Shown: positions 1-38,540 of the stretch, piece by piece
How positions within the stretch are numbered: the stretch's first letter is position 1
How the letters are laid out: each line of letters starts with the position of its first letter
Notes under the pieces: generated by a model
Databases searched by the model: none
Seen by the model: the letters and a program-made list of their open reading frames with translations, nothing else
Told to the model about the DNA's origin: nothing
IMG/VR virus record: IMGVR_UViG_3300034071_000108
Location: 1 to 38,540 of that record
Reading direction: 5' to 3' (one strand)
Length of the DNA: 38,540 bases
From: a virus
Made by a program: the position numbers and the translations under genes

Positions 1-127
1 TGTAGTTGGAAGTCCGCAAGACGGACGGGGTAATATTGAATGGAGCGGATGTGGCCGTTGATTTGATTGATGTTGTTTAACATACCAACACCAAGGCGAT
101 CTACGGTTGGGACTGTCCCCGCAGTAT
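1..127. repeat. Terminal direct repeat, left copy (circular assembly overlap)
   Basis: These 127 bases are identical to positions 38414-38540. The length equals a common assembler k-mer size, so the repeat is most simply the overlap left when a circular genome is written linearly. The reading frame of the 577-residue spike continues through the junction to a sensible stop, which supports true circularity rather than a duplicated gene fragment. A biological terminal repeat of this length inside a coding gene is less likely. Confidence 0.95.
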
Positions 128-1718
128 CAGTCAATACTGCCGCGCCATTAACTGACAAAGCAAAGTCGTTTGTCCGGTAAACAAAGCCCCATTTGCTGAT
201 AGCGTTACTAGTGTGACCGGCCACGTTAAGGTCTACTTGTCCCACGCCCCCGGTTGTTACACTTAATCCCCTTGCAGCGCTGAAAAGGTATGTCCGCATA
301 ATGTTATTATTTGTTCCGTCAGTAACAGAAGCAGGCACATTTACCACGGCTAGATTACCTACAACACTATCCGCCTCGACAACAAACGTCCCCTCGCTCT
401 GGTTATACCAAGGCGCGAACATCGGCGCGGTGATGGTGCATACGTCAGCGGCGCGTGTTACTTGGCTGGCCACAGTGGGGATATAGCTTGTGGCGAATGT
501 TGCTGTTTCGAGTTGAGCGCCCCAGAGAAAGATGCCGCTTGTGCCGTCGCCTGTTGTGGCAACGCTGTCGGCAACAAATGCGCGAACCAGCACGGAAGAT
601 GCACCCGTTGATGTGAACGTCAACGATACGCGGTAGAAACCGTTTTTAGCGGCAATCACAGTTGCGGATGCGCCAGTAAACGTACCGGCAGCGGCGGCGG
701 CAGTAGTAATTGTTCCATCAACCAGCGAGACTATGACAGACGCATTATTAGCGGCAGACGCGCTATCGCGGACGAGCAGACGAACCCGATTATATTCGCC
801 AATTTTGGCATAAACCGAATAGGTGTAGGTGGCAGCGGCGGCGGTTACAGTTTGCGTTACGCCGGAACTTCCAAGAGACGCAGCGTTGTCAGGAATAATC
901 TTATCCGCATCAGTAGTGCCGTCAGGCGACACCGCAGCGTTGCTGCTAACTGTAGCTACAAAACCTGTCCATGAAACGTCAAACTCCTCAGAGCGCAACA
1001 GCAAATTCACCCGCTGCTCTTCGATCAAGATGCCCTTCGGCTGGAGCGTGACGGGGTCGTAGTCAAAGCGTGGCGGGAACCTGCCGCCGTTGTTGCGCGT
1101 GTAGGTGGTGGCTGTGCTGCCGACTTCAAGCTGTGCGCCCCAGAGGAACAAACCTGAAGTGCCGTCACCTGTGTAGGAAATGGAATTGTCAGCATTTGCC
1201 AACAAAAATGCGGAACCCGTGCCCGCGCTTGCGGTAGCCGTGAATGTAACCGAACAGCGATACCAGCCATTACCTGTGGAAACGATTGCCGCTGTGACCC
1301 CGCTCGTTACTGTCCCTACAGTCCCGTTACTAACATCAAAGAAAGCGTTTCGTATTGTCCCCATAAGGGCGGCAGGAAGTTGAATATCAAACCAACTCCG
1401 CTCCGCTGCCTTAACTGACACACTGAGCGTATATGTAGTGCCAGCCGTGTAATTGGCGCTTTGGCTTGTAAAATGAGTGCTAGACGCAGTCGTGTCCTCA
1501 ACCAATTTGTCAGCCGTAGAAGTGCCGTCAGGCGCAACAGTCGAGTTGGCTGTTATGGTGGTCCGGGCCTTCGTCCAAGCAGCGTTATCAAACTGCTGCG
1601 TCTGCGTAAACAAGTTCACGCTGGCTGGCGTGTTCTGGATCAGGCCATTGCTGCCAACGAACGTGCCTGACGTTGTGCGGGTGAAGTCGAGAAGCTGGTC
1701 GAAGGTATAGTTTGTCAT
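1..1718 (-). CDS. Tail spike/fibre protein B (577 residues, crosses the contig junction)
   Basis: A probable receptor-binding spike. The ATG at 1718 overlaps the stop of the upstream paralogue (ATGA). The frame stays open to base 3 and, on the circle, continues at 38415-38398 to TGA, giving 577 residues. The N-terminus has an LLDFTRTTSGTFVGSNGLI-type segment typical of phage spikes. Two carbohydrate-binding-like beta-sandwich repeats follow, each with an NL..(T/R)(Q/S)..(Q/E)FD..W opening, an APDGT/SPDGT(S/T)D..DK motif, a G(W/F)YR strand and a closing FLWGAQLE. Between them is RFDYDPVTLQPKGILIEEQR. The C-terminal third resembles a LamG/concanavalin-like domain (QSEGTFVVEAD ... NGHIRSIQYYPVRL). 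Domain identities are inferred from motifs. No enzymatic residues are recognised. Confidence 0.85.
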   Translation of the reverse strand, partial: MTNYTFDQLLDFTRTTSGTFVGSNGLIQNTPASVNLFTQTQQFDNAAWTKARTTITANSTVAPDGTSTADKLVEDTTASSTHFTSQSANYTAGTTYTLSVSVKAAERSWFDIQLPAALMGTIRNAFFDVSNGTVGTVTSGVTAAIVSTGNGWYRCSVTFTATASAGTGSAFLLANADNSISYTGDGTSGLFLWGAQLEVGSTATTYTRNNGGRFPPRFDYDPVTLQPKGILIEEQRVNLLLRSEEFDVSWTGFVATVSSNAAVSPDGTTDADKIIPDNAASLGSSGVTQTVTAAAATYTYSVYAKIGEYNRVRLLVRDSASAANNASVIVSLVDGTITTAAAAAGTFTGASATVIAAKNGFYRVSLTFTSTGASSVLVRAFVADSVATTGDGTSGIFLWGAQLETATFATSYIPTVASQVTRAADVCTITAPMFAPWYNQSEGTFVVEADSVVGNLAVVNVPASVTDGTNNNIMRTYLFSAARGLSVTTGGVGQVDLNVAGHTSNAISKWGFVYRTNDFALSVNGAAVLTDTAGTVPTVDRLGVGMLNNINQINGHIRSIQYYPVRLADFQL

Positions 1719-3571
1719 GCGTCGTATATTCCGTTGATGAAATCGAGGCTGAGTGTCGTAATCAGCGGCGGTGCGGTCAGCGCCTGTAGCTGGGCGTCTG
1801 GAAGCCGCGTGTTGAAGTACGCGATTTGGCGGATGTGGCCGTTGAGGAAATTCGATACGAGGATAGCGCCGATACTTAGCTGAGTAAGAGTTGCCAGCGT
1901 GACACTCGTATCTTCTGACGAAAGCGCCCCTCCCGACGCGGTGATAGCCGAGTTTGTTTCATAGGCAAGTCCAGCATTTACGACTTGGCCAGCAGAAATA
2001 GCAGAACCAGCGGTCATCGAAGCCTGAGAGACACCAGCAGTGGTGATGCGGCCCCTAACCGTCGTCGCAGATGAAAATTCAATGCCTATTAAATTACTGC
2101 TTGTGCCGTCACTGGCGGAGATTGCGTAACGTGATGCGGGCGCGGCAGAATCATACGAAGCAACAAACGTCCCCTCGTTCTGGTTATACCAGCTTGAGAA
2201 GTTCGTGCCTGTCATGGTCGCAACGTCTGCGCTGCGTGTTACTTGGCTGGCAACTGTGGGGATGTAGCTGGTGGCGAAGGAGCCGTTCTCAGCCTGAGCG
2301 CCCCAAGCGATAACGGTTCCTGTGCCTGCTACGCTATCTGGCTGAATACGCAGTGAGTTACTGTTCGCAGCGATAACGCCAGCTAAAAGTAGTTTAATCC
2401 GATACCAGCCGTTGCCGTAATTTTCTACGGCTTCAATGGTTCCGCCCGAAGACGCTACGGCGGAAGGAACTCCTCCCGTCCACGTAATTGTAGCTGAGCC
2501 GCGAGTAACAAGGGCGGTAACGTCGCGCAGGAAAAAAAGTGTAGTCCCAGAAGTCCCTGCCTTTAAGAAAACAGAAACCGACTTTGTGCCGTCGCCCGTG
2601 AACGTGGGGCTTTGAGAAACTATGCCACTCGTAGTAGTGGCGGTCAGTGTGTCGGCTGTAGTCGTCCCGTCTGGCGCTACCGTGGTGTTTGTCGTTACGG
2701 TAAGGCTGGATGCGCTCCATGACACTGAAAAGTTTTCGCTCTGAAAACAAATATTCGTCCGCTGCTCTTCAATGAGCAAGCCCTTTGCCGCAAGCGTTAC
2801 AGGGTCATAGTCAAAGCGCGGGCCGTAATATGCCGCTGTGGTTGTGGCGTTGTATGTGCCGGGGACGGTCTGGTAGGTTAATGGTTCGAGTTGTGCGCCC
2901 CAGATGAAGACGGTTTCTGTGCCAGTGGTGGTCCAGTTTTGACCAAAAGTCGCAGATGCTGACGATACGATGTAAATACGAAAATCGTTTGTTAATACCG
3001 CCGTATTGTCAAATACCACAGTGCAGCGATACCAGCCGTCACCAGCAGAAATTATGGACGAGGTGGACTTAGTTCCCGCCGTCCCCACAACACCATTAGC
3101 AATATCAAAATTGGCAAACGCTTGCGCATCTCCAGCGTTAAGCAACTGGATAAAGTTGTGTGTTCCCGCCTTAACGTAAAACGATAATGCATAAGCTGTT
3201 GAAGCTGTCACCGCCGGTTGCTGGCGAATATAGTGAGTGCCAGCGCCAGCGGTGGCGGTCAACGTATCAGCCGTAGACGTACCGTCAGGAGCGACAGTCG
3301 TGTTCGCAGTTACCGTTGTGGTTGTTTTCTGCCATGTCGCGTTCTCAAACGTCTGCGATTGCAGCAGCAAATTCGCCGGAGCGTAAGTAATCCGCCCCGT
3401 GCTATCCACCAGCGTGGCATTGCTGCCGCGTGAGAACGTGACGCGGCTGTCCAAATATGGCTGCAAAAAGTCGAGCGCCATAGCAGGAAACAGTCCGCCA
3501 TTCGACGATAGAGTCGTCGAACTTAGCAGCCCAATAGCTAGACCGTTGCGGACAGGAATACCAAAACTCAT
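1715..3571 (-). CDS. Tail spike/fibre protein A (618 residues), paralogue of spike B
   Basis: A probable virion receptor-binding protein. Around residues 36-66 it has the spike-type N-terminal motif (TFSRGSNATLVDSTGRITY). Two carbohydrate-binding-like repeats follow. The first spans about residues 66-232 (NLLLQSQTFENATW, GWYRCTV, FIWGAQLE). The second spans about 275-432 (NICFQSENFSVSWSA, GWYRIKL, IAWGAQAE), joined by RFDYDPVTLAAKGLLIEEQR. A LamG-like C-terminal domain runs from about 440 to 590 (NEGTFVASYDS ... NGHIRQIAYFNTRLPDAQ). The start overlaps the preceding stop (ATGA). An internal ATG at residue 31 is possible but leaves an awkward gap. It shares domain order and many motifs with the next gene, so the two arose by tandem duplication. 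Function is inferred from architecture. Confidence 0.85.
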   Translation of the reverse strand: MSFGIPVRNGLAIGLLSSTTLSSNGGLFPAMALDFLQPYLDSRVTFSRGSNATLVDSTGRITYAPANLLLQSQTFENATWQKTTTTVTANTTVAPDGTSTADTLTATAGAGTHYIRQQPAVTASTAYALSFYVKAGTHNFIQLLNAGDAQAFANFDIANGVVGTAGTKSTSSIISAGDGWYRCTVVFDNTAVLTNDFRIYIVSSASATFGQNWTTTGTETVFIWGAQLEPLTYQTVPGTYNATTTAAYYGPRFDYDPVTLAAKGLLIEEQRTNICFQSENFSVSWSASSLTVTTNTTVAPDGTTTADTLTATTTSGIVSQSPTFTGDGTKSVSVFLKAGTSGTTLFFLRDVTALVTRGSATITWTGGVPSAVASSGGTIEAVENYGNGWYRIKLLLAGVIAANSNSLRIQPDSVAGTGTVIAWGAQAENGSFATSYIPTVASQVTRSADVATMTGTNFSSWYNQNEGTFVASYDSAAPASRYAISASDGTSSNLIGIEFSSATTVRGRITTAGVSQASMTAGSAISAGQVVNAGLAYETNSAITASGGALSSEDTSVTLATLTQLSIGAILVSNFLNGHIRQIAYFNTRLPDAQLQALTAPPLITTLSLDFINGIYDA

Positions 3572-3885
3572 CTGATGTTGATCGGCTTTGCGTAAAGCGT
3601 ACCACCAGCGGTAATCTGAATAGCACTAACGCGCCAAGGACCGCCGTTGCCGCCAGCGTCGCCCGGCTGTGGTACATAAATCGGTACAGGTGTGCCGGCA
3701 GGCAGCGGCGTGTCAGCCGTTGTAGCTGTCGCGTTATTGCCAACGCGGATATACGCGTCAGATGTACACCACACCAACACGCCTTGCGGGCCAGCGTTCC
3801 AGCCAGTTACCGAACCAGCAGTACCGGAATAGGTGACGCTTTGCGTACCAAAACCGGCGTCATTAAGAGGGCGTAAAAGTTCCAT
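3568..3885 (-). CDS. Small beta-rich phage protein (105 residues), likely structural
   Basis: This resembles small conserved phage proteins that accompany fibre or tail genes, with a GTQSVTYSGTAGSVTGWNAGP core followed by VLVWCTSDAYIRVGNNATAT and a proline/glycine-rich loop (PVPIYVPQPGDAGGNGGPW). This looks like a compact beta-sandwich with no catalytic signature. It has no signal peptide or membrane segment. It starts after an AAGGA ribosome-binding site at about 3888-3896, and its stop overlaps the start of spike A (ATGA), indicating translational coupling. A role as a small virion protein or fibre adaptor is inferred from context. A precise function is not known to me. Confidence 0.75.
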   Translation of the reverse strand: MELLRPLNDAGFGTQSVTYSGTAGSVTGWNAGPQGVLVWCTSDAYIRVGNNATATTADTPLPAGTPVPIYVPQPGDAGGNGGPWRVSAIQITAGGTLYAKPINIR

Positions 3886-3896
3886 ATGTCGCGTCC

Positions 3897-4259
3897 TTAT
3901 GCGAGAAATTTAAGTTTATACAGCGTGCTGTAATACAGACCAAAAATCTCGTCGATAATGTTTTGGAGCGGGGTACACTCCTTATCGACGACTTTATACC
4001 GCATTTCCTCAAGCTCGTCTACTTGACCTTCAAGAAACTCGACAATGTTGTTGGTTTTCTTAGCTGACATAAGCGAAATAGGCCCGATAAGGCCATATTT
4101 GCCTTGGTATGCCTCCGCAAAATCATCTGCTAAGTCAATGATACCAGTGTAGAATTTCTGCAACGCTTTATGTTTTGCGTAACTGCGCGTGTTCAAGTGC
4201 GTCGAATGAGCCACATCGCGCGCAAGAAACAGTGTGCCTATGAAGTTAGCGCAAGTCAT
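3897..4259 (-). CDS. DUF5856-type (ferritin/Dps-like four-helix) phage protein (120 residues)
   Basis: This is an all-helical protein with HST(H)LNTRSYAKHKALQKFYTGIIDLADDFAEAYQGKYG in the N-terminal half. The spacing of H, Y, E and D residues resembles DUF5856-type phage proteins related to the ferritin/Dps helical bundle. The histidine and acidic residues in helices 1 and 2 (the AHSTHL and LADDFAEAYQ segments) could bind metal, but I cannot confirm a full ferroxidase site. Its start overlaps the stop of the 119-residue gene upstream (ATGA). It lies in the fibre cassette between portal and scaffold. A virion-associated or metal-handling role is speculative. Confidence 0.75.
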   Translation of the reverse strand: MTCANFIGTLFLARDVAHSTHLNTRSYAKHKALQKFYTGIIDLADDFAEAYQGKYGLIGPISLMSAKKTNNIVEFLEGQVDELEEMRYKVVDKECTPLQNIIDEIFGLYYSTLYKLKFLA

Positions 4260-4615
4260 TTGGATGGGCTTTCAGGTTGAGGGGACCAAGCCTGTGCCTC
4301 TTCGTCCCATAGGTATGACTTGCCGTCTGTAGGGTACAGAATTGGCGCAGTCCAATAGCAAGTGTCTTCGTCAAGCACCCACGATGGGAAAGGTTGCGGC
4401 GCATAAAACGCGTCGCGTTCCGCGTCATATGTGAAGCCAATGCCCGCATAGTTCTTACGCAGTGGGCGCCCTTCTGGGTGCTGTCCGCCATGCGTGTTGT
4501 ACGATGTCTGCACCCAAAGCGCAGGATCGCCGAACAGGCCCGTGTCGATAACGTCCTGCTCGATGACCAGAACTTCAGTGACGATGCCATCCTCTACTTT
4601 TGCAAAATGAGCCAT
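4256..4615 (-). CDS. Conserved phage protein 'MAHFAKVEDGIV..' family (119 residues)
   Basis: This belongs to a family very common in phages of aquatic bacteria. The N-terminus MAHFAKVEDGIVTEVLVIEQ is followed by a WVQTSYNTHGG motif, LRKNYAGIGFTYDAERDAF, the proline-rich PQPFPSWVLDEDTCYWTAP segment and a C-terminal acidic/aromatic YLWDEEAQAW. The family is usually encoded beside tail-fibre genes. It is assumed to be a small structural or fibre-accessory protein, but no biochemical role is established that I know of. The start has AGGAAA about 8 bases upstream, and the stop overlaps the next start. Confidence 0.8.
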   Translation of the reverse strand: MAHFAKVEDGIVTEVLVIEQDVIDTGLFGDPALWVQTSYNTHGGQHPEGRPLRKNYAGIGFTYDAERDAFYAPQPFPSWVLDEDTCYWTAPILYPTDGKSYLWDEEAQAWSPQPESPSK

Positions 4616-4623
4616 TGTGTTTC

Positions 4624-5829
4624 CTATGCGAATGTAATCGAGCCGGAGGCAGTAAACCTATAGATTTTGTAGTTTCCAACAGTTGTTACTGTTGGCGATC
4701 CTGTGGTGGATGCAGCAGTTACAGTCGAACTGATAATGACAACGCCTGAGCCGCCGTTACCGCCGCTGCGTTGCGCGCCGCCGCTATAGTTTCCGCCGCC
4801 GCCGCCGCCGCCGCCAGTGTTGGCCGTACCCGCGCCGGCATTTGTTGACGTTCGGGGCGATGCGCCGTCGCCGCCGCCGCCTACGCCGCCGCGGCCCGTT
4901 ATATCAATGTCATCGCCATCCGCACTGCAACCGCCGCCGCCGCCGCCGTAAAATACCGACGCGCCAGTTATGGTGTCTAAAACGCCGCCGCCGCCGTTGC
5001 CGCCTGCTTTATAACTGCTTACGCCAACTGATATTCCGCCTATAGCGCCAGCGCCATTTGCGCCGCCCCCACCACCGGCGCCATTACCGTCGGCAGACTG
5101 ACCGCCAACCGAACCTTGGTTTGTTGTGCCTGTGCCGCCATAACCTAATCTTGTACCGCCGCCGCCGGAGCCGCCCGTGCCGCCGTCCGGAGCGGTGCGA
5201 CCGCCGCCGCCTCCGCCGCCGACAGCCGCTGTAGCACCTGTTAGCGTAGTGTTACTACCGGCAGCGCCTTGTCCGTCGCCAGTTTGGCCTGCGCCGCCTG
5301 CGCCGATAGCTATTGTCAGTGTACCCGCTGTAACTGCCGCAATGCCGGCTACAACACCGCCACCACCGCCGCCAGCGCCAGCATAAGAGTCGGCCAATTC
5401 GCGTCCGCTACCGCCGCCGCCGCCGCCGGCGACAGACAGGTATGAAAGCATATTGGTGGTGCCAAGTGCTTGCGAAACCCAAGTTGTGCCGTTGCTGGTC
5501 AAGACGTTGCCGTTAGTGCCGGGGGCGACCACTTGAACCGCGCTTGTGCCGTTGCCTAGCAGGACGTTGTTAGCTGTCAGCGTGTTGGCTCCCGTGCCGC
5601 CGTTGGCGACAGGCACCGTAGTGACAGCCAGCGTGCCACCAGATATTGACAAAGCAGCACCAATGCTGAGTTCTTCAGCAGCGCCCGTACCAGCGGTAGC
5701 GCGGCCTAGCACCTTATTAGTGGCAAGCGTCAACTGGTGTTCTGCGTTCCAGCTAGACGGCTGAACAAGCGAAGCGTCAGTGCCGTCAGCTTTAGCAGAC
5801 TGAAAGGTATGTTTAAGGCTTACGGTCAT
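4624..5829 (-). CDS. Glycine-rich tail fibre protein (401 residues)
   Basis: A probable fibre or receptor-binding protein. Residues 1-35 (MTVSLKHTFQSAKADGTDAS ... PSSWNAEHQL) are the usual N-terminal virion-attachment module of phage fibres. A VPVANGGTGANTLTANNVLLGNG segment follows, the usual GGTG repeat before fibre shafts. From about residue 135 to 370 the protein is dominated by Gly runs (five to eight consecutive Gly), separated by short loops. This recalls polyglycine-II bundle domains of phage adhesins. The C-terminus SGVVIISS ... YKIYRFTASGSITFA is a short beta domain typical of these fibres. The DNA has long GCC/CCG triplet runs. It starts by ATGA overlap with the portal stop. Confidence 0.85.
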   Translation of the reverse strand: MTVSLKHTFQSAKADGTDASLVQPSSWNAEHQLTLATNKVLGRATAGTGAAEELSIGAALSISGGTLAVTTVPVANGGTGANTLTANNVLLGNGTSAVQVVAPGTNGNVLTSNGTTWVSQALGTTNMLSYLSVAGGGGGGSGRELADSYAGAGGGGGGVVAGIAAVTAGTLTIAIGAGGAGQTGDGQGAAGSNTTLTGATAAVGGGGGGGRTAPDGGTGGSGGGGTRLGYGGTGTTNQGSVGGQSADGNGAGGGGGANGAGAIGGISVGVSSYKAGGNGGGGVLDTITGASVFYGGGGGGCSADGDDIDITGRGGVGGGGDGASPRTSTNAGAGTANTGGGGGGGGNYSGGAQRSGGNGGSGVVIISSTVTAASTTGSPTVTTVGNYKIYRFTASGSITFA

Positions 5830-8057
5830 TGCATCGGTCCTTCAGGCGGCATCGGTGGCATCCCGCCCATTTCTGGCATTGGTTGCTGTTGAGGCATTTC
5901 TTCGTTCATTATGGGCTGTTCACGCATCTCTGGTGAGCCGCCGATCAAGTCGCCTGTATCCAGCGCGCCTGCAATCGTACCCATGACAATATCCTGAATT
6001 TGCTCAGGTGTCATGCTATTTTGCATCGCCGTTATACGCTTTGTCTCAGCGTCGTAGGCGTCTACCTGAGCCTTATACTCCTTGATGTCCACTTCGCGCT
6101 GCGCGACGCTGTCCTGAACATTCTCAATGATGTCAGTCATGCGGTTCAGTTCTTCGGTCATCGCCTGCATTTGCTGCTGCGCGGCCATCATCTCAGGCGA
6201 TTGGTCGCCTTCAGACAATACCTTCGGATCAAGGATTTTCTTGAAGCGTTCCGCCATTTCCTGCGCGCCGGGCCAGTCCATATTCTTGATGAACAAATCG
6301 CCAGCCACAGACCAAAGCTGCGGGTTGGACTGCAAAATCTGACTCATGGCATCAAGGGCTTCTTGACGCTTGGTCATGTAGCCGGGGCCAGTAGTGACCA
6401 TAACGTCGTATGTACCAACGCCGGGGTTGTAAATCTTTTCGATCAAACCGCCAGTTTCCATGTCGCGGACTTCTTTGACAGGCTCTGGCTGCGTTGGGTT
6501 GAACTTGACCATGCTGACATCGCCATCAACGCCGATGATGCGTGCGATGCGCTGCGTGTCGTAGATTTTAGGGATCATATCGACAACTTGGCGTGTGATG
6601 TGCCGAATGGCACGCGCAAGGTTGTCCACGTAGTGATACGTGCCGACATCGCCCTGCTTTTCGCGTGCGATAATAGCCTTAGCCGACCGCTCGTTGCCCT
6701 GTTGGCCCAGCGATGCGTCATATTGGCCTGTAGTGGCCTTAATATCCTCTCCAGCGCCCATTTTAGCCTGTATCAGACCTGTCTGGGGCAGAGGTGGCTG
6801 TGCGCGTTGTGGCAGCGGTAAAACGCCTCCAGCGCCGTCTGTAACGTCAGGATTGACTTCCAGATACGGCCAGTTGGTCGTATTGGCTGTCTTCCACTGC
6901 TGTTCGTAGCCTTCGAACTGGCCGCCGTAGCCGATAAACGGCGCTTTAGGGGCCAGCGCCAGCATTTCTGCTTCTTGGCTGGTCCAGTAGTTGTACATCC
7001 GCTGGGCGTCCTTGGCGTTACGCACAAGGCCAGAGATGTACATACGACCTTCGACTTCCCATTCGTTGCCGATGACGCGCACGACAGGAATCCATTTGCC
7101 GGACCATTCACGCTCGTCGAGGATGTCAAAACCGTTGGTTTTCATCCACATGACCTTCTGGCGGTCTACTTCGCGTGTGCGGATAGGCTTGCCAAACATC
7201 GCCTGCAAGTTGCTGTCCTGCGGCGTGCCTTTGAAAGCTGTCTGGTTGTCTGGATACAAGTGCAGCGTAGCTTTTTCATACGCCTTGTAGAAATATTCCG
7301 CGATCCGGATGGTGTCTTCAGCCAGCCACTGCGCCATGCTTTCGTTGCCAACGCCTTGCGACATGAGTGTCGAGATAGGTGCAGCGTCTGGGAACATACG
7401 CTCATAGTCGGATTTCAGGATGTCTTCGGTAACAAAGCACCATTCAGCGTCTGCGCCGCATGGGTCTTGGATCGTAGGGTCCATATAGACGCTAAACGAG
7501 TTACGGACGCGCATAATGCGGATGTCTTGGTCGAAGCTGTCTTCGTTGCAATACTCAGTTATTAGGCGAATATAGCCTTCGCCGTAGGTAACTTGGTTGT
7601 CGCAAGCTGTGTCATATGCAACGTCAGCGTCCGACATATACTCAATATGACGCATGACGCCGTTGAAAATCTCTGCAACTTCTACGTCAGCGTTGTCGTC
7701 GGCAGGAATTACCTTACCGCTAGGCCGGTTTTGACGCTGTTCGTTCGTAACTTGACGGACGTGTTGCGGCAATTTGTTAATTGTCAAGCAGGGACGTGCG
7801 TTAATTGTCTGCCCTTGCACGCTTCCGCGTGTTGACAGCACGTCAGCAGGCCATTGCCACTGGTTGTCTGGCGATCCTGCCATAAACCGTAGGTCGTCCA
7901 GTTCATCTTCACGGCTGTCAGAGTACGCAGCCTGCGCCATTTGCAGGCGCGACCGCATGGTTGCCATCTTGTCGCCGTCATCGCCTGACGTTTTAGGCGG
8001 GTTAGAGCCGACGTTGGCGACTTTGCCTGCCGTGTTGATGCCTGTGGGGTCGGCCAT
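5826..8057 (-). CDS. P22-type portal protein (743 residues)
   Basis: A dodecameric portal through which DNA is packaged and ejected. The sequence matches the P22 gp1-like portal family in length (P22 gp1 is 725 residues) and in motifs. These include an N-terminal LDDLRFMAGSPDNQWQWP, INKLPQHVRQVTNEQRQNRP, the conserved DNQVTYGEGYIRL, a mid-protein SGKWIPVVRVIGNEWEVEGR, and GQYDASLGQQGNERSAKAI followed by KQGDVGTYHYVDNLARAI. The C-terminal 150 residues form a helical/coiled-coil segment (the MTEELNRMTDIIENVQDSVAQ region) ending in a Met/Pro/Gln-rich tail. It sits two genes after the terminase apart from three tiny basic proteins, as expected for a headful packaging module. Confidence 0.95.
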   Translation of the reverse strand: MADPTGINTAGKVANVGSNPPKTSGDDGDKMATMRSRLQMAQAAYSDSREDELDDLRFMAGSPDNQWQWPADVLSTRGSVQGQTINARPCLTINKLPQHVRQVTNEQRQNRPSGKVIPADDNADVEVAEIFNGVMRHIEYMSDADVAYDTACDNQVTYGEGYIRLITEYCNEDSFDQDIRIMRVRNSFSVYMDPTIQDPCGADAEWCFVTEDILKSDYERMFPDAAPISTLMSQGVGNESMAQWLAEDTIRIAEYFYKAYEKATLHLYPDNQTAFKGTPQDSNLQAMFGKPIRTREVDRQKVMWMKTNGFDILDEREWSGKWIPVVRVIGNEWEVEGRMYISGLVRNAKDAQRMYNYWTSQEAEMLALAPKAPFIGYGGQFEGYEQQWKTANTTNWPYLEVNPDVTDGAGGVLPLPQRAQPPLPQTGLIQAKMGAGEDIKATTGQYDASLGQQGNERSAKAIIAREKQGDVGTYHYVDNLARAIRHITRQVVDMIPKIYDTQRIARIIGVDGDVSMVKFNPTQPEPVKEVRDMETGGLIEKIYNPGVGTYDVMVTTGPGYMTKRQEALDAMSQILQSNPQLWSVAGDLFIKNMDWPGAQEMAERFKKILDPKVLSEGDQSPEMMAAQQQMQAMTEELNRMTDIIENVQDSVAQREVDIKEYKAQVDAYDAETKRITAMQNSMTPEQIQDIVMGTIAGALDTGDLIGGSPEMREQPIMNEEMPQQQPMPEMGGMPPMPPEGPMQ

Positions 8058-8060
8058 GTG

Positions 8061-8201
8061 TTATTTCTTGCCCTTCTTGGCGGCTTCCCGCTTGACGCTA
8101 TACGCTATGGCTACGGCCTGTTTCACAGGCTTGCCAGCGTTCACTTCAGCCTTGATGTTCTTGCGGAACGCGGCTTTGCCTGTCGATTTACACAGCGGCA
8201 T
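8061..8201 (-). CDS. Tiny basic protein, DUF6496-like (46 residues)
   Basis: This short open frame starts MPLCKSTGKAAFRKNIKAEV and continues NAGKPVKQAVAIAYSVKREA to a lysine-rich end. The pattern of a K-S..AF.KNI..E...GKP.KQAVAIA.S.KR motif is a recurrent small phage family (DUF6496-like). It sits between large terminase and portal. It is strongly basic, with 13 Lys/Arg in 46 residues, suggesting nucleic-acid contact or packaging with the DNA, but no function is established. The stop is 3 bases before the portal ATG, consistent with coupling. Confidence 0.8.
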   Translation of the reverse strand: MPLCKSTGKAAFRKNIKAEVNAGKPVKQAVAIAYSVKREAAKKGKK

Positions 8202-8203
8202 GA

Positions 8204-8437
8204 TTATTTCTTTTTGCCCATTGGCGTAGGCTTGTATGCAGTAGTTGTGCGGATGACTTGCGGCGCTTTTGGCATCTTAACCGCTGGGCGACCGCCGGCT
8301 GCGCTTGTGGTGCCTTCGCGCGCCATGATCTTCATGGCTGCTGCCTTGCGGGCTGGATCGCGGTTAGCGATTGCGGCTTTTTCGGACTTCATAGTCCCGG
8401 CTTTGTACAGGCTTTTACCATATTTATCTGCTGGCAT
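8204..8437 (-). CDS. Tiny basic protein (77 residues) between terminase and portal
   Basis: Begins MPADKYGKSLYKAGTMKSEK, continues with an Ala/Lys/Arg-rich helix (IANRDPARKAAAMKIMAREG) and ends in a proline/lysine tail (KMPKAPQVIRTTTAYKPT). No membrane segment or signal peptide. The MPA.K.G N-terminus resembles that of the gene just upstream (8438-8593), suggesting they are diverged duplicates. The start is immediately after the upstream stop, leaving no gap. The role is unknown. A DNA-binding or head-associated function is inferred only from charge and position. Confidence 0.75.
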   Translation of the reverse strand: MPADKYGKSLYKAGTMKSEKAAIANRDPARKAAAMKIMAREGTTSAAGGRPAVKMPKAPQVIRTTTAYKPTPMGKKK

Positions 8438-8593
8438 TTACTTACCCTTCTTGGCGGTTTTGGCGCTATCTTTGAACGCCTTGGCTGTAGGAGCGCCCTT
8501 AGCGCCCGGTTTACGCATTTTTTCGCCAGAACCAGCGGCTATCCGCTCTTTCTTGGCGTGAATGTTTGCATATAGACCTTTTTTGGCCGGCAT
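8438..8593 (-). CDS. Tiny basic protein (51 residues) next to large terminase
   Basis: Open frame of 51 residues starting MPAKKGLYANIHAKKERIAA, then GSGEKMRKPGAKGAPTAKAF and a lysine-rich end. The MPAKKGLYANIHAKK(E/Q)RI..GS.EKMR..G..G.P motif recurs next to terminase/portal genes in many small phages. The predicted protein is highly basic and probably disordered. Its start is 2 bases after the terminase stop and its own stop abuts the next start. Role unknown; it is best described as a conserved packaging-module satellite protein. Confidence 0.75.
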   Translation of the reverse strand: MPAKKGLYANIHAKKERIAAGSGEKMRKPGAKGAPTAKAFKDSAKTAKKGK

Positions 8594-8595
8594 CG

Positions 8596-10131
8596 TCAAG
8601 ACCCCATCCATGATGTAGAAGCTCCAGAGGAAGAATACCCGCTTGTGCGGCGCTTGTCAACGCGTCCTAGACGCGGATCGGTAGATGCTACAGGAAACGC
8701 GAACGTGACCGCTATGGCGTCCGCAGCGTCTGGCGATGCTAGGCCGCGCGCCTTCATGTCTTTCTTGCTCTCAAGGAACAGCGTACCCTTGCTGTCAGGC
8801 TTGGTGCGCGGGCTGATGAGGTCGGTTTTCAGGAACCTATCGGTCGGTATATGGCCCGTTTTCAGCCAGTCGCGCATGGCGCCCCACATTTCGGCTCGTT
8901 TGTTGCCCCACATGGTCTGGTTCTTGGCCTTATTGCCGAAGTTCACGCCGCGTATTTTGTACCGCTGCTCTTTCAGCCGGTCTACGACGCCTGCGCCTAG
9001 CCCGCCTTCGTCGATGCAGACCAGCGCAGGCTTAAATTCTTCTATGGCGTCAATGACATGGCCTGCGACTTCCATAGTGTCCGCGCCGCGGTGCCTGCGT
9101 AGCTCCAAAATGTCACGCCCTTGGCGCACAGCGATGACGGTAGCGTCAGCCCCAAAGCGTGCAGGGTCTACGCCGATAACAATCGGCGCTGTAGCGTCTC
9201 TGGCTGGCGTGCGTTTCATGGCGTCATCGACCAAATTGCTGCCAATGAACTGATCGTCGCCTTCTGACGGGAAATTACCGTAGACTTCGACGCTGGCTTG
9301 GTAGCTGTCAGGGCCATATTCGTCGATAATGCGCTGATACAGGTTTTTGTCCGTACCTTCCACATCGCGTGCGTCGATGACGCGTGTCTGCCAGAACGCG
9401 CGCTTGCTGTGGAACGTCTCGTAGAAATATCCAGTGTTCCGCCGCGGGTTGGAAAAGGCCAGATGAAAGCGATGCGGCGTATTTTCCGTGAAGAAACCGT
9501 CCGATACCGACCATATAGAGTCTGGAATACCGCTGGCTTCGTCAAATATCAGCATCACACCGTCGAAGTTATGCACCCCTGCGTATGCGTCAGGGTTTTC
9601 TTCCGACCACAGCCGGCCTTCAACGGACCAATAGCGCGTGCCTTTCTTCAGGTCGCGCTCGACCAGTTCCGTCAGCCACTTGGCTGGCATGATGCGTGTG
9701 GCGGCTATCTCAAACCAGTGGCTGTTGAGCGACATCGCCAGCCATTTGGTGATTTCTGCCCATGTTACCGACCGCAACTGCGCCTCAGAGTTAGCCGACA
9801 CGATGGTCGTGCTGCCGATCCTTGACGACAGCATCCATATGACCAGCCAACTGACTAGGGCCGACTTGCCGATACCGCGTCCTGACGCAATCGCCAGCCG
9901 CGCTGTGTCGAAGTCCACCTTACCGTTGTTCTGCTTGATGTGGTCGCGCAAATCGGCAAGCACCTGACGCTGCCATTTACGCGGTCCGGGGAAATGTTCC
10001 AGCGGCGTACCCTGCTGCCCCCACGGGAATGTATATAATACGAACGCTAGTGGGTCATCCTTCAGTGATGGGGACCACAGCCGCGCCATTAACTCCATCT
10101 CGTCTTGGGCTGAGTATATCGGTGCTTGCAT
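8596..10131 (-). CDS. terL: Terminase large subunit (ATPase-nuclease, 511 residues)
   Basis: The motor that pumps DNA into the prohead and cuts it. The ATPase domain has a Walker A at residues 82-90 (SGRGIGKS), a Walker B at 192-198 (VMLIFDE, Asp197/Glu198) and the coupling-like motif near FSNPRRNTGYF. The RNase H-like nuclease domain shows GVDPARFGADAT (Asp322), CIDEGGLGAGVVD (Asp374) and SPDAADAIAV (Asp468/Asp471), the three acidic clusters of the family. The length is normal. It overlaps the 3' end of the small terminase gene by 77 bases. Packaging type cannot be read directly; the P22-like head genes suggest headful packaging. Confidence 0.97.
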   Translation of the reverse strand: MQAPIYSAQDEMELMARLWSPSLKDDPLAFVLYTFPWGQQGTPLEHFPGPRKWQRQVLADLRDHIKQNNGKVDFDTARLAIASGRGIGKSALVSWLVIWMLSSRIGSTTIVSANSEAQLRSVTWAEITKWLAMSLNSHWFEIAATRIMPAKWLTELVERDLKKGTRYWSVEGRLWSEENPDAYAGVHNFDGVMLIFDEASGIPDSIWSVSDGFFTENTPHRFHLAFSNPRRNTGYFYETFHSKRAFWQTRVIDARDVEGTDKNLYQRIIDEYGPDSYQASVEVYGNFPSEGDDQFIGSNLVDDAMKRTPARDATAPIVIGVDPARFGADATVIAVRQGRDILELRRHRGADTMEVAGHVIDAIEEFKPALVCIDEGGLGAGVVDRLKEQRYKIRGVNFGNKAKNQTMWGNKRAEMWGAMRDWLKTGHIPTDRFLKTDLISPRTKPDSKGTLFLESKKDMKARGLASPDAADAIAVTFAFPVASTDPRLGRVDKRRTSGYSSSGASTSWMGS

Positions 10132-10564
10132 GACTGCGGTTATCCTCTAGCTGCGCTGCGGGTGTCACGTCCGTGTACAGCCCTTCGATGACGCGCGACT
10201 GTGCTTTTTCCAGCGCGCCTGTAATGCTTATCTGTTGGTCGATGTTTACGTCGATCTGCTGCTTGGCTACCCAGCCGTGTTGATGCTTGAGTATCTCCAG
10301 CGCAGCCTTGCTGTCACCAGTTAGCGCCGCTTCGTGCATCGTCTTGGCCGCAGTGTACTCGCCGTCAGCGCGGCCTTTGATCTCAGCCATCTCGACCAGC
10401 GGGTCTGCGTCGGCCAACACGCGGAACTGCCGCGGGGTCAATCCAGCCGCCATCGCCAGACTGTCACCCTTAAGCCCGTACTTTGCGGCCTTATAGATTG
10501 CCTCTAGCCGCGCCTCGGTCGCTTGCACCCGCTCAGGTGTGAATGGCAGTGAGTAGAAAGTCAT
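10055..10564 (-). CDS. terS: Terminase small subunit (169 residues from the preferred start)
   Basis: The DNA-recognition subunit of the packaging motor. It has an N-terminal helical region, then a helix-turn-helix-like segment (GLKGDSLAMAAGLTPRQFRVL), a central oligomerisation helix (GEYTAAKTMHEAALTGDSKAALEILKHQHGW) and a C-terminal tail likely contacting TerL. Longer starts at 10588 (MQHTIV) and 10660 are open, but neither has a visible ribosome-binding site. I prefer the ATG at 10564 because a promoter-like element (TATAGT at 10577-10572) ends 7 bases before it, implying leaderless translation. The gene overlaps terL by 77 bases. The start is the uncertain part. Confidence 0.85.
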   Translation of the reverse strand: MTFYSLPFTPERVQATEARLEAIYKAAKYGLKGDSLAMAAGLTPRQFRVLADADPLVEMAEIKGRADGEYTAAKTMHEAALTGDSKAALEILKHQHGWVAKQQIDVNIDQQISITGALEKAQSRVIEGLYTDVTPAAQLEDNRSHASTDILSPRRDGVNGAAVVPITEG

Positions 10565-10571
10565 TGGGCGT

Positions 10572-10600
10572 ACTATAGTGTGTTGCATTCTGATTTGCAA
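10572..10600 (-). promoter_or_regulatory. Candidate promoter for the late (packaging/structural/lysis) unit
   Basis: On the minus strand TTGCAA (10600-10595), a 17-base spacer and TATAGT (10577-10572) form a sigma70-like promoter. Predicted transcription would begin at about 10565-10564, right at the preferred ATG of the small terminase, so the message would be leaderless. No other strong promoter is visible upstream of the late genes. Matches are four of six at -35 and five of six at -10, so the call is reasonable but unproven. Confidence 0.45.
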
Positions 10601-10686
10601 AAAAAAATAAAAATTGTTTGCGATCCTACCCGTGACAGACACACACGCCGTCGGCCCCACCCCACCCCCTTCAAGAATTTTACTAC

Positions 10687-10728
10687 CTGCATTTTAATAG
10701 CTGCATTTTAATGCCTGCATTTAGCTGC
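10687..10728. repeat. Three tandem copies of a 14-bp CTGCATTT repeat
   Basis: Units CTGCATTTTAATAG, CTGCATTTTAATGC and CTGCATTTAGCTGC start at 10687, 10701 and 10715, an exact 14-base period with decay in the last unit. The array lies in the non-coding region upstream of the late promoter. Such short tandem arrays can bind a protein or mark a packaging or replication site. No function is assigned. Confidence 0.8.
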
Positions 10729-10847
10729 GCGAATTGCGTGCTGCGTTTGACGCGCTGGAATTAGAAATGGCCTTTTCACTTTACGCTAACGTCAAGCTAA
10801 GAAAAACACATTGGCTGGCTGGCTATGCTGCACTGCAACATATTGCG

Positions 10848-10974
10848 TAGGGACGTCAAGTTGTCATGCGTTTACAAGTTGGCGATGAGTTGAGTTGACG
10901 TGGCCAGTTTGCGTGGCCAATTAGGGCGACCCTCTAACTGTGTTAGTCAACTAGGGAACGTCAAATTGTCATCG
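10848..10974. repeat. Pair of direct repeats with GGGACGTCAA core
   Basis: Two 23-base elements at 10848-10870 and 10952-10974 share the order TAGGGA(A)CGTCAA, then TTGTCAT, then CG, with few differences. They carry the same ACGTC core as the denser array at 11104-11250, so they look like outlying copies of the same binding site. A further TTGACGTGG lies between them near 10895. Confidence 0.65.
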
Positions 10975-10984
10975 AAAAACAGGT

Positions 10985-11060
10985 GACTCTTATAATACGT
11001 ATATTCTAACCATATAGGTTAATATTATTATATCTTCACCTTCTTATCTAATTAATGACA
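10985..11060. other. AT-rich block with a small palindrome, possible unwinding element
   Basis: A strongly A/T-rich stretch in an otherwise GC-balanced genome. It contains TATAAT at 10991-10996 (preceded by TTGTCA at 10966-10971 with a long 19-base spacer) and the interrupted palindrome TAACC-ATATA-GGTTA at 11007-11021. It lies between the two repeat groups of the intergenic region. It could be a DNA-unwinding element of an origin or an upstream promoter/operator. No gene is supported here. The remainder of the 10565-11338 non-coding interval not listed separately shows no further feature. Confidence 0.45.
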
Positions 11061-11103
11061 ATATGACTGTCTTTTGCATAAATCCCGCGCATTCAAGCCA
11101 TTT

Positions 11104-11250
11104 TTTGGGACGTCATTTGGCCCGCTTTTCATGACTTCCCAAATAACGTTTTTGACGTCCCGCCGAGCGCCGATATTCGCGCGCCAGTCGCCGGTTGCCA
11201 TTTGGGACGCCATTTGGACGTCATTTGGAAAAGCCAAATGACGTCCCAAA
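11104..11250. repeat. Iteron-like array of a 17-bp GACGTC-centred site in both orientations
   Basis: The consensus is TTTGGGACGTCATTTGG. Perfect copies lie at 11104-11120 (plus) and 11234-11250 (minus). A one-mismatch copy is at 11201-11217 (plus). Shorter or diverged copies are at 11131-11143 (minus, ATGACTTCCCAAA), 11153-11161 (minus, TGACGTCCC) and 11216-11228 (plus). Six sites in 147 bases just upstream of the early promoter indicate a multi-site binding region for a phage or host protein, either replication initiator or transcription regulator. No initiator or repressor gene is recognised, so the partner is unknown. Confidence 0.75.
11216..11246. repeat. Perfect 13-bp inverted repeat upstream of the early promoter
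   Basis: GGACGTCATTTGG at 11216-11228 and CCAAATGACGTCC at 11234-11246 are perfect reverse complements separated by AAAAG. It is formed by two facing copies of the 17-bp iteron. It ends 32 bases before the -35 box, a position suited to an activator or looping regulator, and could also extrude as a cruciform. Confidence 0.75.
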
Positions 11251-11278
11251 TTTATTTCATCTGCAACACATTTTGTTG

Positions 11279-11307
11279 TTGACACTATAATTTGAGGGTA
11301 ATATAAG
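11279..11307 (+). promoter_or_regulatory. Strong sigma70-type early promoter
   Basis: TTGACA (11279-11284, six of six), a 17-base spacer and TATAAG (11302-11307, five of six) make the best promoter in the window. Transcription would begin at about 11314, some 25 bases before the first early gene. A GGAG ribosome-binding site follows at 11327-11330. Since no phage RNA polymerase is encoded, host polymerase must start infection, and this is the likely entry point. Confidence 0.8.
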
Positions 11308-11338
11308 AGGGCATCAACAACGCAATGGAGTGAGTAAC

Positions 11339-11563
11339 ATGGCACGTAAATTTAACCCTTATCCCGTCACCAATCACGGCAAGCGCGACGAGCGTTACCA
11401 GATTAGTTTAGAATATTGCGGATATGAACATCCGATGTTCACGGCTCGCTTTTGTGATGATGAGCTAATCGGACGTAGCCGCTTTTATGCAAGCGCCGTG
11501 ATGTTGGCATCGGGACACAACGCGCGGCGCAATGGCGCGATGATTATTGAAGCTGCCGCATGA
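11339..11563 (+). CDS. Early protein 1, unknown (74 residues)
   Basis: First gene of the early operon. I choose the ATG at 11339 because GGAG lies 8 bases upstream; a GTG at 11330 would overlap that site. The protein starts MARKFNPYPVTNHGKRDERY, has a mixed-charge central part with ISLEYCGYEHPMFTARF and a helical C-terminus (FYASAVMLASGHNARRNGA). It has no membrane segment or recognised domain. Being first behind the strongest promoter, it is a candidate host-takeover or regulatory protein, but this is inference only. The stop overlaps the next ATG (ATGA). Confidence 0.75.
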   Translation: MARKFNPYPVTNHGKRDERYQISLEYCGYEHPMFTARFCDDELIGRSRFYASAVMLASGHNARRNGAMIIEAAA

Positions 11564-11649
11564 CCCGCGCTGCAATCCAGAACCTAGCGTTCGCGGTGTA
11601 TATCATCGCGGCGCTAACCCTTGACCACCTACTATTCGGAGTAAATTGA
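11560..11649 (+). CDS. Hydrophobic micropeptide (29 residues)
   Basis: Tiny frame with sequence beginning MTRAAIQNLAFAVYIIAALT and ending DHLLFGVN. Residues 6-26 form one predicted membrane helix. The ATG overlaps the stop of the upstream gene, and its own stop ends one base before the next ATG, so it fits the tight operon spacing exactly. No Shine-Dalgarno is visible, consistent with translation by coupling. Function unknown. Small early membrane peptides in phages often alter the host envelope or block superinfection, but nothing here proves that. Confidence 0.5.
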   Translation: MTRAAIQNLAFAVYIIAALTLDHLLFGVN

Positions 11650-11650
11650 T

Positions 11651-11932
11651 ATGACATACCCAATTACCGACATCATCCGCGACGCACAAGGTAGCCTAGG
11701 TTACGCCGTCATGACGCTGCAAGCATCCGATCATTCCCGCATGGCGTCTGTTGCGCGTGACCTATCCGAAGTTGAAAGCGTCATAGCCAAACTTGTCGCA
11801 GCGCTGGAAGGTTACGAAACATGGACCGGCGCGCTGGCAAATGCCGGCGAGATGACGCCCGATGCATGGGTCGAATTAGACAAGTTGTATGAAAAAGCCT
11901 GTTCGGCTCTTGACCAAGCAAAAGGGGCCTAA
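11651..11932 (+). CDS. Early protein, unknown helical (93 residues)
   Basis: Starts MTYPITDIIRDAQGSLGYAV. It is largely alpha-helical with a central SEVESVIAKLVAALEGYETW and ends ALDQAKGA. The last bases of the gene (AAAAGGGG) look like a relic of a coding-embedded ribosome-binding site, as also occurs in the 12435-12716 gene, which ends with the same AKGA. The two are of equal length (93 residues) and may be diverged duplicates. GGAG at 11638-11641 serves as its ribosome-binding site. No known domain. Confidence 0.75.
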   Translation: MTYPITDIIRDAQGSLGYAVMTLQASDHSRMASVARDLSEVESVIAKLVAALEGYETWTGALANAGEMTPDAWVELDKLYEKACSALDQAKGA

Positions 11933-11942
11933 CCCCATGTTA

Positions 11943-11966
11943 GCCGCGCGGCTCACACTGCGCGGC
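11943..11966 (+). other. GC-rich hairpin between early genes
   Basis: GCCGCGC (11943-11949) pairs with GCGCGGC (11960-11966) around a 10-base loop, just after the stop of the 93-residue gene. There is no U-tract, so it is not a normal terminator. It could protect the 3' end of a processed transcript or tune expression of the following gene. Confidence 0.4.
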
Positions 11967-12013
11967 ATTCATGGCGCTAGTGCCAACAACAGTAAAATAA
12001 AGGATAGTTCAAT

Positions 12014-12277
12014 ATGACAGATACAACGTGCAACGGATGGCGCAATGCCGCCACATGGACAGTCGGCCTATGGTTCGGTGACCATTGGGCAGAATTGGCG
12101 GAGGATGGCTTTGACTTCTCCCCTGAATATCTGCGCGATATGGTCGAAGAATATGTTTACGATCTGATCGGCAAGGATAGCACTACCGCCGGTTTCATAT
12201 GGGATATGCTTGACCTTAACGTCGTCGATTGGGACGCATTGCGCGATCATTACGCGCCAACAGGAGCAGACGCATGA
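12014..12277 (+). CDS. DUF7249-like early phage protein (87 residues)
   Basis: Its N-terminus CNGWRNAATWTVGLWFGD matches the (Y)NGW.N..TW.V.LW.D signature of a family of small acidic phage proteins (DUF7249-like). The rest is acidic and helical (SPEYLRDMVEEYVYDLI, FIWDMLDLNVVDWDALRDHY), without membrane segments. The family is widespread in early regions of phages and has no established function that I know of. The acidic character would suit a DNA-mimic or inhibitor, but that is speculation. AAGGA lies 9 bases upstream of the ATG, and the stop overlaps the next ATG. Confidence 0.75.
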   Translation: MTDTTCNGWRNAATWTVGLWFGDHWAELAEDGFDFSPEYLRDMVEEYVYDLIGKDSTTAGFIWDMLDLNVVDWDALRDHYAPTGADA

Positions 12278-12435
12278 CGGACGCAATCAAACGGAACACA
12301 ATCGTAATGGTGCAGGAGGCGTTCTTTGACGTTTGCGACCTACTGCACGATGCGGAAGGCGAGGCGCGGGACGCTCTGGCGGACTTAAAGGACAAGCTAG
12401 CGACGATTGAGGCGCGGCTCGAGGAGGCAGCATAA
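12274..12435 (+). CDS. Small acidic helical early protein (53 residues)
   Basis: I start this at ATG 12274, which overlaps the upstream stop (ATGA) and has AGGAG about 8 bases before it. An upstream in-frame start at 12229 would overlap the previous gene for no reason. The protein begins MTDAIKRNTIVMVQEAFFDV and ends in a heptad-like helix (EARDALADLKDKLATIEARL) suggestive of a short coiled coil. Function unknown. The stop TAA shares its last base with the next ATG. Confidence 0.7.
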   Translation: MTDAIKRNTIVMVQEAFFDVCDLLHDAEGEARDALADLKDKLATIEARLEEAA

Positions 12436-12716
12436 TGAGAAACGACCTAACACCCTTTAGAACAGTGCGTGAGTTACTAGCTAACCGCGACTGCGTCCTG
12501 ATGGGCAACGCCGTGAACACGGAGGGCAAGCTATACGACGACAGTGTGGAGAACCTCACCGCAATCTTGGCGATGCAGGACAGTTACAGCGAGATGCTGG
12601 CTGCGCTGGAAGACGCATCCGCATATATAGACAAATGCAGCTACGTTGACCGCGCAAAATGGCTGGCAGTCCGCGACACTATCGAAACTGCAATCACAAA
12701 AGCAAAAGGAGCCTGA
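12435..12716 (+). CDS. Early protein, unknown helical (93 residues)
   Basis: Begins MRNDLTPFRTVRELLANRDC, with a helical C-terminal half (YSEMLAALEDASAYIDKCSY, VRDTIETAITKAKGA). The final codons GCA AAA GGA GCC contain the AAAAGGAG ribosome-binding site of the next gene, an economical arrangement. Shares length and the C-terminal (L)AALE ... AKGA layout with the gene at 11651-11932. No recognised domain. GAGGAGG upstream supports the start at 12435. Confidence 0.75.
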   Translation: MRNDLTPFRTVRELLANRDCVLMGNAVNTEGKLYDDSVENLTAILAMQDSYSEMLAALEDASAYIDKCSYVDRAKWLAVRDTIETAITKAKGA

Positions 12717-12719
12717 CCA

Positions 12720-12926
12720 ATGACACAAGACCGCACATACTTTCGGATGCTATCCGATACCGCATTGGCCGACGCCGCGCGCTATTGCGACAATGACCTA
12801 GCCCTAGTGCTAGGTGAGCGCCTGAGCGCGCTGACAGACGCACAAGAGGAGCTAGAAGCGTTACAGATACTGTATGACCGCCTAGTCGCTGAAAATAACG
12901 CCCTACGGGACGATATGGCCGAATGA
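12720..12926 (+). CDS. Small coiled-coil early protein (68 residues)
   Basis: Starts MTQDRTYFRMLSDTALADAA, then CDNDLALVLGERLSALTDAQ and a leucine/glutamate-rich helix (EELEALQILYDRLVAENNAL) that looks like a short coiled coil. Acidic, soluble, no known domain. AAAAGGAG at about 12703-12710, inside the preceding gene, is its ribosome-binding site. Its stop overlaps the next ATG (ATGA). Confidence 0.75.
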   Translation: MTQDRTYFRMLSDTALADAARYCDNDLALVLGERLSALTDAQEELEALQILYDRLVAENNALRDDMAE

Positions 12927-12982
12927 CGGCGCTGCTTTGTGGAGCCGCGCTGTTCCTATTAACTTTAATGCTGGAGGATTAA
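12923..12982 (+). CDS. Possible hydrophobic micropeptide (19 residues)
   Basis: A 19-residue frame (MTALLCGAALFLLTLMLED) whose ATG overlaps the upstream stop and whose stop is 1 base before the next ATG. Its 3' end contains the GGAGG site (12973-12977) of the next gene. Nearly all of it would be a single membrane helix. It could be a real micropeptide or just a coupling leader for the membrane protein that follows. Confidence 0.35.
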   Translation: MTALLCGAALFLLTLMLED

Positions 12983-12983
12983 A

Positions 12984-13211
12984 ATGACACACGAACAAAT
13001 AGCAATCATCACGCTCTTAGCGATAGAAGCCCTGACACTTTACGCCCTATGGCTGACGCATCAGTCAGGCGAATGGTGGCGCAAGGCATGGCTGCGCGAT
13101 AGTGCCGAGCTGCTGCACTGGAAGCGCAACGCTGTGCAGCGCGACCCCAAGACAGGCCGCTACGTCAAGAAAGACAAGCGCCCCAAGCCCACCACAACAA
13201 TAGAACTGTAA
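12984..13211 (+). CDS. Small membrane protein, basic tail (75 residues)
   Basis: The N-terminus has one membrane helix (residues 5-25, QIAIITLLAIEALTLYALWL). A tryptophan-rich interface segment (HQSGEWWRKAWLRD) and a basic cytoplasmic-type tail (RDPKTGRYVKKDKRPK) follow. GGAGG lies 7 bases before the ATG. It follows the hydrophobic 19-residue frame, so the early operon has up to three membrane proteins. Function unknown; a membrane-anchored takeover or exclusion factor is possible. Confidence 0.75.
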   Translation: MTHEQIAIITLLAIEALTLYALWLTHQSGEWWRKAWLRDSAELLHWKRNAVQRDPKTGRYVKKDKRPKPTTTIEL

Positions 13212-13224
13212 AGGACACCGAACC

Positions 13225-13470
13225 ATGTTTGAGATTAAAGTGATTGATCCGTCTATTGATGATGACGAAAAGGACATTGACCCTGAACTAGACCTGCTAC
13301 GCGTCGCCGCGCGCGCCATCGAAAAGCACGAGCGCCTCAAGGCCGAACTGCGGCAACATGAGCAACATTTGTCGCGTGTCTGCCAGACCTACGGCCAGCA
13401 CTACCGCGTTTGGGGCTATAGGCCGGAGCATCTGCGCCAAGCCTGCGTCGCACGGGGGCTGTTGAAATGA
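13225..13470 (+). CDS. Small helical early protein (81 residues)
   Basis: Acidic N-terminus (MFEIKVIDPSIDDDEKDIDP) followed by a charged helix (LRVAARAIEKHERLKAELRQ) and a C-terminal segment HYRVWGYRPEHLRQACVARG. Likely soluble, helical. No domain I can name. AAGGA lies 9 bases upstream of the ATG, and the gene ends within an ATGA overlap with the next. Role unknown. Confidence 0.7.
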   Translation: MFEIKVIDPSIDDDEKDIDPELDLLRVAARAIEKHERLKAELRQHEQHLSRVCQTYGQHYRVWGYRPEHLRQACVARGLLK

Positions 13471-13649
13471 GGCCGATGATTTACCCAATGGGGGCGCTAG
13501 AGGTTGGCGAGGTTGGCACCATGCCAGCCGCCAAGCGCGGCGATGCCAAGCGCACCAGCCGCAACGTCTCGCAATACGGCATCAGGAACGGGAAGGCATT
13601 TAAGTGCCGCACTGTTGAGGGCGTCACATTCATCACAAGGTTAAGATAA
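13467..13649 (+). CDS. Small basic DNA-binding-like protein 1 (60 residues)
   Basis: Matches a pattern of small phage proteins in which a VGE(V/S)G.MP ... K..R.S...S.(Y)G.RNGK.FK.R..EG ends in a short arginine-containing strand. Here: ALEVGEVGTMPAAKRGDAKR, SQYGIRNGKAFKCRTVEG, then FITRLR. The basic helix and hairpin suggest nucleic-acid binding. The next gene is a paralogue with the same TRLR end. Starts by ATGA overlap, and its stop shares a base with the next ATG. Family function is not established. Confidence 0.7.
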   Translation: MRPMIYPMGALEVGEVGTMPAAKRGDAKRTSRNVSQYGIRNGKAFKCRTVEGVTFITRLR

Positions 13650-13849
13650 TGATATTCGGTTCTGACACACGCAAATCTAAGCACGGCATAAACGCAATGG
13701 CTGTTGGTGAGGTGCGTGTGTTCGACACGCCAACCGAACGCGACAAAGACCTCCTACGCCGCGCAGCACACAACCAGAACGAGCGGACAGAGCGCCGCTA
13801 CATGACGCGCTCCAAGGGTGACAAGCTGACAGTTACCCGACTGCGGTAA
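13649..13849 (+). CDS. Small basic DNA-binding-like protein 2 (66 residues)
   Basis: Last gene of the early operon. AMAVGEVRVFDTPTERDKDL, then a basic helix AAHNQNERTERRYMTRSKGD and KLTVTRLR, following the same layout as the preceding gene (VGEV ... basic helix ... TRLR). This is the VGE.. / R..R.W-type fold common in phage early regions, probably DNA- or RNA-binding. It ends 8 bases before the A-tract of the operon terminator. Confidence 0.7.
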   Translation: MIFGSDTRKSKHGINAMAVGEVRVFDTPTERDKDLLRRAAHNQNERTERRYMTRSKGDKLTVTRLR

Positions 13850-13857
13850 CAGACAAT

Positions 13858-13900
13858 AAAAAACCCCTGCTTGTGGAGTGAGGCACACAAGCAGGGGTTT
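13858..13900. terminator. Strong bidirectional intrinsic terminator
   Basis: A perfect 15-bp stem (AAACCCCTGCTTGTG at 13861-13875 with its complement at 13886-13900) and a 10-base loop. The minus-strand transcript ends in a run of U (complement of AAAAAA at 13858-13863), and the plus-strand transcript in UUUAAU. It lies exactly between the convergent ends of the early operon (13849) and the replication operon (13958), so it serves both. Confidence 0.95.
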
Positions 13901-13957
13901 AATCAAGCCAGCGGAGCACACCGACCTGCAACCTATATCATTGCAACCAAATGGTTG

Positions 13958-16306
13958 TCAATTCTTGCCTAAGTTCGACATCGTGCTTGGCTTCGGCAAT
14001 TCCTCTGCCATGCGGCGCAAGTCTGCCTTGTTGTATTTCTTAACCAAATCTGGCGCGACAAAGATATGCTTCTTGTTCACATAATCTTTCGAGTTGAGCC
14101 GTCCCATATCAACCCAGCCAGCTTCCTTCAGCGCGTGTAGCAGCGCCGCCTGCGGTATCTTCACGCCCGCAGGGACGTTGACCGCCAGCGCATCACAGAT
14201 GCGATGGAAAGGCCCACCGATGACACCACTCGCAAACACGCCCGACTTCACCCGCATCATGTCCACAAGGTAGCTTTCCGCTACGCTCATGCCATGCTCG
14301 ACCATGTTCAGCTTCCATTCGGTCACTGGCGGCGCAGCGGCAGGGTTAAACGCCGACACGTCGCGCTGGTGCAGCCAAGCGGCACACTTCTCATAGCCGC
14401 CATTCTCATACCAGCCCCACAGCGCCTTGGCCGCTGGCGCTGACATACGCGGCGCGCGCGTCCACACGCAGAACCAACGCCTGTCCTGCGTCGGCAGCGT
14501 GATAGGCAGCGGATCGTTCGTGTAGGCAACCACCATCAGGCGGTTGACCAACTCGTAAGGGTGCATACCCTTGCGGTTGACCGACAGCGTTTCAGGCGGC
14601 GCAGCAATCAGCGGCTTTAGCTTGTTAGCCATAGCGCGACGTTCGCGCGCCTCTGGCTCTTTTAGCTCGTTCAGGATGACAACCTCAGCCTCAAGCGCAT
14701 AACCCCACTGGCTGTCCAACCCGCCGGCCTCAATGACTGACCGATTGCGCCAATGCTTACCGCCAAGCGCCCACAGGAACGGCTGGAACATACTGTCCTT
14801 ACCCGCGCCTTCATCGCCGCCTATCAGAATGGCATGGTTAATCTTGATGTTAGGGTTCTGTATCTTGAACGCCATAGCGTCAAGGATATGGTCTAACTCG
14901 ACATCGTCCGACACCAGATTGCGGCAATGCTGTAGCCAAGGCTCAACGTCATGGTCTGCAATCTTATCGCTGCCCGACACGTCGGGGCGTGCGTCCGTCC
15001 AGCGGTTGCCGTAGACCAGCCCGTCACGCGTCACCAGCACGTCATCGCCAGCGGCAAACGTCACGGCAGCCAATGCAGGCGCGCCGCGATCTTGCCGGCG
15101 CTCGTCAAAATAGATGGACGATTGTATGCGCTGCGTCTTCTTATGGATGGAGCGGCAGTCAACGTGACGGAACAGGGCGTTGAAGACGTTGCGGGCTATC
15201 TCTTGACGCGTCACCATGTCAAAATAGCAGTCATCGGACTGTATATAAGCGAAACGCTCGAACCACTCGCTTTGTTCCAGCCGTCCGGCTTCTTTCTTTT
15301 CGACCTCACGCACACGCGCTGCGGCTTCATCGGGGAAGGCTTCGGTTGGCGCTATCTTGTCATACATCGACGCCATGCGCTCCGCGATTAGTTCGTCCCG
15401 CAAGCCCGGCGTTACCTTCGGGCCACCTTCATTGGCTACCCAATCAAGAAAGGTGCGGCTGTCTATGTATTGGCAATGCCCATGATAGCAGCAGAACGAA
15501 CGATCCAGCGGCTTGTAGCGCGCTTCGATCATGCCGTCGCTGTGTTGGTCATGGTTAGGGCAGACGATGCCGCACCAGCCGTCAGCGTTAGGATGGCTAA
15601 GGACTAAGTTGTTGTCCGCAAGCCATGTCAGGACGTTGTCAAGGCCAGTGTCGCGCAACTGCACGGCTTTATATTCGGCTGTGTCGCCTTCCTCTGGCGT
15701 AACGTCCAGCGCCTCGCAGATTTCGTCCAGCGTATACTCACGCTCAGGGTGGAACTCGACCAGCCGTGCAGGAAAGTTATTGCGCCCGCGCTTCAGGTTG
15801 ACGCTGCCGGGGATACGACAGTTGCGGACGGCGTTAGTCGCGCCGGGATCAGTGTAGCCCGCATCGGCAATCGCTTTGATGGCAGCGCAAAAGTCACCCT
15901 TGCGTGGCTGTTCGCTGAACGCGTAGCCCCACTGGAACGAACCTTCGCTGGTTTCCAGCACCCATGTCGGTTTAAGCGGCGGCTCTTTCGACTTCGTGCC
16001 AACGTCATCCAGCATCATGAACAGCACATACTCGACGTTGCTGGCCTTGGCGGCAGGCTTGCCGTCTACAAAGCGGTCAACGATGAACGAGCCTGTGTTG
16101 ACATACCATGCCTCGCCTTCTTTCATGCGGGTCTTTTCTGGCAGGAACGCAGGGAACGTCGCCTTCGGCACGCCGTCTGCGTGATATATCAGGTTGCCGT
16201 CGCTGTCGTGCTGCGGCTTCTGCCGCACAACAAGGGCTGTCTCGCCGACGTTGTCCGTCGCCAAGCCAGTTATATATTCTATGAATTTCTTGCGATCCTC
16301 ACTCAT
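13958..16306 (-). CDS. Primase fused to SF3-type helicase (782 residues)
   Basis: Opens the fork and makes primers. ATG 16306 is preceded by AAGGAG; an earlier in-frame start at 16354 would overlap the polymerase gene. Residues 1-200 resemble an archaeo-eukaryotic-type primase, with acidic MMLDDVG (Asp100/Asp101), a TSEGSFQWGYAF strand and CRIPGSVNLK (Arg164-Lys172). A zinc-ribbon-like cluster follows at Cys245, Cys249, His252, Cys272/273, His275, Cys278. The C-terminal helicase has Walker A GGDEGAGKDS (496-505), VVILNE (542-547) as Walker B, sensor VVAYTN (592-597) and an arginine pair (609-610), as in DUF5906/VapE-like phage helicases. Asn replaces the usual first acidic residue of Walker B. 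It is the last gene of the replication operon. Confidence 0.88.
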   Translation of the reverse strand: MSEDRKKFIEYITGLATDNVGETALVVRQKPQHDSDGNLIYHADGVPKATFPAFLPEKTRMKEGEAWYVNTGSFIVDRFVDGKPAAKASNVEYVLFMMLDDVGTKSKEPPLKPTWVLETSEGSFQWGYAFSEQPRKGDFCAAIKAIADAGYTDPGATNAVRNCRIPGSVNLKRGRNNFPARLVEFHPEREYTLDEICEALDVTPEEGDTAEYKAVQLRDTGLDNVLTWLADNNLVLSHPNADGWCGIVCPNHDQHSDGMIEARYKPLDRSFCCYHGHCQYIDSRTFLDWVANEGGPKVTPGLRDELIAERMASMYDKIAPTEAFPDEAAARVREVEKKEAGRLEQSEWFERFAYIQSDDCYFDMVTRQEIARNVFNALFRHVDCRSIHKKTQRIQSSIYFDERRQDRGAPALAAVTFAAGDDVLVTRDGLVYGNRWTDARPDVSGSDKIADHDVEPWLQHCRNLVSDDVELDHILDAMAFKIQNPNIKINHAILIGGDEGAGKDSMFQPFLWALGGKHWRNRSVIEAGGLDSQWGYALEAEVVILNELKEPEARERRAMANKLKPLIAAPPETLSVNRKGMHPYELVNRLMVVAYTNDPLPITLPTQDRRWFCVWTRAPRMSAPAAKALWGWYENGGYEKCAAWLHQRDVSAFNPAAAPPVTEWKLNMVEHGMSVAESYLVDMMRVKSGVFASGVIGGPFHRICDALAVNVPAGVKIPQAALLHALKEAGWVDMGRLNSKDYVNKKHIFVAPDLVKKYNKADLRRMAEELPKPSTMSNLGKN

Positions 16307-16316
16307 CGCTTGCTCC

Positions 16317-18272
16317 TTATTTGCCGTATCGTTCCATAATTGCCACTTCTGCATTCAGGGGTAGCCCCGACGCCCAAGGTGGCGGCTCACACATAATCTG
16401 CACCAGCCGCGCTGCGGCGGCCTCTGCGTCATCTTCTGGCACTTCCAAGACGATTTCATCGTGGATGTGCAAAACTACATCATCTAACTGACGCAAGGCG
16501 TGGCGCAGCAAGTCGTTAGCGACAGCCTGCGTGATATTTTCACACGCCAGACCGCGCCATAGCCGCGCCCTAGGCCATTCCTTAGCGTCTGCGGCTGGCT
16601 TCCATGAAGCCTTGGCATAGGTCAGGTCGCCCTTCTCATCGAAGCGGGCGAAAGGATAACATAACACACGGCCAGACGGAAGGGCATACCAAAGATGCAG
16701 TCCATCAAATAAATATGTGACGCGGCCAATGGTGAACTCGCGGCCCTTGTTCCGCATGGCGCGCATATAGGTTTCCTCAAGACCAGACCAGTAAGGCACA
16801 GCCCACTTGTTAGCCCTGCGCCATGCGTCCACCATGCGCTTTGCGTCGCTCTCCGACATCATCAGGCCGTAGATGCGGCCCATGCTGGCGAAGGCTCCTA
16901 CGCCGCCGGCGAAGCCGCACGCCAACTCTTGAACCTTACCGATCTGGCGCTGGTCTTTGTCAACGTCGTTATAACCGACATGGAAGGTCGCCATAGCGTT
17001 GTGCTTGTATACGTCCTCACCCTTGGCAAAGATGTCCAGCTTGCTCGCGCCAAAGGTGCTGTTGGACGCCCACGGCGTAACCCGCGCTTCGATAGCGGCC
17101 CAGTCAGCGACGACCAGCCGCTTGCCTTTGTCGGCCATTAGCGCAGGGCGTAGCATACCCTTCAGCACGTCCGTCACACGGCGACCATGTTCAGGAACGA
17201 TGCTGTGGCCGCGCACCATAGCCTGCCGCACTAATGCAGGGTCGGCGGCGCACTTGCGGGGGAAGTTATGGACCTGAAGCCCAAATGATGAAGCGCGTCC
17301 AGTAGCACTGCCTCCAGCAAATACGAACGCTCCTCTAACGCGAAAATCTTCCTCATCAGCAAGCGCCGCTGCACGTTGGAACTTCGCAACGGACGATGCC
17401 CACAGATCGTCCGCGCACTGGATGACTTCTGCAACTTCCGCCGGGACTTCATCTGGGTTCTCCTCTGCCAACACGAGTAAGTTGGCGCGCACGTTCTTGT
17501 CAATGGACAGCTTCTCGACGCCATCCTTCATCACGGTCGCCAGTTCAAGCGCCTGTGGCCCTACCCTAGCTAACACCCAATCCTTCATCTTCGGGCTGCG
17601 AACGGACTTAATCTCGCCGTGCGTCACCTCTGCGACGATGGATTGTATCTCAGTCAGTTCAGTTTCAGCGTAACGCACAGCCGCCTGCGCCAGCGGCCTG
17701 TCAAGCAGGACGCCGCGGTCGTTGATGCGCTCGTTGGTGTGATAGTCGGCCAACTCATCAGCCGACAGCGGACGCTGCGCCTGCGCGATAGCGCGCATGG
17801 CCCTGACATCTTGTTCGCAATAATCGACCATCTCCTGCATCAGCGCCGCGTCTTCACGGAATGTGCCGTCGGGCTGCGGGATGGACAGCGCACGGATTAG
17901 CTGACTGCCGCGATGGTCTTTCTTCATGGTAGCGCCAGCGAAGCGGCCCACATCCTCAAGGCTGCCCGGCGCACAGTTGGCGCGGGCCTGCGCTGCGGTG
18001 CAGTAGAACTGCTCCAGCTTGAAGTCTACCTGAAGGACATACCAGAATATCAGGCGCTCGAACGCTGCGTTGTGCGCGTATACCAGCCCCTTGTGGTCAC
18101 GGACGGCTTGCGGGAAAGGCTCACTAGGGAGCCACGTCCGCACGTCTTCGTCATCAAATGCGTAGGACATACACAGCACGTCGGTGCTGGCGTCCTGCGC
18201 GTAATTATACACGCCGCGGCTGCGAAGGTCGCAACGGCTGCGCGTCTCAAAGTCGACCCATAATTTAGACAT
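16317..18272 (-). CDS. Family A DNA polymerase with 3'-5' exonuclease (651 residues)
   Basis: The replicative polymerase. Exonuclease motifs: VDFET (Asp7, Glu9), YAHNAAFER (Asn68 region) and YCEQDV (Tyr151, Asp155). Polymerase motifs: TGR(A)SS at about 324-329, motif A VVADWAAIEARV (Asp390, Glu395), motif B DQRQIGKVQELACGFAGGVG (about 440-459), and motif C LHIHDE (Asp605, Glu606). No 5' nuclease domain. This polymerase type is the one found beside DUF2800/DUF2815-like genes in many phages. The start has only a weak GAAGAG/AGTGAG site upstream. The stop lies 10 bases before the primase-helicase ATG, with that gene's ribosome-binding site in the gap. Confidence 0.95.
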   Translation of the reverse strand: MSKLWVDFETRSRCDLRSRGVYNYAQDASTDVLCMSYAFDDEDVRTWLPSEPFPQAVRDHKGLVYAHNAAFERLIFWYVLQVDFKLEQFYCTAAQARANCAPGSLEDVGRFAGATMKKDHRGSQLIRALSIPQPDGTFREDAALMQEMVDYCEQDVRAMRAIAQAQRPLSADELADYHTNERINDRGVLLDRPLAQAAVRYAETELTEIQSIVAEVTHGEIKSVRSPKMKDWVLARVGPQALELATVMKDGVEKLSIDKNVRANLLVLAEENPDEVPAEVAEVIQCADDLWASSVAKFQRAAALADEEDFRVRGAFVFAGGSATGRASSFGLQVHNFPRKCAADPALVRQAMVRGHSIVPEHGRRVTDVLKGMLRPALMADKGKRLVVADWAAIEARVTPWASNSTFGASKLDIFAKGEDVYKHNAMATFHVGYNDVDKDQRQIGKVQELACGFAGGVGAFASMGRIYGLMMSESDAKRMVDAWRRANKWAVPYWSGLEETYMRAMRNKGREFTIGRVTYLFDGLHLWYALPSGRVLCYPFARFDEKGDLTYAKASWKPAADAKEWPRARLWRGLACENITQAVANDLLRHALRQLDDVVLHIHDEIVLEVPEDDAEAAAARLVQIMCEPPPWASGLPLNAEVAIMERYGK

Positions 18273-18296
18273 GAAGTTCTCACTCTTCCGCTACTC

Positions 18297-18320
18297 GCCG
18301 GGACGCCAACACGCCCCGGC
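18297..18320 (-). other. GC-rich hairpin before the polymerase gene
   Basis: GCCGGG (18297-18302) and CCCGGC (18315-18320) flank a 12-base loop between the putative ssDNA-binding gene and the polymerase gene. No U-tract follows. It could be an mRNA-processing or stability element that lowers polymerase relative to the upstream gene. Confidence 0.4.
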
Positions 18321-18332
18321 TTTCGCACCCTG

Positions 18333-18995
18333 TTATACTACGCGACGACGACGACGCGCACCATCAGCGGCTTCAGGTTCAGCGGCGACTTCCAACTCCG
18401 CGTCCTCTGCTTCTTCAACCGAAGCGGTGTCCATTGACACCCAATCGGCGATGTCAAAGATAGGCGTATAGATGCGACCATAGGTCTTGTGCTGGTAATG
18501 CTCAGACTTCAGTTCGATCAACGGCACTGGCTTGTTCTGGTCTTTCTCGACCTGATCGGCGATGGCAACAGCCAACGCCTGCACTGCACGCTTGCCGCCG
18601 ACTGACGTAGCCGTGAAGCGCGCCTGCATATCCTTGTCTTCGCCGTTCGTGCAAACCAGCATCATGCCGACTTGCATTTCCCAGCCGCGTTCTGCACCCG
18701 ATGGCGCAGGGTCAAGCTGTGGCAGCGGCTCTGACACCGGCACCAGCTTTTCAGCCAGCACTTCGCCTTTGCCCCATGCGATGTAGCCATGCACGAACGA
18801 GAACGGATTAGCTGCCCACAGGCTGCCGTCCTCAACTTCGGTCTGGTCTGCACCGAAAACCCAATGGCCTGTCTTGTCCATCTTCAGGATGACTGTGCCA
18901 CCCGGCGCAACTTCCGATTGGATGGAGCGCAGCGCGCCTGAGAGGGACTGAACGGACGGCAAGTTAGCGCCGCCAAAAGTAGTGATATTCGACAT
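18333..18995 (-). CDS. Putative single-stranded DNA-binding protein (220 residues)
   Basis: No exact family is certain. It lies between a DUF2800-like nuclease and a family A polymerase, the position held by DUF2815-like ssDNA-binding proteins. The N-terminal 70 residues (MSNITTFGGANLPSVQSLSG, WVFGADQTEVEDGS) lead to a beta-rich core with PFSFVHGYIAWGKGEVLAEK and GWEMQVGMMLVCTNGEDKDM, then YQHKTYGRIYTPIFDIADWV. The C-terminus is acidic (SVEEAEDAELEVAAEPEAAD) with a basic cap (RRRRRVV). An acidic tail is usual in SSBs, but there it is terminal. OB-fold assignment is inference. Confidence 0.6.
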   Translation of the reverse strand: MSNITTFGGANLPSVQSLSGALRSIQSEVAPGGTVILKMDKTGHWVFGADQTEVEDGSLWAANPFSFVHGYIAWGKGEVLAEKLVPVSEPLPQLDPAPSGAERGWEMQVGMMLVCTNGEDKDMQARFTATSVGGKRAVQALAVAIADQVEKDQNKPVPLIELKSEHYQHKTYGRIYTPIFDIADWVSMDTASVEEAEDAELEVAAEPEAADGARRRRRVV

Positions 18996-19013
18996 TGTAC
19001 TGTACCTTTTCTG

Positions 19014-20135
19014 TTACTGGATTTTAGACATAGCTTTGGTAAGCGTCTGTCCGATTTGCAAAACCGCTGGCCGGGAATCATTTTCCGGCGCAAGGGTAGA
19101 GCCACTGGAGACGGCGACAACTAAGTCCGCCGGCAATTCTATTTTGGCTTTCTTCAAAGCCTTTTCCGCTTGGGCTGGTGACAGCGGCTTGGGGTCGCCC
19201 CACGCTTCTACACCAACACCTGTTAGGAAAGCTACAGCCTTATCTTCATTTGTCCACTGTCTTGTGGCGCGTTTGTTGACCAGCTTCCAGCCGGGGACTT
19301 TCTGCCCCTCTTCCAGAAGCCCATGCGCCAACTGCTGCAAGTCCTTAATGAACCCTTCAATCAGCGGCGCCTGTTCCAGATAGTGTGCGATCTGTTCGAC
19401 CGGCAACGCTTCCAGCTTGGCCTTCAGCGCACGGTCTACAGCGCCTGTCATGATAGGACAGACCGGCTTCGCCGCGCACCACTTGCAATGGTCGCCTGAC
19501 GCCAACGGCGCGTCTGGCTTCAATGCGGTGTTGATAGCGCGAAACAGGTCACTTTCAAACGCTGCGATACGTTCGTGCGTTGTTACCCAACGCTTAACAA
19601 ACGGGGGTTGTACAATGATTAGTTCAATTTCATCCGCATCATGGAATATCGACGATGTCGCGGGCGTCCGCATAGCGGCAGCCGCGTAGAACATTAGCTG
19701 GTAGTTTTCTTCCGCTTCGACGGCAACACCGTCGCCAAACTTCCAATCCAGAACAATTGCTCTATTACCAATGCTGCCAAGCAAGTCCGTAGAACCAAAT
19801 ACTTCAGGCGTGTAATTTGCAAAGCCCACACGACTTTCGACTTCATAAATCATATCCCCTTCAGGGTCTATTTCGTCGAGCGCGCGCAGCGCCGGTACCA
19901 GCTTGTCATCAATCAATGCTTCGGTCAGTACGCTACTAGCGTATGTCATACCAATTAAACTGTACGGATCGCAGTCAGTCTCCAATACTTTTGCGATTGC
20001 ATCATGCAAAAGCGTGCCTTCGTCGGCGTAGCTGCTACTGGGCTGCGGTGGCATGGTGTCCACCAGCGCCACGCTGCCGGGGCAGGCGATGACGCGCTTG
20101 GCGGTAGAGCCGCCGACTATCTTACTGTGCTGCAT
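19014..20135 (-). CDS. DUF2800/Cas4-like PD-(D/E)XK nuclease (373 residues)
   Basis: A probable DNA exonuclease of the RecB/Cas4 superfamily. It shows RVIACPGSV (Cys18), DEGTLLHDAI (helical motif), VFGSTDLLG (Asp117), VLDWKFGDG (Asp130-x-Lys132), the downstream Gln in ENYQLMFYAA (Gln146), and a CKWC....C cluster (Cys217, Cys220, Cys226). With Cys18 these can bind a 4Fe-4S cluster. The layout matches the DUF2800 family. Such proteins process DNA ends in replication/recombination. Its start shares a base with the upstream stop (TAATG). It leads the core replication genes. Confidence 0.85.
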   Translation of the reverse strand: MQHSKIVGGSTAKRVIACPGSVALVDTMPPQPSSSYADEGTLLHDAIAKVLETDCDPYSLIGMTYASSVLTEALIDDKLVPALRALDEIDPEGDMIYEVESRVGFANYTPEVFGSTDLLGSIGNRAIVLDWKFGDGVAVEAEENYQLMFYAAAAMRTPATSSIFHDADEIELIIVQPPFVKRWVTTHERIAAFESDLFRAINTALKPDAPLASGDHCKWCAAKPVCPIMTGAVDRALKAKLEALPVEQIAHYLEQAPLIEGFIKDLQQLAHGLLEEGQKVPGWKLVNKRATRQWTNEDKAVAFLTGVGVEAWGDPKPLSPAQAEKALKKAKIELPADLVVAVSSGSTLAPENDSRPAVLQIGQTLTKAMSKIQ

Positions 20136-20359
20136 TATTCGGTCTCCTGCTCATCGAGGCCCATGAGAATATACGCAACATACCCGAATTGCCTCGACAT
20201 ACGCATAGCAGCGGTACGTGCTTCGCGGGCGCGTATGGTTGCTGTAGCTGCGGTTGCGTTATGCGGCAGTTGAATATCTTCTATACATTTAGATATAAAA
20301 GCCAGCTCTTTACCTATTTCCACAAGACTGCGGGTGGCACGGCGAAAATTCTCAGACAT
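20135..20359 (-). CDS. Small protein opening the replication operon (74 residues)
   Basis: The ATG at 20359 has a GAGG site 9 bases before it. A longer frame from 20434 has no support. MSENFRRATRSLVEIGKELA is followed by a basic helix (ATIRAREARTAAMRMSRQFG) and an acidic end (LMGLDEQETE). Soluble, helical, unknown. First in the replication operon, so it could be a small regulator of replication or recombination. No recognised family. Confidence 0.7.
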   Translation of the reverse strand: MSENFRRATRSLVEIGKELAFISKCIEDIQLPHNATAATATIRAREARTAAMRMSRQFGYVAYILMGLDEQETE

Positions 20360-20458
20360 TTTATTGTACCTCACTTTACTGTTTGGACCCCCACCATACA
20401 GACAACAAAATTTGATGCAAGGCTTGAAATGCAAAAAATTTTGGAGTAGCGTTTTGGC
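20360..20458. promoter_or_regulatory. Divergent promoter region between replication and helicase operons
   Basis: Ninety-nine bases separate the divergent genes. Candidate boxes are weak: on the minus strand TTGCAT with a 16-base gap to TATGGT, on the plus strand TTGATG 17 bases before AAAATT. An AT-rich stretch near 20402-20440 contains TTGATGCAAGG and GAAATGCAAAAAATTTTGG. Both operons must start here unless they are read from elsewhere. I cannot assign exact start sites. Confidence 0.35.
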
Positions 20459-20734
20459 ATGACTGAGAAAGAGATAGAGCGGTATTTCTGCAAACGCGTC
20501 CGCGCATTGGGCGGCTTTGCCTATAAGTTTCGCAGCGTTACGCAGATCGGTGTGGCCGACCGCATCGCCTGTATGCCCAACGGTGAGGCTTGGTTCATAG
20601 AACTAAAGAAAGCTGGCGGGCGTCTGTCTGCGTTGCAGCGTATCTTTGCCGATGAGATGACACACACCAAGCAGCATTACGCCTGCCTGTGGTCAGTAGA
20701 GGATGTGGACGCATGGCTCAAACGCTTCAGCTAA
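20459..20734 (+). CDS. VRR-NUC domain nuclease (91 residues)
   Basis: A stand-alone VRR-NUC (PD-(D/E)XK) nuclease. It shows YFCKRVRALGGFAYKFRSV, the GVADR motif (Asp34) after a TQI strand, FIELKKAGGRLSALQ (Glu48, Lys50, Gln60) and a C-terminal helix DVDAWLKRF. The length is typical for phage forms. These enzymes are usually encoded next to an SNF2-type helicase, as here, and may act on flap or branched DNA in replication. GGAG lies 13 bases upstream of the ATG, a long spacing. It overlaps the helicase gene by 22 bases. Confidence 0.9.
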   Translation: MTEKEIERYFCKRVRALGGFAYKFRSVTQIGVADRIACMPNGEAWFIELKKAGGRLSALQRIFADEMTHTKQHYACLWSVEDVDAWLKRFS

Positions 20735-22026
20735 GACCGTACCAGCAGCAGGCTGCGACGTTTCTGTATGAGCGCGACCGCGCCATGATCCTTGCGCCTG
20801 TCGGTGCGGGCAAGACAGCCATTACCTTGACGGCGATGGATGAGATGCTGCGCGACGGGTACGTCAAACGCTGGCTGGTGGTAGCACCGAAGCGTGTCTG
20901 CACGGATGTGTGGCCGGTGGAAGCACCAAAATGGTCTGGCGTCGTCCCTGCTCTGGCTGTCGGATCGCCGTCGCAACGTGCCGCAGCACTTCAGAGCGAT
21001 GCCAGTGTGGTGGTCATTAACTATGACAACCTAGATAAGCTAGAGGATTTATCCAGCTTCGACGGAATTGTGTTCGACGAACTAACGCGGTTAAAAAACC
21101 CCAGCGGCAAACGCTTCAAGTCGCTGGAAAAGCTGCTGGCTAACGTCAAGGTGCGCTGGGGACTGACAGGCTCGTTCACGTCGAACGGGCTTGAGGATGT
21201 CTTCGGCCAGTGCAAGATAATTGACCAGTCACTGCTGGGCCGCGCCAAGGGCGCGTTCATGCAGCAGTATTTCATCTGCACCAACCGCGACTTCGGCCAA
21301 TGGGTTCCAGCAGCCGGCGCGCTGGAGCAAGTCATGCAGCGCATCCGCCCTGCGACGTTCGTGCTGGAGCCGGGCGAATACAAGGACAAGCTGCCGCCCT
21401 GTCATGTTACAGAGGTGCGCGTCGCGCTGGACGACCGCAAGCCATACGATAAGATGAAACGCGAGTATGTCGTGCGCTTCGGCGATGACCAGATTGTAGC
21501 GCAGAACGCAGCGTCGGTGACGACCAAGCTGCAACAGATGGCGTCAGGCTTCGTCTACAACCGCGACGCTGGCACGCCGTCCATCTGGTTCAGCCGCCAC
21601 AAGTTCGACCGGCTGGAAGAACTGCTGGCGGAAAACCAGCGGGCCAACACCATCATCGCCTATACGTATCAGGAAGAGTTGGCGGAACTAAAGCGCCGTT
21701 TCCCGCACGCGCAGACGATGGACGACGACAACGTCATCGAACGCTGGAACCGCGGCGAAGTCGAACTGCTGTTGGCGCACCCTAAGTCGGCAGGCCACGG
21801 CCTGAACCTACAGCATGGCGGCTGCCACATGGTGTTCCTGTCGCTGCCGTGGTCGCTGGAACTGTACGAGCAGACGGTCGGGCGCCTGCACCGCAGCGGC
21901 CAGACCAAAGACGTGTGGGTCTATGTGATGCTGACCGAGAAGAGTATTGACGAACGCATATGGGCGGCGCTGCACGACAAGCGTGCGGTGTCCGACATAG
22001 CCTTAGAGGAATTGAAAAATGAGTAA
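20713..22026 (+). CDS. SNF2-type DEAD/DEAH helicase (437 residues)
   Basis: An SF2 (SNF2-like) ATPase acting on duplex or branched DNA. Q-motif-like LRPYQQQAATFLY precedes Walker A APVGAGKT (28-35). Motif Ia is LVVAPKR (55-61), motif II VFDELT (Asp122, Glu123), motif III LTGSF (151-155). The C-terminal helicase half ends with HPKSAGHGLNLQ, LPWSLELYEQ and motif VI EQTVGRLHRSGQT (386-398). ATG 20713 is preferred, with GAGG 10 bases upstream. A GTG 24 bases earlier is possible. Its ATGAGTAA end overlaps the next gene by 8 bases. Confidence 0.93.
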   Translation: MAQTLQLRPYQQQAATFLYERDRAMILAPVGAGKTAITLTAMDEMLRDGYVKRWLVVAPKRVCTDVWPVEAPKWSGVVPALAVGSPSQRAAALQSDASVVVINYDNLDKLEDLSSFDGIVFDELTRLKNPSGKRFKSLEKLLANVKVRWGLTGSFTSNGLEDVFGQCKIIDQSLLGRAKGAFMQQYFICTNRDFGQWVPAAGALEQVMQRIRPATFVLEPGEYKDKLPPCHVTEVRVALDDRKPYDKMKREYVVRFGDDQIVAQNAASVTTKLQQMASGFVYNRDAGTPSIWFSRHKFDRLEELLAENQRANTIIAYTYQEELAELKRRFPHAQTMDDDNVIERWNRGEVELLLAHPKSAGHGLNLQHGGCHMVFLSLPWSLELYEQTVGRLHRSGQTKDVWVYVMLTEKSIDERIWAALHDKRAVSDIALEELKNE

Positions 22027-22210
22027 ATTAAACTGGCGGTCGATGATTGCCGTGCTGTCCGACCTTACGGAAGAGCAGCTGAAGGCGGCGCTGGACGCTG
22101 AATTGAAGACGCACAAGCGCCCCGCCCTCGCCCGGCGATTGCACCAGCGTTACTCTGCGCTGCGGACGGCGCGGGAGCGCGACGAACTTTTGAAAGGGCT
22201 GAAGAAATGA
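22019..22210 (+). CDS. Small basic helical protein (63 residues)
   Basis: MSKLNWRSMIAVLSDLTEEQ, then LKAALDAELKTHKRPALARR and LHQRYSALRTARERDELLKG. All-helical, basic, soluble. The start overlaps the helicase stop, so it is translated by coupling and may work with the helicase or VRR-NUC protein. Similar small proteins occur after SNF2 helicases in some phages. Function unknown. Confidence 0.75.
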   Translation: MSKLNWRSMIAVLSDLTEEQLKAALDAELKTHKRPALARRLHQRYSALRTARERDELLKGLKK

Positions 22211-22338
22211 CAGACCATGCAGCGGCAACCGCTGAAGCATTAGAAATGGTGATTGCCATGCTCAAGGCAGGGCAATCACCAGAAGACTTAGGCCCGATGG
22301 TTATATTGATCGGGCGTATGATGGCTAGGCGAACCTAA
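22207..22338 (+). CDS. Small protein, unknown (43 residues)
   Basis: MTDHAAATAEALEMVIAMLK AG-type helix followed by QSPEDLGPMVILIGRMMARR. Its ATG overlaps the preceding stop (ATGA). The end overlaps the end of the convergent minus-strand gene by 4 bases (22335-22338), so the two operons meet tail to tail with no terminator visible. Mostly helical, with one amphipathic helix. Role unknown. Confidence 0.6.
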   Translation: MTDHAAATAEALEMVIAMLKAGQSPEDLGPMVILIGRMMARRT

Positions 22339-22502
22339 GCTAGATACTGGGACAGCGCCGTAGCGGCTGCGCCGATGATGGCAAGCGCCGCGGCTAGTCT
22401 GGCTTTCCAACCAAGGGGCGCCTTCGGTGCGGGGTCCATCGGCATGATTTTGCCGGCAGCTTCTTTCACGGCAATCTTCGTGATGAGGTTCTTCAAGTTC
22501 AT
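22335..22502 (-). CDS. Small one-TM protein at the end of the lysis cassette (55 residues)
   Basis: ATG 22502 follows AAGGAG at ideal spacing. A longer frame reaches into the endolysin and lacks support. MNLKNLITKIAVKEAAGKIM, PMDPAPKAPLGWK, then one C-terminal membrane helix (ARLAAALAIIGAAATALSQYLA region, residues 34-55). Its location just after the endolysin suggests holin, antiholin or accessory lysis protein. No family match is recognised. Confidence 0.65.
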   Translation of the reverse strand: MNLKNLITKIAVKEAAGKIMPMDPAPKAPLGWKARLAAALAIIGAAATALSQYLA

Positions 22503-22512
22503 GTTACTCTCC

Positions 22513-23124
22513 TTACAGCCAAGAAGCATATCTCTTGGTTTTCTGTTTGCGGTCGTCGAGGCCGTGCGTGCCGCCATTGATGCGCTTTGTCAGCGCAAGG
22601 ATTGCAGCGTCGCCGGTACCTTGATCGCAGATTGACCACAGCTTGTTCTTGTCGAAGAACCAAAGGGCGCTTTCAAAGCACAGTTCACCAGCTACAAGGT
22701 CTGGGTTGGTCATTACGTCTGGGCGACCGATGTAATCCGCAAAGGCTTGGTAGTTAGCCTTGCCTGTCAGTTGGAGCGCACCGCGTCCGCGGTACTTCCA
22801 GCCGTCGCCGGACGCTTCGTCGCCGTTTGCCATGCGGTTAGCGTACACGCGGTTAGCAATCTTCTCAGGCTTACGCTCGTAAGCACGGGCTAGTGCGTCG
22901 GTCGGGAAGTACTTACGGAAGATGCCGCGCAGTCCCTTCGCGCCGTAGTTCAGGTTCTCGCTGAACGCTTTGAAGCCGCCGCTTTCATGCGCCGTTTGAG
23001 CAAAGAAATGTGCAGCCCGATCAGGTGATAGTTTATAAAAAGCCGCAGCCGCCTTAAATGTACCCGGACCAAATGCACCATCAGCGGTCACTCCAATTTT
23101 CTTTTGTAGGTTTACAAGGCTCAT
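22513..23124 (-). CDS. GH19-type endolysin (203 residues)
   Basis: The enzyme that cuts peptidoglycan glycan strands at lysis. Residues 1-30 (LQKKIGVTADGAFGPGTFKA) resemble half of a peptidoglycan-binding domain. The GH19 (chitinase-like) domain then shows AQTAHESGGF (Glu47), SENLNYGAKGL (Glu57), YRGRGALQLTGKANY (111-125) and FESALWFF. Both catalytic glutamates are present. There is no signal peptide, so it needs a holin. ATG 23124 overlaps the upstream stop (ATGA), with GGAG 9 bases upstream. An earlier start at 23142 is less likely. Confidence 0.95.
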   Translation of the reverse strand: MSLVNLQKKIGVTADGAFGPGTFKAAAAFYKLSPDRAAHFFAQTAHESGGFKAFSENLNYGAKGLRGIFRKYFPTDALARAYERKPEKIANRVYANRMANGDEASGDGWKYRGRGALQLTGKANYQAFADYIGRPDVMTNPDLVAGELCFESALWFFDKNKLWSICDQGTGDAAILALTKRINGGTHGLDDRKQKTKRYASWL

Positions 23125-23594
23125 TTGCCAGCACTCCGCCAATCAGGAAAGTCATTCGCATCAACCACGCCGTCGCCGTTGGCGTCGTAGCGCAGGTCGT
23201 TGCGGTACTTCTCCCATGGCGCCATGTCGTCGTCATCATCCTCATCAGGCGTGTCGATAAAGACAGTGCCGTTCGGATCGTCATACGCCTTTGGCTCTTC
23301 TGGCTCTGGCGCAGGCGCTTCTGGCTCTGGCTCTTTGTCGCGGGCGTTGGCGTTAAGGCTCAGGCCGCCTAGCAGACCGACGAACGCGCCGATGATTGTC
23401 TGGAACGCAGGGTTGACCATCTCAAGGACGGCTGCGCTGTCTACGATTTCGTTCGGCATGAACAGACCGGCGACAAGCGCCAGCACAACGACAAGTATAA
23501 CAGCCGACAGCGTGACGATTGCCACACGCACGACAAACTCGACGGTGTCGTTGACGCCGCTGCTCTTGCTTTCAAAACTACTCAGGAAGCTCAT
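23121..23594 (-). CDS. Two-TM membrane protein with EF-hand calcium loop (157 residues)
   Basis: Probable lysis-associated membrane protein. TM1 at residues 18-46 and TM2 at 61-82, with NPAFQTIIGAFVGLLGG in the second. An acidic proline/glutamate region follows (EPEPEAPAPEPEEP), then an Asp run, then a canonical EF-hand loop DANGDGVVDAND at 137-148, whose calcium-ligand positions 1, 3, 5, 9 and 12 are Asp/Asn. The TM part resembles the upstream 92-residue protein, so the two are duplicates and this one gained the acidic/EF-hand tail. AAGGA supports ATG 23594. A holin or lysis-timing role is inferred. Confidence 0.8.
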   Translation of the reverse strand: MSFLSSFESKSSGVNDTVEFVVRVAIVTLSAVILVVVLALVAGLFMPNEIVDSAAVLEMVNPAFQTIIGAFVGLLGGLSLNANARDKEPEPEAPAPEPEEPKAYDDPNGTVFIDTPDEDDDDDMAPWEKYRNDLRYDANGDGVVDANDFPDWRSAGK

Positions 23595-23856
23595 CTTCTT
23601 TATCCTTCTTCTTTTGCATGGCCCCGCTGCCCTGCCCGGCCATAAGTCCTGCCAACGCGCCAACAATGAACGTCGCTATCGGGTTAATCAACTTGAAAAA
23701 CTCAGCGTCGTTGGGCGACTGCCCTTCCATCGGCTGCGACACAAACACCAACGAGTACAGCACGGTCGCAACGATGAACGTCAACGTCAGCGACAGCACG
23801 ATGCCGACGATGAACCGCAGCAGTTCTTCTGGCGACCATTCGCTAGTGGGCTTCAT
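23578..23856 (-). CDS. Two-TM holin-like protein (92 residues)
   Basis: MKPTSEWSPEELLRFIVGIV starts an N-terminal helix, TM1 spans residues 15-40 (GIVLSLTLTFIVATVLYSLV), TM2 residues 58-75 (NPIATFIVGALAGLMAG), and a charged tail ends KKKDKEDELPE. Size, two membrane helices, basic tail and position just before the endolysin fit a holin of the two-TM class, though no family is certain. It overlaps its neighbours: its stop lies inside the next gene by 17 bases and its start overlaps the lipoprotein gene by 14. Confidence 0.75.
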   Translation of the reverse strand: MKPTSEWSPEELLRFIVGIVLSLTLTFIVATVLYSLVFVSQPMEGQSPNDAEFFKLINPIATFIVGALAGLMAGQGSGAMQKKKDKEDELPE

Positions 23857-24028
23857 GCTCTTCTTCGCCTGTATTTATCAGCCATTCGGTGCAGTAGCCC
23901 ATAGCGATGCAGCGCGGCTTCTTGCAGAGTTCGTCCTGCCAGTTTTCAGGGTCTTGGCAGTCGTAGCGGTAGCGGTCTTCGCAGCCCGCCAGCAACAGCA
24001 CCGCCAGTAGTACGCTGACTACACGCAT
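23843..24028 (-). CDS. Small Cys-rich lipoprotein (61 residues)
   Basis: Has a lipoprotein signal peptide: MRVVSVLLAVLLLAGC with lipobox LAGC (Cys16). The mature part CEDRYRYDCQDPENWQDELC, then KKPRCIAMGYCTEWLI, has four further Cys and an acidic tail. This motif set (C-D-R-Y-R-Y ... C-Q-D-P-E-N-W) is a recurrent small phage lipoprotein next to lysis genes. It may act as the outer-membrane spanin partner or an exclusion lipoprotein. The role is inferred. It suggests a diderm host. Confidence 0.85.
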   Translation of the reverse strand: MRVVSVLLAVLLLAGCEDRYRYDCQDPENWQDELCKKPRCIAMGYCTEWLINTGEEEHEAH

Positions 24029-24037
24029 ACGACTTCC

Positions 24038-24217
24038 TTAGACGCCCTTTTGCAGCACGCTTAACAATATGCCAATCAACAGCATAATGATCGTCCCCGC
24101 CGCAGTCATGCCAACGCTCTCAATGCGCTTCATCCGCGCACAGATACTTTCGTACCGGAACGCGCAGACCTGTTCGTGCGTGTTAAGTTGTGCTTGGGTC
24201 TGGTCGATGGTTGTCAT
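24038..24217 (-). CDS. XhlA-like small membrane protein (59 residues)
   Basis: MTTIDQTQAQLNTHEQVCAF, YESICARMKRIESVGMTAAG, then a C-terminal membrane helix (TIIMLLIGILLSVLQKGV). A soluble N-terminal helix with NTHE..CA.RY..I.AR..RIE followed by one TM segment is the layout of haemolysin XhlA-like/accessory lysis proteins in phages. The short leader before the ATG has GAGA but no strong site. Start sits 3 bases after the stop of the 794-residue gene, implying coupling. Confidence 0.75.
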   Translation of the reverse strand: MTTIDQTQAQLNTHEQVCAFRYESICARMKRIESVGMTAAGTIIMLLIGILLSVLQKGV

Positions 24218-24220
24218 GGT

Positions 24221-26605
24221 TTAGCGTCTCATCATGTTGCGGGACACCCTGCCGTATATCGGCACAGGATACCCTTCGGAGTAATCAATATCTATCAGCG
24301 GCTCACCGGATTCCGGATCAAACTCAGGAAAGTCAAATTCTTCACCCATTGTCGGCGTCGGCCCAAACTGTTGCGCCATGACATTACGCGCCGTTGGATT
24401 TATCTGCTGGACTTGCTCAGACACACGCACCGCGGTCGGAAATTCGTTCATAGCGGCTGCCATGTTAGGTCCGCTCTGGTATGCTTGCGCTAACTCTTGC
24501 TGCACTTTTGGCGACATGATGGCGCGTTGGACTTGGTTAAGCCCTTGGCCTGCAAAAGCGACGGCAGGGAATTTGGCGCCGACAACGCCGCGGATACCGC
24601 GAGACAGATAGCCGGGCTGTTCTTTAGTTAAAAGGTTGCCGCCAGCGGTCTCACCAAGCGATGCTAACTCATTCATGCGGTTAAGATTTTGCAGTTCGTC
24701 GGCTGACATTTTAAGTGCGTCCAACCGCCTAGGATCGCCCGCAAACGCATTAGCAATCTTTTCGTTTTCTGGGCCGCCACCCATAATTTTTCCGACAACT
24801 TTGGGGCGGTCGCCGCCGACCAAAGCGCGAAACTCTGTACCAGTTGGGTCTTGTTTATATAGTCGAAACGCCTCGCCGGCTACTTCGCCGCGATTAACGG
24901 CGGCATAGCCCTGTTCAGACTTCTGTAAAAATTCATCTACAAGATTGCCGCCGCCGCCGCGTCGTAGCGTATCGTCTATTAGCGAACGAAGCTCTAACAC
25001 GGTTTCTTGCGCTGCTTCAGGCGTACCTGTGCGCGATGGGGCGCCGCCCATTTGCACGGACAGTTTATTAACAATATTGTTGATGCCTGAGCGGCGAATT
25101 TTACCTAACGCTTTAGGGTTAAGCATACCGTTTGCGTCGGTGGCTTTTTCAAGCTGCCTAATGACGCCTTTTATTGCGCCCTCTTCTACTGATCCACGCA
25201 GAATTTCGGGGTCAGCCATTTTGCGCTGCAACGAAGATATAAGGTCAGCCGCGCGCATAGGCCGTATGCCTTCAGCAGCTAAACTATCAACTTCATCAAA
25301 TATATCGCCGGCGCGTTCGCGAGCAGTTATGGCTTTTAGCCCCGCCTGTTCGCCGCGCTGCGTCATGGTACCTGCGATACCGCGTTGGCGGTTAATTGCT
25401 TCTGCCGCAAAGGGGTCGCCCAAGTCGTCCATCTGGCCTAGCCGCGTTTCAGCGCCTATAGCCCCCTCAGTCATACGGCGGTTAAGACCTGACTGCTCTG
25501 CGGCCAGCCTTTCTAAATCGGCGGCTTCGCCTAACTTAGCGGGGACAAACTCATTGGCGTAGCCCGCGCGGCGGTACATTTCTTCGCGTAACGGCGCTAC
25601 GCCCTGAGTGACTGCGGCGCGTTCACCACGTACCGCAGCACGTATATCTTCCATTGTAGCGCCGCCAGCGGCTTCAGCTAGCCGACCAGTGCGCGCCGCT
25701 TCTTGTTGCGCCAATATACGTGCAGGAGTGTCAGGGTCGATTTCGCGCGCGACAATCTTACCTATGCCAAAAAACGGGCTAGGCTCTACACCGGCGCTGA
25801 CTAGAACCTGCTGCGCTAGACGTTGATCGCTGGGTGATAATTTTGCAAACGCAGCTTTTGCTGCATCGACGTTTTTACCCAAAGACTCACGAATAATTTG
25901 ACCGGCTTTAACCGCTGGCATCCGCCTAAGATCGACTGCTTTCCCGCCGATCCGCTTTATAATAGAGCCAAGAATAGGTATGCCCGCGCCGTACAAGAAC
26001 CCTTCGCCGGGGTCTTGCCCCATCAAAGCCGCAGTGCCTGCGCCCGAAGTGCCGCCGCCGGCTGCGCGTAAAGCTACGCGGCCTGCACGCGAACCACCCT
26101 TTACGCCGATGCCGCCCGATGCAGTAGAAGTTAAAACCTTTGACGCGGCGTCGCCGACTACAGGTATTTTTGATACCACGGGCGCCGCCATAGTAGCGGC
26201 GCGCGAAACGGCGCCTGCTGGCGCTATTGACCGGCCAAGATCACGGGCAAGCGGGCGCGGCTGCGTTACGAAAGTACGGGATACTTTATCGGTAGCTGCA
26301 CGGCGTTGCGCCTGCGCCTGCTTTACTGCGTCCTCACCGAAAATCATTCCAGATATAGGATCGGTAACCATAGCCGCGAGATTGTACGCGCCTTCAGGCA
26401 CGCCAATTAGTATTTCGTTAATGTTGTCGAGCGCCGTATCAACCGCACCAATACCCGTGCCACGGTTACGCGGCGCGGCACGCCGTTTGCCTGATTCCGG
26501 AAACTGCTCCAGAATTTTAGCTCGGACTTGTGCGTCTGTCGCGCCGGCAGGGCCAGTGATGCGGTAGGTGCGCCCGTTAGGCGCTCTCATTTCATATGTT
26601 GGCAT
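24221..26605 (-). CDS. Internal virion/ejection protein (794 residues)
   Basis: Starts MPTYEMRAPNGRTYRITGPA GATDAQVRAKILEQFPESG-type module, a small beta-alpha domain common at the N-terminus of phage internal virion proteins. The rest is mostly alpha-helical and Ala/Gly-rich, with hydrophobic glycine-rich stretches around residues 120-225 (GAVSRAATMAAPVVSKIPVV; GKAVDLRRM) that could insert in membranes. A central coiled-coil region (DLERLAAEQSGLNRRM) follows. The C-terminus is acidic (EEFDFPEFDPESGEPLIDID). The gene lies in the injection-protein block, just before lysis. No enzymatic motif is clear. Its ATG shares a base with the preceding stop (TGATG). Confidence 0.75.
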   Translation of the reverse strand: MPTYEMRAPNGRTYRITGPAGATDAQVRAKILEQFPESGKRRAAPRNRGTGIGAVDTALDNINEILIGVPEGAYNLAAMVTDPISGMIFGEDAVKQAQAQRRAATDKVSRTFVTQPRPLARDLGRSIAPAGAVSRAATMAAPVVSKIPVVGDAASKVLTSTASGGIGVKGGSRAGRVALRAAGGGTSGAGTAALMGQDPGEGFLYGAGIPILGSIIKRIGGKAVDLRRMPAVKAGQIIRESLGKNVDAAKAAFAKLSPSDQRLAQQVLVSAGVEPSPFFGIGKIVAREIDPDTPARILAQQEAARTGRLAEAAGGATMEDIRAAVRGERAAVTQGVAPLREEMYRRAGYANEFVPAKLGEAADLERLAAEQSGLNRRMTEGAIGAETRLGQMDDLGDPFAAEAINRQRGIAGTMTQRGEQAGLKAITARERAGDIFDEVDSLAAEGIRPMRAADLISSLQRKMADPEILRGSVEEGAIKGVIRQLEKATDANGMLNPKALGKIRRSGINNIVNKLSVQMGGAPSRTGTPEAAQETVLELRSLIDDTLRRGGGGNLVDEFLQKSEQGYAAVNRGEVAGEAFRLYKQDPTGTEFRALVGGDRPKVVGKIMGGGPENEKIANAFAGDPRRLDALKMSADELQNLNRMNELASLGETAGGNLLTKEQPGYLSRGIRGVVGAKFPAVAFAGQGLNQVQRAIMSPKVQQELAQAYQSGPNMAAAMNEFPTAVRVSEQVQQINPTARNVMAQQFGPTPTMGEEFDFPEFDPESGEPLIDIDYSEGYPVPIYGRVSRNMMRR

Positions 26606-28350
26606 CAGTTACCTATCACTTTAGCTTTACCCCACCCACCGCTAGATGTAACCGGCGTCCTACGCTGCGTAGTGGTGGTGGTGGTTGCTGCGCCTTTTGG
26701 GTTTAATTTCCCAATCGCCTTCGTCAGCGCGTTGAAGTCGGCGTCTAATTCAGGCGTCCACATAACGCCAGCGGCGTCTTTGACGTTCTTCGCAAAATCC
26801 GCCATAGCGACCAACTTACGGTATGCCGACGCGGGGGTGTCTTGGTACGTCGGAATATATGACCGACGGTAGTTGGCTTCTTGCTCTTTAGATGTACCGG
26901 CGCCGGTGTTGACAAACGTGATGTTGTCAAGAAAACGCAAGATAGTTGCGACAAACTGTTGACGCGGTTCGCTTTCTGCAAACAACCGAGCCTCTTCACC
27001 GTAAAACGGAATTTGCGACGCGGCGTATTCTGTCCCAGTAGGCCGAATAGATTCTGGATTTGTTTGAAGAATCTCAACGGCCCCTTTAAGGTTGGTACGC
27101 ATCTGGCGACTGATAGTTCCAAACCGACGCTCACCCTCTGTCGAGGGCTTGGCTTTTTCGCCTGAACCAGCGATTACGATTGGCGGTTCGCCGCTGGCGG
27201 GGGCGCCAGCTCGACCTGTAGGCGTCCGGCGAGGGCCGCCGCCGCTTTCGACGCGGATGATTTTATCGCGGACTTGCTCCCAAGGCACGTTTGTGTACTG
27301 CCCCGGACGGTTGCTAGGTAGACCCGCCCAAGTGTCTTTAAGATTGCCGCCTTTGCGTTCCTCATAAAGTGCTTTTGCAAGCTGCTCTTGAGCATCTGCG
27401 GTAAAAGGTTTGTCGCGCCAGTTAGCACCAAATACTTTGGGTGCCATATCTTGAAGAGTTTCATAGGTAAATTGGTATGTGCCGACAGCGCCCGTACCCT
27501 TGTTAGGGCCAGCCCCAACTTTACCGCGAGTTTTATTGATAAGTTCTTTCTGGAATTTTTGGACATCGCCCATACGCATTGTGCTAAGGGGCTTTGACGG
27601 CGAACCATATTCTCCAAAACCGTACACAACGTCAGCAGTGTTACCGCGCCCCGGTGCGCCCATTGATGATGGTGTGCCAACGGCAGGCGCCGGTGTGCCA
27701 AAGCTGCCGGGCTTCTCTTTAGGTACCGCCCTAATATTACCTCGGTCATCTTCAATATACTGCATACCTTCAGCGACTTGAATACGTGAGCCGGGTACTT
27801 CCGTTGCAGGACCGCGGCGATATTTCGACACGCCTACAAGGCGCTCTTCAGTGCCGGTGGTTTGCTTTATGTATTCCTGTTCCATTTGCTGCGCGGCGGT
27901 CAGCGTCTTAGCTTTAGTGTTTTCTTTCCACGCCATAAACTGCTCAGGGTCTTGCGGCATAGACGCTACGGCGTCTGATAGCGTTCCTTGGTACATCTGC
28001 GATTGGAACTGAGGTAGACTGGCAATACGACTTGCAACCGCAGCTACTTGCTGAGGTGAGTCGGAGTCCGACAGCGCCGTGTAAACAAAAGCGTTAAACT
28101 CCAAAGCCGTCTTAAGTTCGGCGGCTGAGGCTTTAGCGCCGGCTTCGGCTAATGCGGGTGTGTGCAGAGCCGCTGCGCGCTCTTCTTGCGCGGCGTTAAT
28201 GTCCATCGCCTGCTGCGCTTGCATACCTTGACGTTCAGCCGTGCGCCGTTGCGCCGTCATGTTCAGCATATTCGCGTACTGTGCCGTCAGCTTAGACGGA
28301 TCGGGAAGCTGCGGTCCGCGCGCTTGAAGGGCTATCATTTGGTTTGCCAT
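26605..28350 (-). CDS. Virion protein with lysozyme-like domain (581 residues)
   Basis: Helical N-terminal 200 residues rich in Gln and Ala (ALHTPALAEAGAKASAAELK). A lysozyme/transglycosylase-like domain at about 240-365: VVYGFGEYGSP, INKTRGKVGAGPNKGTGAVG, TYQFTYETLQDMA, FTADAQEQLAKALY. This is the G.YQF...TL pattern of virion muramidases, which open peptidoglycan at infection. The catalytic residue is probably the Glu in GFGEYG (247) but this is not proven. The C-terminus has a Thr run and SSGGWGKAKVIGN. It is a likely ejection protein with local wall-digesting activity. Confidence 0.75.
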   Translation of the reverse strand: MANQMIALQARGPQLPDPSKLTAQYANMLNMTAQRRTAERQGMQAQQAMDINAAQEERAAALHTPALAEAGAKASAAELKTALEFNAFVYTALSDSDSPQQVAAVASRIASLPQFQSQMYQGTLSDAVASMPQDPEQFMAWKENTKAKTLTAAQQMEQEYIKQTTGTEERLVGVSKYRRGPATEVPGSRIQVAEGMQYIEDDRGNIRAVPKEKPGSFGTPAPAVGTPSSMGAPGRGNTADVVYGFGEYGSPSKPLSTMRMGDVQKFQKELINKTRGKVGAGPNKGTGAVGTYQFTYETLQDMAPKVFGANWRDKPFTADAQEQLAKALYEERKGGNLKDTWAGLPSNRPGQYTNVPWEQVRDKIIRVESGGGPRRTPTGRAGAPASGEPPIVIAGSGEKAKPSTEGERRFGTISRQMRTNLKGAVEILQTNPESIRPTGTEYAASQIPFYGEEARLFAESEPRQQFVATILRFLDNITFVNTGAGTSKEQEANYRRSYIPTYQDTPASAYRKLVAMADFAKNVKDAAGVMWTPELDADFNALTKAIGKLNPKGAATTTTTTQRRTPVTSSGGWGKAKVIGN

Positions 28351-28369
28351 GCGATTACGCCTTTACGTG

Positions 28370-29851
28370 TCAAATTGTTCTGTCGGGGTTATACGCAAAG
28401 GGGTTATAGCCCTGCATAACCGTTGAAGGTGCAGCAGCAGCGCCGGTCGTACCCGCGCGATTGCCGCGCTGGTAATACCCCAGCATGGCGTTGTTCATCG
28501 CAGCGTTTTCCGCCCGCATGGCGCTCTGCGCTGGGTATTGCATTGCATACCCACCTATTTGGCCCAAAGCGTTTGTTAGTGCGTTAGCTTGTCCGATATA
28601 GCCGGACGCACGAGCTTGACCGGCGCCTAGGGCGCCTTGTGCCTGAGCGTTGCCGACATTGTACGCGCTCTGCGAAGCAGCGTTGCCTATGTTCTGCGCG
28701 CCACGCGAAACGGCGTCCGCTATGTTGTACTGGTTTTGTGCGATGTTCTGGCCTTGGCCCAGCGCAAGACCGCTTTGGGTGCCGTAATAGTTGGCAGCGT
28801 TGCCGGCCATTGCGTTGCCGCGGCCAAGAGAAGTTCCAGCCATCGCCTGACCCAAACCCAAATTGGTTCCCGCGGTTGCTTGTCCGAGACCCAAAGCGGT
28901 TGCAGCGGTAGCTTCGCCGCGGTTCAACGCGTTCTGCGCCGTAGCTTGTCCGCGCGCCAAAGCATTTCCAGCGGTCTGTGAGCCGTATTGCCCTGCGGCG
29001 CCGGTCATAATGTTGGATGCCGATTGGCCTGCACCAGACAGAGAACCTAGCGTACCCAGACGCGCTGCGCGCTCAGTTTGGTAGCGGTTAAACGCGTTGC
29101 CGAATTCTTGGCTGGCTAAGTCTTGACCGAACCGCTGGATGCCTTTCATAGCGCCGCCGGACAGCAGACCGCCACGCGCCGATGCGCTGCGCTCTAACGC
29201 CTTCATTCCTTCCGATTGACGGAAAGCATAGCCGGGGTCTTGCTCAAATTGTTGTGTGCCAAAAGCGCGGGCATACTGGCCGTAGTCAGCAGCGCCGGTG
29301 TCGCCGCCGAGGCCCATAAGCTGCATGATCTGGTTTTGGGCGGTTAGGCCGCTTTGGATATATGGGTTTTGAAAGTCACCCTGACGCTGGTACGCTTGGT
29401 CATATGCGCCTTGGGCGCCAGTAAACGCCGTGTCATACGCGCCTTGCGCCGCGTCGTAAGAGCGGTCGTATGCGCCTTGGGCCTGACCATAGGCTTGATT
29501 GTATGCGTTCTGCGCCCCGCCAAAGGCTTGACCGTATGCGCTCTCAGCGCCGGTAAAGCCTTTATCAAGTTCGCCCCGCGTTTCTTCATACTCAGCCCGC
29601 GCAAAATCTTGTGCTGCCTTAGTTGCTGCGTCCTGCGCGACTTGCGCCGCTGCTGCTGCTTCCCGGGCCGCTGCTACAGCTTCTGCGTTGCCTGTCTTCT
29701 GCGCCTCTAGCGCCAGCGCGGACGCGCGCTCCTGCGCTGCGGTTGCATCCGCAGCAGCTTTTGCTTGCGTGTCCGCTGCTTTTTTAGACGCCTTACCGGA
29801 GATTACCGCCCCGCCTACTGCGGCGACTGCCCCTATTGCTGCTGCGACCAT
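28370..29851 (-). CDS. P22-type DNA injection/transfer protein with 11-residue repeats (493 residues)
   Basis: An internal virion protein probably ejected with the DNA. N-terminal hydrophobic helix (VAAAIGAVAAVGGAVISG) then an Ala-rich helix. Five tandem 11-mers of the form GAQGAYDQAYx fill residues 101-155. The middle DPGYAFRQSEGMKALERSAS, GGLLSGGAMKGIQRFGQDLA and FNRYQTERAARLGTLGSLSG form a segment widely shared by podophage injection proteins. Residues 294-425 contain about twelve more 11-residue units (AGNALARGQAT-like) continuing to the C-terminal region. Gly/Ala repeats with hendecad phase suggest amphipathic helices able to form a trans-envelope channel. This is inferred. Confidence 0.85.
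   Translation of the reverse strand: MVAAAIGAVAAVGGAVISGKASKKAADTQAKAAADATAAQERASALALEAQKTGNAEAVAAAREAAAAAQVAQDAATKAAQDFARAEYEETRGELDKGFTGAESAYGQAFGGAQNAYNQAYGQAQGAYDRSYDAAQGAYDTAFTGAQGAYDQAYQRQGDFQNPYIQSGLTAQNQIMQLMGLGGDTGAADYGQYARAFGTQQFEQDPGYAFRQSEGMKALERSASARGGLLSGGAMKGIQRFGQDLASQEFGNAFNRYQTERAARLGTLGSLSGAGQSASNIMTGAAGQYGSQTAGNALARGQATAQNALNRGEATAATALGLGQATAGTNLGLGQAMAGTSLGRGNAMAGNAANYYGTQSGLALGQGQNIAQNQYNIADAVSRGAQNIGNAASQSAYNVGNAQAQGALGAGQARASGYIGQANALTNALGQIGGYAMQYPAQSAMRAENAAMNNAMLGYYQRGNRAGTTGAAAAPSTVMQGYNPFAYNPDRTI
28577..28972 (-). repeat. 33-bp-period repeats encoding twelve 11-residue units
   Basis: Codons for residues 294-425 of the injection protein form about twelve consecutive 11-residue units. 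The first five (AGNALARGQAT, AQNALNRGEAT, AATALGLGQAT, AGTNLGLGQAM, AGTSLGRGNAM) are closely similar and later ones decay. The 33-base DNA period makes the segment prone to length change. Confidence 0.85.
29387..29551 (-). repeat. 33-bp-period repeats encoding five 11-residue units
   Basis: Codons for residues 101-155 encode GAESAYGQAFG, GAQNAYNQAYG, QAQGAYDRSYD, AAQGAYDTAFT and GAQGAYDQAYQ, an exact 11-residue period with conserved Ala, Tyr and Ala positions. This is separate from the larger array in the same gene. Confidence 0.9.
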
Positions 29852-29852
29852 G

Positions 29853-30308
29853 TTAATCCCCGATCCACTTGCTGTAGTATACCTCTACAGGTTCCATTTT
29901 CAAAAACTCAAACAGCCGTGAAGCGTCTTTATGAAGTTTGGACCCGTAAAACATACGATGTACGCCTCGCCTTTTAGCTTCTTTTTCAACTAAACGAAAG
30001 AGCTTTACGCCACTAAATCCACCTCGCACGTCTGGATGCGTCCAAAAGATGTCCATCGTCAGCGTTAGGCACGTTTGATAGTGAAGACCCGGCGCGATAA
30101 AACCAATGAAATACCCTACTAAACGGCCAGTTTCGCGCAGCGTAACGAGCATCAGTTGCCCTGCGTCGTCGCGCGCTTCGTAAATATCATACTGCGGCGC
30201 AAGCGGCACCTTATCTTTGTTTAGGGCTAACTCTTCCCAATGATGGTCGTAACACTCCATTAACTCCGGTAGGCAATCCTTGTAAGGCTCGACTTGTGCG
30301 GTGATCAT
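29853..30308 (-). CDS. GNAT-family N-acetyltransferase (151 residues)
   Basis: An acetyl-CoA-dependent acyltransferase. The GNAT core is seen as AGQLMLVTLRETGRLVGYFI (strand pair), LTLTMDIFWTHPDVRGGFSG (strand 4 and the CoA pyrophosphate loop, R-G-G-F-S-G) and KLFRLVEKEAKRRGVHRMFY (helix 3, strand 5). C-terminal FEFLKMEPVEVYYSKW matches the usual last strand. Substrate unknown. Phage GNATs of this type are frequent next to virion genes. Starts after AGGAG, sharing a base with the oxygenase stop (TAATG). Confidence 0.85.
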   Translation of the reverse strand: MITAQVEPYKDCLPELMECYDHHWEELALNKDKVPLAPQYDIYEARDDAGQLMLVTLRETGRLVGYFIGFIAPGLHYQTCLTLTMDIFWTHPDVRGGFSGVKLFRLVEKEAKRRGVHRMFYGSKLHKDASRLFEFLKMEPVEVYYSKWIGD

Positions 30309-30850
30309 TATGCGCTCCTGATGTCTACAATGCAGACTATCCTATCATCTGCGCTGTTATTTACAACAGAATGTGTTACGCGATTGTTGACCCACCAGAT
30401 TTCGCCGGCGCGGAAGTTGACTGTTTCGCCGCCGCTGTGAAACAGCGCGCCGGGGAGCGACTGAAGCGCAATCTGATAGCGGGTGTAGAACTCTGCTGGA
30501 GCGCCGCCGTCAACGTGCGGCGTAATCTGGCCGCCGGGGGGCAACTTAGTAATGATGCAGCGGCCAAGCTGGACGCCGTTGACACGGTGGATCAGGTCCA
30601 GCACCATACGGCGCAGCGACGGTAGCCGCGTCCACGCAGGATATTCAACCGTCTGGATGTCATTAACGACGCCGTTCGGGTCATCAGGGATTTCGTTAAA
30701 CCATAGCCAAATGTCGCTAACGTCGGCGTGAGCGGTATCAGGGTGGATGGTGCGAAGGGTATTCTGGTCCCACAAGTCGGGCTGCGTAGCCAACTCCCGT
30801 AAGACTGAAACTGTATTTAGTCCGTCAGCAATGCGTAAGAAATTCTGCAT
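30308..30850 (-). CDS. 2OG-Fe(II) oxygenase, aspartyl/asparaginyl hydroxylase-like (180 residues)
   Basis: A jelly-roll dioxygenase. The iron triad is PHVDGG (His112, Asp114) and THSVVNNS (His160), and the 2-oxoglutarate contact is Arg170 in DDRIVCIVDIR. FRAGEIWWVNNRVTHSV is the typical aspartyl/asparaginyl beta-hydroxylase core, and QLGRCIITKLPPGGQITPH the preceding strand. Complete active site, so likely functional. The substrate could be a virion or host protein. It is translationally coupled to the GNAT gene on one side and a small structural gene on the other. Confidence 0.88.
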   Translation of the reverse strand: MQNFLRIADGLNTVSVLRELATQPDLWDQNTLRTIHPDTAHADVSDIWLWFNEIPDDPNGVVNDIQTVEYPAWTRLPSLRRMVLDLIHRVNGVQLGRCIITKLPPGGQITPHVDGGAPAEFYTRYQIALQSLPGALFHSGGETVNFRAGEIWWVNNRVTHSVVNNSADDRIVCIVDIRSA

Positions 30851-31188
30851 CAGCTAATTTCGCGGCCAGAAGCACGCAGGTTGACTGCCGATGACGCTGA
30901 CGCAAGCGTTGAGACAAACCCACCGGACGGCAGGATGTGGCCTACGATTTCAGGGAACGTGTACGTCTCGCCGGGTTGCAGCGTCCGCGTCTTGACGATC
31001 AGGTTGCTGTTGCCGGTAGCTTCGCTGACCGTTGCTAAGTTGACGCTTACATTGACCATGCCGCTGCTGAAGTTAGTGGCAGTGAACTTGTCAATGATAG
31101 TCGTGGTGCTGCTTGGCGCCACATACTGCGTTGTCTGCGCGTTTTCCATGTTCTTAGCAGGAATGATGTTTGCTGCGATAATTGGCAT
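30850..31188 (-). CDS. Small beta-rich structural protein (112 residues)
   Basis: MPIIAANIIPAKNMENAQTT then a beta-sandwich-like pattern: TIIDKFTATNFSSGMVNVSV, GNSNLIVKTRTLQPGETYTF, PEIVGHILPSGGFVSTLAS. Similar small proteins accompany tail genes in podophages and are presumed decoration or fibre-collar proteins. No enzyme motif. Starts after an AGGA site. The stop overlaps the next start (TGATG). Confidence 0.75.
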   Translation of the reverse strand: MPIIAANIIPAKNMENAQTTQYVAPSSTTTIIDKFTATNFSSGMVNVSVNLATVSEATGNSNLIVKTRTLQPGETYTFPEIVGHILPSGGFVSTLASASSAVNLRASGREIS

Positions 31189-31200
31189 GGGCCGGTCCTA

Positions 31201-31992
31201 TCAGGTTACGTTGCCGGTGACGTAGAATGTTTCAGTGCCGGTACACAACACGTTAGCCACGCCGTAAGCGGCGATGGTGCGGCTGCCTGTGGTAGCCGTG
31301 CCGCCAAGCCGCAACGTCGTGCCGGCGCCCTGCGTCAGCGTAATGGAACTGCCGCTGCTGTTGACAACGAGAAACTCGTTACCGGCCACAAACACGCCCG
31401 AAGGAATTGTGGTGGTAGCAGAAACAAACAGATGCTTACCGATGTCCGACGCAGCAGCCGTTGTGTTCAGGCTCTGCGGGACGCTGCGATAGCCGATGGT
31501 GTAGCCTGTGCCGAGGCTGTCGTTGACTGTTGACGCCGAGGCCAGACCAGTAATGGTCTTGTTTGTCAGCGTCTGGGTGGCTGTCAGATAAACGCCGTTC
31601 GTCACCGTGCCAGCGTTACCCGATATGTCGCCGGTGATAGTCGAGCTTGTGATTGTGACGCCGGTGACCGTGCCGCCGGTGATAGCCACGTTGTTGGCGT
31701 TTTGGCTGGCGATGGTGCCGTAAGTCGCAATGTTATCGACGGTCCATTGCAGTTCGTCAGTAGCGTTTTTCAAAACTACTTTGTAGCTGGTGGCCGTAGC
31801 GAACCACAGATTGCACTCGCCGCGGGAGTCCAGAATGACTGGGTTGGTGTTCGGCGCTGTCGCCGACGCGTCGGTATACGTCGCCAGCGGCGTCGTCGTA
31901 CCCGCTGCATAAGTGAAGACTTTACCGCCAACCAGCGGAGTGCCGCTGGCGTCGAAGAATTGTGCTTTAGGTTGTGGAGCAAGAACAGCCAT
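31201..31992 (-). CDS. Tail fibre with virion-binding N-terminus (263 residues)
   Basis: N-terminal PKAQFFDASGTPLVGGKVFT, YAAGTTTPLATYTDASATAP and NPVILDSRGECNLWF match the head/tail-binding domain of P22-tailspike-like fibres. The middle is Thr/Gly-rich shaft-like (TGGTVTGVTITSSTITGD; TLTNKTITGLASAS). The C-terminus is a small beta domain (GTTLRLGGTATTGSRTIAAY). Shorter than typical spikes with catalytic domains, so probably a simple fibre or adaptor for other fibres. GAGG precedes the ATG. Confidence 0.85.
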   Translation of the reverse strand: MAVLAPQPKAQFFDASGTPLVGGKVFTYAAGTTTPLATYTDASATAPNTNPVILDSRGECNLWFATATSYKVVLKNATDELQWTVDNIATYGTIASQNANNVAITGGTVTGVTITSSTITGDISGNAGTVTNGVYLTATQTLTNKTITGLASASTVNDSLGTGYTIGYRSVPQSLNTTAAASDIGKHLFVSATTTIPSGVFVAGNEFLVVNSSGSSITLTQGAGTTLRLGGTATTGSRTIAAYGVANVLCTGTETFYVTGNVT

Positions 31993-32001
31993 GATCAGAC
32001 C

Positions 32002-32649
32002 TCAATTAATGTTATCAGTTACCGTCAGGATGACGGACGGAATTGCGGGTACAGGGGCACTGGCCCCTTGAGCGTAAATTTGGCAGCCTGTATCATCTGT
32101 AGACCACACCAGTTCAAAATAATCGCCTGCGTTTAACTCTACCACAAAGTTCCATGCAGCGACAACTGCTGCGTCGCTACCGGCCAAAGTTACTTTTGTT
32201 GCCGAGTTTGCCGCGTCCGATCCGTTTACTCTATACCAGATATAAACGTGTTTGGCACTGCTAGACGCTTTGACAAGTTGCGCCGAAAATTGAAAGTTGT
32301 ACGTGCCTACGCGGTCTACATACACACGCGACGTAGGCGTGCCAATATAGACGCCGTCAGTTATGCTTGTAGAGTTAAGCGTGACCGGATACGCCGTATT
32401 GGTGGCAGCGGCGCTCTGCGTGGTTGTATCAAAGAACGAGCCGTAACGCTTATCGCTTACTTGCGGCGTATACGCCGGTGCCAAGTCTTGCCCAAAAGAC
32501 GAACTGGCGGCTGAGTTAGATTGCCCGCCGCCCGTTATCGTGAAAAGATTAAATAAATACCTGTACCACTCACGCGTCACCGTGCCGTCTGACGTGTCCG
32601 CAATCGGGACACGCGACGCGGGGATGCGAGTGAGTTGGTCGTTAGGCAT
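32002..32649 (-). CDS. Structural protein with C1q-like/TNF-like beta fold (215 residues)
   Basis: MPNDQLTRIPASRVPIADTS DGTVTREWYRYLFNLF is a conserved N-terminal segment of phage tail proteins encoded beside the gp10-like gene. It may bind the tail hub. The C-terminal part has the GTYNFQFSAQLVKASSSAKH, VYIWYRVNG, WNFVVELNAGDYFELVW pattern of C1q/TNF-like jelly-roll domains. These are frequent in receptor-binding tips. Its start overlaps the gp10-like stop by 8 bases. The domain name is inferred from strand pattern. Confidence 0.75.
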   Translation of the reverse strand: MPNDQLTRIPASRVPIADTSDGTVTREWYRYLFNLFTITGGGQSNSAASSSFGQDLAPAYTPQVSDKRYGSFFDTTTQSAAATNTAYPVTLNSTSITDGVYIGTPTSRVYVDRVGTYNFQFSAQLVKASSSAKHVYIWYRVNGSDAANSATKVTLAGSDAAVVAAWNFVVELNAGDYFELVWSTDDTGCQIYAQGASAPVPAIPSVILTVTDNIN

Positions 32650-34174
32650 TTGTGCCGCTCAACAGCAGTTCAGCGCCGGTAAGGTAGATGCGGACAGGGT
32701 CACTGCCGGACAGTTCGTAGACGCGGTCGCGCAGCTTCAGCGTCATACCAAGCCGGCGCCACATGACGCGAGTGCCGGTTGCGCCGATCTTGCCCATAGA
32801 CGCCCAGTGTTCGTTCGACCATGTGTGACCGCCGTCGTCGGACCAGCGGAGCATGGCTTGCGGGTCGCTTCCTTGGCCGCTGTTCAGGCCGACGCCAGTC
32901 TCGCACTCAAGCTGCAAGCTATGGTTTGCTGTGCGCTTGAGATTGTTTTGGCCTGTCGGCAGCGCGCGCCACGACCGCAACCAACGCTGCGCTATTCCGT
33001 TGTCTTCGAAAACATTTAGTTCAAACGTATAAATGTTTCCGTTGGCGTAATCGCCGACGATGATATTGCCTTGGAAGTTACACTGGCAGTTGCTGCGGTG
33101 GCGCGAGAAGACGCCGCTGTTGCCCGAAGGAGTGGTAAGCGCCGCAGTGTAAAAGGCATTAATATTAAACGCGCTAGTTTCAAACGCGCCTTCAACTGGC
33201 GCGATGGCCGAATACGAAGACCGCTGGTGCCATGCGCCGGTAGCCGCGTCATACACCCAAGTCTCGTCAGCGGACGGGAACGACAGCACGTAGAACGCGT
33301 GGCCGTCCTGCTGGTAGGTGTAGCCAACAGCGTCGCTCATGTTCAGGTAGTTTTGGATGCGCCATTCAATCGCGTGCGTGGACACACGCTGGGCGTTATA
33401 GCCAGCCGCCCTGTAGACAATGCCTTGACCGCGTGCGTCCGCGCCAAGCCAGAACACAGTGTTATCCATCTTGGCGATGGAGTGCGGCGCGGCGCAACCG
33501 ATTTCGTTAAACGCGCCTTGGATTGGCGACAGCGGAAAGTCCAGCCCGCCGGAGTTGTACCACACTTCGGTGGAGTCGGTGCCAAACACCCAGCACTCGC
33601 GGTGGTCTACCAATACGCCGACAACGCCGTCGGGGCTACCTTCGGCGCTGGCAAACTCTAGTGGGTCAATCTGGAAGCCGTCGTAAAGCTGCGTCACCCA
33701 AATCCGCTGGCTGCTTGGTTCGTTGAACACGAAATAGCCATCCAGATAGCCGACAGTAACCGCGCCGGGGAAGTCAGGGTCGGTAATCTGCGCGAACGTG
33801 TTAGTTGACTCGTCGTAGATATACGCATCAGGATTGCAGGCGAAGAATATCTGTGTGCCGTTGTCGGCGATGGACACAGGGCCAGTGCCGGTCACATCAC
33901 CTAGCTTTGTTGGTGTTCCGGTCAGGCTGGACAGCTTGAAGACTTCAAACCCAGACACAACGTAAAAGTCATCGCCGCGTGTCTGGTGCGCCCACAGCCC
34001 GCGGATTGGGCCTGTGCCAACAGTTTGCTGAAGAAGCAAGCCGGGGCAACGCTGTAGAAAGGCTGGCTCTATGCCGCCTTCCGGTACGACTTCCGGAAAC
34101 AAGTTTATCATGCGTGCGTCGGCAGCGTTTACCGAACGGGCCACATACGCGCTGCCCAGTATGGGCGTCTTCAT
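32642..34174 (-). CDS. P22 gp10-like packaged-DNA stabilisation/tail hub protein (510 residues)
   Basis: It closes the portal channel together with gp4. The P22 gp10-like family is recognised by ARSVNAADARMINLFPEVVP, CPGLLLQQTVGTGPIRGLW, CNPDAYIYD, YLDGYFVFNEPSSQRIWVTQ, GVLVDHRECWVFGTDSTEVW and the C-terminal MLRWSDDGGHTW. The last segment resembles a propeller/Asp-box-like strand. Length near P22 gp10 (472). Gene order next to the gp4-like gene is as in P22. No gp26 needle gene is recognised after it. Confidence 0.93.
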   Translation of the reverse strand: MKTPILGSAYVARSVNAADARMINLFPEVVPEGGIEPAFLQRCPGLLLQQTVGTGPIRGLWAHQTRGDDFYVVSGFEVFKLSSLTGTPTKLGDVTGTGPVSIADNGTQIFFACNPDAYIYDESTNTFAQITDPDFPGAVTVGYLDGYFVFNEPSSQRIWVTQLYDGFQIDPLEFASAEGSPDGVVGVLVDHRECWVFGTDSTEVWYNSGGLDFPLSPIQGAFNEIGCAAPHSIAKMDNTVFWLGADARGQGIVYRAAGYNAQRVSTHAIEWRIQNYLNMSDAVGYTYQQDGHAFYVLSFPSADETWVYDAATGAWHQRSSYSAIAPVEGAFETSAFNINAFYTAALTTPSGNSGVFSRHRSNCQCNFQGNIIVGDYANGNIYTFELNVFEDNGIAQRWLRSWRALPTGQNNLKRTANHSLQLECETGVGLNSGQGSDPQAMLRWSDDGGHTWSNEHWASMGKIGATGTRVMWRRLGMTLKLRDRVYELSGSDPVRIYLTGAELLLSGTNA

Positions 34175-34884
34175 TAGTAGTTTCCTGCGAAGATGTTATA
34201 CCGCTGGCGTGTAGCTACAAGGCTGTACGGCATTGACATGATGTCGTCTGGATTGTTGATGCGCTTCAGGTTGCGCTTGGATGTCATGGCAATACGCTGA
34301 ACTTGCGGTGAAGGCTCAACGCCGAACTCAGGTGCCAGTTCGCAGGCCAAGTTGTAACGGAACGCACGCAGATAGCCGGGCGGAAATGTTAGGTTTGTGT
34401 CAAGCGTCGCAGGCTGCGTCAGTTCTTCAACCGAAATGAAATGCCATTCCAGATCGCGCGTCGGGCGCGGGTAGATGTACATTTCAATGTCAGGGTACGT
34501 CATGTTGACAAAGATGACTTGCGGGAACGTAGACGTTACCGTCTTAACCGCGATGCCGTTATACTGCTGCTGGTTAATGAATTTGATGCCGTAGCTAACG
34601 CCGGTGCCGGGGTCGCGGAAGTACGTCGAGTCCTCAAGCAGCACGGGGCGGTTGCCGACGAAGTTGCCGGAAGGGCCAAGCGTGCGCGACAGTTCGCCGG
34701 CAGGCCATGTGAATATTTGGTCTTGCGTGGAGAAAACAGACAGGCGCTCTGTATTCCAGCTATCAATCATCTGGTCCATAGCGCGCAGGGCATCCTGCGA
34801 CGTTTCAGCCGATGGAACTTCGCCTTCTGCCAGAACGCCTAGAAGCCTAAGCGAACCGTTGATTATGTCGCCCGCTGTTTCCAT
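34174..34884 (-). CDS. P22 gp4-like head-completion/tail adaptor (236 residues)
   Basis: N-terminal METAGDIINGSLRLLGVLAE and SAETSQDALRAMDQMIDSWN are the signature of the gp4-like adaptor family, which binds under the portal. The middle LEDSTYFRDPGTGVSYGIKF and IEMYIYPRPTRDLEWHFISV and the C-terminal LRAFRYNLACELAPEFGVEP complete it. Longer than P22 gp4 (166 residues); no lysozyme motif is obvious. It shares a base with the next start (TAATG). Confidence 0.9.
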   Translation of the reverse strand: METAGDIINGSLRLLGVLAEGEVPSAETSQDALRAMDQMIDSWNTERLSVFSTQDQIFTWPAGELSRTLGPSGNFVGNRPVLLEDSTYFRDPGTGVSYGIKFINQQQYNGIAVKTVTSTFPQVIFVNMTYPDIEMYIYPRPTRDLEWHFISVEELTQPATLDTNLTFPPGYLRAFRYNLACELAPEFGVEPSPQVQRIAMTSKRNLKRINNPDDIMSMPYSLVATRQRYNIFAGNY

Positions 34885-34887
34885 CGT

Positions 34888-35067
34888 TTAGTCTTCCTGC
34901 GTTGTGCGGCGGCGACTAGTGCGCGCCGGCATTTCGTTCACTGTAACACTTACAGGCTCGTCAGGATAGTATCTTTCCCACCCAAAGTCTTCGTCAGCGC
35001 GGGCTTCCTCTTCGGATATAGCAACCTTTGCGCCGTGGATGTCGTGAACTAGATATATAACGGCCAT
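34888..35067 (-). CDS. Small protein between adaptor and decoration genes (59 residues)
   Basis: MAVIYLVHDIHGAKVAISEE, ADEDFGWERYYPDEP and a basic end (PARTSRRRTTQED). The pattern M.VIYLVH..HGAKVA..EEEA..DE..GWERY is a recurrent small phage protein of the coat-gp4 interval. Probably a two-strand plus helix fold; function unknown. It ends 3 bases before the gp4-like ATG. Confidence 0.8.
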   Translation of the reverse strand: MAVIYLVHDIHGAKVAISEEEARADEDFGWERYYPDEPVSVTVNEMPARTSRRRTTQED

Positions 35068-35083
35068 AGAAACTCCGTAAAAT

Positions 35084-35103
35084 GGACGGCCCGAAAGCCG
35101 CCC
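35084..35103 (-). other. Hairpin after decoration-like gene 2
   Basis: On the minus-strand RNA GGGCGG (35103-35098) pairs with CCGUCC (35089-35084), one G-U, around an 8-base loop, followed by AUUUUA. It lies 7 bases after the end of the 137-residue gene. It is likely a weak terminator or 3' stabiliser, the third of a series after the coat gene. Confidence 0.5.
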
Positions 35104-35110
35104 AAATTAG

Positions 35111-35524
35111 TTACACGCAGTGCAGGACTGCAAAGTTAATTACTACTGCTTCTGACAGCGAACCGCCAGAAATGTTGCGTAGGCTGATGCTGACAGAGCC
35201 AGCACTCAAATTGTTTGCGAACACGTTGTACGATCCGGCGGTCGCTTGACCACCAGAGATAGTCAGAATAACAGTGTCATTTGCAGAAATGAAGCTGTTG
35301 TTCAGCGTGAACGTAGCGTTAGTGGCAGTAGCCAAAGACGCGGCGTTCATGGTGATGCGGCCAGCGGGCTTGTTCAGCGTAACCGCAGTAGACTTGTCTG
35401 TCGCCTGCGTGACTGTACCTTGTGCTGCGGCGGTATAGCCGATTTGCTCATCGCTCAAGAGATATTGTGCGCCAATAATGTCTTGGTCGAGGTAAGCAAC
35501 GCCAATAGGTTTGTTATTAGCCAT
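35111..35524 (-). CDS. Decoration/head-fibre-like protein 2 (137 residues)
   Basis: MANNKPIGVAYLDQDIIGAQ, GTVTQATDKSTAVTLNKPAG and NATFTLNNSFISANDTVILT form a beta-rich domain of a type common beside phage coat genes and often annotated as head decoration or fibre. AGGAG 7 bases before ATG 35524 sets the start. A much longer upstream extension crosses the previous hairpin and is rejected. No catalytic motif. Confidence 0.75.
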   Translation of the reverse strand: MANNKPIGVAYLDQDIIGAQYLLSDEQIGYTAAAQGTVTQATDKSTAVTLNKPAGRITMNAASLATATNATFTLNNSFISANDTVILTISGGQATAGSYNVFANNLSAGSVSISLRNISGGSLSEAVVINFAVLHCV

Positions 35525-35544
35525 TGATTTTCTCCTGAAAAAGA

Positions 35545-35567
35545 TGCCCCGACTTAAAGTCGGGGCA
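35545..35567 (-). terminator. Hairpin/weak terminator between the two decoration-like genes
   Basis: TGCCCCGAC (35545-35553) and GTCGGGGCA (35559-35567) are perfect complements; the minus-strand RNA continues AUCUUUUUC. This has the shape of an intrinsic terminator with a short U-tract. It sits between two co-directional structural genes, so it probably gives partial termination or 3'-end protection. Confidence 0.65.
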
Positions 35568-35573
35568 AACCTA

Positions 35574-35969
35574 TTAGCCAGCGATACGGTACAGGTTGTA
35601 CGTTGTTGCGCTTGTTTTAACAGCACGGAACAGTACGCTGCGCGATGCAACGCCTGTGCCAACGCCAACCAGCGTCCAGCCAGTGCCTACTACGATAGTA
35701 GGAACGCCGGTGCTGGTAGCAACCAAAGAAAACTCAAACGATGAGTTTACTTTGGCACTGCTGATGTCGGCGTCAACAACGCTAACAGCAGGAAGCGTAA
35801 GGTCGGCTGTAGAAGCCGAAGTGTAAACAACTGCGCCACCAGCCAAATCGGCAGTGGTTAGCGTAGCTGCTGCGGTGTACGCAGTAGGAATAGCCGAAGT
35901 ACCAAGAGTAACTTCGCCAAGATTTCCGTCGCCGACTTGATAACCGCCAGCACCATTAGGAAGAGCCAT
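35574..35969 (-). CDS. Decoration/head-fibre-like protein 1 (131 residues)
   Basis: MALPNGAGGYQVGDGNLGEV, TLTTADLAGGAVVYTSASTA and VGTGWTLVGVGTGVASRSVL suggest a compact beta-rich capsid-associated protein, directly after the coat gene. The N-terminal GDGN(L)GE motif is common in head decoration proteins of marine and soil phages. AAAGGA lies before the ATG. Not related to enzymes. Role inferred from place and fold pattern. Confidence 0.75.
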   Translation of the reverse strand: MALPNGAGGYQVGDGNLGEVTLGTSAIPTAYTAAATLTTADLAGGAVVYTSASTADLTLPAVSVVDADISSAKVNSSFEFSLVATSTGVPTIVVGTGWTLVGVGTGVASRSVLFRAVKTSATTYNLYRIAG

Positions 35970-35991
35970 AATAAAAATCCTTTAAGAAAGT

Positions 35992-36015
35992 TGGCCCCCG
36001 GCGAACCGAGGGCCA
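35992..36015 (-). terminator. Hairpin directly after the coat gene
   Basis: On the minus strand TGGCCCTCGG, loop TTCG, CCGGGGGCCA (36015-35992) forms a 10-bp stem with one G-U pair. ACTTTCTT follows. It lies 8 bases after the coat stop and looks like a stabilising 3' hairpin or weak terminator that would keep coat message abundant. Confidence 0.6.
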
Positions 36016-36023
36016 GTGTTAGA

Positions 36024-37232
36024 TTAACCCCACATCCGGACAGCCATCTGCGGACGGATCGTGCTGTAGCCATACAGAACGTCAATACGGCAAGGCATAC
36101 GGTCGTTGTTGATGTCGTACTGACGAACAACGCGCAAGCTGATGCCGTTATGCACCTGACGCGAAGCCATATCTACGCCCTGTGGGAGCAGAAGGTCGGC
36201 GGTTGCGAAGGTGATAGCGTCCTTGTGGTATACAAGGTTCTGAGCGTACTGTGTGGACGCTGCGCCGACGAACACGATTGCCTTGCTGTTAGCAGGCAGT
36301 GTGTTGACGGTGGCGAGAGCGTGGTTAGCCGAGTAAATCGGTGCAACAGTGATGTTGCCTGCGCCAGAAGCGTTGAGCGTGACATCAGCCAACGCAACGA
36401 ACTGGAACAACGAACCTGTGCTTTCACGGGTCTGTGGGTTGACTGAGAAGCAGTCAGCGACTGTGAACACGTCACCAGCCTTGACAGTTGCAGCGTTACC
36501 CGCACCAGTGATGGCAACGGTTGTTGCACCTTCAGTGGTGATTGCAGCCGAAGTCGTGCCGCCAGTTGCAGTACGCGAACCAGTGGTGAACTGCTTGATG
36601 GACTGCGACATATTGATTTCGTCGAAACCAAGTACGCCTGTACCCATCATGCCGTTCTTGAACTGCTTGCTGATCGTGTCGGTTGGGTTGAAGAGGCCCT
36701 TCAAGCCTTCGACCAAGCCAGCGTTAGCTGCTGGGTTGACGGTGGCGTAACGTGGCGACATCACCGCAGCGTTTTCGTTCAGCTTCTGCTGTGCAGCAAG
36801 AAGAACTGCCGAAGTGCCGGGAGTTGTGCCGGGCGTGCCGACCGAGTTACCGATGGTTGCAAACGCGTTTGCAACGTCAGCGTCGATGCTGGAAGCAAGC
36901 TGCGAGATACGTGGCTTGAGAACGCGCTCTGCGAAATCGTCAAGCTGCATGGTCAATTCAGCAGATGTGAAGTTGACGCCGATGTGCTTCTGGTTGGCAA
37001 CGGTCAGTGTTGTAAACTGTTCGTTGTCGTCCTGTACCTGAAGGGCTGCGCCGTCAGTTACGAGCGCACGGTCTGGAAGACGGATACGCAGGGTTGAGCC
37101 AATTTTAGCACCTTCAACAGCGAAGCTGTCGTCGTACTGGCGGTTTACGTTACGTGTGAGTACGAGGTTGTTCTCCAGAATTTCCAGAGCCTTCCGCGTA
37201 ATCATGTCAATTGTTAAAATCGAGTTAGACAT
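36024..37232 (-). CDS. P22-type major coat protein (402 residues)
   Basis: Forms the icosahedral shell. MSNSILTIDMITRKALEILE NNLVL, RNVNRQYDDSF, KIGSTLRIRLPDRALVTDGA, GVNFTSAELTMQLDDFAERV and LKPRISQLASSIDADVA are hallmarks of the P22 gp5-like coat family (HK97 fold). The region about 215-300 (TEGATTVAITGAGNAATVKA) corresponds to the inserted domain. C-terminal MASRQVHNGISLRVVRQYDI and MPCRIDVLYGYSTIRPQMAV are conserved. Length near P22 (430). Preceded by the scaffold gene, as in P22. Confidence 0.95.
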   Translation of the reverse strand: MSNSILTIDMITRKALEILENNLVLTRNVNRQYDDSFAVEGAKIGSTLRIRLPDRALVTDGAALQVQDDNEQFTTLTVANQKHIGVNFTSAELTMQLDDFAERVLKPRISQLASSIDADVANAFATIGNSVGTPGTTPGTSAVLLAAQQKLNENAAVMSPRYATVNPAANAGLVEGLKGLFNPTDTISKQFKNGMMGTGVLGFDEINMSQSIKQFTTGSRTATGGTTSAAITTEGATTVAITGAGNAATVKAGDVFTVADCFSVNPQTRESTGSLFQFVALADVTLNASGAGNITVAPIYSANHALATVNTLPANSKAIVFVGAASTQYAQNLVYHKDAITFATADLLLPQGVDMASRQVHNGISLRVVRQYDINNDRMPCRIDVLYGYSTIRPQMAVRMWG

Positions 37233-37247
37233 GGTAATAATCCCAAA

Positions 37248-38033
37248 TTATCTGTTGCGTTGTGCCTCGTACTTCTTGATCTGTCGCAACCGTTCGGCTT
37301 CGATCCATTCCGACGTACTCATCGACTTGGTCGAGCGAGGGTCGGTGGTGTCATACTGGTTTGACCCAGAAGAACGAGCAGTGACAGGCGCAATTGGTGC
37401 CGGGGCGGTTGAGGTTTTTTTAACCGGCGGATTTGAAGCCAATGAAGCCTCAAGTTTTCCAATTTCTTTTGCCTGCAAAATTGGCGCTAGGCGGGCGATA
37501 CGATCAGCTTCTTTCGGATTTGAGCCGAGATAATATAGAACGTCTGGGCCTGCGTCTGACGCTTGGATGCTTTGTGCCATGAAATCCGTAATCGGAAGGT
37601 TGGGATTGTATGCGACCTGTTCAAAGTCATCATATTTGTCCCGCGCCGCTTCTTCACGGTCATGGTAGGCGTCCTGCAATTCAGCTTGCTGTCGGGCAGT
37701 TTCCCGCCGTGCCAGCAATTCTTCGGCTTTACGTTCGGCCAAAACCTCTGCGTAATCCTCATAAGTCTCAAATTGTTCAGGGGCTATGTCATGCACCGCT
37801 TGTTGGCGGGCCTGCATTTCCTCTGCTCTTTGAGCCTGTTCGCGCTCCCATTTGCGCTGTTCTCTTGCGAGGCGCTTGCCGACAATTGCGTCAAGTTCTT
37901 CTTGTGTGAAGGACTTATTTGCTTCCTGTTCAGCAGGCGTTTCCGGCGTCGTGTTTTCTACAGGCTCGATTGCTGCCGTGGCTTCGAGTTCTGGCGCGGA
38001 GGCATCCGCTACGTTGGGGACTGTTTCGTCCAT
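37248..38033 (-). CDS. Scaffolding protein (261 residues)
   Basis: Guides coat assembly then leaves the prohead. Acidic N-terminus (ELEATAAIEPVENTTPETPA), FTQEELDAIVGKRLAREQRK, a long charged coiled coil (EEMQARQQAVHDI; VLAERKAEELLARRETARQQ), and a basic C-terminus (STSEWIEAERLRQIKKYEAQ) that in P22 binds coat protein. No catalytic site. It precedes the coat gene. Its AGGAG ribosome-binding site lies inside a hairpin (38038-38052). Confidence 0.93.
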   Translation of the reverse strand: MDETVPNVADASAPELEATAAIEPVENTTPETPAEQEANKSFTQEELDAIVGKRLAREQRKWEREQAQRAEEMQARQQAVHDIAPEQFETYEDYAEVLAERKAEELLARRETARQQAELQDAYHDREEAARDKYDDFEQVAYNPNLPITDFMAQSIQASDAGPDVLYYLGSNPKEADRIARLAPILQAKEIGKLEASLASNPPVKKTSTAPAPIAPVTARSSGSNQYDTTDPRSTKSMSTSEWIEAERLRQIKKYEAQRNR

Positions 38034-38037
38034 GTTT

Positions 38038-38052
38038 AACTCCTATGGAGTT
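38038..38052 (-). promoter_or_regulatory. Hairpin covering the scaffold ribosome-binding site
   Basis: On the minus-strand RNA AACUCC-AUA-GGAGUU forms a 6-bp stem with a 3-base loop. The right arm GGAGUU is the Shine-Dalgarno, just before AAAC-AUG of the scaffold. Pairing would hide the site until melted. P22 scaffold is known to be autogenously controlled; a link here is inference. Confidence 0.55.
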
Positions 38053-38119
38053 CCTGATGTGCCGCACCAGTACGGTTAATGGCCAGACTACATCAAATAA
38101 TGCAGCATGGCAATATCAG

Positions 38120-38401
38120 TTACGCCCAGACCCTGTAAGGGATGGGCGGTTCGACGGTCAATGGTGTCAACAAAGCCAACTGGTCTTCTGTAAAGCTACC
38201 GCGAAGGTTGGTGTGCCAGTCGGGATAATATTCCTCGATAGGCTCGCCCTCTTCGTCGTAGCCAATGATTTTCGTGAATGGGCCAATCTGGTCAACGGAG
38301 AAGTCCGGCGTTGGGTTGCCCTCGTCGTCAATGACGCCTGCCTCAAGCAAAGCTGCGTCCATGTCCTCTTGGGTGGGTGCTTTAAGATATAGATCGGTCA
38401 T
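38120..38401 (-). CDS. Small phage structural-module protein (93 residues)
   Basis: MTDLYLKAPTQEDMDAALLE AGVIDD, then VDQIGPFTKIIGYDEEGEPI, DWHTNLRGSF and LTPLTVEPPIPYRVWA. This layout (M.DLYL.A....M..AL..AG ... IG....GYD.EG.P ... W.NLR) occurs in small phage proteins encoded with tail-fibre genes. Its ATG overlaps the TGA of spike B across the junction, which confirms that the circular join is real. Function unknown; perhaps a fibre chaperone or cap. About 86 bases with no gene separate it from the scaffold. Confidence 0.8.
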   Translation of the reverse strand: MTDLYLKAPTQEDMDAALLEAGVIDDEGNPTPDFSVDQIGPFTKIIGYDEEGEPIEEYYPDWHTNLRGSFTEDQLALLTPLTVEPPIPYRVWA

Positions 38402-38540
38402 GCTGAAAGTGCCTGTAGTTGGAAGTCCGCAAGACGGACGGGGTAATATTGAATGGAGCGGATGTGGCCGTTGATTTGATTGATGTTGTTTAACATACCA
38501 ACACCAAGGCGATCTACGGTTGGGACTGTCCCCGCAGTAT
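38398..38540 (-). CDS. Spike B, 3' end (second copy of the overlap plus unique 16 bases)
   Basis: The C-terminal 47 codons or so of the spike at 1-1718. Bases 38414-38540 duplicate 1-127, and 38398-38413 add the final five codons and TGA after ...DFQLQALSA. The ending matches that of spike A (DAQLQALTA). This is one gene with the left-end entry; do not count twice. Confidence 0.92.
   Translation of the reverse strand, partial: TAGTVPTVDRLGVGMLNNINQINGHIRSIQYYPVRLADFQLQALSA
38414..38540. repeat. Terminal direct repeat, right copy
   Basis: Exact copy of 1-127. Removing one copy gives a circle of 38,413 bases. Confidence 0.95.

Follow-up and report, generated by a model that had tools for sequence, protein, structure and literature searches.

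The window considered here, a stretch of 38,540 bp that makes up one IMG/VR virus record, carries an array of short repeated sites that, judged from sequence, very probably constitutes an iteron replication origin recognized by the predicted C-terminal winged helix of the phage's own primase-helicase, with the wing of that domain and the array switching together among relatives. The gene at 13958-16354 is on this evidence the most likely initiator.

A repeat array beside the small terminase gene

The sites of the array and their immediate neighbors are these:

11234-11251, minus strand: iteron 1, a perfect TTTGGGACGTCATTTGG, facing iteron 2
11211-11228, plus strand: iteron 2, two mismatches, overlapping iteron 3 at an 11-bp offset
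11200-11217, plus strand: iteron 3, one mismatch to TTTGGGACGTCATTTGG
11149-11165, minus strand: iteron 4, a part copy from the weight matrix, plus strand reading TGACGTCCCG
11128-11144, minus strand: iteron 5, a part copy from the weight matrix, plus strand reading ATGACTTCCCAAAT
11103-11120, plus strand: iteron 6, a perfect TTTGGGACGTCATTTGG
10954-10972, plus strand: composite site GGGAACGTCAAATTGTCAT, including one extra A
10850-10867, plus strand: composite site GGGACGTCAAGTTGTCAT, about 105 bp from the other composite
10960-11099: AT-rich block between the iteron groups, a putative unwinding element, peaking at 78% A+T at 11000-11059
11279-11307, plus strand: early promoter TTGACA-17 bp-TATAAG, read from sequence, adjoining the array
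10055-10588, minus strand: small terminase gene (terS), the constant left neighbor of the array in relatives

An earlier note, made from the letters alone, had described a GACGTC-centered array at this place, and the array is real. Two perfect copies of TTTGGGACGTCATTTGG, one with one mismatch, and one with two mismatches all lie inside 11104-11250; the chance expectation is 0.03 matches, and none of 100 shuffles reaches four. A weight matrix of 90 sites, trained only on other phages of the same motif class with the window excluded, recovers the weaker copies at 11128-11144 and 11149-11165 together with sites at 10846-10862 and 10951-10967; when the whole window is searched, 10846-11251 holds eight of the 13 best matches, the eight sites of the array, and no second cluster appears elsewhere in the 38,540 bp. 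The facing iteron pair forms the 13-bp inverted repeat that had been claimed, at 11216-11246, and the position beside an AT-rich block and an early promoter likewise stands. The related elements placed at 10848 and 10952 are also present, although the positions were off by two bases (10850-10867 and 10954-10972), and each is a composite of two half-overlapping sites. Rfam gave no match, and sequenced phages searched at the DNA level with 10600-13900 gave none either.

A query with the primase-helicase (13958-16354, minus strand) brought up 80 relatives; 66 records including the window contain the intergenic region upstream of terS, and nearly all of these 66 have an array in it. The layout is shared: around an AT-rich block there are sites at about -700 to -500 from terS and composites, spaced by about 100 bp, at about -450 to -250; a 60-bp block of 70-82% A+T lies among the iterons at the matching place in 49 of 49 loci tested. 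The sequence of the array differs, dividing some 65 related freshwater phages into several classes:

Class A, ATGACGTCCC: 15 records, the class of the window phage
Class B, ATGACCCAGA: 9 records
Class C, ATGACCTACC: 3 records
Class D, ATAGCCTAGA or AAC: 31 records
Class E, ATGACAACTTGAC: 4 records
Unclassed arrays: 4 records

Class-specific letters occupy matching alignment positions, for example after CAAAT/TAAAT near column 340. When all viral contigs were scanned for GGGACGTCATTTGG, 44 stretches resulted, and clusters of at least four sites are confined to this phage family, every time beside terS. The sequenced phage DSL-LC05, whose terminase is related, carries a dense GACCCACTGGGT array at the same place (L085:3600-4130); its annotated primase/polymerase differs in C-terminal sequence, although the array sits beside terS. 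Two distant relatives, L104 (14750-15310) and L098 (upstream of terS), have in common another array motif, CCTAAACCGCC.

Of 54 non-redundant loci, 24 have a perfect DnaA box, TTATCCACA, in the 1 kb next to terS, and the other 835 kb of these loci contain no copy; the window itself has none. The cumulative GC-skew minimum, which the earlier note looked for near 11 kb, lies instead at about 30 kb, with none at the array, but every operon here biases skew, and it is uninformative about origin position.

Covariation of the array with the primase-helicase wing

The earlier note recognized no initiator gene. There is now a candidate, the primase-helicase, since the array covaries with its wing:

13958-16354, minus strand: primase-helicase, proposed initiator, with RepB_primase PF16793 and DUF5906 PF19263
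14003-14239, minus strand: C-terminal winged-helix domain, residues about 706-784, from an AlphaFold2 model
14120-14152, minus strand: helix 3, residues 735-745, almost invariant across motif classes
14072-14095, minus strand: wing loop, residues 754-761 (N754, K756, Y758), the stretch that tracks array sequence

This single protein of 798 aa matches RepB_primase (E=1.7e-5) and DUF5906 (2.9e-9) and falls in a PHROG annotated as DNA primase; in place of a bacterial-type Toprim primase domain, Pfam gives RepB_primase. A full-length AlphaFold2 model was too poor for use. The model of residues 672-798 has a pLDDT of 77, with a core near 90, and predicts two helices followed by a beta hairpin, whose loop (754-761) contains the tracking residues. 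The best Foldseek matches are mostly winged-helix DNA-binding proteins (SarA, HsmR, PadR, replication terminator protein), all weak (best E=0.04), and a PDB sequence search with the C-terminal profile gave no meaningful match.

Array classes were assigned from the DNA alone. Among the proteins tested, a set in which late structural and tail genes are missing for most relatives, only the primase-helicase has columns that clearly follow class: normalized mutual information is 0.69, 0.61, and 0.54 near its C-terminus, at N754, K756, and the positions following to about 758, and does not exceed 0.47 in other sense-strand genes. Trees of the portal, terminase, polymerase, exonuclease, SNF2 helicase, and early genes fit the classes poorly, and no repressor gene tracking the motif, as a stoperator or operator array would have, was found among the tested genes. 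Two de novo ORF clusters with high mutual information were set aside as antisense ORFs over the primase 3' end. Gene presence or absence was also rejected as the cause of class, no cluster fitting one class both exclusively and completely. The small basic early protein e8 was discarded as a binder as well (21 class changes on its tree; normalized mutual information at most 0.28 with either alignment), and e9 is found in too few relatives for a class-tracking test; the suggestion that the two basic proteins at 13467-13849 are the partners is not supported. These two proteins resemble one another and both end in ...TRLR, and e8 (PHROG 28399) has relatives in all 66 records, where it is sometimes duplicated.

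Within the primase-helicase the signal is confined to a short stretch. Trees of residues 70-250, 250-450, and 450-700 require 21, 19, and 15 class changes; toward the C-terminus the count falls to 12 (700-735), 6 (736-775), and 4 (749-760) and rises again to 16 (775-798), where shuffled classes average about 21.7, so that residues 70-250 do no better than shuffled ones. Array distance and wing distance remain correlated given the distance of residues 70-700 (partial Mantel r=0.63, p=0.0005). When phages of different classes, with primases 91-99% identical apart from the wing, are compared in 15 phylogenetically independent contrasts, 14 show a joint switch of wing and array, and the remaining one is a mixed-array pair. 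The signal is thus limited to the wing and weakens once more on the way to the array, a pattern that simple linkage does not account for.

The wing residues follow class closely: N-S-K in classes A and E (15/15), A/H-S/C-V/I in class B (7/7), G-S-K in class C (3/3), and G-S-T/V/S in class D (22/24, the exceptions being L049 and L060). Both have the wing ACVDH, as does L046, and in each of these three phages the array is mixed B/D. A two-residue rule, designed for close relatives only, fits 47 of 49 loci. Counted without regard to class, the sites that go with each residue pair are:

N/K: GAC.GT.CCC
G/TSV: AGC.CT.AGA
A or H/VTSI: GAC.CC.AGA
G/K: GAC.CT.ACC

With the rule fixed beforehand, all 13 classifiable arrays among held-out loci were predicted (11 scored by script as >80% identical, plus L111 and L206), and a held-out phage with a new hybrid wing, GSKAY, carries nine copies of a hybrid motif, ATAGCCTACC. 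Among relatives at 70% identity the rule looks right for L111, L125/L127, and L134 and fails or is uncertain for L104, L098, and L130. It is broken by a 7.4-kb contig, L229, which combines the window's array with a B-type wing (HSVEFPT); this contig stands outside the held-out count by the redundancy filter, since its array is the window's. From 3034 to its end, array included, it is 97.5% identical to the window, and the junction lies at 2300-3040 around e8, which is duplicated there, so that the contig may be either an assembly chimera or a real recombinant.

A candidate origin and other readings of the array

The reading of the array as an iteron origin is strongly supported by its conserved place with an AT-rich block, by the DnaA box in about half of the relatives, and by its covariation with the primase. 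An iteron origin consists of repeats read by a self-encoded initiator; here there are eight sites, and their recognition by the phage's own protein is what the covariation suggests. The primase-helicase would bind the iterons directly, using the winged-helix domain at its C-terminus: helix 3, nearly invariant, would contact the shared half-site (A-T-R-R-C), and the wing loop would read the variable half. Residue 754 would set bases 6-7 (N giving GT, G giving CT, A or H giving CC), and residue 756 the next bases (K giving CC or ACC; T, S, or V giving AGA or AA). Bound to the left and right of the AT-rich block, the protein would load there as helicase rings, melt the DNA, and prime synthesis, in many relatives probably together with host DnaA. 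A switch of specificity between close relatives would come about when the wing is exchanged or mutated together with the whole array.

The array might instead be mainly an operator through which the primase-helicase or another protein controls divergent early and late promoters, replication starting elsewhere. Its place, with the early promoter (11279-11307) on one flank and the leftward late operon on the other, would suit such a role, as would the spread of the sites over about 400 bp with composites about 105 bp apart, and autoregulation by initiators is common and could add to an origin function. The protein that tracks the array is nonetheless the primase-helicase and no repressor, and the AT-rich block that separates the sites is an origin feature, as is the DnaA box of relatives, which leaves an operator as the main function unlikely. 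That some other phage protein, with its gene close to the array, is the real binder and the primase wing is only linked to it by recombination is more doubtful still. The distance from the primase 3' end to the array is only about 2.7-5 kb and many early genes differ between phages; between wing and array, however, tracking is lost, already at the primase's own last residues and in the adjacent e8 (16 and 21 changes), and no gene cluster between the primase and terS is exclusive to one class and present in all its members.

Proteins of the pRN1 type likewise have primase, helicase, and winged-helix domains, and a stem-loop downstream of the replication gene, the kind of element put forward for pRN1 and for BIP-1 of Bordetella (PMC4234260), could be what is recognized here, with the array serving another use. 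A strong candidate does lie 3' of the primase gene, a perfect 15-bp stem-loop with A- and T-runs at 13861-13900 (z=-4.0). It stands between the convergent e9 and primase genes, its A and T flanks resemble those of a two-way terminator, which it probably is, and it accounts for none of the covariation between wing and array; as the recognized element it is very improbable. Least credible is a host transcription factor that reads the motif, the classes differing by the host infected. Among 84,980 genomes no prophage was found apart from one MAG contig, which leaves room for such a factor. Yet primases with N-termini 98-99% identical belong to different classes, class follows two residues of a phage protein, and phages of differing classes co-occur within the same samples (3300032296, 3300042465).

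Relation to known systems and meaning for the phage family

Iteron origins and type-specific initiators are known from P4, SaPI, lambdoid O proteins, and geminivirus Rep. Satellite phage P4 alpha, according to PMC4234260 (citing Ziegelin and Lanka 1995, Yeo et al. 2002), combines primase, helicase, and a winged helix that binds short origin repeats in one protein, and the window's protein similarly joins primase and helicase in one polypeptide with a predicted C-terminal winged helix. The P4 primase is of the Toprim type in that same text, whereas a RepB_primase match is found here, and the protein may therefore work as P4 alpha does while not belonging to the P4 alpha type. Further, only one array is seen in the window phage, unlike P4, and no description of wing-swapped specificity classes was found for P4 alpha. 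In SaPI Rep and SCCmec Cch2 a C-terminal domain recognizes an iteron origin, and the primases of SaPIs belong to the AEP family (PMC7581432); repeats of both orientations occur in SaPI origins (PMC9894130). The SaPI origin lies directly downstream of rep, in contrast to an array about 2.7 kb from the gene's 3' end and beside terS, and the window phage, unlike SaPI, is full-size with a P22-like portal and head. Elsewhere in the window, two adjacent long minus-strand ORFs (3-1718 and 1715-3571), whose products resemble each other, look like a duplicated gene for a tail or particle-surface protein, and an acetyltransferase-like protein and a PHROG 32420 protein are encoded at 29853-30850 within the structural gene block.

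The pRN1 ORF904 and the primase of Bordetella phage BPP-1/BIP-1 share with the window's protein the union of primase, helicase, and winged-helix domains, the last of these predicted here, and BPP-1/BIP-1 also resembles the window phage in its replication genes, which include DNA polymerase, exonuclease, and helicase. According to the proposal in the pRN1 paper, phage proteins of this primase-SF3-winged-helix kind, such as that of BIP-1, recognize a stem-loop (PMC4234260); the evidence here favors iterons, and argues against stem-loop rather than iteron origins for such phage proteins. Among the lambdoid O proteins (lambda O, P22 gp18, phage L gp18) origin specificity varies, as do the iterons bound (PMC8022706), but these initiators are only 15-25% identical with iterons inside the gene, whereas the primases here are 91-99% identical outside the wing. 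Geminiviruses have iterons at conserved places whose sequences differ and which interact with the cognate Rep (PMC12548392); these are, by contrast, ssDNA plant viruses with rolling-circle replication and an unrelated protein. No description of near-identical phage primase-helicases with co-exchanged wing and origin array was found in the open-licence literature.

From sequence alone, a group of abundant uncultured phages can thus be given a proposed origin and initiator, along with a recognition code that can be read. Near-identical initiators of differing specificity form a natural set for dissecting how a wing chooses DNA, and they raise the question of why the origin changes repeatedly among close phage relatives. 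One tentative answer is that this freshwater family is split into replication-compatibility types, in which wing and array are co-exchanged as lock and key through a two-residue code, and that co-infecting phages, satellites, or decoy origins drive the diversification by competing. Were that so, rivals would otherwise use or titrate the same initiator; extra copies of the lambda origin in a cell block infection (PMC4488673), and decoys are therefore a plausible pressure for origin change.
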